In this document: positions 1 through 64,000 of the stretch, piece after piece
Layout of the letters: each line of letters starts with the position of its first letter
Position numbering within the stretch: position 1 is the first letter of the stretch
Source: Candidatus Vesicomyosocius okutanii
GTDB taxonomy: Bacteria > Pseudomonadota > Gammaproteobacteria > PS1 > Pseudothioglobaceae
DNA length: 64,000 nucleotides
Reading direction: 5' to 3'
Assembly: GCF_000010405.1 (NCBI RefSeq)
Contig: NC_009465.1
Location: forward strand, 806,001-870,000
Translations under genes and position numbers: made by a program
The notes under the pieces: model-generated
Seen by the model: only the letters and a program-made list of their open reading frames with translations
The model's database searches: none
Told to the model about the DNA's origin: nothing

Positions 1-65
1 TAACCATATATACATTTTTATTTAACTATTTATAGCAGTGCTAATTATGACAAAATATTATCCTA

Positions 66-1301
66 ATGAGTATCGAATTTATAATTTCTAATCAATACTT
101 ACGCTCCAATCAAAAAAAGGGTTTTATTTCCTTTATTCCTGGAGTTTCTATAGTGGGTTTAATTCTATCTGTCGTCACCTTGATTACAGTGTTATCTGTT
201 ATGAATGGATTTCACAAAGAACTTAGAGACAGAGTACTAAATACCATTTCTCATTCATATATTACTCAATACAATAATTTAGTTGATAACTGGCAAAATT
301 TACAAACTAAAATTAACAAACATCCTAATGTTGTTAGTACCTCACCTTATATTGAAAAATATGCTTTGCTAAGTACACACAATGGTACTCAAGGAGTTAA
401 TGTACGAGGTATTAGACCTAACTTGGAAAAAAAAACTTCTATTCTATTAGACAAAATTAAGTCTGGTAATGCCAACTTGCTTAAATCAGATATTTTAATT
501 GGTACAGGATTGGCAACACAACTAGGTTTAATTATTGGAGATAAAATTACACTACTTACACCTAAATTATCTTCTAATATTATAGGCATTCAGCCAAGGT
601 TTAAACGCTTTACTATTAGTGGAATCTTTGATGCTGGTATTAGCGAATATGATAATAACTTAGCATTTATTAGCTTAGAACAAGCACAAAAGTTGTATAT
701 TATGAAGGATAAAGTCTCTGGTATTCGACTTAAGGTTGATGATTTATTTAATGCTAAGAAGATCACTAATGAAATTATTACTAACTTGTTAGACGGTCGA
801 TATTATGGTATTGACTGGACTGAACAAAAAGCCAACTTTATTAAAGCGCTGAATCTTGAAAAACAGATGATTAGTATTATAATGTCGCTCATTATTGCAG
901 TTGCTGCTTTTAATATTGTTTCTATGATAGTAATGGTGGTAAATGATAGAAAAGCCGATATTGCTATTTTAAGAACACTTGGCATGACACCTAATCGTAT
1001 TGTAAAAATATTCCTTTATCAAGGATTAATAATTGGTCTAATTGGTATTACCATTGGTAGTATCTTAGGTGTATTACTCTCTCTTAATATTGAAATGATT
1101 GTTAGTGGTATTGAGTCTATTTTGGGCTTTCAGTTCTTTCCAAAAGATTTATTCTATATCAGTCGATTTCCTTCTGAAATACATATAATAGATATCGTTA
1201 AAGTTATCTTTGGCGGTTTTATTTTAATAACAATTGCCTCTATTTATCCAGCCAAACTAGCAGGAAAAATAGATATTGCCAAAGTGTTAAATCATGAATA
1301 A
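66..1301 (+). CDS. lolC: Lipoprotein-releasing ABC transporter permease LolC/LolE
   Basis: Inner-membrane permease of the Lol system, which extracts outer-membrane lipoproteins from the inner membrane and passes them to LolA. The 411-residue length is normal for LolC/E. The layout is an N-terminal membrane segment (about residues 20-48), a large periplasmic domain (about 50-260) and three C-terminal membrane segments (about 268-405), typical of the MacB/FtsX-type permease fold. The last 8 bases overlap the start of the ATPase gene lolD, so the two are co-translated. Only one permease gene is present here. Whether it is LolC, LolE or a single LolF-like permease cannot be settled from this window. 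Confidence 0.9.
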   Translation: MSIEFIISNQYLRSNQKKGFISFIPGVSIVGLILSVVTLITVLSVMNGFHKELRDRVLNTISHSYITQYNNLVDNWQNLQTKINKHPNVVSTSPYIEKYALLSTHNGTQGVNVRGIRPNLEKKTSILLDKIKSGNANLLKSDILIGTGLATQLGLIIGDKITLLTPKLSSNIIGIQPRFKRFTISGIFDAGISEYDNNLAFISLEQAQKLYIMKDKVSGIRLKVDDLFNAKKITNEIITNLLDGRYYGIDWTEQKANFIKALNLEKQMISIIMSLIIAVAAFNIVSMIVMVVNDRKADIAILRTLGMTPNRIVKIFLYQGLIIGLIGITIGSILGVLLSLNIEMIVSGIESILGFQFFPKDLFYISRFPSEIHIIDIVKVIFGGFILITIASIYPAKLAGKIDIAKVLNHE

Positions 1302-1968
1302 TATTATTGAATGCAACAATATTAGCTATACTTACTTTAATGGCAAACAAAAAATACCAATACTTAATAACCTCAACTTAAACGTTAAACAAGGTGAATC
1401 AATTGCAATTTTAGGACAATCAGGCTGTGGTAAATCTACTTTGCTTAATCTATTGGGTGGTATTGATAAACCCACTCAAGGAAAGATACTTATCAATGGA
1501 ATTAATCTAAATACATTAAACGAAAACGATACTACGTTATTACGCGGTAAATATTTAGGGTTTGTATACCAATTTCATCATCTGCTAAATGATTTTAGTA
1601 TGCTTGATAATGTTGCCATGCCTGAGCGAATACAAGGAGTGAATCAGAAATCTGCTCAAGCCAATGCTAAAAAATTACTCTCAAAAATAGGGCTTGAACA
1701 CCGCCTTAATCACTTACCAAGTGAACTCTCTGGTGGTGAACGACAACGAGTTGCTATTGCAAGAGCCTTAATTACAAATCCCAGTTGTATTTTAGCAGAT
1801 GAGCCTACTGGAAATTTAGATGCTAAAAATACTAACGAAATACTCAACCTAATGTTGGAACTCAATCATGATCAGAACTGTGCACTCATTATTGTAACTC
1901 ACGATGAAAAAATCGCTATAAAAATGGATAAATCTCTCATTTTAAATCATGGAATATTAACAACGTAG
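1294..1968 (+). CDS. lolD: Lipoprotein-releasing ABC transporter ATP-binding protein LolD
   Basis: ATPase subunit that powers lipoprotein release from the inner membrane with LolC/E. Its 224 residues are the usual LolD length. Walker A is GQSGCGKST (about residues 41-49), the ABC signature is LSGGERQR (about 146-153), and Walker B ends in LADEPTGNLDA. The Q-loop reads YQFHHLL, as in LolD proteins. The start ATG lies inside the last 8 bases of the upstream permease gene. About 420 bases without a convincing gene follow. Confidence 0.95.
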   Translation: MNNIIECNNISYTYFNGKQKIPILNNLNLNVKQGESIAILGQSGCGKSTLLNLLGGIDKPTQGKILINGINLNTLNENDTTLLRGKYLGFVYQFHHLLNDFSMLDNVAMPERIQGVNQKSAQANAKKLLSKIGLEHRLNHLPSELSGGERQRVAIARALITNPSCILADEPTGNLDAKNTNEILNLMLELNHDQNCALIIVTHDEKIAIKMDKSLILNHGILTT

Positions 1969-2389
1969 CTAACCTAAATATCAAACTATTTATGTTTCGT
2001 GCTGTCTGTCAGTGCTATAGATGAATAAATCTGTTTATTTCTTACATTACTTATCAATTGATGAATATTTTTCAACAATTATTGTGTTAATAATAAAACA
2101 TACAAAAAACACTAGAAATACCAGAAGTTAAAAAAATAAAACAAGAAATACAATATTGAAAAGAATGATTACACTAAACCCCAAAAAGAACAAAATCTAT
2201 AAGTAAGTAAACATACTTATAGATAATAAAAACATGGCTTTAATTATCTTTTCAAATGCTAATATAAATCTTAATCAAGAATTGGCGCATAATCTGTATA
2301 AACTTATTGCTAAGGTATTGTCTTTCATTGTAAAAAAATATTTTTATAAAATATAAAATGTCTAAATATTGCAGAATTATCAACCAAAA
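1969..2389. other. AT-rich intergenic region, probably decayed sequence
   Basis: No gene with family similarity is seen between lolD and panD, which converge here. It contains a near-perfect hairpin at 2195-2224 and one short open frame at 2234-2356 on the plus strand (40 codons). The N-terminus of that frame, starting MALIIFSNANINLN, faintly recalls the first strand and helix of MIF/tautomerase-type proteins, but it stops far too early. It reads as an eroded gene remnant rather than a functional element. Confidence 0.4.
2195..2224. repeat. Inverted repeat (11-bp stem, 8-nt loop)
   Basis: The arms at 2195-2205 and 2214-2224 are exact reverse complements (core TCTATAAGTA / TACTTATAGA). It lies between the convergent genes lolD and panD. 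No T-run follows directly on either strand, so an intrinsic terminator is possible but not demonstrated; the spacing from lolD (over 220 bases) is also long. Confidence 0.5.
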
Positions 2390-2773
2390 TTAATACAAAC
2401 TTGATTTTTTACTCCCTGTACTTATCTTAGTTAGGATATTTTTATTATTAACATAACACAACCTAGGTGCATAACCTTCAAGCTCTTCTTCAGAATACAA
2501 AGCATATGCAGCAATAATTAATACATCGCCTACATTCACTTTACGAGCAGCAGCACCATTAACTGAAATAATACCAGAATTATCCTTACCAAGAATTGTA
2601 TAAGTTGTAAAACGATTACCATTATTAATATTATATATTTGAATTTGTTCAAATGCACCAATACCTGCCGCATCTAACAACACACCATCAATCTCACAAG
2701 AACCTTCATAGTTCAGTTCAACTGCAGTTGTTGTTACCTTGTGTAATTTAGCACTCAAAAAAATTCTTTTCAT
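2390..2773 (-). CDS. panD: Aspartate 1-decarboxylase
   Basis: Pyruvoyl-dependent enzyme converting L-aspartate to beta-alanine for pantothenate and coenzyme A synthesis. The 127-residue length matches PanD. The self-cleavage site is the Gly-Ser of YEGSCEID (about residues 22-29), which yields the pyruvoyl group, and GAAARKVNVGD lies in the conserved core. It is the last gene of a minus-strand run, 9 bases after oadB, so it is probably transcribed with the oxaloacetate decarboxylase genes. No other pantothenate gene is nearby. Confidence 0.95.
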   Translation of the reverse strand: MKRIFLSAKLHKVTTTAVELNYEGSCEIDGVLLDAAGIGAFEQIQIYNINNGNRFTTYTILGKDNSGIISVNGAAARKVNVGDVLIIAAYALYSEEELEGYAPRLCYVNNKNILTKISTGSKKSSLY

Positions 2774-2782
2774 AAAAATTAA

Positions 2783-3913
2783 CTAACCTAAAAACTGAAT
2801 CATAATACCAGCTGCAATTGCTGAACCAATCACACCAGCAACATTAGGACCCATTGCATGCATTAATAAAAAATTATGCGGGTTAGCTTCTAAACCTACT
2901 TTATTAGAAACACGAGCTGCCATAGGTACTGCAGAAACACCAGCAGAACCAATTAAAGGGTTAATTTTATTTTTACTAAATATATTCATACATTTTGCCA
3001 TTAACACCCCGCAAGCCGTACCAATAGCAAAGGCTACCATACCTAAAAGCAAAATACCTAAAGTATCTAATTGTAAAAACTTTTCTGCCATTAATTTTGA
3101 ACCTACCGCCAAACCTAAAAAAATAGTAACAATATTAATTAAAGCATTTTGCATTGTATCACTCAAACGATTAACCACTCCAGATTCTTTCATTAAATTG
3201 CCAAAAGCAAACATACCCAGTAGTGGTGCTGCATCAGGCAACAATAAAGCCACTAACATTAACAACATAATAGGAAAAATAATCTTTTCATATTTTGATA
3301 CTTTACGCAATTGAACCATTTCAATTTGGCGTTCCTTCTTAGTTGTTAAAGCACGCATAATTGGTGGTTGAATAAGTGGCACTAAAGCCATATAAGAATA
3401 AGAAGCAACTGCAATTGCACCCAATAAATCAGGTGCAAGTTTTGACGCAACGTAAATACTAGTTGGTCCATCAGCACCACCAATAATACCAATAGCAGCA
3501 GCATCAGTCAAGCTAAAGTCAAAAATTCCTACTACTGTTAAACCAATAGCGCCTAACAAGGTAGCAAAAATACCAAATTGTGCTGCTGCGCCAAGTAGTA
3601 ATGTTTTAGGGTTGGCCAATAGCGGACCAAAGTCAGTCAATGCGCCCACGCCCATAAAAATAATAAGTGGAAATGCACCAGACTCAATACCAATCACATA
3701 GAATATATGCAAAATACCACTACCTTCAGCAATACCTGCGCCTGGAATATTAGCTAAAATTGAACCAAAACCAATAGGTAATAACAGCAATGGTTCAAAA
3801 TTTTTAACAATTGCCAAATATAAAAGTAAAATACCAACCAATAGCATTAAACCTTGTCCCCAAGACATTTGATGAAGACCTGTGTTAATCCAAAGTGTGT
3901 TTAATTGTTCCAT
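2783..3913 (-). CDS. oadB: Oxaloacetate decarboxylase beta subunit (Na+ pump)
   Basis: Integral membrane subunit that decarboxylates carboxybiotin and couples this to Na+ export. At 376 residues it is the usual OadB length. It is very hydrophobic with about nine or more membrane segments. The family region [14 protein letters not shown] (about residues 144-157), which includes the Asp implicated in Na+ binding, is intact, as is the C-terminal [15 protein letters not shown] stretch. It sits between oadA and panD on the same strand with short gaps. Confidence 0.93.
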
Positions 3914-3927
3914 ATTAAAATCTAAAA

Positions 3928-5757
3928 TTATACGAGTATTAATAAAGTTTGGCCTACGTCAACTGTATCACCTTCCTTAATCTCAATATCAGTCACAACA
4001 CCACTTCTAGCAGCCTTAATTTCAGTTTCCATTTTCATTGCTTCAAGAATAACCAAAACATCCCCTTGTGCAATTTTTTGATTCACTTCAACTATTACTT
4101 TCCAAATAGTCCCGGATAGTGGAGCACCAATAACCTCGCCTTTTGTTGTTGGTGCTATACTAAGTATTTCTTTTTCTACTGGAGTTGATAATTTTGTTTG
4201 ATCATAAGAAGCTTTCATTGACGTAATATCACCCCCCGCTGAAACATCAACAGTATAAGAATTACCTTTAAACGAAACGGTGTAAGTTTCTTCCTTTTTG
4301 TCAGATCTTTGACAACTCTCAACTATCTGTGACACTGGCTCAAAGAAATCAGGATTATCTCTATTTTGTAAGAATAAAATACCTACTTGTGGGAATAATG
4401 CATAAGTCAACAAATCATCAATCTTTCCTTTAGCCAAAATAATTCCTTTCTTAGCAACAATTCTATCAAATTCTTTTTCAAGAATTTGCATCTCTGGTGC
4501 AATATTATCAGCAGGCCTACAAGTAATTGGCTCACCACCATCCAAAACCTTAAATTGTAGAGCTTGATCAACAGGTGCAGGTGTTGCGCCATATTCACCT
4601 TTAAGTACACCAGCAGATTCTTTAGTAATTGTTTTATAGCGTTCACCAGTAAGTACATTAAGAACAGATTGTGTTCCTACAATTTGTGAAGTTGGCGTTA
4701 CCAGTGGTATATAACCTAAATCCTTACGTACACATGCAATCTCAACTAATACTTCATCCATTTTATCGAGTGCGCCTTGCTCACGTAACTGGCTTTCCAT
4801 ATTGGTTAACATACCACCTGGCACTTGAGATAATAAAATTCTTGAATCTACCCCTTTAAGCGAGCCTTCAAAATGTGTATATTTACAACGCACTGATCTA
4901 AAATAACTATCAATTTCTTCTAGTTTTTTCAAATCTAGTCCTGTCTTTCTTGGACTATTTTCTAAAATAGAAACCACAGAATTAGTCGCACTATGACCAT
5001 AAGTCATACTCATAGAACCAATAGCCGTATCAACACGATCAATACCAGCTTCAACAGCCTTAACAATGGTAGCAGTAGATAATCCAGTTGTTGCATGAGC
5101 ATGTAATTGAATAGGAATATCAACAACCATTTTTAATGCTTTAATCAAGTCATAAGCTACATATGGTTGCAATAAACCTGCCATATCTTTAATACAAAGT
5201 GAGTGTGCTCCCATATCTTCAATTTCTCTAGCCATGTCCAGCCATGTTTGAATATTATGTACAGGACTAATTGTATAGGATAACGTACCTTGCGCATGTT
5301 GACCAATCTTAACCGCTTGATCAGTTGCTGTTTTAAGATTACGAATATCATTCATTGCATCAAAAATACGGAAAATACTCACACCATTTTTTGCGCTTTG
5401 ATCTACAAATTTACGCACAACGTCGTCACTATAATGACGATAACCTAATAAATTTTGGCCTCTAAGCAACATTTGTTGAGGCGTGTTAGGCATTACTTTT
5501 TTAATCTCACGAATTCTATCCCAGGGATCTTCTCCTAAATAACGAATACACGAATCAAAAGTTGCACCACCCCAAGATTCTATTGACCAATAACCGATTT
5601 TATCTAATTTATCTGCAATTGGCAACATATCATCAATACGCATACGTGTTGCAAATAAAGACTGATGCCCATCTCTAAAAACAAGCTCTGTAATTTCCAC
5701 CTTTTTACCTTGTAAACTATCAGACCTTTTAGTTAGTTTTTTAAAAAAATCTAGCAT
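3928..5757 (-). CDS. oadA: Oxaloacetate decarboxylase alpha subunit (biotin carboxyltransferase)
   Basis: Carboxyltransferase that moves the carboxyl group of oxaloacetate onto biotin. The N-terminal part (about residues 18-280) is an HMGL-like TIM barrel beginning [15 protein letters not shown] with the metal ligands LHAHATTG near residue 215. A conserved carboxylase domain follows to about residue 460, then a linker, and the biotinyl domain occupies the last 75 residues with the biotin-lysine motif EAMKMETEI. Length 609 fits OadA. It is flanked by oadG (5 bases upstream) and oadB (14 bases downstream). A pyruvate carboxylase B-subunit reading is less likely because oadG and oadB are present. 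Confidence 0.93.
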
Positions 5758-5762
5758 GATCT

Positions 5763-6002
5763 CTATGCTCCCCTATGCATTTTTATTGCTTGTTCGATGA
5801 TAAATTTAGTTTCTTCATCCATCTCATTCTTAAACTCAGAATTATGATAATCTTGCTTATCATGAGTTTTACTTTGCAATTTTTGGATAACCATAGACAT
5901 TAGCTTAGTAATACCAACTAACAAAGTTAAAAATAAAAATACAAACCCCATACCAAACAAAGTTAAATTAAGCGCTTGAGTTATAAAATCTATTTGTTTC
6001 AT
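5763..6002 (-). CDS. oadG: Oxaloacetate decarboxylase gamma subunit
   Basis: Small membrane anchor of the OadGAB Na+ pump. From the ATG at 6002 it encodes 79 residues starting MKQIDFITQALN, with one membrane segment (about residues 10-32) and a charged C-terminal tail. An open frame runs further upstream to 6101, but that extension translates the tRNA-Leu gene and cannot be protein, so the shorter start is chosen. Assignment rests on position upstream of oadA plus the one-helix architecture, since gamma subunits are poorly conserved. Confidence 0.8.
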   Translation of the reverse strand: MKQIDFITQALNLTLFGMGFVFLFLTLLVGITKLMSMVIQKLQSKTHDKQDYHNSEFKNEMDEETKFIIEQAIKMHRGA

Positions 6003-6022
6003 ATTATGATTTTTTATTAATT

Positions 6023-6107
6023 TGGTACCGATGGACGGAATCGAACCGTCACCCCCGAAGGAACTGGATTTTGAATCCAGCGCGTCTACCAATTCCACCA
6101 CATCGGC
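6023..6107 (-). tRNA. tRNA-Leu (anticodon CAA)
   Basis: Reading the minus strand gives an 85-base tRNA with encoded CCA. The acceptor stem GCCGATG pairs with CATCGGT (G-U at the first pair). The anticodon arm is CTGGA-TTCAAAA-TCCAG with anticodon CAA. A long variable arm (class II) and a T-arm containing GGTTCGATTCC are present. It lies 8 bases after infA and 20 bases before oadG, so it is probably processed from a shared transcript. Confidence 0.97.
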
Positions 6108-6115
6108 AATATTTT

Positions 6116-6334
6116 TTATTTATGTCTAAAAGTAATTCTTCCTTTAGTTAAGTCATAAGGCGTCATCTCAACGGTTACTTTATCACCCGGAAGGATTCGA
6201 ATATAATGCTTGCGAATTTTGCCAGAAATATGTGCCAGAATACAATGACCATTTTCTAACTCAACCATAAAAGTTGTATTAGGTAACTTCTCTTTAACAA
6301 AACCTTCTAACTCGATGTAATCACTTTTTGACAT
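6116..6334 (-). CDS. infA: Translation initiation factor IF-1
   Basis: S1/OB-fold protein that binds the 30S A site during initiation. From the ATG at 6334 it gives 72 residues, exactly the family length, starting [11 protein letters not shown]; a longer in-frame start at 6355 adds seven residues absent from known IF-1. Family blocks [14 protein letters not shown] and [17 protein letters not shown] are intact. The tRNA-Leu gene follows at once on the same strand. Confidence 0.97.
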
Positions 6335-6500
6335 AAAATCGCTATAAATTTCCAACTAAAACCAAGTTATTTTACCCGATTATGAGAGGATAGTTAAAAA
6401 ATCATAAGCTAGATATCTAGCTTTTATAGAAATTGAAAACTCTTTAATCTTAACTAAATCAGTTATAATAATATAATTTTATTATAAGCATGTTGTATTA

Positions 6501-7322
6501 ATGAAAATCAGTTTTGAGTTTTTTCCACCCAAAACAGAACAGGGAAAAGAAAAACTAATCCAAGTTAGACAAAGTTTAAGTGTAGTATCTCCTAAGTACT
6601 TTTCAACCACTTCTGGTGCGGGGGGTACAACACAAGATACAACCTTAGAAACAGTATTAGATATTCAGAAAAATAACAATATTCCAGCTACGCCACATTT
6701 ATCTTGTATTGGTTTAAAAAAATCTAATATTATTGAATTATTAGACAAATACAAAGCTATAAATATCAATCATATTATTGCACTAAGGGGAGATATTCCT
6801 TCAAGTATAAGAAATATGGGTGATTTTAATTATGCTAATGAATTAGTTGAATTTATTCGATCTAAATATAATGACAACTTTAACATTGAAGTAGCAGCTT
6901 ACCCTGAAATGCACCCACAAGCAAAAAATATAAAAAGTGATTTAACACACTTTGTTAACAAAGTTAAAGCAGGTGCAAATGGTGCAATTACACAATATTT
7001 CTATAATGCTGATGCCTATTTTAGATTCCAAGATGACGTGCAAAAACTAGGGATAAACATTCCAATCACACCAGGAATTATGCCCATTACCAATTATACT
7101 AAATTGCTTAATTTCTCTAATATGTGTGGTGCACAAATTCCAAAATGGATTTTAGAACGACTTAAATTTTATGAAAATGATCTAGAATCACTTAATGATT
7201 TTGGCTTTGATGTTGTTGCTAATTTATGCCAAACACTCAAGAACCAAGGTGTAAATAGCTTCCATTTTTACTCAATGAATCTCGTTGAACCATCTCTTAA
7301 GCTAGCAAAAAACATAATATAA
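6501..7322 (+). CDS. metF: 5,10-methylenetetrahydrofolate reductase
   Basis: FAD enzyme reducing methylene-THF to methyl-THF for methionine synthesis. At 273 residues it is a compact MetF. It starts with the family signature SFEFFPPKT (about residues 3-11), then TPHLSCIG, ALRGD (about 93-97) and EVAAYPEMHP (about 128-137), which form the folate and FAD site. It is a single gene between the divergent infA and the convergent HTH gene. Several TATAAT-like boxes occur in the 80 bases upstream. Confidence 0.95.
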   Translation: MKISFEFFPPKTEQGKEKLIQVRQSLSVVSPKYFSTTSGAGGTTQDTTLETVLDIQKNNNIPATPHLSCIGLKKSNIIELLDKYKAININHIIALRGDIPSSIRNMGDFNYANELVEFIRSKYNDNFNIEVAAYPEMHPQAKNIKSDLTHFVNKVKAGANGAITQYFYNADAYFRFQDDVQKLGINIPITPGIMPITNYTKLLNFSNMCGAQIPKWILERLKFYENDLESLNDFGFDVVANLCQTLKNQGVNSFHFYSMNLVEPSLKLAKNII

Positions 7323-7333
7323 ATAATGTATTC

Positions 7334-7777
7334 TCAATTTAAATTAGATTGTATCTTAATCCAATATTGAAGTTTATGCAAAGACTCTTTATCTTGAGTA
7401 TGACAACATTTCTCAAATATATTTAAACGACTATACAGTTCTTCAAACACCATTACATAATGTTCATTCCTTAGCTCTTCTTTATATAGTTTAGATTTAA
7501 GTGCAGTAACAATATTGATTAATTTTTCTTCATTTTCTTGTTTAGTAAGATCAGCTACACCAGCTTTAAACATAGCATCAGATTTTATCTGTTGCATTTT
7601 TTGTATGTATTTATCTTGTTCTGAATATAAACTTATCTTAGGGTAAGCTAATCTAATGCTATCCGTTGTTACATAGCCTTCGTGAGTTTGTAACTTGCCT
7701 AAATTAATTTGTGTTTGAATATGAGCACGACTCACGCCAAGTTTACGTGCTGCTTGTGAAACGCTTAATTTAATCAC
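7334..7777 (-). CDS. Small HTH-domain protein of unknown role downstream of hemD
   Basis: The function is not recognised. An N-terminal helix-turn-helix like that of MerR/excisionase proteins is visible: LSVSQAARKLGVSRAHIQTQI (about residues 4-24), then the hinge LGKLQTHEGYVTTDSIR. The rest is helical and charged with a likely coiled region. I prefer the GTG start at 7777 because GGAGAG lies about 6 bases upstream; the ATG at 7798 has no ribosome binding site and adds only seven residues. It follows hemD after 38 bases and may be a DNA-binding regulator, but no target site is evident. Confidence 0.6.
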   Translation of the reverse strand: MIKLSVSQAARKLGVSRAHIQTQINLGKLQTHEGYVTTDSIRLAYPKISLYSEQDKYIQKMQQIKSDAMFKAGVADLTKQENEEKLINIVTALKSKLYKEELRNEHYVMVFEELYSRLNIFEKCCHTQDKESLHKLQYWIKIQSNLN

Positions 7778-7815
7778 ACTTGCTCTCCAAAGAACCATTA
7801 AAGATAGTTGATAAA

Positions 7816-8562
7816 CTAACTATATTTTACTGGTTTGTCAAGTGTATTAAGATTCATTAATACTGAAATAATACCATTATTACTAGTATTTGGAGTAACT
7901 AATACTTTATCAAACTCAATTGAATTAACATAAATTTTGATCCTTTCACTCAAAACGACTAATAAATAGTTTTTTAATTTATCAATATGATTAATTTGAT
8001 TAACTATTTTTATTAGAGATTTCATATTATCTATACTTGTGATACTAATAACACCCTCTCTACTTAACAAAAATTTATCAAGAGATTGACAATGTAAGTG
8101 ACTAATATCACAGCAAACACGTTCATACACCTCAACATATTCAACTTGATTGCCTTGCTTAATCAAACCTTGCTTTAAGGTCTCTCTACCACCTTTACCC
8201 CTAAAAATTAAAATTGTTTTATCATTTAACTGGGTTACACTATCAAGTTCTAACAGTGCTTCGCTAGAAGCTTTATTTTTAGGAAAATCATTAATAATGA
8301 TATTATTTTCACTCAACTTTTTAGCAGTAGCACTACCCACTGCCAAAACCTGCTGATAACTAATATTTTTCAGAATCTTTAATCCATATTCAACAGCATT
8401 AGCACTAATAAAAATAATCACATCATAATGATTTTTTTCTAGTTTAATATCGATAGGGTGAAGCTTTAAAGTTGGAAAAAAAAGTGGATTATTTCCGCTT
8501 TTAACCACCATATCTTGTAGTTTTTCTACTTGTAAAGCTGGTCTAGTCAACATTACATTCAC
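7816..8562 (-). CDS. hemD: Uroporphyrinogen-III synthase
   Basis: Cyclises hydroxymethylbilane to uroporphyrinogen III, the branch point for heme and siroheme. The 248-residue length fits. The start MNVMLTRPALQ and the centre ILIFRGKGGRETL with YVEVYER (about residues 117-148) match this highly variable family. Siroheme is needed by DsrAB, so the gene is functionally linked to the sulfur locus. hemC is not adjacent. It lies 3 bases after the stop of the upstream unknown gene, indicating one operon. Confidence 0.88.
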   Translation of the reverse strand: MNVMLTRPALQVEKLQDMVVKSGNNPLFFPTLKLHPIDIKLEKNHYDVIIFISANAVEYGLKILKNISYQQVLAVGSATAKKLSENNIIINDFPKNKASSEALLELDSVTQLNDKTILIFRGKGGRETLKQGLIKQGNQVEYVEVYERVCCDISHLHCQSLDKFLLSREGVISITSIDNMKSLIKIVNQINHIDKLKNYLLVVLSERIKIYVNSIEFDKVLVTPNTSNNGIISVLMNLNTLDKPVKYS

Positions 8563-8565
8563 TGA

Positions 8566-9159
8566 CTAAAATCCTAATATTTCAGCAATAATTCGTATTT
8601 TATTCAATGTTTCACTTTCCGCATACTTACAAATAAGTATAATTTTAGTATTAACTAACGATACATCTTGTAAAAAACGTCGAATTTGTTTTTCATCCCA
8701 AATGTTAGAAGTATAAAGAATAGGAAATTGAGTAAAATAAAAATATTTATTTGTTATTAGCTTAGTATTTAGATCAAACTTAAGTTTGTTATCAGACTGA
8801 AAACATAATTTATAACCACTTAATATTTTCATTACTTCATTACTTGGTTGTTCATCCAGTTCACAAAATAAATTAAATCGAGATCGATATTGATGGATTG
8901 GTTTAAGTAATAATTTAAGCATAGATATCTCTAATAACTGTGTCTGTTCAATGTATACAACCAATTCAAATACCTCATCTGACTCTTTCAATTCTATAAA
9001 TATCTGTTCAAGATCCTCCTTAGTATCAATTTTTAAAGATAATGCTTTGAATAAGGTTGAATAATAATCAAACCGCCATTCATTAGGTAAATCATCAGGA
9101 TAAAAATCGTCAAGCAAATCTAAATCACTACGACCAATTAAGAATTCTGTTTTATTCAT
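8566..9159 (-). CDS. Conserved-looking protein of unknown function, faint DUF72-like N-terminus
   Basis: Not confidently recognised. The 197-residue protein is acidic and soluble, with no signal peptide or membrane segment. Its start FLIGRSDL...FYPDDLPNEWRFDYYS resembles the opening of DUF72/YecE proteins (GTSGWsY...FYP..l...EyYS), but the later DUF72 motifs are missing and it is shorter than YecE, so it may be a truncated or diverged relative. The stop is 3 bases before hemD. It is the first gene of a three-gene minus-strand unit. Confidence 0.55.
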   Translation of the reverse strand: MNKTEFLIGRSDLDLLDDFYPDDLPNEWRFDYYSTLFKALSLKIDTKEDLEQIFIELKESDEVFELVVYIEQTQLLEISMLKLLLKPIHQYRSRFNLFCELDEQPSNEVMKILSGYKLCFQSDNKLKFDLNTKLITNKYFYFTQFPILYTSNIWDEKQIRRFLQDVSLVNTKIILICKYAESETLNKIRIIAEILGF

Positions 9160-9219
9160 TTGGTTTTATACGTCTTTATAATAAAATAAAAGTTTTATAC
9201 AAAGATCTATTTATTAACT

Positions 9220-10173
9220 ATGCCAGATATTCTACTACCAATTATTGCTTTGTTATCAGGATTTACACTTTTAATTTGGAGTGCAGATAAATTTACTGAA
9301 AATGGGGTAAAAATTGCTAATATTTTTAGAATATCGCCCTTTATTATTGGGATAATCATATTAGGGTTTGGCACTAGTATACCTGAAATATTAGTATCGA
9401 CACTTGCCGCTATAAAAGGTAATACAGGGCTTAGTATTGGCAATGCAATTGGTTCTAATATTTCTAATATTTCCCTAATATTAGGTATTAGCGCAATTAT
9501 TTCCCCAATTAACGTGCAATGGAAGATCTTAAAGAAAGAATGGTTATTTTTAATGATTACTACACTTTGTGCAGGACTTTTGTTATGGGATTATCGCCTT
9601 GATTTCAAAGATGGTTTGATTTTATTATCTTTATTGGTTTTATTTTTTGCTTATATCTTTAAACAAGCAAAAAATAAAACACATCATAATTTTAATGAAG
9701 TTAAACATAATACCAATAAGGATCAAATTAAAAAAACTAAGATAATTCTAATTATAAGCTTAACGATTTTGGTCTCTAGCGCAGAACTTGTAGCTTGGGG
9801 TGGTATAGAAGTAGCTAAAATATTTGGTATTTCAGATCTTATTATTGGGCTCAGCATTATAGCTCTAGGAACTAGCTTACCAGAACTGGCAGTATCAATC
9901 TCAAGCGTTTTGAAAAAACAATATACAATGGTGGTTGGCAATGTAATCGGCTCTAACATATTTAACATTATTGCTGTATTAGCTATACCGGGATTAATCC
10001 ACCCATCAGATGTACCAATTGAAGTTATAAATAGAGACTATCCAGTCATGTTATTATTGACTATATTATTGTTTGTTGTTTCTTACAAGTTTAACAAAAA
10101 ACATATTATTAATCGCTTGGAAGGGTTTTTTCTTATTGGGATATTTAGTCTTTATATGTGGCAATTATTATGA
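9220..10173 (+). CDS. yrbG: Calcium/sodium antiporter (YrbG-type CaCA family)
   Basis: Inner-membrane cation exchanger with the two inverted alpha repeats of the CaCA family: GFGTSIPEILVSTLAAI (about residues 48-64) and ALGTSLPELAVSIS (about 209-222). Each contains the ion-binding Glu. About ten membrane segments are split by a hydrophilic loop near residues 150-170. The 317-residue length is typical of YrbG. Its stop overlaps the tsaE start (ATGA), so the two genes are coupled. Confidence 0.9.
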   Translation: MPDILLPIIALLSGFTLLIWSADKFTENGVKIANIFRISPFIIGIIILGFGTSIPEILVSTLAAIKGNTGLSIGNAIGSNISNISLILGISAIISPINVQWKILKKEWLFLMITTLCAGLLLWDYRLDFKDGLILLSLLVLFFAYIFKQAKNKTHHNFNEVKHNTNKDQIKKTKIILIISLTILVSSAELVAWGGIEVAKIFGISDLIIGLSIIALGTSLPELAVSISSVLKKQYTMVVGNVIGSNIFNIIAVLAIPGLIHPSDVPIEVINRDYPVMLLLTILLFVVSYKFNKKHIINRLEGFFLIGIFSLYMWQLL

Positions 10174-10625
10174 AATTAACTCTTCACAATGAGTCTGATA
10201 CTTATGAATTTGCACATCAATTAGCTCAGTGCACTCAATTAGTTAATAGTTGCATTGTTATTTATTTAGAAGGTGATTTAGGAGTTGGGAAAACTACATT
10301 TGCTAGGGGTTTTATCCAGTTCTATGGATTTGATCAAGTTAAAAGTCCTACCTATTCTCTTGTAGAAAGCTATATCAATGATAAAGTCAATATTCACCAC
10401 TTTGATTGTTATCGATTAGGCGATGCACAAGAATTAGAATATATTGGTATTAGAGAATATTTAGCACCTGGTCATATTCAGTTGATTGAATGGGCAGAAT
10501 TAGGTAAAGGCATGATTGCGCCAACAGATATGATAATTAGAATAACTGATCATTTGGATAAGCATGAACTACAAATAACAACTCATACACAAGTTGGTAA
10601 TCAACTACTTGCATGTATCAACTGA
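10170..10625 (+). CDS. tsaE: tRNA threonylcarbamoyladenosine biosynthesis ATPase TsaE
   Basis: P-loop ATPase that works with TsaB and TsaD to make t6A37 in ANN-decoding tRNAs. The P-loop is GDLGVGKTTFARG (about residues 36-48), followed by SPTYSLVESY and HFDCYRLG, both hallmarks of TsaE/YjeE. I use the ATG at 10170, which overlaps the antiporter stop by four bases (ATGA), giving 151 residues; a GTG four codons earlier is possible. amiB and mutL, often next in gammaproteobacteria, are absent; 570 bases without a gene follow. Confidence 0.93.
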   Translation: MKLTLHNESDTYEFAHQLAQCTQLVNSCIVIYLEGDLGVGKTTFARGFIQFYGFDQVKSPTYSLVESYINDKVNIHHFDCYRLGDAQELEYIGIREYLAPGHIQLIEWAELGKGMIAPTDMIIRITDHLDKHELQITTHTQVGNQLLACIN

Positions 10626-11195
10626 TAAAAACTTTTTCCAGTAAAATATATTTATCTTTGTTACAAACAATAGAACCATATTGTTTATTAAATAGTACCT
10701 GAATAAACTAAAACTATAATTGATATGAAACTAAGTGTTAAATTTTCAATTAATACACAAAATAAATCAATCATACTTCACCATTTATTTCAATTTATAC
10801 TAATTCAAGAACTATAGATGTTCTAGTTTAGATCTTATCAAAGCATGATAATTCAACTAAATTTACTAATTGATATTAAAAAGGAATTAATTAAAAATGG
10901 CCAACATTTGAATAAAATTTTATATAATTACTCTAGAAAAAATAAGGATATCCATAGACAGAAATTAGAATTTTAAGATACGCTAAATAAAACTAACTCT
11001 TTACATAAAAACCACAAAAAAGAAGATTCTATTATTTTAATAATGCCATAAACTTCCTCTGTGTTAGCTAGAACTACATTTATTTTTAATCTTTAAAATA
11101 AATAATAACTTAAAATCCAAAAGAACAAGATAATATTGCTAACACAATTTATTATTATGGGTATTTTAAATTATTACAAGTAAAACTTAAACAAG
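10626..11195. other. AT-rich region without a recognisable gene
   Basis: There are 570 bases between tsaE and the end of dsrR with stops in every frame. No tRNA or clear terminator is seen. Given common gammaproteobacterial gene order (tsaE followed by an amidase gene and mutL), this could be the remains of a lost gene, but I find no amidase motif to support that. Confidence 0.35.
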
Positions 11196-11537
11196 TTATT
11201 TTTTATTTAATTTATCAGGCGCACATTCCTTTTCTGGTGGCTCATAATTTGGATCGTTTGGGTTCATAAACACAAAATGATAATCGCTGTTTTTATCTAT
11301 CTGATCAAAATCTACCACCATACCTTCAAGTAATATTTTTTGTTCATAAGCAAAAATATACTCAATACCATTAGATTCAAGGTGAATATCACTATCATTA
11401 CGATCATCAAAACCCATAAAATATTGGAACCCATCATTAGTTTTATCGACAGAAAAACGAATCAATAATCCTTTGTTTTCTGGATTATGAGTTGATAAAA
11501 TAATCTCATCCGACGCTTTTTTTGTAATTATAATCAT
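11196..11537 (-). CDS. dsrR: DsrR, IscA-like protein lacking the Fe-S cysteines
   Basis: 113-residue protein at the end of the dsr operon with the A-type carrier fold: ITKKASDEI at the start, then GLLIRFSVDKTNDGFQYFMGF. Of the three cysteines that ligate Fe-S in IscA/HesB proteins none is at its expected place; the only Cys is near residue 106 in a charged tail. This matches DsrR of purple sulfur bacteria, which is needed for normal Dsr protein production but binds no cluster. Its start overlaps the dsrN stop by four bases (ATGA). Confidence 0.85.
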   Translation of the reverse strand: MIIITKKASDEIILSTHNPENKGLLIRFSVDKTNDGFQYFMGFDDRNDSDIHLESNGIEYIFAYEQKILLEGMVVDFDQIDKNSDYHFVFMNPNDPNYEPPEKECAPDKLNKK

Positions 11538-12910
11538 AATTCCTGTTTTTTAACCTTATTTATAAAATTCACAAATTGTATAACCCATGCATTATTCGCT
11601 ACATTATGCAAATGTGTGTACGAAGCCAAAAGATTATACTTCATAATACCATCAAACTTATTATTCACACCTACACCGCGCAAAACATTAAAAGCATAGC
11701 GTGTATTAGAACTAATATTTTTAAGCTTTGAGTAGTGAAATTCATGTGCGTAAATATGCTTAGATACTCCAGCCCAACAATGCTTATCGGTTGGTTCTAA
11801 CTCAACATAACCTCTACCAACAGGCTTAGACATCATATAAGTATCTGCATCAATTACACCCATCATTGAATAGGTTTTTTTATTATGAGTAATGCTATTG
11901 GTTAAATACATTAAACCACCACATTCTACATACGTTGGTAAGTCTTGTTCTATTTTAGTTTTAATATCTACTAATAAGGATTGATTAGCATTTAACGCTT
12001 CAAGTTGCATTTCTGGAAAACCACCACCGATAAACAATCCATCACATATTGGCAAATTATTATCTTTAAGTGTATCAAAATATTTTATTTTAACGCCTAA
12101 TGATTCAAATTTATCCAAATCATCTTGATAATAAAAATTAAACACAGCATCTTTAGCAATAGCTATAATGATTTTTTCCTTAATTGTATTGATATTTGTA
12201 TATGTGTTAATAATTTTCTTATTGGATTTAATACAATTAAAATCTACTAATGTATTAAGATCAACTTGATCAGTAATAATATTGGTAACTTTTTTGATAA
12301 AAGTTTGCGATTGTGGTGTTTCGTTAACAGGTATTAAGCCTAGATGACGTTCATCAATTATTAATGCTTTAGAACGACGTATACAGCCCAACACAGGGAT
12401 ATCAGTATAGTAATTAATAGCTTGTATCAATTTTGATTCATGACGCTCACTAGCTACTTTATTTAAGATAACACCAGCAATATTTATCTCTTTATCAAAC
12501 ACTTGATAACCACTAAGCAGTGGTGCAACGCCACGGGTAATACCTGTACTGTCAATCACTAATATCACAGGAGTCATTAATAATTTAGCAAGATCGGCGT
12601 TAGCATCACCACCAGCAACACTCATACCATCAAACAAACCTTTATTTCCTTCAATAATATCAATATCACTATTTAAACTTTGATTTTGATACAACTGGAT
12701 AATTTCATTATCAGTCATGTTATAAAAATCTAGATTATAACAAGGATTTCCACTGGCTTTAGAAAGCCAAATAGGATCAATATAATCAGGACCTTTTTTA
12801 AAAGTCTGAACATTTAAAGATTTTTGTTTAAATGCAGCACATAATCCTAAACTAATAACAGTTTTTCCTGATGATTTATGAGCAGCAGATAGATAAAACG
12901 ATAAGGGCAT
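11534..12910 (-). CDS. dsrN: DsrN, siroheme (CbiA/CobB-type) amidase
   Basis: Glutamine-dependent amidotransferase related to cobyrinic acid a,c-diamide synthase. In sulfur oxidizers DsrN makes the amidated siroheme used by DsrAB. The N-terminal half is a P-loop dethiobiotin-synthetase-like domain (AAHKSSGKTVISLG, about residues 9-22). The C-terminal half is a class I glutaminase with the nucleophile in VECGGLMYL (about residue 328) and a downstream HEFHYS. Length 458 fits the family. No cobalamin genes are nearby, which supports DsrN over CbiA. Confidence 0.92.
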   Translation of the reverse strand: MPLSFYLSAAHKSSGKTVISLGLCAAFKQKSLNVQTFKKGPDYIDPIWLSKASGNPCYNLDFYNMTDNEIIQLYQNQSLNSDIDIIEGNKGLFDGMSVAGGDANADLAKLLMTPVILVIDSTGITRGVAPLLSGYQVFDKEINIAGVILNKVASERHESKLIQAINYYTDIPVLGCIRRSKALIIDERHLGLIPVNETPQSQTFIKKVTNIITDQVDLNTLVDFNCIKSNKKIINTYTNINTIKEKIIIAIAKDAVFNFYYQDDLDKFESLGVKIKYFDTLKDNNLPICDGLFIGGGFPEMQLEALNANQSLLVDIKTKIEQDLPTYVECGGLMYLTNSITHNKKTYSMMGVIDADTYMMSKPVGRGYVELEPTDKHCWAGVSKHIYAHEFHYSKLKNISSNTRYAFNVLRGVGVNNKFDGIMKYNLLASYTHLHNVANNAWVIQFVNFINKVKKQEL

Positions 12911-12937
12911 TAATATCTACTTAATTTTAATATAAAA

Positions 12938-14140
12938 TCATCTTTTATAATATAAATCAGCCAAATCATCTTCCAAACTCTCCGGTAAGAATGCTAAAAA
13001 TTTAACTAAAAATGTAACTATAATGATTGCTAAAGCAATACCACCAATACCAAGAAATACTTCTGGTAATGAAACTAAATATTGAGCAATATCGCCATAA
13101 CCCTCCAAAACCTCCTTACCTGGAAATAACTCCATTGGATAAGCCTGACCCCCAATGATAATAACATATAACTGAATAAACCCCCCAATAATAATTAACA
13201 CAGAAGACAAACCTAACATTGAACGATCTCCTTTAGTAATAGGATGATAAATCAATACCATGGGTACAATACCACCCAAAATAATTTGACCATACCAAAA
13301 TAATTTTGTATAAATACCACCATCGAAAAGAATAAAGTTCTCAATACCAGTATTTTCTGCTAAGTACAAATTACCCAAATGATATACCGCTACAAAATAC
13401 ATAACTGCTGCAACAAACACACCCAAAAGATTTCTCAAACGATTTACTATAATATTTCCTAAAGGTCTATTAGTCCACTTATAGCTCGCCATTAAGATCA
13501 ATATGAAAGATGCCAACCCAAATGAAAAAGACATAATGATAAACATAGGAGCCATAATAACAGCATCATAAGCTTGTCTAGCAACTAAAAACCCAAAAAT
13601 AGAGCCTGTTCCTGTAGTTAAAATTAAACGCCAACTAAAAGCAACTAAACCCACTTTATGACTAAATTTATTCATGCGACGCTCAAACATCATCCATAAA
13701 TAAATAGCAACTACTACAAAGAAGCCATTATATAAAATAATATTCCAAGCAAAAATTGATTTAAAATTATATTCAGTCATTGCAACAATCAAACGATCTA
13801 TACGCCCTAAATCAAGAACTAATACCATTAACCCCCCGGCTAATAATGATAACGCAACTAAACCAGACAAACGTGATAATGGTTTATATAACTTCTTATT
13901 AAACACAGAAGAAATTGAAGCCACGTTTAATGCACCACTCGCTGCTACTATCAAAAACAAAGCAAAAACATGTGGCATACCCCATACAATACGATTATTC
14001 ATACCAGTCACAAAATGACCATGATGCTCCACATAGTACACACTACCCAGTGCAGCCAAAATTAAAATCCCCAGTCCTGTAATTAAAATATAAAATCCTA
14101 GGCTTTTTCCTTCAATTTGCTCAAAACGAATATTACTCAT
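12938..14140 (-). CDS. dsrP: DsrP, NrfD-family membrane subunit of DsrMKJOP
   Basis: Quinone-interacting integral membrane subunit of the DsrMKJOP complex. The 400-residue sequence has about ten hydrophobic segments spread over its length, as in NrfD/PsrC/HybB proteins, and a short charged C-terminal tail. It follows dsrO, its ferredoxin-like partner, after 25 bases and precedes dsrN. No cofactor motif is expected for this subunit. Confidence 0.92.
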   Translation of the reverse strand: MSNIRFEQIEGKSLGFYILITGLGILILAALGSVYYVEHHGHFVTGMNNRIVWGMPHVFALFLIVAASGALNVASISSVFNKKLYKPLSRLSGLVALSLLAGGLMVLVLDLGRIDRLIVAMTEYNFKSIFAWNIILYNGFFVVVAIYLWMMFERRMNKFSHKVGLVAFSWRLILTTGTGSIFGFLVARQAYDAVIMAPMFIIMSFSFGLASFILILMASYKWTNRPLGNIIVNRLRNLLGVFVAAVMYFVAVYHLGNLYLAENTGIENFILFDGGIYTKLFWYGQIILGGIVPMVLIYHPITKGDRSMLGLSSVLIIIGGFIQLYVIIIGGQAYPMELFPGKEVLEGYGDIAQYLVSLPEVFLGIGGIALAIIIVTFLVKFLAFLPESLEDDLADLYYKR

Positions 14141-14165
14141 AAAATTCCAAAATTAAATTCATTAT

Positions 14166-14897
14166 TTAAATACCACTATAGCGTACGCCAGTATTTAGAT
14201 TAAGATCTGCCCTGATTTGTGAAGATTGAACTATTTTCAAGGTTTGGTTTATTTGGCTTGATTCATCATACAAATTACCAAAAATGACAGCTTCGCTATT
14301 AACACTCTCAACACAAGCAGGTGTTTCGCCTTTGTCAACCTTGTGTACACACATCGTACAAGCTTCAACTGTACCTTTACCCCGAGGCATATGTTCTTTC
14401 TGATTATTTAGTGTTTCATGTACAAATGAACGTGCGTCATATGGACAAGCCATCATACAATAACGACAACCAATACATAAATGCTTATCTACCAACACAA
14501 TTCCATCTTCACGTTTCATAGAGGCATTTGTTGGACAAACATCAACACAAGGCGGTTCTTCACAATGCTGACACATAAGTGCAAGATTACTTACTTTATT
14601 AGTCGCTTTATCTTTAATCTTTAGTTTTTTAATCCAACCTGGTTTTTGACTAGACGTTGAGCGTATCTCAGTACCCCAACCTTGTTCTTGTTGACAAGCA
14701 TTAACCATGCCATCAATATCAGTCTCAGTTAACTTATTGGTATCAATCAACAAGCCCCAACGCTTTTTATTGGTAACAGGTGTTTCACTGACACTAGCAA
14801 ATGTGGTAAGTGTAATACCACTAGCAACTATAGCAACCCCTGTTGTTGTTGCATTCATAATTTTAATAAAATCTCGACGATTTAATGCTTTATTCAT
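14166..14897 (-). CDS. dsrO: DsrO, periplasmic ferredoxin-like Fe-S subunit of DsrMKJOP
   Basis: Electron-transfer subunit with several [4Fe-4S] clusters. The N-terminus carries a Tat signal (NRRDFIKIM followed by a hydrophobic stretch), so it is exported folded. Cysteine clusters include CQHCEEPPCVDVCP, CIGCRYCMMACPYD and CTMCVHK. I use the ATG at 14897, which overlaps the dsrJ stop as ATGA and starts just before the twin arginines; a longer in-frame start adds 14 residues that would precede the signal. It gives 243 residues. Confidence 0.93.
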   Translation of the reverse strand: MNKALNRRDFIKIMNATTTGVAIVASGITLTTFASVSETPVTNKKRWGLLIDTNKLTETDIDGMVNACQQEQGWGTEIRSTSSQKPGWIKKLKIKDKATNKVSNLALMCQHCEEPPCVDVCPTNASMKREDGIVLVDKHLCIGCRYCMMACPYDARSFVHETLNNQKEHMPRGKGTVEACTMCVHKVDKGETPACVESVNSEAVIFGNLYDESSQINQTLKIVQSSQIRADLNLNTGVRYSGI

Positions 14898-15277
14898 AAT
14901 AAATCTTCCCTTAGAACCGTACGATGACAACTGAAACAATCAAAACTAACACCGACTTTCTTATGACAATCTGAACAGAATTGACCTTGCTTATCAACTG
15001 AATAATATTGGTTGTTTATCTTATTCTTATTAGCATGACACGACACACAACCTTTTAAAGAATATTCATTTGTTCGTATACCTTGACGTAAGGTTTTATC
15101 ACGTTTATGACGTAAGAATTCAGGATGCATTTTTCGAATAATTGAAGGACTTTCATGAAATACTTTACCGGACGCTTTAATAGAACTAGCTTGCTCACCA
15201 AGATTAGCATATTCGTCAATATACGCAAATACACTACTTACCAACAAACTTAAAAAAACAACCAAAAAACGATTCAT
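14894..15277 (-). CDS. dsrJ: DsrJ, triheme periplasmic cytochrome c
   Basis: Small exported cytochrome of the DsrMKJOP complex. A Sec signal (about residues 1-18, ending VFA) is followed by three heme c sites: CVSCH, CSDCH and CFSCH, all in the last 60 residues. At 127 residues it is the usual length. It lies between dsrL and dsrO and its last four bases overlap the dsrO start. Confidence 0.95.
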   Translation of the reverse strand: MNRFLVVFLSLLVSSVFAYIDEYANLGEQASSIKASGKVFHESPSIIRKMHPEFLRHKRDKTLRQGIRTNEYSLKGCVSCHANKNKINNQYYSVDKQGQFCSDCHKKVGVSFDCFSCHRTVLREDLL

Positions 15278-15306
15278 AATTTTTATCCAGCTTAGATTAA
15301 ATCGAA

Positions 15307-17271
15307 CTATTCACCAAGACCCATTTGTATATAACCAGTCGGACAAACATCAGCACAAATATGACAACCAATACACTTATTGTAATCAGTATCAACATAC
15401 CTACCTAACGTTGCTTTGTCTTTCTTAACTTTAAATACCGCATCTTGAGGGCAATACATAACACAGTTATCACATTCAAAACATAATCCACAAGACATAC
15501 AACGGGCTGCTTCTTTTTGCGCTTCCTTTTCAGTATAACCAATTAAACGCTCATTAAAATTACCTAATACGTTATCAACATCCACTAATTTGTGATTACG
15601 TTGATTATGTTGTTCATGATCAAAATGACCTAAGAACAATTCTGTATGTGGAATAATGGAAGCAAATGCTCGATCTTCATAATTATGCACGGCAAAATTA
15701 GCACTATCTGTTGCAGTTGCAACGTTAGAACCTGACTTATAAGATTCAGGAGCAAGGTCCCATTCTTTTAATTTCTCCATTAAATCAAAATAACTAACAT
15801 CAACCTTAGGGCGAGTATGCTGTTCGAAACCTGAAAGATAATCACCGATACTTTCGGCAACAACTGATGCTTGACCAATAGCAGTTGTCAATAAGTGCGG
15901 ACGAATCACATCACCACAAACAAAGAAACCTGGCTTATTAGGCACTTGATAATTCTTGTCTGCGTTAATAAATCCATGCTTATTAAAGAAAGAAATATCT
16001 ATACCTTCAGAATCAACACCTTGACCAATTGCAGAAACAATTAGTTCACACTCAATCTCAAACTCAGAACCTTTAATTGGTGTACTACCATCCTCTTCTA
16101 AACGAATCATGCGTAACGCAGTTGCACGACCATCTTTTCCTGTAATTACTTCAACAGGTTGTAATTGACCTTGAATTTCAACACCTTCACGAGTCGCATC
16201 ATCAATTTCTTCTTGTGCTGCCGGCATATTTACAACAGTAGAACGTGTTGTTAATAATACATCTGCGCCTAAGCGCTTAGAGGTATCAACCACATCATGC
16301 GTTGTATCACTAAAAATAATATGTTCAGGACGATCTTTCTCAGCAGCATTATTAATATTACCCAAACGACGTGCAACTGATACAACATCAATAGATGTAT
16401 CACCCCCGCCAATACAAATTACTTTACCTGTAATATGCTTTAAACGACCTTGGTTATACGCTTCAAGAAAGGCAATACCAGAAACACAATTTGTTGCCTT
16501 ACCGCCTGGAATAGGCAATGTACGACCACTCATAGCACCTATTGCAAATAAAACTGCATCAAACTTTTTTTCTAATTCATCAATAGTAACGTCAATACCA
16601 ACTTTAGTATTCATTCTAGTTTCAATACCTGTATTAATAATACGGTCAATCTCATAAGATAATACATCACGAGGCACACGATAATCAGGAATTCCGTACA
16701 TCATCATTCCACCTAGTTGGTCATATTTTTCAAATATAGTTACACTATGACCTTGACGACGTAATTTAAGTGCTGTTGTTAAACCGCCACAACCACCCCC
16801 GATAATAGCCACTTTTTTACCAGTATCTTTAGCATTAATTGTAAATGTATAACCCTCAACTTTTGCATTATCGCCAATAAACTGTTCAACCGCATTAATA
16901 CCAACTGTATTCTCAACTTCATTACGATTACAACCATCCTCACAAGGTGCTGGACAAACACGACCCATTATTGATGGAAATGGATTTGAATCTGTAGACC
17001 TTTGAAATGCATACTCTTGCCAAGATAGTTCACCAGAAGGCTTCTCCATACCCCGAACAATATCTAGCCATCCACGAACATTATGTCCTGAAGGACACGA
17101 ACCTTGACAAGGTGGCGTTTGGGTAACATAAGTAGGACACTTATGGGAAGTATCTTCTTTAAAAATCTTTTGACTCCATGGTACTGTTTTTTGTTCATCG
17201 CCATCATTCGTATATAATCTAAATGTATGGTTATCACTTTTAGTTGGCACACCATACGGGTTCTTTTGCAT
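15307..17271 (-). CDS. dsrL: DsrL, NAD(P)H:acceptor Fe-S flavoprotein of the rDsr pathway
   Basis: Cytoplasmic flavoprotein related to the glutamate synthase small subunit. In sulfur oxidizers it is essential and partners DsrAB to pass electrons to NAD(P)+. Visible parts: N-terminal cysteine motifs (TPPCQGSCPSGH, VCPAPCEDGC), an FAD Rossmann site IIGGGCGGLTTALKLRRQG (about residues 153-171), an NAD(P) site CIGGGDTSIDV (about 285-295), and a C-terminal diferredoxin region (CMSCGLCFECDNC and CIGCHICADVCP). At 654 residues it is full length. Its homologue gltD lies 6.6 kb upstream. Confidence 0.93.
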   Translation of the reverse strand: MQKNPYGVPTKSDNHTFRLYTNDGDEQKTVPWSQKIFKEDTSHKCPTYVTQTPPCQGSCPSGHNVRGWLDIVRGMEKPSGELSWQEYAFQRSTDSNPFPSIMGRVCPAPCEDGCNRNEVENTVGINAVEQFIGDNAKVEGYTFTINAKDTGKKVAIIGGGCGGLTTALKLRRQGHSVTIFEKYDQLGGMMMYGIPDYRVPRDVLSYEIDRIINTGIETRMNTKVGIDVTIDELEKKFDAVLFAIGAMSGRTLPIPGGKATNCVSGIAFLEAYNQGRLKHITGKVICIGGGDTSIDVVSVARRLGNINNAAEKDRPEHIIFSDTTHDVVDTSKRLGADVLLTTRSTVVNMPAAQEEIDDATREGVEIQGQLQPVEVITGKDGRATALRMIRLEEDGSTPIKGSEFEIECELIVSAIGQGVDSEGIDISFFNKHGFINADKNYQVPNKPGFFVCGDVIRPHLLTTAIGQASVVAESIGDYLSGFEQHTRPKVDVSYFDLMEKLKEWDLAPESYKSGSNVATATDSANFAVHNYEDRAFASIIPHTELFLGHFDHEQHNQRNHKLVDVDNVLGNFNERLIGYTEKEAQKEAARCMSCGLCFECDNCVMYCPQDAVFKVKKDKATLGRYVDTDYNKCIGCHICADVCPTGYIQMGLGE

Positions 17272-17326
17272 ATTAAATCTCCTTATATTCGTTTAAATTT
17301 ATTCTATTTCTACCATAATAAAATCA

Positions 17327-18892
17327 TCAGTCAACTTCTGATTTATCCTCCTGAACTTCTATTTTTCGCCTGTCCATAATAATCGCCTCACTTACTAATT
17401 GATGAACACTCACAATCATATATGGATCAAAATCAAATTTAGGAAGCACCTTAGAAAACTGCGACTTACAGATAGCGCAAATAGCAGCTAACGTATTCAC
17501 ACCATTGTCTTTTTCAACTGTTTTCAGTGCTTGCATTCTTGGCACTGCACCTTTTACACGAATTTCCATTAAATCATCTGTTAGTAAACCTCCACCACCG
17601 CCACAACAAAAAGTTGACTCTTTAATCGTGCTACGCTCCATATCAACATAATTATTACATACAGCTTTAATAACTTCACGTGGCAAAATAAATTGACCAC
17701 CTAAAATACCACCCATATTGGTTGCGCGTGCAACATTACACGAATCATGGAAAGTAACCGTACGATCATCATTAGCAGACTTATCAAATACTAATTTACC
17801 CCTTTGAATTAAATCATGAGTATATTCAATAATATGTTGTGGTTGAGGATAACGATGATCTAATTGGTCCTGTAATTTTTGACTAAATTCATCAGCAGCA
17901 CCTACACCTACACCCGACAAAGTATTCCAAAAACTATAAGCAACACGCCACGCATGTCCACACTCACCTACCATAACCCGTGACACTTCTAAATCAAGTG
18001 CTGCTTTACGAATACGTAAAGCAGCTTTACGCATGACATCATAAGAACCAATAAACATACCGAAGTTAGCCCCTTCAGAGGCGTATGAACTTAACGTCCA
18101 ACTCACTCCATCTTGATGGAATACCTTACCATAACCAATTAACCCATCGATATGAGGCTCAGCAAAAAAATCTGCTGATGGAGTAATTAATAAAATTTCA
18201 GCACCTTTTTGGTCTAATGGATATTTAACAGCAATTCCTCCTGTTTCTTCTTCAATTTCTTCCTCAAGATCAAGCAATGTATCACGCAAAGCTGGTTCAG
18301 GCAAACCTAAGTTATTACCAATCGTTAAAGCCTTACCTAAGATTTGATTACAATATTTTTGACCTATACCAACCACATCAAGCACCTCACGAGCTGCCAT
18401 TGAAATTTCAGCTGTATCAATACCGTATGGACAGAATACTGAACAACGACGACACTGTGAACATTGATGAAAATAGTTATACCAATCATCCAACATATCA
18501 TCGTCTAATTCCTTAGCACCTACCAACTTAGGGAAATATTTACCTGCAAAAGTAAAATGGCGACGATATACGCTTCTAAACAAATCTTGACGTGCAACCG
18601 GCATATTTTTTGGATCTGAAGAACCTAAAAAGTAATGACACTTATCAGTACAAGCACCGCATTTAACACATGAATCTAAAAATACTTGAACGGAGCGATA
18701 TTTAGACTTAAGCTCACCTATTTTATCAATAGCAACTTTCTGCCAATTATCTACTTTTTCACCAGGAAATCCTAATGGATTTTGAAATTCTTGTGCAGAT
18801 TTGAATGGTCCTTCGCCATCCATAACACCTTCTTTTAACTTAGGAGTTTCAAGATAAGTAGGTAATATTGGAATGTCAAATTCTTTTACCAT
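17327..18892 (-). CDS. dsrK: DsrK, HdrD-like Fe-S catalytic subunit of DsrMKJOP
   Basis: Cytoplasmic subunit predicted to act on the DsrC disulfide/thiol. Two ferredoxin-type clusters lie near the N-terminus (CVKCGACTDKCHYF and CSQCRRCSVFCPYG). CCG-type motifs follow (GECGHAWR, SCNVAR and CCGGGGGLL), which in HdrD-like proteins hold the catalytic noncubane cluster. I chose the ATG at 18892 because AAGGA sits 8 bases upstream; the ATG at 18901 has no spacing to it. It gives 521 residues. The start is one base past the dsrM stop, so the genes are coupled. Confidence 0.94.
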   Translation of the reverse strand: MVKEFDIPILPTYLETPKLKEGVMDGEGPFKSAQEFQNPLGFPGEKVDNWQKVAIDKIGELKSKYRSVQVFLDSCVKCGACTDKCHYFLGSSDPKNMPVARQDLFRSVYRRHFTFAGKYFPKLVGAKELDDDMLDDWYNYFHQCSQCRRCSVFCPYGIDTAEISMAAREVLDVVGIGQKYCNQILGKALTIGNNLGLPEPALRDTLLDLEEEIEEETGGIAVKYPLDQKGAEILLITPSADFFAEPHIDGLIGYGKVFHQDGVSWTLSSYASEGANFGMFIGSYDVMRKAALRIRKAALDLEVSRVMVGECGHAWRVAYSFWNTLSGVGVGAADEFSQKLQDQLDHRYPQPQHIIEYTHDLIQRGKLVFDKSANDDRTVTFHDSCNVARATNMGGILGGQFILPREVIKAVCNNYVDMERSTIKESTFCCGGGGGLLTDDLMEIRVKGAVPRMQALKTVEKDNGVNTLAAICAICKSQFSKVLPKFDFDPYMIVSVHQLVSEAIIMDRRKIEVQEDKSEVD

Positions 18893-18893
18893 A

Positions 18894-19667
18894 CTATTCA
18901 TCCTTACCTAGAATTTGTTCTAATTGTGTTGCATGTTCTTGCTCTTGCTTAAGTGCCCAAGGTGCAATATGACGCTTTGAGCGAGCATCATCCACCTGAT
19001 TAAGGGTTGGACTAAAAAATATACCTGGTATGTGTAATAATTTAGAAATCGGAAAAATTACCATCAACACAAATACCAAAAAAATATGTATTAAAAAATA
19101 TACTTCTGTTGGTAGATTTTTCCAATTAAAACTCACTAATCCTGAGGTAAATTCCTTTACCATAATAATGTCTGTATGATTGCTGGTAAATGTCATGATC
19201 ATGCCACTTATACCAATAATAAGTAGCATAATTAACATTAAATAATCACTCGGGGCTGAAATATAACGGATACGCTCAACAAAAATACGACGTAATATCA
19301 ATCCAATAAGACCAAACACCATCACAAAAGCAGCGTATTTAAAAGATTGAGTTAATAAAAAAATATCAGGTAAATCATCAGGCCAAAAATAACGTATATG
19401 ACGAATTGAAATCAATAATAAACCGATATGAAATAACCAACCAAACAACCAAATCCATTTATTTGATCTAAATAAACTTTCAAATAAGACTATTTCACGA
19501 ATTATACGCATAACCACACCTTTTTGTGTTAACGGAGTTGGTGCAATAGGAATTTTGAGAGGAGCTGGAGTTATACCAAATTGATATATTTTTTTCACCA
19601 TCCCAACAAGAAATACAATTAACGAAATATAAAATAAAGCGGTAAAAAAAATACTTATTATAGACAT
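18894..19667 (-). CDS. dsrM: DsrM, heme b membrane subunit of DsrMKJOP
   Basis: Integral membrane cytochrome b subunit related to NarI, transferring electrons between quinones and DsrK. About five to six membrane segments and histidines in WLFHIGLL, SIRHIRY and FLIHIFLV suit heme b ligation. The ATG at 19667 is preceded by GAGAG and gives 257 residues; an earlier start at 19706 only adds 13 residues before the first helix. It follows dsrC after about 76 bases and dsrK follows after one base. Confidence 0.92.
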   Translation of the reverse strand: MSIISIFFTALFYISLIVFLVGMVKKIYQFGITPAPLKIPIAPTPLTQKGVVMRIIREIVLFESLFRSNKWIWLFGWLFHIGLLLISIRHIRYFWPDDLPDIFLLTQSFKYAAFVMVFGLIGLILRRIFVERIRYISAPSDYLMLIMLLIIGISGMIMTFTSNHTDIIMVKEFTSGLVSFNWKNLPTEVYFLIHIFLVFVLMVIFPISKLLHIPGIFFSPTLNQVDDARSKRHIAPWALKQEQEHATQLEQILGKDE

Positions 19668-19743
19668 ATTACTCTCAAATTCAATGAATAAAATATCAAA
19701 AAACACTCACCAAAGCAAATGTTTTTATTACGTTTGTATTGAC

Positions 19744-20067
19744 TCAAATACAACCAGTTGGTTTTGGCAATCCAGCAAAACGACAACCTTGCTTACCAGG
19801 ACCATATGGAAATAAAGAATATAAATACTTAGAGTTACCCTTATCTTTACCCATCCTTTTAGCAATCGCTTTAGTTAATACACGCACTGCAGGTGCAATT
19901 TGGTACTCTTCAAAATATTCACGTAAAAAATTAATTACATCCCAATGTTCCTCACTTAACGAAACATCATCATCTTTTGCCATTTGCTCAGCAATTTCCT
20001 TACTCCAATCACCTAAATCTACCAAGAAACCTTCTTCATCTACTTTTGCGCCTAAAATATCAGCCAT
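19744..20067 (-). CDS. dsrC: DsrC, sulfur-carrier substrate protein of rDsr
   Basis: Small soluble protein that carries sulfur as a persulfide/trisulfide between DsrEFH, DsrAB and DsrMKJOP. The flexible C-terminal arm holds both redox cysteines: Cys95 (KQGCRF) and Cys106 (PTGCI), spaced 11 residues apart as in functional DsrC. At 107 residues it is standard. A plus-strand TusE-like paralogue at 33956-34246 lacks the first of these cysteines. Confidence 0.96.
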   Translation of the reverse strand: MADILGAKVDEEGFLVDLGDWSKEIAEQMAKDDDVSLSEEHWDVINFLREYFEEYQIAPAVRVLTKAIAKRMGKDKGNSKYLYSLFPYGPGKQGCRFAGLPKPTGCI

Positions 20068-20093
20068 TTTTTACTCCTATATAAAAATTTAAG

Positions 20094-20390
20094 TTAAACC
20101 CAAGAAACCGAAGTCCCATGTTCAACAACCAAATCAACAAAACCTGTATAATTGACTAATTTAATATTATCAACAAGTTTTGAAGAAACTCCTCTCGCTT
20201 CAACATCACCTTGAAGCGCATAAACTCTACCTTGATTGGCAAGATTAGCAATCATTGATGAGTTAATATTTTTTGTTGCAGAAATAACACCATCTTCAAT
20301 TAATAAAATAACACTTGTATCATCAATTGTATTAATACAGGATTTGAGTGAATTTCGCTCGAAAGATGATTTATTAACAGTATGTAACAT
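20094..20390 (-). CDS. dsrH: DsrH, sulfur-transfer subunit (TusB family)
   Basis: Component of the DsrEFH hexamer that hands sulfur to DsrC. Cys18 in LKSCIN aligns with the conserved DsrH/TusB cysteine. The start is taken at the ATG at 20390, preceded by AAGGGA; a TTG two codons earlier is unlikely. It has 98 residues. It follows dsrF after 11 bases. Confidence 0.93.
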   Translation of the reverse strand: MLHTVNKSSFERNSLKSCINTIDDTSVILLIEDGVISATKNINSSMIANLANQGRVYALQGDVEARGVSSKLVDNIKLVNYTGFVDLVVEHGTSVSWV

Positions 20391-20401
20391 ATTCAATTCC
20401 C

Positions 20402-20806
20402 TTAAAAACTAAAACATACATCTTGTTTAGACATAATTTTTGAAATCTCTAAATTAGAAACCACTTTAACACTTGATTTTTCTTCCCAATTATCATCCTC
20501 ATCTTCATACACTAAAGGCATTAAATCATCTGCACTTAGACCTCTTTCTTCTAAAGACTCTGCTGATACATAAAGTTTATTAATTTCATAATCTCCTAAT
20601 GCATGGAACGTTTTAGAGAAGTTCTTCATACCGATACCATTAGTATTTTGACCTTTAATAATTTGATACACACCATCATCAATAAAAGCCAAAGAGACAT
20701 CTTGATCAAACGCTGCAGCAACCAATACCACTTCCAATGACTCAATTGCATACACTGTTCCAAATGAAGAACGACGATTTAAATACATAAACTTTTTAAT
20801 TGACAT
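20402..20806 (-). CDS. dsrF: DsrF, sulfur-transfer subunit (TusC family)
   Basis: Structural member of the DsrEFH hexamer. Its opening MSIKKFMYLNRRSSFGTVYAIES resembles DsrF/TusC (shown here only in part: the RRSSFGT region). At 134 residues it is normal. The only cysteine lies near the C-terminus (about residue 131). It sits 3 bases after dsrE and 11 before dsrH, in the usual E-F-H order. Confidence 0.92.
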   Translation of the reverse strand: MSIKKFMYLNRRSSFGTVYAIESLEVVLVAAAFDQDVSLAFIDDGVYQIIKGQNTNGIGMKNFSKTFHALGDYEINKLYVSAESLEERGLSADDLMPLVYEDEDDNWEEKSSVKVVSNLEISKIMSKQDVCFSF

Positions 20807-20809
20807 AAA

Positions 20810-21211
20810 TTAGTCTCCAAACACTACTAAACGATCTGACTGAATACCTGCTTCAATCAACTGACCTAAACCAGAAATACGAAATGCTGGATGAATGTTG
20901 TTACCATCAATACCATTCTTGCTCGCTTCAGATTCATCTAACATTCCACGACGAAGCGCTGCTGCTACACATACAACAAGTTCAGGTTCGCCATTAGCAT
21001 TCTTAATACCTAACTCAGCCCACTGATTAACAATATTACGATCGTCTTGTGGAGGTATTGTAAAACGTGATGCATTATTCACACCATCATGATAGAAAAA
21101 TACACGAAAAATTTCATGCCCTTTTTCAATTGCTGCTTTAGCAAATTGATACGCTGTATCAGATGCTTGATGCTGATATGGTCCTTCGTTAATTTGAATA
21201 GAAATCTTCAT
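20810..21211 (-). CDS. dsrE: DsrE, sulfur-binding subunit (TusD family)
   Basis: Subunit of DsrEFH carrying the active-site cysteine that accepts sulfur: Cys81 in LVVCVAAALRRG, the usual DsrE/TusD context. At 133 residues it matches the family. It begins 12 bases after dsrB and is followed by dsrF after 3 bases. The presence of DsrEFH together with a two-cysteine DsrC is a marker of the oxidative direction of the Dsr pathway. Confidence 0.95.
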   Translation of the reverse strand: MKISIQINEGPYQHQASDTAYQFAKAAIEKGHEIFRVFFYHDGVNNASRFTIPPQDDRNIVNQWAELGIKNANGEPELVVCVAAALRRGMLDESEASKNGIDGNNIHPAFRISGLGQLIEAGIQSDRLVVFGD

Positions 21212-21223
21212 AATAACAGCTAT

Positions 21224-22297
21224 TTAAAAACGAATATGTGCAGAAGAATTTAACTCATGACGTGCACCCTTCCAATCATTGATATGGAATTTAGTAAACG
21301 GCAAACCTGTCTTCTCAAAAAATGCTGGCCAACCAATACGATCAACCCATTCACCCATTCTTTCCCAATCACGAGCATCTTCTTTATAAACAGATAAGAT
21401 ATTTTTAACCACAGCAGTAACTTCTGGCCATCTTGGTGGATTATTAGGCAAATTAGAAGCAACTAATTTATGAAACGAAGGTTTAGATCTAGCATTTGAG
21501 TTCTTACCACCAATCCATAATGCAATCTTAGAATATTCAGGATCGTTAATTTGCATCGGCGGGCATGGCGGAAAGCATGCACCACAACAAATACATTTCT
21601 TTTCATCAACTTCCAATGTTGGCTTGCCATTAACCATTGCAGGACGAATAGCAGCAACCGGACAACGTGCTACAACAGTTGGACGCTCACACACATTAGC
21701 CACTAAATCATGGTTAATTTTAGGTGGTTTAGTATGTTGAACATTAAGAGCAATATCACCTTGACCACCACAATTAATCTGACAACAAGAAGTAGTCATA
21801 TGTACACGGTTAGGCATTTCTTCTCTAGTGAATTCCTCATGCATTTCATCCATGAGTGACTTTACAATACCAGAAGCATCTGTACCTGGAATATCACAAT
21901 GCAACCAACCTTGAGTATGTGAAATCATGGTTACTGATGGACCTGTACCACCTACAGGGAAACCTGATTCAGTTAGTGCTGCAATTAATGACTCAACTTT
22001 AGCTTCATCAGCAACCATATATTCAACATTAGAGCGCATAGTAAACCGCACATGTCCATCAGCAAATTCATCAGCAATATCAGCTAATTTTCTAATAGTA
22101 TATACATCCATTTGACGTGAAGTGCCGCAACGAACTGTCCAAATTTCTTCATGATTTTTTGAGGTGTGATGTAATACACCTGGACGAGGACGATCATGAT
22201 AAACCCATTGTCCATAATTACGACGCATAGTTGGATGCATGTATTGAATAGGATCAGGGCAACCTGATTCGATAGGCATTCTTGGTGCTTCAGCCAT
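21224..22297 (-). CDS. dsrB: DsrB, reverse dissimilatory sulfite reductase beta subunit
   Basis: Catalytic partner of DsrA in the cytoplasmic siroheme sulfite reductase. The siroheme/[4Fe-4S] cysteines lie in TSCCQINCGGQGD (about residues 166-178) and the ERPTVVARCPVAAIRP region. A ferredoxin insertion with CICCGACFPPCPP follows (about 235-247). At 357 residues it is full length. GGGAGAAATAAA precedes the ATG. It starts about 75 bases after dsrA. Confidence 0.96.
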   Translation of the reverse strand: MAEAPRMPIESGCPDPIQYMHPTMRRNYGQWVYHDRPRPGVLHHTSKNHEEIWTVRCGTSRQMDVYTIRKLADIADEFADGHVRFTMRSNVEYMVADEAKVESLIAALTESGFPVGGTGPSVTMISHTQGWLHCDIPGTDASGIVKSLMDEMHEEFTREEMPNRVHMTTSCCQINCGGQGDIALNVQHTKPPKINHDLVANVCERPTVVARCPVAAIRPAMVNGKPTLEVDEKKCICCGACFPPCPPMQINDPEYSKIALWIGGKNSNARSKPSFHKLVASNLPNNPPRWPEVTAVVKNILSVYKEDARDWERMGEWVDRIGWPAFFEKTGLPFTKFHINDWKGARHELNSSAHIRF

Positions 22298-22372
22298 TTT
22301 ATTTCTCCCAATATATTATAAAATTAGGTGAAATCTACATTCACCTAAAAGGTTGTTATTTAAACGATATGA

Positions 22373-23674
22373 TTATGCACTTGCCTCTGCTTTATTTTCA
22401 AACCACTTAATAGCTTCTTCATCCCATGTATCCATACGAACATAAGATGAAGTACGTGTAGAGTTAACCATATTAGGATCTACGTTAAGGCCGATTCCTT
22501 CAAGAAAATTAACCACACCAATACGCTCAATCATTTCACCAGTTCTTTCATGTTCTAATGCATTTTCAGCAAAGAAATCAATCACTTCACCTGCCAAATT
22601 TTCAATTTCTTCAAGATTATCTGCTGTTTCCATTTTCATAAATGGCACAACTACTGAACCAAATAAATCACCAATCTTAAGCGTACGCTTACCGCCCATA
22701 ATAATCATAACGCCTTTATCATCACCTGTTGCGAGAATAGGTTCTATATCACCTTTAGCAATATATTTATGAGTTAAGGGGCTAGTAACATTTAAACAGT
22801 GCATACATTTAACGCAATTCTTGTTATCAATGGTAACTGAATCATCCTCATTAAGAGTCATAGCACTAGTAGGACAACGAGAAATAATATTATCAACAAC
22901 ATAACTACGGCCTTTATCTGCCACCATAGACTGCCATAAATATTGGTTAACTTTAATATCATCTCTCCAAGTACCAATAACTGCAAAGTCAGCACGTTGA
23001 ACTGTATTCATACAATCATTTGAACAACCTGACACTTTAAATTTCATCTTGTAAGGTAGTGCTGGACGATGCATATCATCTAAAAATGCATTAACCAATG
23101 TACGCAAAACCGCTTGCTCATTAACATTTGACATCTCACAACGTGAAGCACCGACACAAGACATTCCTGTACGTACTGCAGGGCCAGCACCACCTAAATC
23201 AAAACCATAATCATTAAATGTATTAAAGATAGTCTGTGTTGTTTCTTCAGTAGAACCTTGTAACATGATGTCACCCGATTGACCATGTAATGCAATCAAA
23301 CCAGAACCACCATTATCTACAAACATATCACACATATCTCTTAATAAAGTTGATGTGTAGTGCATCCCTGCTGGTGGTTGAACACGTAAAGTGTGAAACT
23401 CACCTGCTGCAGGAAACTTATACTCTCCTTTGTCATCTTTTAACTCATTAAAACGTGGAATGATACCGCCACCATAACCAATAACACCAACTGTACCACC
23501 TTTCCAATAGCCTTTTTTGGTTACATATGAAGTTTCTAGTGTACCTAACACGTCACGTGCCATCTCAGCGCCAGCATGACTATCACTTGCTAATCTTTTA
23601 AGGCCTGTAACGAACGAAGGCCATGGACCATTTTCCAACTCATCAAGGTTTGGTGTGTTATATAACTCTGCCAT
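22373..23674 (-). CDS. dsrA: DsrA, reverse dissimilatory sulfite reductase alpha subunit
   Basis: Alpha subunit of the siroheme enzyme that oxidises DsrC-bound sulfur to sulfite. Siroheme/Fe-S cysteines are seen as CVGASRC (C-x5-C) and CSNDC (C-x3-C), and a ferredoxin domain carries CVKCMHC. I use the ATG at 23674, preceded by GGAGAGATAAA and giving 433 residues; an earlier in-frame ATG at 23752 adds 26 unrelated residues. It is the first gene of the 14-gene dsr unit. Confidence 0.96.
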   Translation of the reverse strand: MAELYNTPNLDELENGPWPSFVTGLKRLASDSHAGAEMARDVLGTLETSYVTKKGYWKGGTVGVIGYGGGIIPRFNELKDDKGEYKFPAAGEFHTLRVQPPAGMHYTSTLLRDMCDMFVDNGGSGLIALHGQSGDIMLQGSTEETTQTIFNTFNDYGFDLGGAGPAVRTGMSCVGASRCEMSNVNEQAVLRTLVNAFLDDMHRPALPYKMKFKVSGCSNDCMNTVQRADFAVIGTWRDDIKVNQYLWQSMVADKGRSYVVDNIISRCPTSAMTLNEDDSVTIDNKNCVKCMHCLNVTSPLTHKYIAKGDIEPILATGDDKGVMIIMGGKRTLKIGDLFGSVVVPFMKMETADNLEEIENLAGEVIDFFAENALEHERTGEMIERIGVVNFLEGIGLNVDPNMVNSTRTSSYVRMDTWDEEAIKWFENKAEASA

Positions 23675-23740
23675 TTTATCTCTCCAGTATATTAAATAAA
23701 TCCCTTGGATGCTCTCACAAGAAGATGTTGAACGAAATAA

Positions 23741-23746
23741 ATTATA
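23741..23746 (-). promoter_or_regulatory. Candidate -10 box upstream of dsrA
   Basis: A perfect TATAAT on the minus strand lies 67 bases before the dsrA start. No good -35 hexamer is present at the usual spacing, so this is only a candidate. If used, it would drive the dsr operon separately from gltD. Confidence 0.3.
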
Positions 23747-23906
23747 CTTCAATAGGAGACAATACTAGAGCTGATTAGTGGTACTAACTACTATCCCTTA
23801 GGAGGTAGATTAGTTTAATCTTTAAAGAAACCAACTATAATAAAAACTAATAGAATTAGTTAATACCATTGAAAATTATACTAGGCATAATAGTTAAAAA
23901 AGTATC

Positions 23907-25340
23907 TCATGTTAAATATTCATTAACTTTAACAGCAACACCACGACCTTCATTAATAGCCCATACAACTAATGATTGTCCACGACGACAATCTCCAGCA
24001 GTAAAAATACCTTTTTGTGATGTTGTATATTGACCATATTTAGCTTTATAATTACCATGTTCATCAAGCTTAATATTAGCATCATCACTTAAATAATGTT
24101 CAGGAGAAACAAATCCCATTGATAGTAAAACTAATTGCGCACTCCAAGTTCTTTCACTACCATTCATTTCCATGAATTCTCCGTTTTGAAAATCCACATT
24201 AACCGTATTTAAACCAATTACAGAGTTCTGGTCATCTTTAATAAATGATTTAGTCATTAAACAATATTGTCTTGGATCTTTACCAAATACTTCTGTTACT
24301 TCAGCGTGTCCATAATCTACACGATAAATAAGTGGCCATAGCGGCCAAGGATTGTTTGACATACGTTTAGTTGGAGGTTTACTCATTAATTCAAAGTTAA
24401 CAATTGATCTTGCACCTTGACGTAATGCTGTACTAATACAATCTGTACCTGTATCTCCACCACCAATCACAATCACATCCTTGTCTTTAGCGGATAAATC
24501 TGACTCTTCTGCATATCCATTATCCAATAAGCTTTTAGTATTATGAGTTAGATATTCCATCGCCATATGCACTCCCTGTGCTTGACGATTATCCACTAAT
24601 AAATCACGTGCTTTACTCACACCTGTAGTAAGTACAAGCGCATCAAAATCCTGTTGTAATTGTATTGTAGTAATATCCTTACCAACATTGACATTTATTA
24701 TAAACTCAATGCCTGAATTTTGCATTAATTTAACACGGCGATCAACAACATCTTTACTAAGTTTCATATTCGGGATACCATACATTAACAAACCACCAAT
24801 ACGATCATCACGCTCAAATATAGTAACATTATGACCTATTTTATTTAATTCATCTGCCGCTGCCAAACCTGCAGGACCAGAACCAATAATAGCAATTTTC
24901 TTACCTGTTCTGTACTCAACTGTATATGGCTTAACACGATCTTCATCAAAACCTCTATCAATAATAGCTTGCTCAATATTCTTAATAGTAACTGCAGAAT
25001 TATTAATGCCTAATACGCAAGAACCTTCACAAGGTGCAGGACAAACACGACCTGTAAATTCTGGAAAATTATTAGTTTTCAATAAACGTGTTAATGCTTC
25101 TTGCCATTTATTATGATAAATTAAATCATTAAATTCTGGAATGAGATTATCAACTGGACAACCATTCTCTGACTGGCAAAAAGGCACGCCACAATCCATA
25201 CATCTTGCGGCTTGTTCTTGAAGATGAACTGCATCACTATAACCTGTAAAAATTTCACCGTAATCTTTAATACGCAAATCCACAGAACGATAAGCCTCAG
25301 TTTTTCGATTAAATTCTTTAAAACCAGTTATCTTTCCCAT
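23907..25340 (-). CDS. gltD: Glutamate synthase (NADPH) small subunit
   Basis: Electron-entry subunit of NADPH glutamate synthase. It opens with the GltD Fe-S region (CMDCGVPFCQ, then NGCPVDN, then VCPAPCEGSC at about residues 99-108), then the FAD site AIIGSGPAGLAAADEL (about 149-164) and the NADPH site VIGGGDTGTDC (about 291-301). Length 477 fits. No gltB is in the window, so the large subunit must be elsewhere. It lies 232 bases upstream of dsrA on the same strand and is homologous to DsrL, but its size and motifs are those of ordinary GltD. Confidence 0.92.
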   Translation of the reverse strand: MGKITGFKEFNRKTEAYRSVDLRIKDYGEIFTGYSDAVHLQEQAARCMDCGVPFCQSENGCPVDNLIPEFNDLIYHNKWQEALTRLLKTNNFPEFTGRVCPAPCEGSCVLGINNSAVTIKNIEQAIIDRGFDEDRVKPYTVEYRTGKKIAIIGSGPAGLAAADELNKIGHNVTIFERDDRIGGLLMYGIPNMKLSKDVVDRRVKLMQNSGIEFIINVNVGKDITTIQLQQDFDALVLTTGVSKARDLLVDNRQAQGVHMAMEYLTHNTKSLLDNGYAEESDLSAKDKDVIVIGGGDTGTDCISTALRQGARSIVNFELMSKPPTKRMSNNPWPLWPLIYRVDYGHAEVTEVFGKDPRQYCLMTKSFIKDDQNSVIGLNTVNVDFQNGEFMEMNGSERTWSAQLVLLSMGFVSPEHYLSDDANIKLDEHGNYKAKYGQYTTSQKGIFTAGDCRRGQSLVVWAINEGRGVAVKVNEYLT

Positions 25341-25421
25341 GAATAAATAAATACTTATAATATAAAGTTAAAAATTATACCATGCAAAAGCATAATAAAA
25401 TTTATATGTCATATTCTTGTC

Positions 25422-25449
25422 TTGTTCACTAAAAAAATAACGGTATAAT
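25422..25449 (+). promoter_or_regulatory. Sigma-70-like promoter for rplS
   Basis: A -35 TTGTTC at 25422-25427 and -10 TATAAT at 25444-25449 are separated by 16 bases. The -10 is 41 bases before the rplS ATG, and AAGGA occurs as a ribosome binding site. Confidence 0.6.
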
Positions 25450-25490
25450 TATTTCCTTTTTTATAAAAGTTTTTTAAAGGAATACTCAAT

Positions 25491-25844
25491 ATGAATTTAA
25501 TTGACCAAATTGAAAACGAACAATTAAGATCAGACCTACCTTTATTCGTATCAGGTGATACTATTATTGTACAAGTAAAAGTACGTGAAGGTGAACGTGA
25601 AAGGTTGCAAGCATTTGAAGGCGTGGTCATTGCTAAAAAAAACCGAGGTATTGGTTCAGCATTTACAGTTAGAAAAATTTCTCATGGAGAAGGTGTTGAA
25701 AGAGTTTTTCAAACCCACTCAAAAATGATTGATTCAATTAAGGTAAAACGTCGTGGAAAAGTTCACCAAGCTAAACTTTACTATCTTCGTGGTCTTACTG
25801 GTAAGAAGGCTAGGATCAAAGAAAAACTCCAGATTAGAAAATAA
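25491..25844 (+). CDS. rplS: 50S ribosomal protein L19
   Basis: Large-subunit protein at the interface with the 30S subunit. The 117-residue length and the blocks [16 protein letters not shown] and [17 protein letters not shown] are those of L19. The usual upstream partners (rpsP, rimM, trmD) are absent here, with gltD and dsr divergent instead. It has its own promoter. Confidence 0.97.
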
Positions 25845-25866
25845 GCAAATTTCTTTTGAAAGGTAT

Positions 25867-25895
25867 GGTTATATTTAGGATGGAAAAATATAACC
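25867..25895. terminator. Candidate bidirectional terminator between rplS and greA
   Basis: A 10-base perfect stem, GGTTATATTT (25867-25876) with AAATATAACC (25886-25895) and a 9-base loop, lies 22 bases after rplS and between convergent genes. A clean U-tract is missing, so efficiency is uncertain. Confidence 0.5.
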
Positions 25896-25931
25896 CACTA
25901 CGAATATATAACTTAATTTCTATTAAAACGT

Positions 25932-26411
25932 TTAAATATAATACTCAACACTTAATATTTTATAAACAATATCACCCTTTGGGGCTTTTACTATTACCTT
26001 ATCACCTTCTTCATTACCCATTAACGCACTGGCGATTGGTGAATGACATGAAATCTTATCTAGGGAAATATCAGCTTCATCCTCACCCACAATTTGATAT
26101 GTAATTTCGCTATTATCTACAGAATTCATTAGAGTAATAGTAGTACCAAAAACACAACGACCATCTTGGCTAAGTTTAGTTACATCAATAATCTGCATAC
26201 GAGAAAGCTTTAATTCAATTTCTTTAATTCGACCCTCAACAAAGCTTTGTTCTTCTTTAGCAGCATGATATTCTGCGTTTTCTTTAAGATCTCCGTGAGC
26301 ACGTGCTATCCTAATATCTTCGATAATACGAGGGCGACTAACATCTTTAAGTTTAAGCAATGCTGCTTCTAATGCTTTTGCACCAAAAGCAGTAACTGGT
26401 ATATTATTCAT
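25932..26411 (-). CDS. greA: Transcription elongation factor GreA
   Basis: Rescues backtracked RNA polymerase by stimulating transcript cleavage. The 159-residue protein has the N-terminal coiled coil with the acidic tip GDLKENAEYHAAKE (about residues 40-53) and the C-terminal FKBP-like domain with SPIASALMGNEEGD (about 124-137). It starts 2 bases after the carB stop, in the familiar car-greA order. Confidence 0.96.
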   Translation of the reverse strand: MNNIPVTAFGAKALEAALLKLKDVSRPRIIEDIRIARAHGDLKENAEYHAAKEEQSFVEGRIKEIELKLSRMQIIDVTKLSQDGRCVFGTTITLMNSVDNSEITYQIVGEDEADISLDKISCHSPIASALMGNEEGDKVIVKAPKGDIVYKILSVEYYI

Positions 26412-26413
26412 TA

Positions 26414-29400
26414 TTAATATAGTGATTGAAGTTTAGTTATAGTAAATTTATCAATGACTTTTAAACCATCTAACATAGCAAATGCAGCTTCCACTGTGGT
26501 AGTAAACGGTATTTTATGTGTCAATGCTTGGCAACGAATTTCTGCAGCATCTTCCACACCTTGAGTATCTTCAGTTGAGTTAATAATTAAATCAACACCA
26601 TCATTTTTAATCATATCAATAATATGAGGTGATCCTTCTGATACTTTATTAATTACTTCACACTTAAGTCCAGCTGCATTTAGCATATCCCTATTACTAC
26701 GTGTTGAAACCAAACTAAAACCTTGTATTAATAATTTGTTACCTAAATTAATCAACTCATTACGATCAAGTTTACGCAAACTTACAAACACCTTACCATT
26801 TTCTGGTACACGACTACCTGCTGCTAATTGAGCCTTATCAAAGGCTGAAGCAAAATCTTTGCCAACACCCATTACTTCACCTGTTGAACGCATTTCTGGA
26901 CCTAAAATTGGATCTACACCTAAAAATTTATTAAATGGAAATACAGCCTCTTTAACGCTAAAGTGTTCGGGTATAATCTCTTTGGTGAAATTCTGAGCTT
27001 TAAGTGATACACCAGACATCACACGTGCAGCAATATTAGCAAGTGGCACGCCAATCGCTTTAGAAACAAAAGGCACAGTGCGTGAGGCACGTGGATTAAC
27101 CTCAATAATATAAATTTCACCATTTTGGTAAGCTAGTTGGGTATTCATCAAACCAACCACGTTTAATTTTTTAGCCATGAGAATAACTTGAGCACGCATT
27201 TCATCTAACACTTTATTGGTCAATGAATAAGGGGGTAATGAACAAGCAGAGTCACCTGAATGAATACCAGCTTGTTCAATATGTTGCATAATACCGCCAA
27301 TCACCACATTTTCACCATCACAAATCGCATCAATATCAACTTCAATAGCATGATCTAAAAATGAATCTAATAAAATAGGAGAATCATTTGAAACTTTCAC
27401 TGCTGTGTACATGTAGTGCTCAAGACTGTCTTTATCATAAACAATCTTCATTGCTCGACCACCAAGCACATAGGATGGTCTAACTACTAATGGAAAACCA
27501 ATCGCATTGGCAATATCTTGTGCCTGTTCTAATGAACGTGCCGTACCATTTAACGGTTGCTTAAGTTTCAGATCTTGTAACATTTTAGAAAAACGCTCTC
27601 TATCTTCAGCCAAATCAATAGCATCTGGAGTTGTGCCAATAATATTTGCACCACTTTTCTCTAAAGCTTTAGCCAATTTAAGTGGTGTCTGACCGCCATA
27701 ATGTACAATAATACCATCTGGGTTTTCAATATCAATAATAGCTAAAACATCTTCTAAGGTCAATGGTTCAAAATATAAACGATCTGAAATATCATAATCA
27801 GTTGAAACTGTTTCAGGATTACAATTGACCATAATCGTCTCGAATCCATCTTCACGTAATGCTAATGACGCATGCACACAACAATAGTCGAATTCAATAC
27901 CTTGTCCAATACGGTTAGGTCCACCACCTAAAATCATAATCTTTTTCTTATCAGTCGGGTTAGCTTCACACTCAAGCTGATAAGTTGAGTATAAATAAGC
28001 AGTTTGAGTGTCAAACTCTGCCGCACAACTATCTACTCTCTTAAACACAGACTTAACATTTAGCGCATGACGACGTTCACGCACTGATGATTCGTTACAA
28101 CAGAATAATTGTGCCAAACGCGCATCAGAAAAACCTTTACGTTTCAAAGAAAACATCTTATCAGCATCAATATCAGTTACATTTGTACTGTTAATTTGTA
28201 ATTCGGTTGCAATAATATCTTGTATTTGTGCTAGAAACCAAGAGTCAACTTTAGATAAATCAAATACTTCTTTCAAACTCATACCCAATCTAAAAGCATC
28301 AGCCAAATAGAAAATACGATCACTTCGAGCTGAAATACATTCAGAACGTATCTTGTTACGTGCATCATCAGCATTCAAATCAACAATAGGGTCTAATCCA
28401 ACCTTGTCAGTTTCTAGTCCTCTTAATGCTTTTTGCAAAGACTCTTGAAAAGTTGAACCTATTGCCATTACTTCACCAACAGACTTCATTTGCGTGGTTA
28501 AACGATCATTTGCTCCAGGAAATTTTTCAAAGGCAAATCTTGGTATTTTAGTTACCACATAATCAATACTTGGCTCAAAAGAAGCAGGTGTTTTACCATT
28601 TGTAATATCATTATTAAGCTCATCTAAAGTATAACCTATAGCTAACTTTGCAGCTACTTTAGCAATAGGAAAACCTGTTGCTTTTGATGCCAATGCCGAT
28701 GAACGAGAAACGCGTGGATTCATCTCAATAATAGTTAAACGACCATTTTCTGGATTAAGCGCAAATTGTACATTTGAACCACCTGTATCAACCCCAATTT
28801 CACGAAGTACTGCTAATGAAGCATCACGCATTGCTTGGTATTCCTTATCAGTTAAAGTTTGTGCAGGTGCTACAGTAATCGAATCACCTGTATGGATACC
28901 TATAGGATCAAAATTTTCAATTGAACAAATAATAATACAATTATCCTTTCTGTCACGAATTACTTCCAACTCAAACTCTTTCCATCCAAGAATAGACTCT
29001 TCAACTAATAATTCGTTTATTGGTGATAAATCCAAGCCACATTCACAAATTTTAACAAATTCATCTTTGTTATAAGCAATACCACCACCTGAACCACCCA
29101 TCGTAAATGAAGGACGAATAACTGTTGGAAAACCTACTGTTTCTTGTATGGTAAATGCTTCTTCCATATTATGAGCAACCGCTGCTTTAGGCATATCAAG
29201 ACCAATTTTTAACATTGCTTCACGGAATAAATCACGATCCTCAGCTTTGTTAATTGCCTCTTTTTTAGCACCAATCATCTCTACACAATGCTTATCAAGC
29301 ACACCATGACGTTCTAAATCTAGAGCACAATTAAGAGCAGTTTGCCCACCCATGGTTGGCAACAAAGCATCTGGTTTTTCTACTTCAATAATCTTTTCAA

Positions 29401-29620
29401 CTATACGCCACTCAATCGGTTCAATATAGGTGCTATCTGCCATTGTTGGGTCAGTCATAATAGTAGCTGGATTAGAATTAACTAAAATAACACGATACCC
29501 TTCTTCACGCAATGCACTACAAGCTTGCGCGCCAGAATAATCAAACTCACAAGCCTGACCAATAACAATAGGGCCAGCACCGATAATTAAAATACTACTA
29601 AGATCTTGTCTTTTTGGCAT
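26414..29620 (-). CDS. carB: Carbamoyl-phosphate synthase large subunit
   Basis: Makes carbamoyl phosphate from bicarbonate, ammonia and ATP for arginine and pyrimidine synthesis. The 1068 residues contain two homologous ATP-grasp halves: the first from residue 1 with [17 protein letters not shown], the second from about 555 with [15 protein letters not shown]. The C-terminal regulatory MGS-like domain starts about residue 935. Length and motifs are complete. It is separated from carA by mlaA, an unusual arrangement. Confidence 0.97.
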
Positions 29621-29642
29621 TAGTGTTTTACTTTAAATTAAA

Positions 29643-30329
29643 TCAAAAATCATCATATTCAATAGGAGGGTTACCATCAAAGATATCAAATTGTCTTTTT
29701 TGTAAAAAAGAAGAACGTGTTGCAATATAAAAATCATCTGAATTTTTCAGTAAATCTATTATTGGTGATAATTTGACTCTAGTATCAACGGCTCTAGTAA
29801 GTAGTAAAGTTGTTTCTTCAGTGGCATTTAACCATTTATTTACATTTACATTTTCGGTAACATTAATATAAGTACCTACTGAATCACGTATACTTGATGG
29901 ACCCAGAATTGGTAAAACTATATAAGGGCCACTTGGTACGCCCCACACTGCCATTGTTTGACCAAAATCTTCATCGGTTTTTTCTATCCAAATATTACTG
30001 GCAACATCAAATAAACCAGCCAATCCTATGGTGCTATTCACTAAAATTCTACCGAATGTATTTACACTGTCCAACAACTTAAATTGCAAAAGCTCATTAC
30101 CTAACGTAGACACATCATCTAAATTAGAAAAAAAATCACTAACTCTATTTTGCATCGTTTTGGGTAAAAATTCTTTATAAACCTTAGCCACAGGATAAAA
30201 AATATTTTCATCTAAGGTTTGATTAAACTCAAAAATTGTCCTATTTAACCCTTCAAATGGATCAATATTTTCAGCCATAACAATTGAACTAAATATCAAC
30301 AACAAAAAACTCATAAATAAATTTTTCAT
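29643..30329 (-). CDS. mlaA: MlaA/VacJ-family outer-membrane phospholipid protein without lipobox
   Basis: Outer-membrane component of the Mla system, which removes mislocalised phospholipids. The family core starts [15 protein letters not shown] (about residues 23-37), with [16 protein letters not shown] near 133-148. A signal peptide is present (about 1-19, ending VMAEN), but there is no lipobox cysteine: the mature start has no Cys. It overlaps the carA stop by four bases (ATGA) and ends 22 bases before carB, so it is embedded in the carbamoyl-phosphate synthase operon. At 228 residues it is slightly shorter than E. coli MlaA. Confidence 0.9.
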
Positions 30330-31447
30330 TCGTTCATTTCCCTAATAAATGTATCAAAAAAACTACTCATATCATGCGGGCCTGGCGAAGCTTCAGGATG
30401 CCCTTGAAAACCAAATGCTTTTTTATTAACAATATGAATACCTTGAATAGAATTATCAAATAACGAACGATGTGTTACTTCTAAATCATTGGGCATATTT
30501 TCATCTGACACCACAAATCCATGATTTTGAGAAGTTATTATCACTTGTTTAGTATGTAAATTTTGAACAGGATGGTTAGCACCATGATGACCAAATTTCA
30601 TCTTTTGCGTTGTTGCACCAACTGCCAAGGATAATAATTGATGACCTAAACAAATACCAAATAATGGTATATCTTTTCCCAATAAAATCTGAATATTTTT
30701 AATAGCATAATCGCATGGCTCAGGATCACCTGGTCCATTAGATAAAAATACGCCATCAGGATTTCTTTCCAATACTTTAGTCGCTGATGTTTGTGCATTA
30801 ACAACAGTCAATGCACACCCCTTATCTACCAACATTTTTAAGATATTTTTCTTTACTCCAAAATCATAAACCACCACTTTAAATTTGGTATTTAACTCAT
30901 TAAACTTAGTATTTACTAACGAATAAGAACCTTGATTAAATTCATAAGATTGAGTAGTGGAAACTACTTTTGCTAAATCTATATTTTTCATACCAACAAA
31001 TAATTTAGCCTTAGCAATAGCTACTTCTGGGTCAATATCATTACCTGTAATAATACAACCTTTAAGTGATCCTTGTTTACGCAAATGGCGCGTTAACGCA
31101 CGTGTATCAATATCGCTAATAGCAACAATATTATTATGCTTTAAATAAGCACCTAAAGATATATCTGAACGCCAATTACTCGCTATTAAAGATAAATCTC
31201 GAATAATCAACCCAGATACATGAATTTTATCAGACTCTTCGTCAACTAAATTAATACCTGTATTACCAATATGTGGACAAGTTAATATGACGATTTGTTG
31301 TACATATGATGGATCCGTTAAAATTTCTTGATAGCCTGTCATTGAAGTATTAAACACTACTTCACCCAAAGTTATACCATTAACACCAATAGACTTTCCA
31401 TAAAAAATTTTCCCATCTTCTAATGCTAATAAAGCAACTTGTAACAC
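30326..31447 (-). CDS. carA: Carbamoyl-phosphate synthase small subunit
   Basis: Glutaminase subunit that feeds ammonia to CarB. The N-terminal CPSase domain is followed by a class I glutaminase with the nucleophile in [13 protein letters not shown] (about residues 254-266) and the [10 protein letters not shown] catalytic pair near 340-350. At 373 residues it is standard. Translation starts at GTG (31447) with AGGAG about 7 bases upstream. mlaA overlaps its stop. Confidence 0.96.
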
Positions 31448-31557
31448 TCAATACTCCTGAATGAAAAACTTTGAAAATTTTACCATATCACTCTAACATT
31501 CACATATATAAATCAAAGTGATATAATAATACATTATAAAAATACATAAAAAATATA

Positions 31558-31827
31558 ATGAAAATAATTGTTGACAACATTAAATGTGTTGGATGTATAA
31601 ATATCATCACTAAAAAATTAATAGCAACCTTTAACACTAAAAAAGTGAATATTAATATTGAACAAGGTATTGTAAAAATTGACGTAGATAGTACTAAAAA
31701 ATCTGAGGTCGCCCAAGTTTTGCTAAATCTTGGCTATCCTGAAATAAATTCAATACACGGCTTTAATTCTACCAAAGCCAAAGCCAAATCTTTTGTTTCT
31801 TGTACCATCGGCAGAATAAATATATGA
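31558..31827 (+). CDS. Small heavy-metal-associated (HMA) domain protein
   Basis: An 89-residue protein with a single ferredoxin-like HMA fold: IIVDNIKCVGCINIITKK carries the metal-binding C-x2-C at about residues 9-12, and the later LLNLGYPEI matches the HMA C-terminal strand. A lysine-rich tail with one further Cys follows. Likely a copper or other soft-metal chaperone, but no P-type ATPase is nearby. Its stop overlaps the thiS start (ATGA), an unusual pairing. Confidence 0.75.
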   Translation: MKIIVDNIKCVGCINIITKKLIATFNTKKVNINIEQGIVKIDVDSTKKSEVAQVLLNLGYPEINSIHGFNSTKAKAKSFVSCTIGRINI

Positions 31828-32024
31828 CATTTACCCTAAATGGAAAACTATTAAAAATGGCTGATAACTTAAACGCATATGATTTAATTATTCAACTAGG
31901 TTATGAAAATCAACGTATTGCATTAGAAATCAATGAAACCATTATCCCCAAATCTAAACATGCTACATTTGCCCTAAATGAAGGAGACATAATCGAGATT
32001 ATTAAAGCAGTCGGTGGTGGTTAA
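31824..32024 (+). CDS. thiS: Sulfur carrier protein ThiS
   Basis: Ubiquitin-like carrier that bears a C-terminal thiocarboxylate for thiazole synthesis in thiamine biosynthesis. From the ATG at 31824 it has 66 residues, starting MTFTLNGK and ending in the diagnostic AVGGG (Gly-Gly end). The start overlaps the HMA protein stop by four bases; an upstream in-frame start at 31800 is not needed. thiG, the usual next gene, is not in this window. Confidence 0.9.
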   Translation: MTFTLNGKLLKMADNLNAYDLIIQLGYENQRIALEINETIIPKSKHATFALNEGDIIEIIKAVGGG

Positions 32025-32541
32025 AGCTTATTGTATAAAAAACATCTCTAATTCATTATCAAATTAACTATTTATATACTCAACGTTTTCATAAAAATAA
32101 ATTCTCACTCTTAAAAATTCAATATCTATATTTCTGATAATAAATTATAGTGAATAGTCCCTAAGTATAGAAAATATGCTAACATACTTTCTATTATGTC
32201 ATTGCCTAATCTAATTCAACTAATCCACTTATCAATTTTTTCCGAGGATTTATTAACATAAAATATTTGCTATTCATGGCAATCTTATAATTTCTAATCA
32301 ATTCTACTTCTACATACTTAAACTCATTTTGATAAATTAATAATTTCAACTGCATAAAACACTTTTTTAAACTAGTACTTATCTTGAATAATTGTAATTA
32401 GTGAATTAATTGATTGTTGTAATAACTGATAACTTTTATCCTTTGCTATTTTCTTTTGTCTTTGATTTTTAGTTGTACATGGAAACCAAAATAACTAATC
32501 ATTAAAGAAGCAATATTACAAACTACTACTTAACTAATATT
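32025..32541. other. AT-rich intergenic region after thiS, likely decayed
   Basis: About 517 bases lie between thiS and the convergent PP-loop gene. No intact gene, tRNA or strong terminator is seen. On the minus strand a roughly 40-codon frame near 32390-32510 reads a Cys-containing, Lys-rich peptide, but without a start and with flanking stops, so it looks like a remnant of unknown origin. Confidence 0.35.
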
Positions 32542-33588
32542 TTATACCATCCAGTCTTTTTGAATTTCATCAGCTGAGAATGGCTTAATGTTAAGTGTTT
32601 GCATAGTGTCAACATCTAGTTTTATTTCTATATCTACGCTGTCGTAGCCTCTACCTTGAGAATAGCGTGCTAAAATTTTAGCAGCGATTTGTAAATCTGC
32701 TTGATTAGGGTCTCCATCAATCAATGCTAATGGTCCATTGCAACTAGTGGGATATAAATTAGCATATTGATTACGATAGCCTTCTAAGAATTTAACTTCT
32801 CCTTCTTCACGAGCAATAATCATTTTAAAACGTGGATTTGGGCGAATATGTCTGCCAACTTTAAGCATCATTAAATCATCGAGTTGATAATTACGATTAC
32901 CACGAGATTTCCACATATCCACTAGTTTATCTGAATATTGTTTGTCAGTTAAAAAACAACAACCACCCGCAGGTGTAGCATAACCATCAAACCCATATTC
33001 TTTTGCTAAAAACATTTGTGGTTTGCGCGTACGCCCTGAAAAATCCAATAATTTTTCTCTATCTACCCAGTTCTCAATCTCTGCTTTAGTAACTGGTAAA
33101 TGTTTTGCACACAATGGACGTAATAATAAATCATTAGCGCCTGATTCTAATTGAATAATAGGCATGGTTTCTTTACGCTGTGACATAGGACGTTGACCCA
33201 CGACTTCACCTGTAATAATAAAGTCAAATTCATATTCAACCATCCATTCTTTAGCTTTTTTAACCATAAAGCCCTTACAATCTAGACATGGATTCATATT
33301 TTTCCCATAACCATGTTTAGGGTTTAACAGCACATCACGATATTCTTCAATAACATCAATAATATGTAATTTAATACCTAATTTCTCCGCTACCCATAAT
33401 GCATTATTACGTTTTAGCCCGTTTTTCTTTTGTTTACGAATGGTATTCGTATGCCCTTCCATGCAAAAACCAGTAAAAAAATTAATGCCTTCTACATGAA
33501 TACCTTGATCTAATATTATCTTAGTGCTTAACAGTGAGTCTAATCCACCTGAAATTAATGATACAGCTTTAATTTGTTTGTTTGTCAT
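32542..33588 (-). CDS. PP-loop ATPase related to tRNA thiolation enzymes (MnmA/ThiI-like)
   Basis: A 348-residue protein. The N-terminal PP-loop SLISGGLDSLLS (about residues 10-21) binds ATP for adenylation. CLDC (about 102-105) and GGCC (about 209-212) are candidate catalytic or metal cysteines, a pattern seen in thiouridylase relatives. The last third (KVGRHIRPNPRFKMI onward) faintly resembles an NFACT-R/DUF814-type domain. It is related to, but is not, canonical MnmA or ThiI. It stands opposite a tusE-like gene, suggesting a sulfur-relay role in tRNA or cofactor thiolation, which is inference. Confidence 0.65.
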   Translation of the reverse strand: MTNKQIKAVSLISGGLDSLLSTKIILDQGIHVEGINFFTGFCMEGHTNTIRKQKKNGLKRNNALWVAEKLGIKLHIIDVIEEYRDVLLNPKHGYGKNMNPCLDCKGFMVKKAKEWMVEYEFDFIITGEVVGQRPMSQRKETMPIIQLESGANDLLLRPLCAKHLPVTKAEIENWVDREKLLDFSGRTRKPQMFLAKEYGFDGYATPAGGCCFLTDKQYSDKLVDMWKSRGNRNYQLDDLMMLKVGRHIRPNPRFKMIIAREEGEVKFLEGYRNQYANLYPTSCNGPLALIDGDPNQADLQIAAKILARYSQGRGYDSVDIEIKLDVDTMQTLNIKPFSADEIQKDWMV

Positions 33589-33629
33589 GTCTATTTTCTG
33601 GTATAATTGGAATAGTGTTATTCGACTTT

Positions 33630-33656
33630 TTTATTTAACATTAAATGTTAAATAAA
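33630..33656. repeat. 13-bp perfect inverted repeat, possible operator
   Basis: The arms at 33630-33642 and 33644-33656 are exact reverse complements around one central base (core TTATTTAACATT / AATGTTAAATAA). No T-run follows on either strand, so it is not an ordinary terminator. Its place 42 bases upstream of the PP-loop start suits a regulator site. AT-rich DNA can give such palindromes by chance, but 13 exact pairs is notable. Confidence 0.5.
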
Positions 33657-33913
33657 TGATAATTACCAGTATCTAAACTATCTCTACTTAGTCTTGAAAA
33701 ACTGAAAAACACTAAATAGTACACATTTTTACACCTAATTTAACTTACCCTAATCATCACTATATAACACATTTATCACTTAAGAATCAAATTTATTTAA
33801 ATGGTAAAATAAATTATACCATATAGAATATTGACAATACCTTATCATATATCCTCATTTATAACCTTGATAAATATTTTTATAAAAACCAAGTAAAAAA
33901 TTAAGGTATTAGG

Positions 33914-33919
33914 TATAAT
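33914..33919 (+). promoter_or_regulatory. Candidate -10 box for the tusE-like gene
   Basis: A perfect TATAAT lies 37 bases upstream of the ATG. The -35 position carries no recognisable hexamer, so the call is weak. Confidence 0.3.
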
Positions 33920-33955
33920 AGATACATTTGTAATGTAGAATACAAGGCAACCAAA

Positions 33956-34246
33956 ATGGAACTAAAAAGAACAGGTAATGGCTACTTAGTTGATCCAACT
34001 ATTTGGACAGAGGATATTATGCATAAAATGGCCAAAGAAGACGAAATCGAATTAACTAGAAGCATGGTTAATCAAATTCTTACAGCTAGAAAGTATTTTG
34101 AGGAAAATTCATCAGTACCACCTATTAGAACCTTTGCCAAAGTCGTTGGTATTGATAAAAAAATCCTATTTAAAGAATGGTTAACTGGTCCAATGAAACC
34201 TATTACTAAATACGGTGGTATGCCACAACCAACAGGTTGTGTTTAA
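33956..34246 (+). CDS. tusE: TusE-like DsrC-family protein with a single C-terminal cysteine
   Basis: A 96-residue DsrC/TusE family member. It ends QPTGCV, keeping the penultimate cysteine (Cys95). The place 11 residues earlier, where DsrC has its second cysteine, is Thr84. This is the TusE pattern: such proteins relay persulfide for tRNA s2U34 modification rather than cycle through a disulfide. The rest (WTEDIMHKMAKEDEIELT) keeps the family frame. The gene is solitary and diverges from a PP-loop thiolation-like enzyme, so a joint sulfur-relay role is plausible. Confidence 0.85.
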   Translation: MELKRTGNGYLVDPTIWTEDIMHKMAKEDEIELTRSMVNQILTARKYFEENSSVPPIRTFAKVVGIDKKILFKEWLTGPMKPITKYGGMPQPTGCV

Positions 34247-34274
34247 CCCAAAAAAATTTTTAACTTAAAATAAA

Positions 34275-36872
34275 TCAAATTAATGACTTAACTGAGGCAA
34301 GTGCCTTGATTAAACACTCAGGCTTAGTACCTCCACCTTGTGCCATATCTGAACGACCGTCACCCTTTCCCCCGATTTGTTTTGCTACATGATTAAGAAT
34401 TTTTCTAGCTTGATACTGCTTAGTTAAATCTTTTGTAACGCCTGTAACTAAAGATACTTTATCATTAATTACTACTGCTAATACAATAACAGCTGAACTT
34501 AGTTTATCTTTGAGTTTATCAACAATATTACGTAAATCTTTGCTAGTTACTCCTTCTACAACAGTAGAAAGTAATTTAATACCTTTTACTTCTTGTGCCT
34601 GTACAATCAAATCATCTCCCTGATTATTAGCTATTTTTTTTTGAAAAGTAGCAATTTGCTTTTCTAATTCTTTTTGCTGTTTAATCAGTTGCGTCACTTT
34701 TCCTACCACCTCTGTATTACTTGACCTAGTCATTTGTGCAATTTTATTCAAACTATTTTGAATTCGATTGTCAAATTGATACGCATCATAGCCTGTTAAT
34801 GCTTCAATGCGCCTTACGCCAGCAGATACACTGCTTTCTGATATAATTCTAAAAAGTCCAATATCACCAAGTTGGTTTACATGAGTACCACCACACAACT
34901 CCACTGAAAATTCATTCTTACCCATAGTTAAAACACGTACAGTATCACCATATTTTTTTCCAAACAGCGTCATCGCGCCTTTCTTTTTTGCACCTTCAAT
35001 ATTAGTAATATCAGTATACACTTTTGTATTTCCTAAGATCTTACGATTAACTATGCTTTCAATTCTTTCCAAGTCTGATTTAACAATCACCTTATCATAT
35101 GAGAAATCAAAACGCAATTTTTCACTACCAACCAAAGAACCTTTTTGCATTACCGCCTTACCCAGAACAATATGAAGTGCAGCGTGTAACAAATGTGTTG
35201 CTGAATGGTTTCTAGCAATGCATTTACGAGATTTTTTATCAACATTAGCTTGTACCGCATCACTCACTTTTAACACGCCCTTATTTAAAACACCATGATG
35301 CTCAAATGCACCTGATTTTTGCTTATTAGTATGATCCACTCTAAACTCAACCTGCATATTAGAAAGTATACCCTTATCTCCAATCTGACCACCTGATTCA
35401 GCATAAAAACTTGACTGAGCTAAAACAACAATTCCATGGTCACCTACTTCAATTTTTTCAACCAATTCATTATTGTTAATAATCGCCTGAATTAAAGAGA
35501 CATTTTTTAATTGTTTATATCCTAAAAACTCAGTTCTCTCAGCAATGTCAACACCTTTTTCCGATATTTTAAAATCGCTAGCTTGTCTAGCACGATCTCT
35601 TTGTTTGGTCATTTCAACCTCAAAACCTGACATATCAATAGTTAAGTTACGCTCACGAGCAATATCTGATGTTAAATCCACTGGAAAACCATAAGTATCA
35701 TAAAGTTTAAAAACTATTTTTCCATTAATTTCACTACCTTTAAAATTAGTAATTACTTCTTCTAAAATACTCATTCCTTGGTCTAAAGTTTTCGAAAAAC
35801 GCTGTTCTTCACGCTTTAATACCTTTTCAACTTTGGATAAGGCTTGTTCTAATTCTGGATAAACATCCTTAAATTCTAGCGCTAATATAGAAGCCAAACG
35901 ATAAAAAAATACTTTTCCAATACCCATCTTATGCCCATGACGAATACCACGGCGAATAATACGACGAAGTACATAACCTCTACCCTCATTTGAAGGAATT
36001 ACACCATCAACAATCATAAAAGCAGCAGAACGAATATGATCAGTAATCACACGAACTGAGGCGTTGTTATCTTTAATATTATTGAATTTAGGGGTTAAAT
36101 TCACAACAGCCTTGACAAGATTTTGAAAACCATCTGTATCGTAATTATTATTTTTATGCTGTAACACAGCCACTAAACGCTCCAACCCCATACCTGTATC
36201 TACACAAGGTACGGCTAATGGCTTTAAATAACCATCTTCTTGTTTATCAAATTCTGTAAATACTAAATTCCAAATTTCAATATATCGATCACCATCTTCA
36301 TTGGCGTGTCCTGGTGGACCACCAGCAATATGCTCACCATGATCATAAAAAATCTCACTTGATGGACCACACGGGCCTGTATCACCCATTTGCCAAAAAT
36401 TATCTTTAGCGCCACAACGAGAGATACGATTCTTAGGAAAACCAATTTCATTAACCCAAATATCTTCTGCTTCATTATCCTGATCAAATACACTCACCCA
36501 AAGATTTTTTTTAGGCAAATTTAACTCTTTTGTTAGAAATTCCCAGGCATAATGAATAGCTTCACGTTTAAAATAATCACCAAAACTAAAATTGCCCAGC
36601 ATTTCGAAAAAAGTATGGTGGCGTGCTGTATAACCAACATTTTCAAGATCATTATGCTTGCCACCAGCGCGCGCGCAACGCTGAACCGATACAGCGCGAG
36701 TATATGGACGCTTTTCTATACCACTAAACACATCTTTAAACGGCACCATACCTGCATTAACAAATAATAAAGTTTTGTCATTATGAGGAATAAGCGATGC
36801 ACTAGACTCAATTATATGACCTTTTGATTCAAAATAATCTAAGAATTTTTGTCTAATTTGTGCGGTTTTCAT
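34275..36872 (-). CDS. alaS: Alanyl-tRNA synthetase
   Basis: Charges tRNA-Ala. The 865 residues comprise the class II catalytic domain at the N-terminus (SLIPHNDKTLLFVNAGMVPFK, about residues 23-43 in part), a tRNA-recognition domain, the editing domain with HSATHLLHAALH (about 555-566) and CGGTH (about 655-659), and a C-terminal domain ending with the GGGTKPE region. It is complete. The gene stops 28 bases from the convergent tusE-like gene. Confidence 0.97.
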   Translation of the reverse strand: MKTAQIRQKFLDYFESKGHIIESSASLIPHNDKTLLFVNAGMVPFKDVFSGIEKRPYTRAVSVQRCARAGGKHNDLENVGYTARHHTFFEMLGNFSFGDYFKREAIHYAWEFLTKELNLPKKNLWVSVFDQDNEAEDIWVNEIGFPKNRISRCGAKDNFWQMGDTGPCGPSSEIFYDHGEHIAGGPPGHANEDGDRYIEIWNLVFTEFDKQEDGYLKPLAVPCVDTGMGLERLVAVLQHKNNNYDTDGFQNLVKAVVNLTPKFNNIKDNNASVRVITDHIRSAAFMIVDGVIPSNEGRGYVLRRIIRRGIRHGHKMGIGKVFFYRLASILALEFKDVYPELEQALSKVEKVLKREEQRFSKTLDQGMSILEEVITNFKGSEINGKIVFKLYDTYGFPVDLTSDIARERNLTIDMSGFEVEMTKQRDRARQASDFKISEKGVDIAERTEFLGYKQLKNVSLIQAIINNNELVEKIEVGDHGIVVLAQSSFYAESGGQIGDKGILSNMQVEFRVDHTNKQKSGAFEHHGVLNKGVLKVSDAVQANVDKKSRKCIARNHSATHLLHAALHIVLGKAVMQKGSLVGSEKLRFDFSYDKVIVKSDLERIESIVNRKILGNTKVYTDITNIEGAKKKGAMTLFGKKYGDTVRVLTMGKNEFSVELCGGTHVNQLGDIGLFRIISESSVSAGVRRIEALTGYDAYQFDNRIQNSLNKIAQMTRSSNTEVVGKVTQLIKQQKELEKQIATFQKKIANNQGDDLIVQAQEVKGIKLLSTVVEGVTSKDLRNIVDKLKDKLSSAVIVLAVVINDKVSLVTGVTKDLTKQYQARKILNHVAKQIGGKGDGRSDMAQGGGTKPECLIKALASVKSLI

Positions 36873-36920
36873 TTTGCTAAAAGTACTTAATCAAAACTGC
36901 ATATTATACGCCGTAAGTGC

Positions 36921-37535
36921 CTATATAATAAGGGAAATGTCTCCTGCGCCTTGGCGAATAATGTTAATACTAGACAAAGATAAATCAATCACAGTGGTAG
37001 GTTCTAGCGGACAATATCCCCCATCAATAATAACATCTACACGCTTCTCTAATGAATCATATACATCATCAATATCAAAGAACTCACAATCTTTAATGAT
37101 CAATGATGTGTTTATTATTGGCTCATTTAACACATCTAATAAAGCTTGAACCAAGCCATGATTAGATACTCTAAAACCAATGGTTTTTTTCTTAGCATGT
37201 AACAATCGATTAGGCACGTCACGTGTACCTTGTAAAACAAATGTGTACGACCCTGGAAGGATTCTCTTAAGCAATCTAAAAGAAATATTATCTAGCTTAG
37301 CATATTCACCAATATGTGCTAAATCACGCATCATTAAGGTAAAGTAGTGCTGTTTTGAAAGATTACGAATACAACGAATACGCTCTAATCCATTTTTATT
37401 ACCCAATGTTGCTCCCAATGCATAACCAGAATCTGTAGGATAGACAATAACCGCACCACGACGTAACTCATCAGCCACTTGTTCAAGTAAACGTATTTGA
37501 GGGTTTTTTGGGTGAATTTCTAATAATTTTACCAT
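36921..37535 (-). CDS. yciO: YciO, TsaC/Sua5-family protein
   Basis: Member of the YrdC/Sua5 fold related to threonylcarbamoyl-AMP synthases. The blocks IVYPTDSGYALG (about residues 28-39), LPGSYTFVLQGTR (about 89-101) and KTIGFRV match YciO closely rather than the shorter TsaC. I take the ATG at 37535 because the six residues before IHPKNPQ then match the family start; a start at 37550 is possible. It overlaps the end of the PHP gene by 7 bases, as in the yciV-yciO order of E. coli. Its function in the cell is not settled. Confidence 0.88.
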   Translation of the reverse strand: MVKLLEIHPKNPQIRLLEQVADELRRGAVIVYPTDSGYALGATLGNKNGLERIRCIRNLSKQHYFTLMMRDLAHIGEYAKLDNISFRLLKRILPGSYTFVLQGTRDVPNRLLHAKKKTIGFRVSNHGLVQALLDVLNEPIINTSLIIKDCEFFDIDDVYDSLEKRVDVIIDGGYCPLEPTTVIDLSLSSINIIRQGAGDISLII

Positions 37536-38359
37536 ATCCAATTTTTCCATATTGCTTGCTCATAATTAGGTAAATCTTGTAAACAACCAATTTGTACTCT
37601 TTGATTTGACCAGCCATGATAGTCAGAACCACTTGACGCTAATAAACCTAACTCACCTGACCATTGACTAACAAGTATAATTTCATCGAGGCTACTCATG
37701 GCCGTTACTACCTCAATCCCAGTACAACCATTAACAGCTAAATCACTCATCATACGTTTAATTTGAGTGTGTGTTACCCTATAACGAAGAGGATGTGCTA
37801 ACACTGCTACACCACCTGCACTACGTATCCATCCAATTACCTCATCAAATTGTGCCCACTTAACGCTTACACTACCTGGATTATTACCCGTTAAAAAATT
37901 CCTGAATACTGATTTCATATTTTTACAAATACCCTCTTGAATTAGCATTTGAGCAAAATGTGTACGAGTAATTATCCCTGTTTTAGTAATGGCTTTGGTT
38001 TTTTCCATAGCACCAATAATGCCAGCTCCTTCCAAACTACACGCTATTTTTTCACTACGAACCTCTCGAAGCTGTTGATGCTTTTTAAGCCCAGTCTGTA
38101 ATATTTTGTTATTTGGATTAATCTTCAACCCAAGAATGTGAATCGTCATGTTATTCCATGTGGCTGATATTTCAGTACCAAATACAAATTGTAAATTTAA
38201 TTTATTCGCCTCATAACTGGCTTCAGCAAGTCCGTCAATCGTATCATGGTCTGTTAATGCAACCATGTCACAGTTTTGTTTGTTAGCTAAACGAACCACT
38301 TCAGTAGGCGATAAAATCCCATCTGAATAATACGAATGATTGTGCAAGTCGATAACCAT
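37529..38359 (-). CDS. rnm: PHP-domain 5'-3' exoribonuclease (YciV / RNase AM)
   Basis: Metal-dependent phosphoesterase of the PHP superfamily. The metal motifs are visible: DLHNHSYYSDG (residues 4-14), LTDHDTIDG (about 35-43), HPLR (about 199-202) and GSDYHG (about 248-253). The E. coli homologue matures the 5' ends of rRNAs. At 276 residues it is complete. It precedes yciO with overlap and diverges from glmS, whose start is about 77 bases away. Confidence 0.88.
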   Translation of the reverse strand: MVIDLHNHSYYSDGILSPTEVVRLANKQNCDMVALTDHDTIDGLAEASYEANKLNLQFVFGTEISATWNNMTIHILGLKINPNNKILQTGLKKHQQLREVRSEKIACSLEGAGIIGAMEKTKAITKTGIITRTHFAQMLIQEGICKNMKSVFRNFLTGNNPGSVSVKWAQFDEVIGWIRSAGGVAVLAHPLRYRVTHTQIKRMMSDLAVNGCTGIEVVTAMSSLDEIILVSQWSGELGLLASSGSDYHGWSNQRVQIGCLQDLPNYEQAIWKNWIW

Positions 38360-38436
38360 AAGTTGTTTATTATAATCTATCTGTTTTGCAAGCGTAATTA
38401 GCTATAATTTCAATATAATTACTTAATACAAACACT

Positions 38437-40284
38437 ATGTGCGGAATCGTTGGAGGCATCTGTAAATACAATATCACCCCAATTTTACTTAATGGATTAA
38501 AGCGCTTAGAATATCGTGGATATGATTCAGCAGGTATTGTAGTCTTGTCAAATAATAACAAATTGAATCGTGTACGCGCAGTAGGAAAAGTAATTAACCT
38601 TGAAACCAACATTCAAAAACAAAATTCAAAAATACAAGGTAATGTTGGTATTGCACATACTCGATGGGCAACTCATGGTGAACCATCAACACAAAATGCG
38701 CACCCCCATATTTGTTTTGATACTGTTAGTGTGGTGCATAACGGCATTATCGAAAACTTTCTTAAACTCAAGCAAGAACAAAAAGCACAAGGCTATGCTT
38801 TCACTTCAGATACTGATACTGAGGTAATTGTTCACGGTATCCATCAAGCCCTGAAAACATCAAAAAATTTACTTCAAGCCACTCAAAAGTCTATTAAAAC
38901 TTTTGAAGGAGCTTATGGTTTAGGAGTGATATCACCATCATATCCAGGACATATAGTTGTTGCTAGAAGCGGCTCTCCACTCATTATAGGTATTAGTAAT
39001 GAAGGTAATTTCATTACCTCAGATCAAGTAGCTTTATTAGGTATTACTAAAAAATTTATTTTTTTAGAAGAGGGGGATATCGCCGATATTACGCTTAATT
39101 CAATTACTATTTATAACCAAGACGATGAACAGGTTAATAGAGTTATTAAAATTTCAAATCTTAACAGTAAACAAATTGATCTAGGTGATTATAAACATTA
39201 TATGCAAAAAGAGATTTTTGAACAACCTCAAGCAATTCGTGACACGCTAGAATCACGAATTACCAAAGATACTGTGTCACTTTCTGCCTTTGGTCATAAT
39301 GCTGAAACTATTTTCACAAATATAAAACACATTCAAATTATTGCTTGTGGTACTAGTTATAACGCAGGATTAGTAGCTAAATACTGGCTCGAAGACATTG
39401 CAAAAGTTCCAACCAATATTGAAGTAGCTAGTGAGTATCGCTATCGTAATCCAGTTGTACTTAACAACACCTTATTAGTTACAATTTCTCAAAGTGGAGA
39501 AACTACTGATACACTAGAAGCACTAAAATCTGTTAAACAGCATCACAATAATATTCACACATTAACCATTTGCAATTGTGCAGAATCTTTCTTAACACGA
39601 GAATCTGAACTTACCTTATTAACCCATGCTGGACCTGAGATTAGTGTAGCATCTACCAAAGCTTTCACCACACAATTAGTATCTTTAGCATTATTATCAG
39701 TCGCCATTGGAAAATGCCATAAACAAGTAGATAAAAAACAAGAAACTGCTATTGTAGATGGTCTAAATCGCTTACCAGGTTTGATAAAAAAAACACTTGA
39801 ACAAGAAAGTCAAATTATTGAACTTGCACAATCTTTTAAAAATAAATTTAATGCCATTTTTTTGGGAAGAGGAACAATGCATGCTATTGCCATGGAAGGT
39901 GCACTTAAACTTAAAGAAATTAGCTATATTCATTCAGAAGCTTTTCCAGCAGGTGAGCTTAAACATGGACCTATCGCTCTCATTGATCAAGACACACCCG
40001 TTATTGCAATTGCACCTAATGATCAACTATTAGACAAACTAAAATCAAACCTACAAGAAGTTAAATCTCGTGGTTCACAGATGATTGTTTTTGAGGATGA
40101 AATGTCTAATGTAACTCCAATGCAAAATATGACTGTCATGTCAATCACGCATAATCTTGGTATAATTACAGCACCCATTATTTTTACCATTCCTTTACAA
40201 TTACTAAGTTATCACGTTGCATTAATCAAAGGTACTAATGTTGACAAACCTCGCAACTTAGCTAAATCAGTAACTGTAGAATAA
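38437..40284 (+). CDS. glmS: Glutamine-fructose-6-phosphate aminotransferase
   Basis: First enzyme of UDP-GlcNAc synthesis for peptidoglycan and lipid A. The N-terminal glutaminase begins MCGIVGG with Cys1 as nucleophile after Met removal, and the two C-terminal SIS domains contain IIACGTSYNAG (about residues 305-315) and a lid ending LAKSVTVE. Length 615 is slightly above the usual 609. A TATAAT (38403-38408) precedes it. pgi follows after 5 bases. No glmS ribozyme is evident. Confidence 0.97.
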   Translation: MCGIVGGICKYNITPILLNGLKRLEYRGYDSAGIVVLSNNNKLNRVRAVGKVINLETNIQKQNSKIQGNVGIAHTRWATHGEPSTQNAHPHICFDTVSVVHNGIIENFLKLKQEQKAQGYAFTSDTDTEVIVHGIHQALKTSKNLLQATQKSIKTFEGAYGLGVISPSYPGHIVVARSGSPLIIGISNEGNFITSDQVALLGITKKFIFLEEGDIADITLNSITIYNQDDEQVNRVIKISNLNSKQIDLGDYKHYMQKEIFEQPQAIRDTLESRITKDTVSLSAFGHNAETIFTNIKHIQIIACGTSYNAGLVAKYWLEDIAKVPTNIEVASEYRYRNPVVLNNTLLVTISQSGETTDTLEALKSVKQHHNNIHTLTICNCAESFLTRESELTLLTHAGPEISVASTKAFTTQLVSLALLSVAIGKCHKQVDKKQETAIVDGLNRLPGLIKKTLEQESQIIELAQSFKNKFNAIFLGRGTMHAIAMEGALKLKEISYIHSEAFPAGELKHGPIALIDQDTPVIAIAPNDQLLDKLKSNLQEVKSRGSQMIVFEDEMSNVTPMQNMTVMSITHNLGIITAPIIFTIPLQLLSYHVALIKGTNVDKPRNLAKSVTVE

Positions 40285-40289
40285 ATATT

Positions 40290-41528
40290 ATGATCAACAT
40301 ACTAGGCTTTGATTCTGACTTTGATCCATCTCTTTTAGATCGAATTGTTAATGAGAAAAAAAAGATTGGTTATTACAACTTACCTAATCAAGATACCACT
40401 TATATTAATCATTACTTGAAGCAATTAAACAAGAGACAAAATTTAAACAGTATTAGCGATGTTGTTGTTATCGGTATTGGTGGATCAAGTTTAGGTGCTA
40501 AAGCAGTTTACCATTTTATCAGATCCATTAGACAATTAAAACGGAATTTACATTTTATGGATAGTACAGACCCTATTACTATTGCCAATATTTGTAATAG
40601 TTTAAACATCAGCTCAACACATTTTATTGTTATCTCTAAATCAGGATCAACTATTGAAACAATCGCGATCTATAAACATATTCTTGCAATAACAAAAACC
40701 ATTCAACTTTCACACTTTCCCTTTACATTTATCACAGGTAAGAGCTCACTACTAGCACAACATGCTCGAAAAGTTAACGGTTTAATTATTAATATCCAAC
40801 AAAATATTGGTGGTAGATTTTCACTTTTAAGCAGTGCAGGCATTATCCCATTAGCATTAACTGGTACAAAAATTGATTGCCTGCTAAAAGGCGCTGCAAA
40901 AATTAAAGATAGTTTTTTTAATCAAGGCTATATGCAAAATTTATTGCTTAAAAAGGCAACCTTTTATGCCAACAATGCTTCAAACTACAATATTAATGCT
41001 CTGTTCTCTTATACCGATTCTCTTAAATATTTTAATGATTGGTATGCACAATTATGGGGAGAAAGTTTAGGTAAAAAACAAAAAAACTCAGTCTTTCATG
41101 TTGGATTAACACCTATTGGGCTAACTGGACCTAAAGACCAGCACTCATTTTTACAACTATTATACGAAGGAATACGAGATAAAAGTGTCACATTTATTAA
41201 ACTGAAAACCTTTGAGAATCACCAAAAAATACCTAATATTACCTTAGAAAAATTAGAAACATTTAACCTAATTAATCAAGTTAAATTTTCGACCTTGATT
41301 AATATGCAAGCTGACGCTATTATAGAATCTTTAAAAAAACACACAAGAATCCCTCTTGATGAAATTACCTTGCAAAAACAAGATGAATTTAGTATCGGTC
41401 AACTAATTTATTACTATGAGTTACTTACATCACTTGTTGGAAACTTACTTAATATTAATACTTATAATCAACCAGGCGTAGAATTTGGAAAAAATATTCT
41501 CATTAAGAAATTACAACAACAATTATGA
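40290..41528 (+). CDS. pgi: Glucose-6-phosphate isomerase (short type)
   Basis: Interconverts glucose 6-phosphate and fructose 6-phosphate. SIS-fold motifs VIGIGGSSLGAKAVYHF (about residues 61-77) and ISKSGSTIETI (about 116-126) are clear, and GPKDQHSFLQLL (about 276-287) holds the catalytic region. At 412 residues it is a compact form compared with about 550 in E. coli. It overlaps galU by four bases (ATGA), making glmS-pgi-galU a unit for sugar nucleotide supply. Confidence 0.9.
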   Translation: MINILGFDSDFDPSLLDRIVNEKKKIGYYNLPNQDTTYINHYLKQLNKRQNLNSISDVVVIGIGGSSLGAKAVYHFIRSIRQLKRNLHFMDSTDPITIANICNSLNISSTHFIVISKSGSTIETIAIYKHILAITKTIQLSHFPFTFITGKSSLLAQHARKVNGLIINIQQNIGGRFSLLSSAGIIPLALTGTKIDCLLKGAAKIKDSFFNQGYMQNLLLKKATFYANNASNYNINALFSYTDSLKYFNDWYAQLWGESLGKKQKNSVFHVGLTPIGLTGPKDQHSFLQLLYEGIRDKSVTFIKLKTFENHQKIPNITLEKLETFNLINQVKFSTLINMQADAIIESLKKHTRIPLDEITLQKQDEFSIGQLIYYYELLTSLVGNLLNINTYNQPGVEFGKNILIKKLQQQL

Positions 41529-42358
41529 TTAAAAAATGTCTTTTCCCTGCAGCAGGATTAGGTACTAGATTTTTACCCGCCACAAAAGCAGTTCCCAAAG
41601 AAATGTTACCTATTTTAACTAAACCGTTATTGCAATACGCTGTAGAAGAAGCACTTAGTGCTAATATAACCAATATAGCCATCGTAACTAATAAAAACAA
41701 ACGAGCTATCGAAGACCATTTTGATCAAGCTTTGGAATTGGAGTTGCAAATTAAAGGAACGCAAAAAGAGGAACTACTAAAAGAGATCAATACCGTTTGC
41801 AACTATGCTACATTCACTTATGTCAGACAAAAACAAATGTTAGGATTAGGATATGCAATTCTCACTGGTAAAGCACTAATTGGTAATGAACCTTTTGCTG
41901 TTCATCTAGCCGATGACTTATGCACATCAGAAGAAGGCAATAGTGTACTATATCAAATGATTAAAATATACAACAAATATCAATGTTCAATAGTAGCTAT
42001 CGAAGAAGTACCTATGAATCAAATTCATAAGTATGGTGTGATTGTTGGTGACTTGATTGATAATACTAATAATACGTATCGAGTTACTAATATGGTTGAA
42101 AAACCAACACCAAAAAATGCACCAACTAACATGGCTATTATAGGTCGTTATATCTTAACGCCAGATATTTTTAATATCCTTAAACAAACTAAACCAGACA
42201 AAGGTGGTGAAATTCAAATTACCGATGCACTACTTACTCAATCAAAACAAGGTAACGTTATTGCCTATAAATTTAAAGGAAAACGTTTTGATTGTGGTAG
42301 TATTCAGGGCTACATTAAAGCAACAAACTATTTTGCTAAACTACAAGGTATCATGTAA
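41525..42358 (+). CDS. galU: UTP-glucose-1-phosphate uridylyltransferase
   Basis: Makes UDP-glucose for lipopolysaccharide and other glycans. The N-terminal nucleotidyltransferase site PAAGLGTRFLPATKAVPKEM (residues 8-27) and the later VEKPTPKNAPTN and FDCGSIQGYI (about 258-267) are diagnostic. At 277 residues it is slightly short but complete. It is the last gene of the glmS-pgi-galU run and precedes the glycosyltransferase island. Confidence 0.95.
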   Translation: MIKKCLFPAAGLGTRFLPATKAVPKEMLPILTKPLLQYAVEEALSANITNIAIVTNKNKRAIEDHFDQALELELQIKGTQKEELLKEINTVCNYATFTYVRQKQMLGLGYAILTGKALIGNEPFAVHLADDLCTSEEGNSVLYQMIKIYNKYQCSIVAIEEVPMNQIHKYGVIVGDLIDNTNNTYRVTNMVEKPTPKNAPTNMAIIGRYILTPDIFNILKQTKPDKGGEIQITDALLTQSKQGNVIAYKFKGKRFDCGSIQGYIKATNYFAKLQGIM

Positions 42359-43068
42359 AAATTTGATGTATCCCCTAGAATAGATAATACTCATTTTCTA
42401 AGTATTTTATAAAAATCCTTAGCTGCTCCAACAATAAATTACTAATTTACACTATAACTTAAAGCCTGACACAGGTTGTATCAATAATAAGCCCAATTTA
42501 TTTTGATAATAGTTAGTGATAATAAGCTCTATGATCTAATAATCGCTTTAAATAATTTTAAGGCAAAATATCTTCTTAAACTTTTATTTATTAAATGACT
42601 AGCATCCAACTAATTAATAGTTATTTAAGGAAACTTATTTATCTAAGCAAATAAATCAGAGTCCAGTGTTATACTATCAACTACTTTACTAACTAAATTA
42701 ATATTCTTAAGTGAATAAATAGACAATTTATCAACAAATATATTTACTTAAAATATAAAACACACCACAATTCCAAAAATAGTTATTTTAATTCTAAATA
42801 TGATTATATAGTTCAGCTTCAAAACTTTTTACAAATTTTGCAACTTCTTTATACATACTATTCTATCCTAAAGAGCACAATACTAAGCATTACCACTTGA
42901 TATTTTTTAGCTACAAAAAAAGCATAGTATTTAAATAGAAATAAACAATTAGTTACAATTATCACAATAATAATTAAATAGTTCTTAGTAATATATCATA
43001 TATAGTCTTTGATTGATATAAAATATTCTGCTAATAATTTAGCATTATGAAAAAATAATTAGATAAAA
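42359..43068. other. AT-rich region with no intact gene before the glycosyltransferase island
   Basis: 710 bases with stops in all frames. A 20-codon minus-strand peptide frame at 42794-42856 is the only protein-like scrap seen and has no recognisable family. No terminator with a U-tract was found after galU. It is best read as sequence left by gene loss. Confidence 0.4.
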
Positions 43069-43797
43069 ATGAATAAAGTTAACATTATATGCATAAAGTG
43101 GGGTGATAAGTTCCCCGTTAAATACGTTAATAGACTCTTTGGTATGGTTTCTCGTCATCTTTCTATACCATTTCGGTTTATATGTTTCACTGAAAATAAT
43201 ACAGGTATACGAAGCGAGGTAGAAATACAGGATCTACCAGAATTAGATTTACCGCTTGGATTACTAGAAAGAGGTTGGAGAAAATTAACTATATTTAAAA
43301 ACAACTTTGGCAACTTATCTGGTTCTACTTTATTTCTAGATTTAGACATAGTGGTGGTGGGAAATTTAGATGAATTTTTCACTTTTCCTGGTGATTTCCT
43401 AATTGCCCATGATAAGAAAAAACCAAAAAAAATAGAAGGTAATTCATCAATATTTAGATTTGAAATTGGAAAATACTCAAAAATTTTAAGTTATTTTGAA
43501 AAAAATTTCGAGCTAGTAAAAAGTGAAGTTCGCCATGAACAAGCATACTTATCACGAGAACTCCACAAACAAGATAAATTAAAATATTGGCCAGATGAGT
43601 GGGTACCAAGCTTTAAGTATCGTTGTTGTCCTTCTTGGATAAAATCTTGGTTTCAAGCACCATTTATACCCAAGAATGCTAAAGTTATTTTATTTCATGG
43701 CTTACCTAATCCACCTGAAGCAATTATTGGATGCAGTAAAAAATGGTATCGACACATCCAGCCATCACCTTGGATTGAGAAATACTGGAAAGTTTAA
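43069..43797 (+). CDS. Putative glycosyltransferase (DxD-containing)
   Basis: A 242-residue soluble protein. GSTLFLDLDIVVVGNLDEFF (about residues 85-104) carries the DxD motif and the LD..VVVGNLDE context of GT-A-type transferases. GWRKLTIFKN, with the substrate region HDKKKP, precedes and follows this block. It probably builds the LPS core or another surface glycan; substrate unknown. It is followed by a decayed GT25 copy and two more glycosyltransferases on the same strand. Confidence 0.75.
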   Translation: MNKVNIICIKWGDKFPVKYVNRLFGMVSRHLSIPFRFICFTENNTGIRSEVEIQDLPELDLPLGLLERGWRKLTIFKNNFGNLSGSTLFLDLDIVVVGNLDEFFTFPGDFLIAHDKKKPKKIEGNSSIFRFEIGKYSKILSYFEKNFELVKSEVRHEQAYLSRELHKQDKLKYWPDEWVPSFKYRCCPSWIKSWFQAPFIPKNAKVILFHGLPNPPEAIIGCSKKWYRHIQPSPWIEKYWKV

Positions 43798-43862
43798 TAA
43801 ATGCTAAAGAACTCCTACTTATGTTATAGCATTAAATAAAAATCTCTAATATATTACCTTAT

Positions 43863-44416
43863 ATGGATAAACAATTATCTAAATTAGAAACCCAATTCAT
43901 ACAAATAAAAATAATATATAATCATCAAATTCAACCTAAAATATTACAATCTTACCAACAACAATTAAAATACTCAGCGATTTATTATACATCTTTCTCT
44001 ATAAAAGAAATTAACTGTATTCTTAATTTGTATAACACTTGGAAAATAGTATCAAACCATAATTCCAAGACGTATATTGTATTAGAAAATGATATTAAAA
44101 TACATAGTAACTTTAAAAATATAATTGAAACTATATGTATAAATTTGGGAAAAATATTGTAATTGACATGTTTGGAAGATAGGTATGATAAAAAAAGAAA
44201 GAAAATATGTTAATAATGTTATGTTTATTCATTATCAAATATGGGTACTAGGAAATATCAACTCAATCTATGAAAAATTATCTACTCAAATATTTCTAAA
44301 TAGAAAACAAATATTTTTGCTTCACAATATACAAACTTGGGACTTGAATCAATGCTACATCTCTTGCCAGAATTTTAGAATAAAGGGTTATCAACAATCT
44401 CAGTCAAAAAATAATA
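43863..44416 (+). pseudogene. Decayed GT25-family glycosyltransferase
   Basis: The first open stretch (43863-44162) aligns by eye with the N-terminal half of the intact GT25 gene at 45158: KQLSKLETQF with QQLSRLKLDY, FSIKEINCILNLYNTW with MQKTEVACYFSHQTLW, and YIVLENDIKI with LILEDDVLLS. The family SH and EDD residues are lost (now LNL and END). A second open stretch, 44185-44433, is shifted and shows only weak similarity. The original start region is absent and the frames are broken, so this is a remnant rather than two genes. Confidence 0.55.
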
Positions 44417-45157
44417 ATGGGACGCAAAGATAAAAGCAAATTTGAGAAATGGTTTTCATTAACTCGTCATCAAAGACGATTTGGTGCAAAACATTTATCC
44501 AAACATATTAATGTTGACTTCAAACACCAAAAAAAACAATTTATTGTCGATGATGGAATAATATATACGTATGGCAGTCCTAAGAATATTGAAGAACATT
44601 CTAATGCTTTAAAAAATGAATTCTCTGGACAAAGTGAACTTTGTCATACTCATGCAAAACTTATTATCCTAATTAGAAGAGAATTTGAAACAAAAAAACA
44701 TTTTACTATTTTTGAAAATCTTTGGCATGAAGAAACAAAATTCTTGCTTAAAAGTTTAAACACACGTTGGCTACTTTCTGCAATTAATACTTTTGCAGAT
44801 TGCTCTAATAATGACGCAATCATAGGTTTATCTGTAGCATGCTCATGCTTGTTAATCACTATCGAAATACAAGAAAGTGAACGTTTCATCATTAATTCGA
44901 AAAATAATAAAGATGATAAAGAAAAAACTGATAGACTAAATAATGAAGAAAGAATAATGCTTTTTGATGGTATTTCAACGTTTAAATTTGGAACTTCTGA
45001 CACAATTAGAAATATGCGATGGCGAATTGATAAAGCAGCAAAAATAAATGTTGCAGGTAAAATACTATTAGAAGTATTTAAACGATTGCAAAAGTTTGAT
45101 ACTATTTATAAACGTGCAAAAGATAGACACACTCGTGATAAGACTGGATGGTGGTAA
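44417..45157 (+). CDS. Unrecognised 246-residue protein in the glycosyltransferase island
   Basis: I do not recognise a family. The N-terminus is strongly basic (MGRKDKSKFEKWFSLTRHQRR). A central mostly helical part runs about residues 95-160 (LKSLNTRWLLSAINTF, then a hydrophobic stretch SVACSCLLITIEI), followed by a charged linker (KNNKDDKEKTD) and a basic C-terminus. No signal peptide or nuclease, kinase or transferase motif is seen. Its stop TAA directly abuts the ATG of the next GT25 gene, so the two are co-translated. Codon use looks like its neighbours. Confidence 0.6.
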   Translation: MGRKDKSKFEKWFSLTRHQRRFGAKHLSKHINVDFKHQKKQFIVDDGIIYTYGSPKNIEEHSNALKNEFSGQSELCHTHAKLIILIRREFETKKHFTIFENLWHEETKFLLKSLNTRWLLSAINTFADCSNNDAIIGLSVACSCLLITIEIQESERFIINSKNNKDDKEKTDRLNNEERIMLFDGISTFKFGTSDTIRNMRWRIDKAAKINVAGKILLEVFKRLQKFDTIYKRAKDRHTRDKTGWW

Positions 45158-45934
45158 ATGGATATCTTTGTTATTAATCTATCAAGTGCTATTAAACGCC
45201 GTCAATTTCAAGAACAACAATTATCTAGATTAAAACTAGATTATCAAATAACCAATGCCACCACCATAAGTGATATTAATAATAAAACCTATCAAAAACA
45301 CCATTATGACTGGCAGAGACCCATGCAAAAAACTGAAGTCGCTTGTTATTTTTCACATCAAACACTATGGTCAAAAATTGTTAAAAAAAATAGAATGGCT
45401 TTAATTTTAGAAGATGATGTTTTACTGTCAAAACATACCCCTAGCATACTAACAAAATTAGAAAAGTATACCAATTTCGATATGGTTAATTTAGAAGTTT
45501 TTAATAGAAAAAAATATGTAGCAAAAAAATCTCAACCAATCGGTCATCATCAATTATTTTACTTATATCAAGATAAAGCAGGAGCTGCAGCGTATGTATT
45601 ATACCCAAATGGTGCAAAAAAATTATTGCAACAGCAGCAAAAAAGTGGTATTGCTCTAGCAGATGCACACTTACATAATTGTCTAGAATTGCAATCTTAT
45701 CAAATAGAACCAGCTTGTGCAGTACAACTAATGTTTTGCAAAAAATACGATATTAAACAACACAGTACAGCAATTAGTCAATCATTCATTAGGTATGAAA
45801 ATAATAATAATTCCATCTTTGTTTTTAAAATAAAAAGAATAACTGTACAAATAAAATTAGGGATACGTCAATTAAGTTTCATCCTTAAAGCAAAAAAACG
45901 TTATATTAAATTAAATAATAAAGATTTTAAATAA
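45158..45934 (+). CDS. GT25-family (LPS) glycosyltransferase
   Basis: 258 residues with the GT25 layout: IFVINLSSAIKRRQF near the start, TEVACYFSHQTLW (about residues 60-72), LILEDDVLL (about 84-92) with the catalytic EDD, and AAAYVLYPNGAKKLL (about 144-158). Enzymes of this family add sugars to lipooligosaccharide. The ATG follows the preceding stop with no gap. A decayed relative lies 1.3 kb upstream. The acceptor is unknown. Confidence 0.88.
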   Translation: MDIFVINLSSAIKRRQFQEQQLSRLKLDYQITNATTISDINNKTYQKHHYDWQRPMQKTEVACYFSHQTLWSKIVKKNRMALILEDDVLLSKHTPSILTKLEKYTNFDMVNLEVFNRKKYVAKKSQPIGHHQLFYLYQDKAGAAAYVLYPNGAKKLLQQQQKSGIALADAHLHNCLELQSYQIEPACAVQLMFCKKYDIKQHSTAISQSFIRYENNNNSIFVFKIKRITVQIKLGIRQLSFILKAKKRYIKLNNKDFK

Positions 45935-45946
45935 GACTTACTTTTA

Positions 45947-46984
45947 ATGAAAAAAAAGAATGTAGCTATTGTTATCCCAACTTTACAGGGAAATGGAGCG
46001 GAAAGAATGGTATTGACTCTAGCAGAAGGCTTTATTCAGCAAGGATATACTGTCAATATCGTATTAACACTCAAAAGGTCAATTGAACTTAAATCAAGCA
46101 GACAATTAAAAATACATTATTTTAAAAAATATTATCGCTGGATACCAAAAATTATCAGAGGTATATTTTTAGCACCAATCTTAGATAAGTTTATCGTTAA
46201 TAGGTGTGACAACCCAAATCTTGTTCTATCTAATTTACTTCCATCTGACAGAATACTATGTTATAGTAAACTTAATACTTATTTAATTATTCATAACACG
46301 ATAAGTAAGCAAAATAATAATTTTGCTGAAATGAGAAGTATATATACTAAAAAACCAGTTATTTGCGTTTCCCAAGGCGTCAAAACTGACTTTGACCGAT
46401 TCTTTAATAGTCGATTTCCATCATATTACATATATAATCCTATTGATGTTGATTTTATCAATCAGGAATCTATTAAATTTAAACCAAAATATCATGATTA
46501 TTTAGTTCATGTAGGTAAATTTAAAAAGCAAAAAAGACATGATATTTTAATTAAAGCTTATCACCAAAGTGGTATAGAAAATCCACTTATCCTAATAGGA
46601 AAAGGTCATTTAAAAGAAAAATACAAGAAATTAGTTAATAACTTAGATTTAAACGAAAAAGTAATTTTTGCTGGATTTCAACCTAACCCTTACCCATTTA
46701 TCAAATATGCTAGGTTAATGGTGTTATCATCAGATTTTGAGGGATTTGGCATGGTTATAACAGAAGCATTAGCATTAAAAACACCGGTAATAAGTACAAA
46801 TTGTCCATCAGGACCATCAGAAATATTACCTAAAAATAATCTTGTACCAGTCAATGATATTGAAAAATTAGCTCAATTAATGCAACAAGCCAATAATAAC
46901 CCATTAATATTTTCACACCCATTAAACAAAAAGTTCTACCTTGATTTTACTACTAAGAAATATATTGATATAATTAATGGTTAA
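45947..46984 (+). CDS. GT4-family glycosyltransferase
   Basis: 345-residue GT-B fold enzyme. The N-terminal domain opens IVIPTLQGNGAERMVLTLAE (a typical GT4 acceptor-side start), and the C-terminal domain has VHVGKFKKQKRHDILI (about residues 186-201) and the donor site SSDFEGFGMVITEALALKTPVIS (in part, about 261-283) with the E-x7-E pattern. Likely LPS core or O-unit assembly. It starts 12 bases after the GT25 gene, then over 1 kb without a gene follows. Confidence 0.85.
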   Translation: MKKKNVAIVIPTLQGNGAERMVLTLAEGFIQQGYTVNIVLTLKRSIELKSSRQLKIHYFKKYYRWIPKIIRGIFLAPILDKFIVNRCDNPNLVLSNLLPSDRILCYSKLNTYLIIHNTISKQNNNFAEMRSIYTKKPVICVSQGVKTDFDRFFNSRFPSYYIYNPIDVDFINQESIKFKPKYHDYLVHVGKFKKQKRHDILIKAYHQSGIENPLILIGKGHLKEKYKKLVNNLDLNEKVIFAGFQPNPYPFIKYARLMVLSSDFEGFGMVITEALALKTPVISTNCPSGPSEILPKNNLVPVNDIEKLAQLMQQANNNPLIFSHPLNKKFYLDFTTKKYIDIING

Positions 46985-48026
46985 TAGATTTTTTACAATA
47001 AAACAGAAGGTCTAAAGATACACATCTAAAAGATACAGAAACACAAAATTAATATTGTACTTGATACACCAAATCCCTCCAAAAAAACTTCTTATTATAA
47101 TACTCTACACACCTAACAGCCAAATCTCCTGTCATTAATGAGCTTAATTCAATATAAAATACGTTTCAAGCAACATATCGTTATCTATCAACATTTCCCA
47201 TCCTTTGTAATCATACAAATAAGGTAACAAAACACGACTCATAAAAACTCTATAATATCAAATAAACATTTGTTCTAAAAAAAGATATTTTTGTATAAAA
47301 AAGTAGCTTCTACTGGAATAGTAACCCTTGGTAAAGATATGGACAAAAAAAATATAAAAAATTTTTAATAAAATACTAAAGTTAATATAACTAATTATTA
47401 AAAAAGTACTTAAAATTATATATTCTGTTTCCTACACATAATGATTATCAAAACTTATTCATTAGCCTATTCTTTAATACCAATAGTTCTTCCTTATAAA
47501 ATTTAACAAAAAATCTATTTATCAGATTATAATAAGTCAATAAGTGTGATACACGAGTTGACATTAATACCAAGATAAGAATTTTATTTCTGTTATTATT
47601 AACTAGAGATTTAACACTCTCAAGACAAACAATACACTTAATATAATAAAACCTAATAATGCATCAAGGCCATTACATTAAATACTAATATAAAACTATA
47701 TAGAACTTATCAAGGTTAATACAAAGTTATATCTATTCTTATAAATGGTTAATATCATTGTGATTAAGATTATGCTAGAAAATAGAGTAATTAAAACTCT
47801 TTACGAGAAACTATGATAGGCAAAATAACAAAACTAAAATCAATCATACAGAGTCGTTAGAATAATTTAAATTACTTAAATAAATTTTCTTTAGATAAGA
47901 AACAAAATAAATACCTAGGGTTAATAATAATAAAATCCTTTAATATATTAGAGATTAGATATTCTAATTCTAGATAAAAGTAGTACATTAACAATATTCG
48001 CATAAATAATTGATAATCTAATACTT
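46985..48026. other. 1.04-kb AT-rich region without an intact gene
   Basis: This is the longest gap in the window. All frames are full of stops. One plus-strand frame at 47813-47977 (55 codons) is broken by a single internal TAG and reads protein-like (LDKKQNKYLGLIII), perhaps a relic of a lost gene of unknown family. No tRNA, rRNA, clear terminator or repeated unit was found. It lies between the glycosyltransferase island and glnS and looks like a gene graveyard. Confidence 0.45.
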
Positions 48027-49688
48027 ATGAATAAAAATAACACTTACACAAACTTTATCAGAAACCAAATTGATATTGATTTAGAACAAAAATTACATAC
48101 TTCTATTCAAACACGCTTCCCACCTGAACCTAATGGTTATTTACATATTGGACATGCTAAATCAATTTTCCTGAATTTTGGTTTAGCAAAAGATTATAAA
48201 GGACGGTGTAACTTGCGATTCGATGATACCAATCCAACAAAAGAAGATATTAAATTTATAGATGCTATCAAAGAAGATATTAAATGGCTGGGATTTTCAT
48301 GGGATGGTAATATTAAGTATAGTTCTCACTATTTTAAACAGTTTTATAAATATGCTACTGAGCTTATTAATAAAAATTTAGCTTATGTTTGCTTCTTAGA
48401 TTCAGATGAAATTCGTACTTATAGAGGTACCTTAAAAAAGGTTGGACAAGATAGTCCCTATAGAAATACATCAATTGCAAAAAATTTAGAATTACTTGCA
48501 AAAATGAAAGCAGGTAAGTTTTTAGAAGGTGAATGTGTATTACGAGGCAAAATTGATATGAGGAGCTCATTTATGTGTATGCGTGATCCAACTCTATACC
48601 GTATTCGCTTTGACAAACATCACCAAACTAGCAATCAATGGCATATTTACCCTATGTATGATTTTGCACATTGTATTAGTGATGCAATTGAAGGAGTGAC
48701 TCACTCTTTATGCACATTAGAATTCCAAGATAATCGTCGCTTATATGATTGGATACTAGAAAACTTAGATGATTTTAATAAGCCTAATCGTCCACACCAA
48801 TATGAATTTTCACGGCTAAATTTAGAATATACGGTTATGTCAAAACGTAAATTACAACTTTTAGTAGAAAATAAACTAGTATCTGGCTGGGATGATCCAC
48901 GCATGCCAACTATTTCAGGACTTCGTCGTCGAGGTTATACTAAAGTTGCAATTCGTGAGTTCACAAATAGAATCGGTATTTCCAAAGTTGATAATATTAC
49001 AGATATGAAAATTTTAGAAGTTGCTGTACGTGATAACCTTAATATTGTAGCACCTCGTACCATGGGTGTTATTAATCCAATACGTGTTATTATTGAAAAT
49101 TACCCTGAAGGTAAACTTGAAACCCTACAGTCCCCTACCCACCCACAAAATAAAACAATGGGAAAACGTGATATATTCTTTTCTCGTAAGTTATACATTG
49201 ATAGAGCAGACTTTAAAGAAACAGTTCCCAATAAAAAATTTAGACGACTAGCAATCAATAAAGAAGTGCGTCTACGATCTGCTTATGTCATCAATGCTAC
49301 TACTTTTGATACTGATCTTAACGGTAATATTACCACTGTATACGCAACATACGATCCTGATACATTAGGAAAAAACCCTAAAGATGGTCGTAAAATTAAA
49401 GGAGTAATTCACTTTGTTGAAGCCACTAAAGCACTTAAAGCAGAATTTAGACTATATGATCGATTATTCATACTTAAAGACCTTGGAAAAAATAATAACT
49501 TTGAACAATTACTTAACACACAATCACTAATCATCACTTATGGTATGGTAGAACCTAGTATGGCTAATAGTAAGCCTGAATTTGCTTATCAGTTTGAACG
49601 CGAAGGATATTTTTGTAGAGACAATCAATCAAGTAATAAACTAATTTTTAATAAAACAATCAATTTACATGATACTTGGAAAAGTTAA
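48027..49688 (+). CDS. glnS: Glutaminyl-tRNA synthetase
   Basis: Charges tRNA-Gln. The class I HIGH motif is in [16 protein letters not shown] (about residues 32-47), the KMSKS equivalent is VMSKRKL (about 271-277), and the C-terminal anticodon-binding beta barrels are present to the end. Length 553 matches GlnRS. Because it is not a GluRS, tRNA-Gln is charged directly in this organism. It is isolated, with gene-poor DNA on both sides. Confidence 0.96.
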
Positions 49689-50134
49689 TACTTTATACTA
49701 AAAAACAATTTAATTAAAGGTTTACAATAATTAATGGAATTTCAAGGAAAGATAACAATAGATTACTCGTTAACTACACATTGAAATATAAACTATCTTA
49801 TTAAAAATATAAATAACTCTTTGTCAAAAAGTATCTATAATTTAGGGTTAATAAAACTAAATATTTATCAAAATAATATCTGTTAATACTACTTATCCAA
49901 GCTTTTAAAATAAATTGGTTATTACCATTTAGTATAATTAGAAATCAATAAAATAAATCAAATCACATTGCAACTATAGTCGCTTTACGGTATTTTCTTT
50001 GAAGATTTGGTAATATTCAAAGAAAATCATAGATTATAGAATCAAAAACTTAATATGAAACTTTTATAAACCTATAAAACAAGACATTTCTACTAATATT
50101 GGTAATAACAAAAACAATAATAAGATTAATTAAA
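49689..50134. other. AT-rich convergent intergenic region with one hairpin
   Basis: 446 bases between glnS and the end of surE. No gene is seen. The notable element is the inverted repeat at 49992-50027. The rest has stops in every frame. Confidence 0.4.
49992..50027. repeat. 12-bp inverted repeat between convergent glnS and surE
   Basis: The arms at 49992-50003 and 50016-50027 are exact reverse complements (core TTTTCTTTGAA / TTCAAAGAAAA) with a 12-base loop. Its A/T flanks could act as a terminator in both directions, but it lies about 300 bases from glnS and 108 from surE, so the role is uncertain. Confidence 0.5.
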
Positions 50135-50884
50135 TCAAGTTGTAATTATTTGATTTAGCCATGTTGATACAGTATTAATCTCGTTATATTTAGTTAAATC
50201 AGTTTGTAAAGGTGTGATTGACACGTAATGATTAGTAATAGCATGAAAGTCTGTCCCTACGCCATTATCAGCCTCTTTACCATTCTCACCAATCCAATAA
50301 AGTGATGAATCATTTTTATCGATAACACTTTGCTCTGACATATGACGCTTTCCTAAGCGCGTTGTTTGAAACCCTTTAATATCACTAAAAATCACATCTG
50401 GAACATTAATATTCAGTACAGTACCATATGACAAATGAGCATGAGATATCTGATTAATTAATTGTCTGATTACAATACCTGCTGTCTTGAAATGCTGACC
50501 TCTCCAACTTGCTAGTGATATCGATAATGATGGTAAACCCAAAAATCGTCCCTCTATTGCTCCAGCAACAGTGCCTGAATAAATCACATCATCGCCCAAA
50601 TTAGCACCAAAGTTAATACCTGTCACTACTAAATCAATTTCTTCATTTAGGAAGCCACACAGAGCTAAATGTACACAATCACTTGGTGTTGCATCAATAC
50701 AATAAACATTATTCGATATTTGAATTGGCCTCAAAGGCTTATCAAGTGTAAGAGAACTACTAGCAGCTGATTTATTTTCACTAGGCGCAACTACAATAAC
50801 TTCGTGTTCTTGTGCTAAAGATTGGGCAAGTTCTATAATTCCTTGAGCTTGATAACCATCATCATTACTAACTAAAATCTTCAT
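50135..50884 (-). CDS. surE: 5'/3'-nucleotidase SurE
   Basis: Survival protein that dephosphorylates nucleoside monophosphates. The metal site begins ILVSNDDGYQAQGI (residues 3-16), and VTGINFGANLGDDVIYSGTV (about 86-105) holds the family N-x-G-x-N-x-G pattern. At 249 residues it is standard. It follows clpA on the same strand after 22 bases. The usual neighbours pcm and nlpD are absent. Confidence 0.95.
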   Translation of the reverse strand: MKILVSNDDGYQAQGIIELAQSLAQEHEVIVVAPSENKSAASSSLTLDKPLRPIQISNNVYCIDATPSDCVHLALCGFLNEEIDLVVTGINFGANLGDDVIYSGTVAGAIEGRFLGLPSLSISLASWRGQHFKTAGIVIRQLINQISHAHLSYGTVLNINVPDVIFSDIKGFQTTRLGKRHMSEQSVIDKNDSSLYWIGENGKEADNGVGTDFHAITNHYVSITPLQTDLTKYNEINTVSTWLNQIITT

Positions 50885-50906
50885 CTTTAATTAGTAAACT
50901 ATTGTA

Positions 50907-53129
50907 TCACGACTGTATCACAAGGATAATTCTATCTTTTTTAACATCAACCTTTACCAGACCGCCATTAGTTAATTTACCAAACAATAATTCATCTGCT
51001 AATGGCTTACGAATTTCTTGTTCAACCAAACGTGCCATAGGCCGTGCACCCATCTTAGCATCATAACCATGTTTTGCAAACCATGCTCTAGCAATATCAG
51101 ACACAGTTAAAGAAACCTGTTTATTTTCTAATGCTTTCTTTAGTTCAAATAAAAATTTATTCACTACATAAACAATAGTTTGTTCGTTAAGAGTATTAAA
51201 ATAAATAACTTCTGATAAACGGTTTCTAAATTCTGGTGTGAATAATTTTTTCAATTCAGTCTCATAATCTAACGAGCGGTCCTGTTCACTAAAACCTATT
51301 GATGCACGCTGAATACTTTGTACACCAGCATTTGATGTCATCACCAAAATTACATTTCTAAAATCAACCTCTCGACCGCTGGCATCAGTCATCTTACTAT
51401 TATCCATGACCTGTAGTAGTAGATTAAAAATATCTGCATGAGCTTTTTCAATCTCATCAAGTAATAACACCGCATGTGGGTTAGCATTAACCACTTCAGT
51501 TAACAAACCACCTTTATCATAACCTACATAACCTGGTGGTGAGCCAATGAATTTAGAAACTGAGTGACGTTCTCCATATTCGCTCATATCAAAACGTAAC
51601 AACTTAATCCCCATAATCCGAGCTAATTGCTTGCAAATTTCTGTTTTACCAACACCTGTTGGACCTGCAAAAAGAAAAGATCCTATTGGTTTATCAACTT
51701 GCGCCAAACCCGAACGTGATAACTTAATAGCCGTAGACAAACTATCCAATGCACGATCTTGTCCAAACACACCCAATTTAAGCTCTGATTCTAGGTTTTT
51801 TAATAAAAATTTATCATCATTGGTCACTTTATTAGACGGAATACGTGCTAATTTAGAAATAATATTTTCAATATCGCCCACACCAATATTAATCTTACGT
51901 TTTGATTTAGGCTGAATTTGTTGATAAGCACCCACCTCATCAATTACATCAATTGCTTTATCTGGCAAATAACGATTATTTATATAACGATGAGACAATT
52001 CAACAGCAGATCTTAACGCTGCCGCTGAATATTTAACTTTATGATAATTTTGGTAGTATTTTTTAAGACCTTGTAAAATTTTAATAGTATCTGCTACAGA
52101 AGGCTCATCAATATCAATCTTTTGAAAACGACGTGATAATGCATGATCTTTCTCAAATACTTTTCGATATTCTTCATAAGTAGTTGAACCCATACACCTA
52201 AGTGTACCATCAGCCAATGCAGGCTTTAACAAATTAGAAGCATCTAATGACCCACCAGAAACACTACCTGCACCAATTAAGGTATGAATTTCATCAATAA
52301 ACAAAACAGCTTTCGGTATTTTTTCTAAATCGGTTAATACTGCTTTAAGGCGTTTTTCAAAATCACCTCGATATTTTGTACCTGCAATAAGCACACCAAT
52401 ATCTAGTGAATAAATACTAACTTTCTTTAAAATATCTGGCACTTTTCCTTCAACAATTTTCAAAGCAATACCTTGCGCAATAGCCGTTTTACCAACACCA
52501 GAAAGACCTACAAATAATAAGTTATTTTTACGACGTCTAGATAATACTTGCACTGTGCGAATAATTTCTTTTTCTCTACCAAGAAGAGGATCTATTTGTC
52601 CAGACTTAGCTTTTTCACACAGATTTGTTGTATAAGTTTCCAATGAGGATTGTTTGATTTTTTCCTTATCTGATTCCACTCTTGGCTCACTTGTAATAGA
52701 TTCTGGAGTCCTATTTAAAATATCCTCCATGGCATCTAAACGTGAAATATTATTAAGTTTTAACAAATAAACAGAATGAGAATCCTTTTCAGAAAAAATA
52801 CTCACAAGTATATTCATTGCATATACCGTATTTTTTTGCGCAGATTGTACTTGATAGATACTACGTTGTAAAACACGCTGGAAACCCACTGTTAGAACAA
52901 TATCAACATTAGAATCAAGTGCAATAAGTGGTGTATGTGAATCAATATAACCTTCTAATTCATCACGAAATTCATCAACATCAACCCGTTTATTATTTAA
53001 TAAAGTAACCATCTCATCGATATTAAGCAGCGCTAAAAGTAAATGCTCAACCGTCACAAATTCCAAACGATTATTACGAGCTTGTGTCATCACATAATTA
53101 ATTTCTTGTTGTAATCCTGTTTCAATCAT
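50907..53129 (-). CDS. clpA: ATP-dependent Clp protease ATP-binding subunit ClpA
   Basis: AAA+ unfoldase that feeds ClpP. The N-domain (about residues 1-140) contains VEHLLLALL. Two AAA+ modules follow with Walker A motifs GLSGVGKTAI (about 207-216) and GPTGVGKTEIC (about 487-497), and a C-terminal helix region. Length 740 matches ClpA; the absence of a long middle coiled coil rules out ClpB. I use the ATG at 53129 (MIETGLQQEI); an earlier start adds 11 residues unlike the family. No clpS precedes it. Confidence 0.94.
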   Translation of the reverse strand: MIETGLQQEINYVMTQARNNRLEFVTVEHLLLALLNIDEMVTLLNNKRVDVDEFRDELEGYIDSHTPLIALDSNVDIVLTVGFQRVLQRSIYQVQSAQKNTVYAMNILVSIFSEKDSHSVYLLKLNNISRLDAMEDILNRTPESITSEPRVESDKEKIKQSSLETYTTNLCEKAKSGQIDPLLGREKEIIRTVQVLSRRRKNNLLFVGLSGVGKTAIAQGIALKIVEGKVPDILKKVSIYSLDIGVLIAGTKYRGDFEKRLKAVLTDLEKIPKAVLFIDEIHTLIGAGSVSGGSLDASNLLKPALADGTLRCMGSTTYEEYRKVFEKDHALSRRFQKIDIDEPSVADTIKILQGLKKYYQNYHKVKYSAAALRSAVELSHRYINNRYLPDKAIDVIDEVGAYQQIQPKSKRKINIGVGDIENIISKLARIPSNKVTNDDKFLLKNLESELKLGVFGQDRALDSLSTAIKLSRSGLAQVDKPIGSFLFAGPTGVGKTEICKQLARIMGIKLLRFDMSEYGERHSVSKFIGSPPGYVGYDKGGLLTEVVNANPHAVLLLDEIEKAHADIFNLLLQVMDNSKMTDASGREVDFRNVILVMTSNAGVQSIQRASIGFSEQDRSLDYETELKKLFTPEFRNRLSEVIYFNTLNEQTIVYVVNKFLFELKKALENKQVSLTVSDIARAWFAKHGYDAKMGARPMARLVEQEIRKPLADELLFGKLTNGGLVKVDVKKDRIILVIQS

Positions 53130-53345
53130 GGTTTTATTATATCTCCAATTTATATAATACACACATTAATAACTGTTAATTTTTTGCGTATAAATTCTAT
53201 CACCTGTGATATTTTAATCCCTACAATATCAAATAATAAGTACCACAAATTACATAGTTATATAATCATTATTTAGCAACAATATTTGGAATTTATTGGG
53301 CTTCTTAATTCTGATTGTAAAGATTATAATAATACCTTTACCATA

Positions 53346-54428
53346 CTAATTAGCTGATTTTCTCTTTAACAACAACAATACAATAACCAATACCATTAGT
53401 GTCGGTATTGAGGCGCTTAGAAAATGATTATAATTAAACGTAAGTGACAATACACCGATGATACGCGAAGCTAACTCAAAAAATAAACTCATCATTAGCC
53501 CTAAAAAAATTTTTTTACCAAGTGACGCATCACGAAGTGAACCAAAAACAAATAGCATTGAAAATAATATCATCGCAACCAAAGTAACAGGCATCATAAA
53601 ACGTTTATATATTTCTATTTCAACAATATCAGCTACAAGATTATTATTTGTCAAAAAACTCATTTGCTTATAAAGATGCCAAGTAGAGAGTTTTCGAGGA
53701 TCTTTCTTCAGATTTTTGATCAGTTTTTGATTAAATGATATTTGAACACTGTATTTTTCAAAATAATTTTTAGAAAACGTTGTCAATTCTCCATTCTTAC
53801 TTAATTGATAATGAATAGGTTTGTTAAGTTCTAAATTATTCCCATTAAAAGTTGCATTATCGGAATATATAATAGAATCCAACACACCTGGTGCACGTAA
53901 TTTAATAAAAGTAATATCTTGAAATGATTTAGCATCAAAATCTTTCTTAACATGAATAAAAAGCCCATTGTCTTTCAGCCAGAACTCTTGTTGATTTCTA
54001 CATGTCATATTTTGTTCTAGTGCTTTAGAACGCAAACACTCTGCATATTCAGTGGTTATTGGTGCAACTAGTTCACCTATAAGGATAATAATTGCAATAA
54101 ACATTAACGCAACCCAAACAACAATATTTGAAATTTGCATAATTGATACGCCCGAACTTCTAATAATAACCAACTGAGAAGTAGATGCTAAATTAGTCAA
54201 TGCCAAAAGTGATCCTAATAAAATAATAACTGATGAATGCGAATACATAACCGCAGGAATATTCAAAATTATATATTTTGTTGCTTCAAATACGGTGTAA
54301 TTATATTGTCCTATAAATTTAACTTCATCAAGAAAATTAAAAAATGAATAAACACCTATCCAAACCAACATTACAATTAATGTATAAAAAGCCATAGTTT
54401 TAACAATATAAAGTGTTAAGATTTTCAT
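53346..54428 (-). CDS. lptG: LPS export permease LptG
   Basis: Inner-membrane permease of the LptBFG transporter, which extracts LPS for export. The 360 residues show two membrane segments near the N-terminus (about 10-90), a periplasmic beta-jellyroll domain, and membrane segments after about 265, as in the YjgP/YjgQ family. Its GLLSLTF-like ends fit LptG rather than LptF. The partner lptF, which usually precedes it, is replaced here by the divergent guaA, so LptF must be encoded elsewhere. Confidence 0.88.
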   Translation of the reverse strand: MKILTLYIVKTMAFYTLIVMLVWIGVYSFFNFLDEVKFIGQYNYTVFEATKYIILNIPAVMYSHSSVIILLGSLLALTNLASTSQLVIIRSSGVSIMQISNIVVWVALMFIAIIILIGELVAPITTEYAECLRSKALEQNMTCRNQQEFWLKDNGLFIHVKKDFDAKSFQDITFIKLRAPGVLDSIIYSDNATFNGNNLELNKPIHYQLSKNGELTTFSKNYFEKYSVQISFNQKLIKNLKKDPRKLSTWHLYKQMSFLTNNNLVADIVEIEIYKRFMMPVTLVAMILFSMLFVFGSLRDASLGKKIFLGLMMSLFFELASRIIGVLSLTFNYNHFLSASIPTLMVLVIVLLLLKRKSAN

Positions 54429-54472
54429 TAAAATAATATTCTTACATAATAGAATTATTTAACTTTAATATC

Positions 54473-56038
54473 ATGATGAACAATATTCACCTTAATAAAA
54501 TTCTTATTCTTGATTTTGGTTCTCAATATACTCAACTTATTGCCCGTCGTGTACGTGAAATTGGTGTTTATTGTGAATTATCTCACTATGATATAAATAG
54601 TGACTTTATTAAAAAGTTCAATCCTAAAGGTGTCATTCTTTCAGGTGGTCCTGACACAGTAACATTTGATAATTCTGCTAGAGCACCAAGTATTATATTT
54701 GATCTTAACATACCAATACTAGGTATTTGTTATGGTATGCAAACTATGGCGATACAACTTGGCGGGCATGCTACTTCAGCTGATAAACATGAATATGGTT
54801 TTGCCAAAGTTCGTTCTTGCAACTACTCGCCACTACTAAATGGCATTAATGACGGAGGTGACGATTTATTAGATGTGTGGATGAGTCACGGAATTGAGGT
54901 AAAACGATTACCAGATGGGTTTAAACTAATCGCTTCTACAGATAGCTGTAATATAGCAGGATTTGCCGATATAAACAAACATTATTATGGCTTACAATTT
55001 CATCCAGAAGTTACTCATACTAAACAAGGAAAACACATTTTAGAGCGTTTTGTCAGTGATATTTGTCAATGTAAGAAAAATTGGACAACAGATAATATCA
55101 TCACTAAATTAGTGAAGGACCTTAAAAACCAGATTGGTAGTGCTAATGTTTTATTAGGTTTATCTGGTGGTGTAGATTCCTCAGTAGTTGCCATACTTTT
55201 ACAACAAGCAGTAGGCAAACAACTTACTTGTGTATTTGTTGATAATGGTCTTTTACGTCTCAATGAAGGCAATAAGATAATGCAAACCTTTGCACAAAAT
55301 ATGAGCGTGAAAGTTATACGTGTCAATGCTCAGGAAAAATTCTACAATGCACTATCAAATGAAGACAAACCTGAAGCAAAACGGAAAATTATTGGTCATG
55401 CATTTATTGAAGTATTTGAAGAAGAAGCTAGAAAACTTAATAACATTCAATTTTTAGCCCAAGGTACAATTTACCCAGATGTTATTGAATCAGCAGGCAC
55501 AAAATCAAACAAAACCAAAGTTATTAAATCACACCATAATGTAGGTGGATTGCCAAACAGTTTACAGTTAACATTAGTGGAACCTATTAAAGAATTATTC
55601 AAAGATGAAGTACGAAAAATTGGTGTTATACTCGGTCTTCCAACTCATATGCTTAATTGTCATCCATTCCCAGGACCTGGATTAAGCATACGTATTCTAG
55701 GACAAGTAAAGCAAGAATATGTCGATATTTTAAGACAAGCTGATACTATTTTCATAGACGAGTTATATAAAAATAATTTATACAACACAGTTAACCAAGC
55801 CTTTGCTGTATTCCTACCTATTAAATCAGTTGGCGTTACTGGAGATGCAAGACGCTATGACTATGTTATCTCACTACGCGCTGTTGAAACCATTGACTTT
55901 ATGACAGCTCGTTGGGCAAGACTGCCTTATGATTTTCTAGATTTAGTATCTAATCGAATCATGAATGAAATTCCACGTATTTCACGTGTAGTCTATGATA
56001 TTTCTAGTAAACCACCAGCAACTATTGAATGGGAATAA
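54473..56038 (+). CDS. guaA: GMP synthase (glutamine-hydrolysing)
   Basis: Converts XMP to GMP. The N-terminal class I glutaminase has the nucleophile in [12 protein letters not shown] (about residues 82-93) and HPEVTHT as catalytic His/Glu. The ATP pyrophosphatase domain has the PP-loop [13 protein letters not shown] (about 228-240), and the C-terminal dimerisation domain ends KPPATIEWE. Length 521 is complete. Either of two adjacent ATGs (54473, 54476) could start it. Its last 10 bases overlap tadA. Confidence 0.97.
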
Positions 56039-56490
56039 ACACAGTAGCTTGGATGACACTTGCTATTGAACAAGCAAAACAAGCACAACAAATAGGTGAA
56101 ATACCTGTTGGTGCAATTTTAATACAAAATAATCAATTAATTGGAGGGGCGCATAATCAAACAATTTTAAACAATGATCCAACTGCACATGCAGAAATAC
56201 AATTATTGCGTATTGCAGGTAAAAAATTAAATAATTATAGATTATCTGGTACAACCTTATATGTTACTTTAGAGCCTTGCACTATGTGTCTAGGTGCGAT
56301 AGTTCATGCACGTATATCATGTATTGTATTCGGTGCTTATGACAAAAAATCAGGTGCTTGTGGATCGTGTATAGATTTACTAAATAATCGATGTTTTAAC
56401 CATTTAATTAGCATTAAAAGCGGTATTCTAGCTGACCAATGCAAAAATCTATTACAGGACTTTTTTAAAAATAAACGAAAAAATACTTAA
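56029..56490 (+). CDS. tadA: tRNA-specific adenosine deaminase
   Basis: Deaminates A34 to inosine in tRNA-Arg(ACG). The zinc site is HAEI (about residues 45-48) and PCTMC (about 82-86), with IPVGAIL and NDPTAHAE around it. At 153 residues it fits TadA. The start at 56029 overlaps guaA by 10 bases and is supported because the WM at residues 8-9 aligns with the E. coli YWMRHAL start; a start at 56053 is possible. Confidence 0.94.
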
Positions 56491-56507
56491 TAAAAACAAC
56501 TTAATTT

Positions 56508-57254
56508 TTAAACTGCATACATTCCGCCATTAACATGTAATGTCTGTGCTGTAATGTATGCACCACCGTTACCTGCTAAAAATAATACTGCATTAGCGAC
56601 TTCATAAACTGTACCTAAACGATTCATGGGAATTTGCTGAGATACAGCTACTATTTGCTCTTCAGATAATGTATTAATCATATCTGTTTCAATAAAACCA
56701 GGGGCAATCGCATTAATTGTAATATTACGAGAACCCACTTCACGGGCCAATGATTTGGTAAACCCTATTATACCTGCCTTGGCAGCGGCATAATTAGTTT
56801 GACCTGCATTACCCATAGCACCCACAACAGAAGCAATAGAAATAATACGACCTGATTTCTTCTTCATCATTCCACGCAATACCGCTTTTGACATTTTATA
56901 GACTGAAGTTAAGTTGGTATTAATAATATCATCCCATTCATCCTCACACATCCGCATCAATAAATTATCACGAATAATACCTGCATTATTAACTAATATA
57001 TCAATAATCCCATAAGTACCAACAATAGACTTTATCATCTTAGCAATTTGCTCATTATTAGTCACATTAAGTTTCATACCTATACCCGTAACACCGCTAT
57101 TCTTTAATACTATGCTAATTGCACTTGAACCTTTATTACTGGTTGCTGTACCAATAACAGTTGCACCTGCCGCTCCTAAAGTTAAAGCAATTGCCTGACC
57201 AATACCACGACTTGCACCTGTTACTAATACGATTTTTCCATCTAAATTATTCAT
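56508..57254 (-). CDS. fabG: 3-oxoacyl-[acyl-carrier-protein] reductase
   Basis: NADPH-dependent ketoreductase of fatty acid synthesis, an SDR enzyme. The cofactor motif is VTGASRGIGQAIA (about residues 11-23), the structural NNAG (about 89-92), and the catalytic Ser, Tyr and Lys are in SIASVVGAMGNAG and TNYAAAKAG (about 140-161). Length 248 is standard. Its start overlaps the fabD stop as ATGA. It ends 18 bases from the convergent tadA. Confidence 0.95.
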   Translation of the reverse strand: MNNLDGKIVLVTGASRGIGQAIALTLGAAGATVIGTATSNKGSSAISIVLKNSGVTGIGMKLNVTNNEQIAKMIKSIVGTYGIIDILVNNAGIIRDNLLMRMCEDEWDDIINTNLTSVYKMSKAVLRGMMKKKSGRIISIASVVGAMGNAGQTNYAAAKAGIIGFTKSLAREVGSRNITINAIAPGFIETDMINTLSEEQIVAVSQQIPMNRLGTVYEVANAVLFLAGNGGAYITAQTLHVNGGMYAV

Positions 57255-58183
57255 GATAAAATTTCCTTTAAAGTTATTTCTATACTAGTTGGATCCAATA
57301 TAGCATTAACCGTTAATGATTTCTCAATTCTTTTTGTTAAACCTGTAAGTACTTTTCCCGGACCAGATTCAATTAATTTTTCAATACCCATATTATGCAT
57401 CGCTTGAATAGTACTAGTCCATAACACTGGATTATGTAATTGCGCAACTAATTTAGATTTTATGTCGTCAACATCAGTTGCTTTAAGTGTATCAAAATTA
57501 TGAAGCACATCAATACTACCTTGATTAAACCGAACCACATCTACATAATTCTTAAACTCAACTGCCGCATCATTCATTAATGAACAATGTGATGCTACAC
57601 TAACTGGCAATAGCACTACACGTTTAGCGCCCCTAATTTTCAATAATTGACAAGTAGCCTCTACAGCTTCTTTATTGCCCGCAATAACCACCTGCCTTAA
57701 TGAATTAAAATTAACCGCTTCAACAATGCCACTACCTGAATAATCTAAACACAATTTAACTACAACACTACTCTCTAAACCAAGAATAGCTGCCATTACA
57801 CCTACTCCTTTAGGCATTGCCGATTGCATCAATTCTGCACGTTTTCTAACTAACTTAATTCCATCACTAAACCCTAAAGAACCAGATGCTACTAATGCTG
57901 TATACTCACCTAAACTATGACCTGCCATACAAATAGGCAATAAATTATACTTATACGTAAGCGCTAAATAAGTTGCATAACCTGCAGCCAACATAGCTGG
58001 CTGAGTATTTTGTGTTTGATTAAGGGCATTTCGGTCTTGTTGTGTTAATGTCCAAAGATCAAAACCCAGTGCATCACTTGCCTCAGTAAATGTTTCTTTT
58101 ACAACAGGAAAATAACTGGCAAGTTCTGACAACATACCTAAAGATTGTGACCCTTGACCTGGAAATATAATGGCGTATTTCAT
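57251..58183 (-). CDS. fabD: Malonyl-CoA:ACP transacylase
   Basis: Loads malonyl groups onto acyl carrier protein. The GQGSQSLGML start, the nucleophile elbow GHSLGEYTALV (about residues 89-99) and the later VASHCSLMNDA with the catalytic His are diagnostic. At 310 residues it is normal. It precedes fabG with a four-base overlap. acpP and fabH are not in the window. It starts downstream of the rpmA terminator. Confidence 0.95.
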   Translation of the reverse strand: MKYAIIFPGQGSQSLGMLSELASYFPVVKETFTEASDALGFDLWTLTQQDRNALNQTQNTQPAMLAAGYATYLALTYKYNLLPICMAGHSLGEYTALVASGSLGFSDGIKLVRKRAELMQSAMPKGVGVMAAILGLESSVVVKLCLDYSGSGIVEAVNFNSLRQVVIAGNKEAVEATCQLLKIRGAKRVVLLPVSVASHCSLMNDAAVEFKNYVDVVRFNQGSIDVLHNFDTLKATDVDDIKSKLVAQLHNPVLWTSTIQAMHNMGIEKLIESGPGKVLTGLTKRIEKSLTVNAILDPTSIEITLKEILS

Positions 58184-58222
58184 AAAATTTAAAACAAATT
58201 CAATTGCCTTATTTTAATTAAT

Positions 58223-58248
58223 AAAAAAGCGCTTGAAAAGCGCTTTTC
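58223..58248 (-). terminator. Rho-independent terminator after rpmA
   Basis: On the minus strand a 10-bp GC-centred stem (AAAAGCGCTT with AAGCGCTTTT, 3-base loop) is followed by a run of T. It lies 23 bases past the rpmA stop and separates rplU-rpmA from fabD. It is the clearest terminator in the window. Confidence 0.85.
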
Positions 58249-58270
58249 AAAATAATCTAAATGCACAAAA

Positions 58271-58528
58271 TTATGTAATTTCAATAGAAATATATTGATA
58301 CATAAACTTACCTTTTTTAGAAAATACAACCCTACCATCCATTGTGGCAAATAATGTATCGTCCTTGCCCTTACGAACATTAGTGCCTGGATGAAATTTA
58401 GTACCTCTTTGACGTACTAAAATATTACCAGCTAGCACGACTTGTCCACCAAATCTTTTAACACCTAGACGTTTTGATACTGAATCTCTACCGTTGTTAG
58501 TACTACCACCTGCTTTTTTATGTGCCAT
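58271..58528 (-). CDS. rpmA: 50S ribosomal protein L27
   Basis: Protein of the peptidyl transferase region. The 85-residue length and the N-terminal [16 protein letters not shown] with [11 protein letters not shown] are family hallmarks. It follows rplU after 11 bases and is followed by a strong terminator. Confidence 0.97.
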
Positions 58529-58539
58529 AAAATACTCTC

Positions 58540-58851
58540 TTATGCATTAATTTTAACAATTTCAATTTCAGTTAACAATTGGCGATGACCTTGTTGTTTC
58601 ATTGAATGTTTACGACGACGGAATTTGAGTATGTGTACTTTCTTTCCTTTTCCTTGTGAAATAATTTTTGCTTCAACAGTTACTTTAGACACAAAAGGTG
58701 TTCCCACCTGAATATCATCTCCATCAGAAACTATTAATACTTCTTTAAAAGTAACTTTCTTACCAGGCTCAATTTCTAATTTTTCAATTTTTAGAATTGT
58801 GCCTTGTTTAACCTTAAATTGTTGACCACCTGTTTTAATAACTGCGTACAT
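58540..58851 (-). CDS. rplU: 50S ribosomal protein L21
   Basis: Binds 23S rRNA near L20. The 103-residue protein starts [17 protein letters not shown] and ends with the [20 protein letters not shown] rRNA-binding region typical of L21. It is first of the rplU-rpmA operon, with a good promoter 37-64 bases upstream. cgtA, often next, is absent. Confidence 0.97.
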
Positions 58852-58887
58852 AACTAATTCTAAATATACTCTGCTTAAAATAGCGTG

Positions 58888-58915
58888 ATTATACGTGAAC
58901 GTTTAAATTTGTAAA
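58888..58915 (-). promoter_or_regulatory. Sigma-70 promoter for rplU-rpmA
   Basis: On the minus strand, -35 TTTACA (58910-58915) and -10 TATAAT (58888-58893) are separated by 16 bases, one mismatch from consensus. It lies 37 bases upstream of the rplU ATG. Confidence 0.7.
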
Positions 58916-58938
58916 GTTTCTTTAATAAAATTATAACG

Positions 58939-58944
58939 TATAAT
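58939..58944 (+). promoter_or_regulatory. Candidate -10 box for ppiB-lpxH
   Basis: A perfect TATAAT lies 33 bases before the ppiB ATG; TTTCTT 16 bases upstream is a poor -35. The ppiB and rplU promoter elements lie about 45 bases apart on opposite strands. Confidence 0.4.
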
Positions 58945-58976
58945 TAATATTTCTTCTTTAAATGGACTTTTAATAC

Positions 58977-59462
58977 ATGACTATTTTTGAAACCAACATG
59001 GGTAATATTCATATTAACGTTGATATTAAAAATACACCAATTAGCGCACAAAACTTTATTGATTATGTGAATAATAGATTTTATGATGGCACTATTTTTC
59101 ATCGTGTGATTAAAGATTTTATGATTCAAGGTGGGGGGTTTACAAAAGATATGATCCAAAAAACCACCAAAACTAACATTAAAAATGAAGCCAAAAATAG
59201 CTTTAAAAATAACAAATATTCATTAGCTATGGCTAGGACTTCTGCGCCACACTCTGCCAGCTCACAATTCTTTATCAACACATCAAAAAACTCATATTTA
59301 GATTTTCCCGGACAAGATGGTTGGGGTTATTGTGTGTTTGGTAAAGTTGTTAAAGGTTTTGAAGTGATTGATAAAATCAACCAAGTATCTACTAGCAACA
59401 AGGATGAACATAGTGATATACCAAATGACTCTGTAATTGTTAATAGGGCATATAACGCTTAA
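58977..59462 (+). CDS. ppiB: Peptidyl-prolyl cis-trans isomerase (cyclophilin type B)
   Basis: Cytoplasmic cyclophilin. The active-site blocks FHRVIKDFMIQGG (about residues 40-52), ARTSAPHSASSQFFI (about 83-97) and YCVFGKVVKGFEVID (about 119-133) match the family. The 161-residue length without a signal peptide fits PpiB rather than periplasmic PpiA. lpxH follows after 2 bases. Confidence 0.95.
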   Translation: MTIFETNMGNIHINVDIKNTPISAQNFIDYVNNRFYDGTIFHRVIKDFMIQGGGFTKDMIQKTTKTNIKNEAKNSFKNNKYSLAMARTSAPHSASSQFFINTSKNSYLDFPGQDGWGYCVFGKVVKGFEVIDKINQVSTSNKDEHSDIPNDSVIVNRAYNA

Positions 59463-59464
59463 CA

Positions 59465-60187
59465 ATGAGTCAAATATTTATCATAGCAGATTTACACCTT
59501 ACTGTTAATAAAATAGAAAAAACTCATCTTTTTATTAAGTTTTGTCAAGAACAAGCTGTTATAGCCGATCAACTTTTTATTCTTGGAGATTTATTTCATA
59601 CTTGGCTGGGTGATGACTTGTCAATTAATTATTATCAAAAAGTTATCTTGACTTTAAAAAAACTAAGTCTTAAAACTAAAATTTTTATCATGACTGGCAA
59701 TCGTGATTTTTTACTAGGCAATAACTTTGTTAAACAAACTAATTGTATTTTAATTAACACTCCTTATTTACTTAAAACTAGTAAACAACAATATTTACTA
59801 ACACATGGCGATGAATTATGCACTGATGACAAGAAATACCAGCGTTTAAAACGCGTATTACAACACCCAATTACAAAATTTATTTTTCTGCATTTAAAGA
59901 CAAAACTACGTATAAAAATTAGTAACAAATTACGCCAAAATAGCATCAAAGCTCAACAAAGTAAATCACTTAAGGTTATGGATGTAAATATGACAAGCGT
60001 CAATCAATTAATGCAAAAATACCCTGGTGTAAATCTTATTCACGGACATACACACCGATTAGACACCCATGTTAATAATAACTTTACTAGATACGTATTG
60101 GGAGAATGGTCAAACAACCAAGGGAATGCAATTAAAATTAATCATCAACAACTAAATCGACTTAAAATTAGCACTACAATCAACTAA
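59465..60187 (+). CDS. lpxH: UDP-2,3-diacylglucosamine diphosphatase
   Basis: Cleaves UDP-2,3-diacylglucosamine to lipid X in lipid A synthesis. Calcineurin-like metal motifs are complete: IADLHL (residues 6-11), ILGDLFHTWLGDD (about 39-51), GNRDFLLG (about 78-85), LTHGDELCTDD (about 112-122) and GHTHRLDTH (about 195-203). Length 240 is typical. Its last 36 bases overlap the end of the convergent RNase gene. With galU and lptG this shows LPS synthesis is retained. Confidence 0.95.
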   Translation: MSQIFIIADLHLTVNKIEKTHLFIKFCQEQAVIADQLFILGDLFHTWLGDDLSINYYQKVILTLKKLSLKTKIFIMTGNRDFLLGNNFVKQTNCILINTPYLLKTSKQQYLLTHGDELCTDDKKYQRLKRVLQHPITKFIFLHLKTKLRIKISNKLRQNSIKAQQSKSLKVMDVNMTSVNQLMQKYPGVNLIHGHTHRLDTHVNNNFTRYVLGEWSNNQGNAIKINHQQLNRLKISTTIN

Positions 60188-61957
60188 ATCAACAGTTGTT
60201 ACTTTTAGTGTTATTTTTTCATCTAGCTTAGGCAAAATTTTAAACCTAATCTGAGTTATCATACCTAATTCAGGAATCATAAGCAATGTTTTATTACCGC
60301 GTATATCCACTACAAAACTATCACCTTGCCATAATGGATTATCAAGTAGATAAACGCATTTATAATGGTCATTACTAGAACGTATTGTCCTACCAACACT
60401 AGACATAGTAGTATTATGAATACCAATAATCTTTTTAACATCCTCCTTGTTTAATGTATCTTCACCTTTAATAAACCGACTAAGCTGTTGATGTGCGAAT
60501 AAATCAAGATACCTTCTAAGTGGACTAGTAATACGTAAATATGCCTTAACTCCTAAACCAAAATGTGGTAAATTCTTGATAGATGTAGCTGAGCGTTTAA
60601 AAAACTTTGTAGCTTTAAATGACTCAGATAAAGATAATGTGTCTTGATTATCTAATATTTCTTGTGAAAACCCTCCTTTATCTTGAATTGTATAAGGCAT
60701 AACAATATTATTATCAACAGCAAATTGTGCAACAACACGACCAGCCATCACCATCATTTCGGCCACCAATTCACGACTTTTACTTAATCTTTGTTGTGTA
60801 ATTAACACTTGGCCCTGCCTAAACCTAATATCAACATTGGGCAAATTTAAACTAATTGCACCATTTTTATATCTATATTGTTTGTGTGCTTTTGTGATGC
60901 TTTGTAATTTTGATAAATATTCATTAGAGACCAACATCCCATCTGCATTATCATAACTAATATTAGTCACTTTAATTATACTACGAACCACTTCAACGTT
61001 ATTAATCTCACCTAATTCTAAAGTAAACCCTATCGACAAAGCATGTGATGTTTCGGTCAATCCCAATGCACACATCTTAGTCACAGAAATAGGTAACATG
61101 TGGATAATTTGCTCAGGTAAATATAAATTAGAAGCACGCTTTTGTGCATAAGAATCCAACTCAGAACCAGCGGTAGCAATCAAAGATACATCAGCAATAT
61201 GAATCCAAATCTTATCGCCATCAACACTAATTGCATCATCAGCATCATTTGAATCAAAATTATCAATTGCATAACTAGATAAATGCGTTAAATCAACCCG
61301 ATCAACTTTCACTATACTAGCATCAATTTGATCATCTTTAAGAATATTATTACGAGTTGGATAAGGATTAAAACCTGGCTTAAAATAATTCAGATTTAAT
61401 AACAATCTATAGGCAGATTCAGGTATATTTTCTATACCAATATTAGATAAAACCTTAGCATGCTTAGATTGATTTAACGCCACTTTCTCAATATCCCTAA
61501 TATAGGGTAAATCTTGTTTATCCAATATATTGTTAGCAATATTATCCGCACAATGCTTAAGATTCTTAGTCTCAATAATTTTAGCATCACGTTTAGTTCG
61601 GATACTTTCAACTTGGTAAGTTGGGCGTATAAAAACTTTGTCTTTTTGCCAATAAAAATACAACCCATCTTCAATTAAAACACAACTACACCAAGCATTT
61701 TTAGCATTATACTCATCAAATAACCATTGCGTTACTTCTTCTAATGTTAATACTTCTTCTTGTAGATCTTCAAGTACAGACACATCTGCATATGTACACG
61801 TGTTATCTACCTGGACAAATTCAGAATGAATAAAACGGAAATCTTTTGCTCGTACCAAGCGCGAAGAACCATCAGCAAACTCTAGTACAAATTTATGTAT
61901 CGTTTGCTTAATAATACGTGCAGGCTTACCTTTATAGGATACTAAAGCGTTAATCAA
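60152..61957 (-). CDS. rnb: RNase II/RNB-family exoribonuclease
   Basis: 3'-5' exoribonuclease. The RNB catalytic block is IDNFDSNDADDAISVDGD (about residues 234-251) with the acidic metal ligands, and the C-terminal part contains YLRITSPLRRYLDLFAHQQL (about 478-497). N-terminal OB-type domains lead in. At 601 residues it is slightly shorter than E. coli RNase II (644) and much shorter than RNase R, so RNase II is preferred, but a divergent group is possible. It overlaps lpxH tail-to-tail by 36 bases. gcvH lies upstream. Confidence 0.85.
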   Translation of the reverse strand: MINALVSYKGKPARIIKQTIHKFVLEFADGSSRLVRAKDFRFIHSEFVQVDNTCTYADVSVLEDLQEEVLTLEEVTQWLFDEYNAKNAWCSCVLIEDGLYFYWQKDKVFIRPTYQVESIRTKRDAKIIETKNLKHCADNIANNILDKQDLPYIRDIEKVALNQSKHAKVLSNIGIENIPESAYRLLLNLNYFKPGFNPYPTRNNILKDDQIDASIVKVDRVDLTHLSSYAIDNFDSNDADDAISVDGDKIWIHIADVSLIATAGSELDSYAQKRASNLYLPEQIIHMLPISVTKMCALGLTETSHALSIGFTLELGEINNVEVVRSIIKVTNISYDNADGMLVSNEYLSKLQSITKAHKQYRYKNGAISLNLPNVDIRFRQGQVLITQQRLSKSRELVAEMMVMAGRVVAQFAVDNNIVMPYTIQDKGGFSQEILDNQDTLSLSESFKATKFFKRSATSIKNLPHFGLGVKAYLRITSPLRRYLDLFAHQQLSRFIKGEDTLNKEDVKKIIGIHNTTMSSVGRTIRSSNDHYKCVYLLDNPLWQGDSFVVDIRGNKTLLMIPELGMITQIRFKILPKLDEKITLKVTTVDLVDCSANFKSI

Positions 61958-61965
61958 TTTAGAGT

Positions 61966-62340
61966 CTAGTTTAATATTTGTGCATAAGCAGTAGAATCCA
62001 TTAAATCAACAACTGAATGAGACTTAAATTTAACTAACCAACCATCATCATAACAACTAGAATTAACCAATTCTGGTTCGTCATCAAGTGCTTCGTTAGC
62101 TTCGATAATTTGCAAATCAGCAGGTGAATAAACACCACTAGCCGCTTTAACAGATTCAACCACACAAAACTCATCATCAATAGATACTTCATCATCAACA
62201 TTAGGTAATTCTACAAATACCATATCACCTAATAATGCTTGTGCATGATCAGTAATACCCATAGTATAAGTGTCATCACCATTATCTAAAATCCACTCGT
62301 GAGTCTGTGTATATTGTCTGTCATCTCTTATTTCACTCAT
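61966..62340 (-). CDS. gcvH: Glycine cleavage system H protein
   Basis: Lipoyl carrier protein of the glycine cleavage complex. The lipoylated Lys lies in [14 protein letters not shown] (about residues 60-73) and the start [15 protein letters not shown] matches GcvH. At 124 residues it is slightly short but complete. gcvT is 43 bases upstream on the same strand; gcvP is not in this window. Confidence 0.95.
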
Positions 62341-62383
62341 GCTGTTCTCCTAAATTTTTTTCAAGTAATTTTTTCTTACTTAT

Positions 62384-63460
62384 TTAAACCAATACAATAC
62401 CATTACGCACAAATGGCGGTTCAACTATTTTAGCGTAAACCTGCCTTTTTCGTATCTCAATTTCACACACACCAAGGCTACCTTTCGGTACGCTTGCCAG
62501 TGCAATTGCCTTACCTATAGTAGGTGAAAATATACCTGACGTAACTTTACCTTCACCTAGACTAGTCATTACTTTTTGGTGGTTACGAATCACACCTTTA
62601 CCTTCTAAAACTAATCCAATAATGGTTTTTTTAACACCCTTATCTTTTAACGTCTCTAATGCATCACGGCCTATAAACGCACGATTTTCGTTGCTTAAAT
62701 CAACCGTCCAAGCTAGTGCTGCTTCAAGTGGTGAAACCATATCATTCATTTCTAAACCATATAAACTTACTCCTGCTTCTAAACGTAAAGTATCAAACGC
62801 ACCTAAACCATAAGGTTTAACACCAGCCTCAAGCAGCATTTTCCAAGTAAATTTTGCCGCATTTAAAGGTAACATAATTTCAAATCCATCTTCACCTGTA
62901 TAGCCTATACGTGCAATAAATAACTTACCTAAACTAGCTGCATTAAATGATTTTAATTCACCACAAACCTCTTCTACTCCTGGTATAGCAGAGAATACTT
63001 TTTCCCTTGCATTTGGACCTTGTACAGCAATCATAGCTAAATCAGATATAGGCTCAACCAATACGTCAAAACTATTTGCTTGAGTGTTAATCCAAGCCAT
63101 ATCCTTATCGGTAGTCCTTGCATTGATAACCATGCGATAATATTCATTATTTCGACAATAAACAATCAAATCGTCCACTATGCCGCCTAACTCATTTAAC
63201 ATACAACCATATAAAGCCTTTCCTTGTACTCTTAACTTATCAACATCATTAGCAATCAAAACTTGCAAGAATGCTTTTGCTTCAACGCCTTTAAAATCCA
63301 CCACGCTCATATGTGAAATATCAAACATACCCGCATCATGGCGTACTTGATGATGTTCCTCAATTTGAGAACCATAATTAAGTGGCATTTTCCAATCCCA
63401 AAAATCAACCATATTTCCTTGTGACTCTACATGTATTTGATACAATGGTGTTTGTTTCAT
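62384..63460 (-). CDS. gcvT: Glycine cleavage system aminomethyltransferase (T protein)
   Basis: Transfers the methylene group to tetrahydrofolate. The family start TPLYQIHVESQGNMVDFWDW, the folate-site MFDISHMSVVDFKG (about residues 45-58) and IGYTGEDGFEIMLP (about 187-200) are clear. At 358 residues it is standard. Its ATG shares one base with the yciB stop (TAATG). With metF it supplies one-carbon units. Confidence 0.95.
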   Translation of the reverse strand: MKQTPLYQIHVESQGNMVDFWDWKMPLNYGSQIEEHHQVRHDAGMFDISHMSVVDFKGVEAKAFLQVLIANDVDKLRVQGKALYGCMLNELGGIVDDLIVYCRNNEYYRMVINARTTDKDMAWINTQANSFDVLVEPISDLAMIAVQGPNAREKVFSAIPGVEEVCGELKSFNAASLGKLFIARIGYTGEDGFEIMLPLNAAKFTWKMLLEAGVKPYGLGAFDTLRLEAGVSLYGLEMNDMVSPLEAALAWTVDLSNENRAFIGRDALETLKDKGVKKTIIGLVLEGKGVIRNHQKVMTSLGEGKVTSGIFSPTIGKAIALASVPKGSLGVCEIEIRKRQVYAKIVEPPFVRNGIVLV

Positions 63461-64000
63461 TATTTTTTATCTTCTTTAATATATTTCTTAATAAAAATTA
63501 TCATTATGATTATCAATATAAGTGTTAGTCCCATAGTGCCAAATAATTTAAAATTAACCCAAGATTCTTCAGCCTCTTGGGCAATAATACAAAGATTACT
63601 CATTGCTATATTCGTGCAATCTAACATTGTCAATTCAATTTTAGGATCAAGTTCAGTAGAAGTAAACAATGCCTCTCTAGCACTTAAAGCAATATTAACA
63701 TAGTAAGCATTAACAATCGCAATACCTATAAAACCAAATCCCCACAACCAACTAAGCTGACACCATACATTTATCGGCAAATCTAATTCTTTTCCTAACA
63801 TCCTTTGTAATAAGGTTTTTTTACCAATCCACATACTTAACACTAACATAAAAGCAAATACCACATACAACACACTAACTTTCCACATTAAAAATGCAGG
63901 ATCTCTTAAAACAAGCGTTACTCCTCCTAAAACTCCCAATAAACCAAATGTTATTAAATGCGTATTTTCGAACCTTCCTATTTGGAAACGTACAATTATC
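63460..64000 (-). CDS. yciB: YciB (inner-membrane septation protein A), partial
   Basis: Runs off the right edge with an open frame, so the N-terminus is missing. The visible 180 residues carry the YciB core: GGVTLVLRDPAFLMWKVSVLY, then KKTLLQRMLGKELDLP, and near the C-terminus ESWVNFKLFGTMGLTL. It is an inner-membrane protein with several helices. An insertion of about 40 residues (from SAREALFTSTELD to CIIAQEAE) separates the middle helix from the WVNFKLFG block, where E. coli YciB has only a short loop. Its stop overlaps the gcvT start. Confidence 0.85.
   Translation of the reverse strand, partial: IIVRFQIGRFENTHLITFGLLGVLGGVTLVLRDPAFLMWKVSVLYVVFAFMLVLSMWIGKKTLLQRMLGKELDLPINVWCQLSWLWGFGFIGIAIVNAYYVNIALSAREALFTSTELDPKIELTMLDCTNIAMSNLCIIAQEAEESWVNFKLFGTMGLTLILIIIMIIFIKKYIKEDKK

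Follow-up and report, generated by a model that had tools for sequence, protein, structure and literature searches.

In 2014 Burroughs and Aravind reportedly predicted that NFACT-R, together with TusA-like proteins, takes part in a new route of tRNA 4-thiouridylation. The enzyme described here, in which a ThiI-like catalytic domain is joined to NFACT-R, is a member of that predicted family with new genomic support, and together with a TusA paralog it is presumably the gene pair of the prediction; an earlier note on this DNA spoke of an undescribed pathway, which is too strong given the 2014 prediction. The present analysis describes a near-exclusion of ThiI, an association with DUF1722, the presence of two cysteine types, and a presumably broken operon.

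Among the titles and abstracts found in the open-licence literature, none concerns experimental work on the ThiI-NFACT-R family, and the PF02568-PF18297 combination is used as a marker of 4-thiouridylation in Thaumarchaeota (PMC9239080). Two groups of genomes encoding the 4-thiouridine (s4U) eraser RudS are described as having no E. coli-type ThiI, for which differently built ThiI homologs or an absence of s4U are supposed (PMC11417400). Among thiolases, roles have been assigned to MnmA residues Cys102 and Cys199 and to ThiI Cys344 (PMC4041423), and Fe-S dependence is described for archaeal ThiI/TtuI and the CxxC-C type of MnmA (PMC8584467, PMC9957541), with CxxC-C MnmA and Methanococcus maripaludis ThiI being Fe-S enzymes according to the first of these, a review.

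The window, i.e. the whole stretch of 64 kb that was analysed, corresponds to C1:806001-870000 of a single-contig genome of 1,022,154 bases, and among named organisms it is closest to Candidatus Vesicomyosocius, Ruthia, and Bathymodiolus symbionts. The PP-loop and TusE-like open reading frames reported earlier are both present and divergently oriented, and the CLDC and GGCC motifs of the PP-loop protein lie where they had been placed, at residues 101-104 and 208-211 (Table 1). In the window's family (SUP05/vesicomyid symbionts) the enzyme gene sits between thiS and alaS. The ThiS-family gene is present in all 36 family contigs, and in the window it overlaps a gene for an HMA-like protein (31558-32024, + strand), convergent with the enzyme gene. 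The HMA-like gene is found in most family contigs but is missing in L127, L128, L130, and L132-L136, as well as in L120 and L126, where the contig ends. ThiS, its gene being convergent with the enzyme gene in the family, was also considered as a candidate carrier. In G019 (contig 33) the enzyme gene matches in two pieces that are 6 nt apart and leave residues 163-184 of the query uncovered, a pattern that an in-frame deletion would produce.

Table 1. Features of the PP-loop enzyme locus, with positions in the window
Feature	Position	Strand	Basis
PP-loop enzyme, proposed tRNA 4-thiouridine synthase; ThiI-like catalytic domain and NFACT-R; 348 aa	32542-33588	-	Pfam, AlphaFold, structure matches
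NFACT-R_2 domain, RqcH-like, RNA-binding, replaces THUMP	32548-32856	-	Pfam (residues 245-347); RqcH/FBPS fold matches
GGCC active-site loop, residues 208-211 (Cys210, Cys211)	32956-32967	-	Alignment and structural alignments
CLDC, Cys101 and Cys104, CxxC part of the CxxC-C set	33277-33288	-	56/56 sequences
Cys42, marks the five-Cys type (mostly TusA-linked)	33463-33465	-	56/56 sequences
PP-loop motif SGGLDS, residues 13-18, ATP site	33535-33552	-	Sequence; invariant across the 56-sequence alignment
Perfect AT-rich palindrome of 27 bp, upstream of both genes, unconserved	33630-33656	.	Palindrome scan
TusE-like single-Cys DsrC-family protein, 96 aa; probably neighbour rather than partner	33956-34246	+	Profiles, alignment, distribution

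The PP-loop protein matches the Pfam ThiI domain at residues 5-184 (45.6 bits) and NFACT-R_2 at its C-terminus (110.6 bits), both above the Pfam cut-offs, and is thus a PF02568-PF18297 fusion; the same domain order is present in L161, L309, and L327. The earlier view that it is neither MnmA nor ThiI is borne out by the equivalog profiles, with scores of 38.4 bits against a cut-off of 236.95 for MnmA (TIGR00420) and 44.7 bits against 264.5 for ThiI (TIGR00342). THUMP is not among the Pfam matches with E values up to 1, and because the PP-loop motif already begins at residue 13 there is no space for the N-terminal ferredoxin-like and THUMP module of canonical ThiI. The CxxC and GGCC motifs set the protein apart from canonical ThiI as well, as does the TusA gene next to it in most relatives. 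ThiI is nevertheless the best match of the fold: the AlphaFold model (pLDDT 83.6, pTM 0.72, from 16 sequences) aligns with the Thermotoga maritima ThiI-RNA complex (4kr6; 2c5s is a further ThiI structure) with Z 16.2, 2.5 A over 166 residues, and 25% identity in a second-look alignment. The aligned ranges (4..216 to 173..350) place residue 210 at ThiI 344 if the end is ungapped, in a loop of low confidence; the model is least reliable in its active-site loops, with residues 207-209 below pLDDT 50. The predicted structure therefore has a ThiI-fold PP-loop domain with SGGxDS and a cysteine at the position of Cys344.

Other PP-loop folds follow closely, including YcfA (Z 15.5), LarE (15.0), Streptococcus pneumoniae MnmA 2hma (14.1), and MnmA 2det (12.8), so the substrate cannot be named from the fold alone; by Foldseek alone MnmA chains rank first and ThiI fourth. 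TtuI was not seen among the structural matches, which excludes nothing as to TtuI, and a PDB sequence search gives weak matches, to four MnmA chains and one unrelated chain. The C-terminal domain matches RqcH (8s1u; Z 14.2, 2.1 A over 101 residues) and FBPS (5h3w; Z 14.1). The reading in the earlier note of an enzyme of the tRNA-thiolation type, distinct from MnmA and from canonical ThiI, is supported.

Five cysteines (Cys42, Cys101, Cys104, Cys210, and Cys211) are invariant in 56 enzyme sequences. A second type has three cysteines, the CxxC pair plus one from the GGC(C) loop, and comprises the diverged L161 and L327 proteins and homologs from Fusobacterium and Haliovirga; Cys42 is missing in L161, L327, and three Fusobacteriota homologs, and which of Cys210 and Cys211 is retained depends on the alignment. 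The CxxC pair is kept in L161, in 13 of 13 homologs of one set, and in 20 of 20 of another. In the PDB sequence alignment, with the construct offset removed, Cys104 aligns with MnmA Cys102 and Cys101 with Asp99, and at the ends of the structural alignments Cys210 is in register with MnmA Cys199 and ThiI Cys344. The catalytic domain thus contains a CxxC and a third cysteine, the same three-Cys CxxC-C layout as archaeal Fe-S ThiI/TtuI and CxxC-C MnmA, from which the protein differs in its RNA-binding domain. Since CxxC-C MnmA and ThiI are described as Fe-S enzymes (PMC8584467), an Fe-S cluster is a fair expectation here too, and by analogy the enzyme is probably an Fe-S protein of the CxxC-C type. 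The two additional cysteines may have been gained together with TusA, changing a sulfide-using enzyme into a carrier-fed one; we put this forward tentatively, and the match between five cysteines and TusA is not strict, since some five-Cys copies have no adjacent TusA gene.

Gene order and co-retention show a TusA paralog to be the conserved partner of the enzyme. In genomes that do not belong to the window's family, a gene for a TusA-like protein lies on the same strand directly 3' of the enzyme gene, commonly abutting or overlapping it, and is found there in 50 of 54 testable class genomes (38 of 41 families); this is a partial sample of 55 from 176 enzyme-positive non-family genomes, chosen from best matches and picked loci with long contigs favoured (G037, G038, and G040 came from the searches of relatives), with G369 excluded as untestable and five duplicate loci merged. 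Of 27 named contigs from outside the family, 25 could be tested, and 21 of these have the same arrangement. In other classes, where 28 of the 42 loci found were read, TusA lies within about 400 nt in 21, about 700 nt away in two, and nowhere in the stretch in five. L161, L327, and the Fusobacteriota homologs, all of the three-Cys type, lack a TusA neighbour, so TusA is not required across the whole superfamily.

In the window's family the linkage is absent from all 59 testable loci (two overlapping samples), the window's own locus included, but the paralog itself is retained. In a tree of 90 TusA sequences, based on few columns and with rough bootstrap, the 50 linked copies and three second-copy family sequences all fall into a single clade (96/98) that is distinct from the canonical copies; scores against two HMMs of the clades extend the assignment to 37 family genomes, where the cognate paralog is present in 30 of 30 enzyme-positive and 2 of 7 enzyme-negative genomes (G024 and G027). 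G012 and G022 (each a single contig) and G033 lack both enzyme and paralog, while G029 of the same genus (g2) has both; s4U is sensitive to near-UV light, so a link between this joint absence and sunlight is worth considering. In the window's genome the paralog is at C1:473642-473866 (+), between hemF and glnA, and elsewhere 36 of 55 enzyme loci have glnA nearby. The simplest history is presumably an ancestral enzyme-tusA-glnA locus from which the enzyme gene later moved away. An in-place exchange with ThiI at the glnA locus was considered and set aside, as glnA is near 2 of 28 ThiI loci compared to those 36 of 55 enzyme loci; the stretches around the 28 ThiI genes contain no match to the enzyme-linked TusA.

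The distribution of the enzyme is complementary to that of ThiI. Among 369 genomes of the class, the enzyme (E 1e-30 or better) is present in 180 and ThiI (TIGR00342) in 28, of which 25 are above the curated cut-off, and the two occur together in a single genome (G256) against 13.7 expected; Fisher values for such comparisons derive from related genomes and overstate independence. By family, 87 have the enzyme, 23 have ThiI, and one (f105) has both. Neither is found in 162 of the 369 genomes, and s4U there would be missing or otherwise made. The DUF1722 domain of RudS is present in 89 genomes from 61 families. The enzyme occurs without ThiI in 73 of these genomes, ThiI without the enzyme in 13, both in one, and neither in two, so that 87 of 89 genomes have one or the other against 49.9 expected; the DUF1722 model does not tell RudS fusions from stand-alone DUF1722 proteins. 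The two exceptions, G246 and G359, belong to families (f88 and f110) with the enzyme in other members. PF18297 alone is unspecific, also matching in Bacillus subtilis, Thermus, and Thermotoga controls (presumably RqcH), and other-class matches examined were therefore checked with a full-length profile.

Closer to the window, 39 of 58 relatives encode the enzyme, and ThiI is above its cut-off in two, both enzyme-negative. MnmA is above its cut-off in 56 of the 58, including the window's genome, which also encodes TilS and a TtcA-like protein (207 bits, below the cut-off of 272); of the PP-loop tRNA enzymes looked for in that genome, ThiI alone is missing. With MnmA and the TtcA-like gene present, the enzyme is unlikely to be a replacement for either.

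Considering the observed architecture, invariant cysteines, gene order, co-retention, and complementarity, we think it likely that the enzyme is an alternative tRNA s4U8 synthase of bacteria lacking ThiI, fed by the TusA paralog. The ThiI complementarity and the DUF1722 association indicate s4U, and on this distribution s4U rather than another thiolation is most likely the product. The substrate, cluster, and direction of sulfur flow would be as follows. The protein would act as a ThiI-type tRNA thiolase with an RqcH-like NFACT-R in place of the THUMP module; NFACT-R would grip the tRNA, and the SGGLDS pocket would adenylate U8, as the chemistry of the family suggests. Persulfide sulfur would come from a dedicated TusA paralog that receives it from a cysteine desulfurase, and Cys101 and Cys104 with one GGCC cysteine would form either a [4Fe-4S] cluster of the CxxC-C type or a persulfide/disulfide pair, from which sulfur would pass to the activated base. 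In the five-Cys type, Cys42 and the second GGCC cysteine may relay the TusA sulfur. In the window's family the operon presumably broke, tusA remaining by glnA and the enzyme gene coming to lie between thiS and alaS, with the TusE-like gene as its frequent divergent neighbour.

This neighbour is a DsrC-family protein, scoring 66.8 bits with Pfam DsrC (cut-off 24.9) and 57.5 with the DsrC/TusE subfamily model TIGR03342 (cut-off 53.5), but 32.1 against a cut-off of 191 with the TusE equivalog NF008562. Alignment with the DsrC of the window's dsr operon agrees with the earlier description of Cys95 as present and of Thr84 at the position of the upstream DsrC cysteine; the loop insertion of DsrC is lacking, and identity is 55-63% to the orthologs L165-L167 versus 38% to the window's DsrC. 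A third DsrC-family protein of the genome (L002:1474-1815, at about 600.4 kb of G000:C1) ends KRKGGY and has no C-terminal cysteine. The TusE-like protein most likely works in a separate sulfur relay, which may lead to MnmA and use DsrEFH as TusBCD, and its link to the enzyme is probably a chance arrangement within one family. That it acts specifically as the TusE for MnmA in s2U34 synthesis, and is adjacent to the enzyme gene incidentally, we consider an even proposition: it has the single cysteine of the TusE type and no DsrC insertion, MnmA and DsrEFH are encoded, and G045 and G050, the only non-family relatives with an ortholog, carry it on a different contig from the enzyme (a thioredoxin-like gene is upstream in G050, and by eye, with this one gene scanned, the neighbours show no theme in common with G045), but the equivalog score is low and several family genomes have MnmA without the ortholog. 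This reading is compatible with a TusA-fed s4U synthase.

For the enzyme itself the question is whether it thiolates a target other than U8, such as another tRNA uridine or cytidine, rRNA, or a ribosome-rescue RNA, the last proposed because NFACT-R is an RqcH domain. PP-loop thiolases are diverse, the fold matches to ThiI, YcfA, LarE, and MnmA differ little in Z-score (from 16.2 to about 14), and the NFACT-R of RqcH sits on the large ribosomal subunit (PMC8012679). We nonetheless regard such a target as unlikely, as complementarity with ThiI and the association with DUF1722 indicate s4U, and MnmA and the TtcA-like enzyme coexist with this one.

The TusE-like gene and the enzyme do not always co-occur. 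An ortholog (112 bits or more) is present in 28 of the 58 relatives, 27 of them enzyme-positive, so that 12 of the 39 enzyme-positive relatives have none, and five of these 12 (G038, G040, G043, G046, and G052) give no match to the DsrC-family query at E 0.001; a role as obligate partner is rejected as a general rule by this distribution. Among the named family contigs, 34 are testable for the TusE-like gene (L111 and L158 are not), and in eight of them it is missing between an otherwise neighbouring alaS and enzyme gene. The flow of sulfur proposed earlier, from DsrEFH through the TusE-like protein to the enzyme, would connect energy metabolism with RNA thiolation. It is unsupported and very unlikely, also when limited to the SUP05/vesicomyid-symbiont family: in its favour the family has the TusE-like gene rather than TusA next to the enzyme (26 of the 34 contigs), the ortholog is in 25 of 30 enzyme-positive versus 1 of 7 enzyme-negative family genomes, and enzyme and TusD are associated in the class (107 observed, 76.1 expected), but among enzyme-positive relatives the ortholog is missing from 5 of the 30 in the family and from 7 of the 9 outside it, a TusD/DsrE match (E 1e-10) is lacking in 73 of the 180 enzyme-positive genomes of the class, the cognate TusA is retained in all 30 enzyme-positive family genomes, and MnmA, the known client of TusE, is encoded in the genome.

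The 13-bp palindrome reported in the shared upstream region is real, with two perfect 13-nt arms about a 1-nt centre. No other palindrome in the 64 kb combines arms of at least 13 nt with a centre no longer than 1 nt, and one in 5000 first-order resamples of the intergenic stretch yielded such a palindrome. It is not a conserved signal, as the corresponding regions of 15 relatives contain one palindrome with arms of at least 9 nt, in L103 at a similar place but with different letters (28 bp), and a conserved operator is set aside on the same grounds. Promoter-like matches upstream show no excess (three, against a mean of 4.0 in shuffles).

The TusA-fed s4U synthase reading bears on annotation, as homologs are filed under other names: the Fusobacteriota proteins L309:5007-5987, with ThiI and NFACT-R_2 by Pfam, and L310:3998-4999, which matches the full-length enzyme profile, are annotated as 7-cyano-7-deazaguanine synthase and MnmA/TRMU family protein. 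It also offers a testable answer to the question, left by the account of ThiI-less RudS genomes in PMC11417400, of where their s4U comes from. With the enzyme in 180 of the 369 class genomes and ThiI in 28, much of the s4U of the class may be the product of this enzyme.
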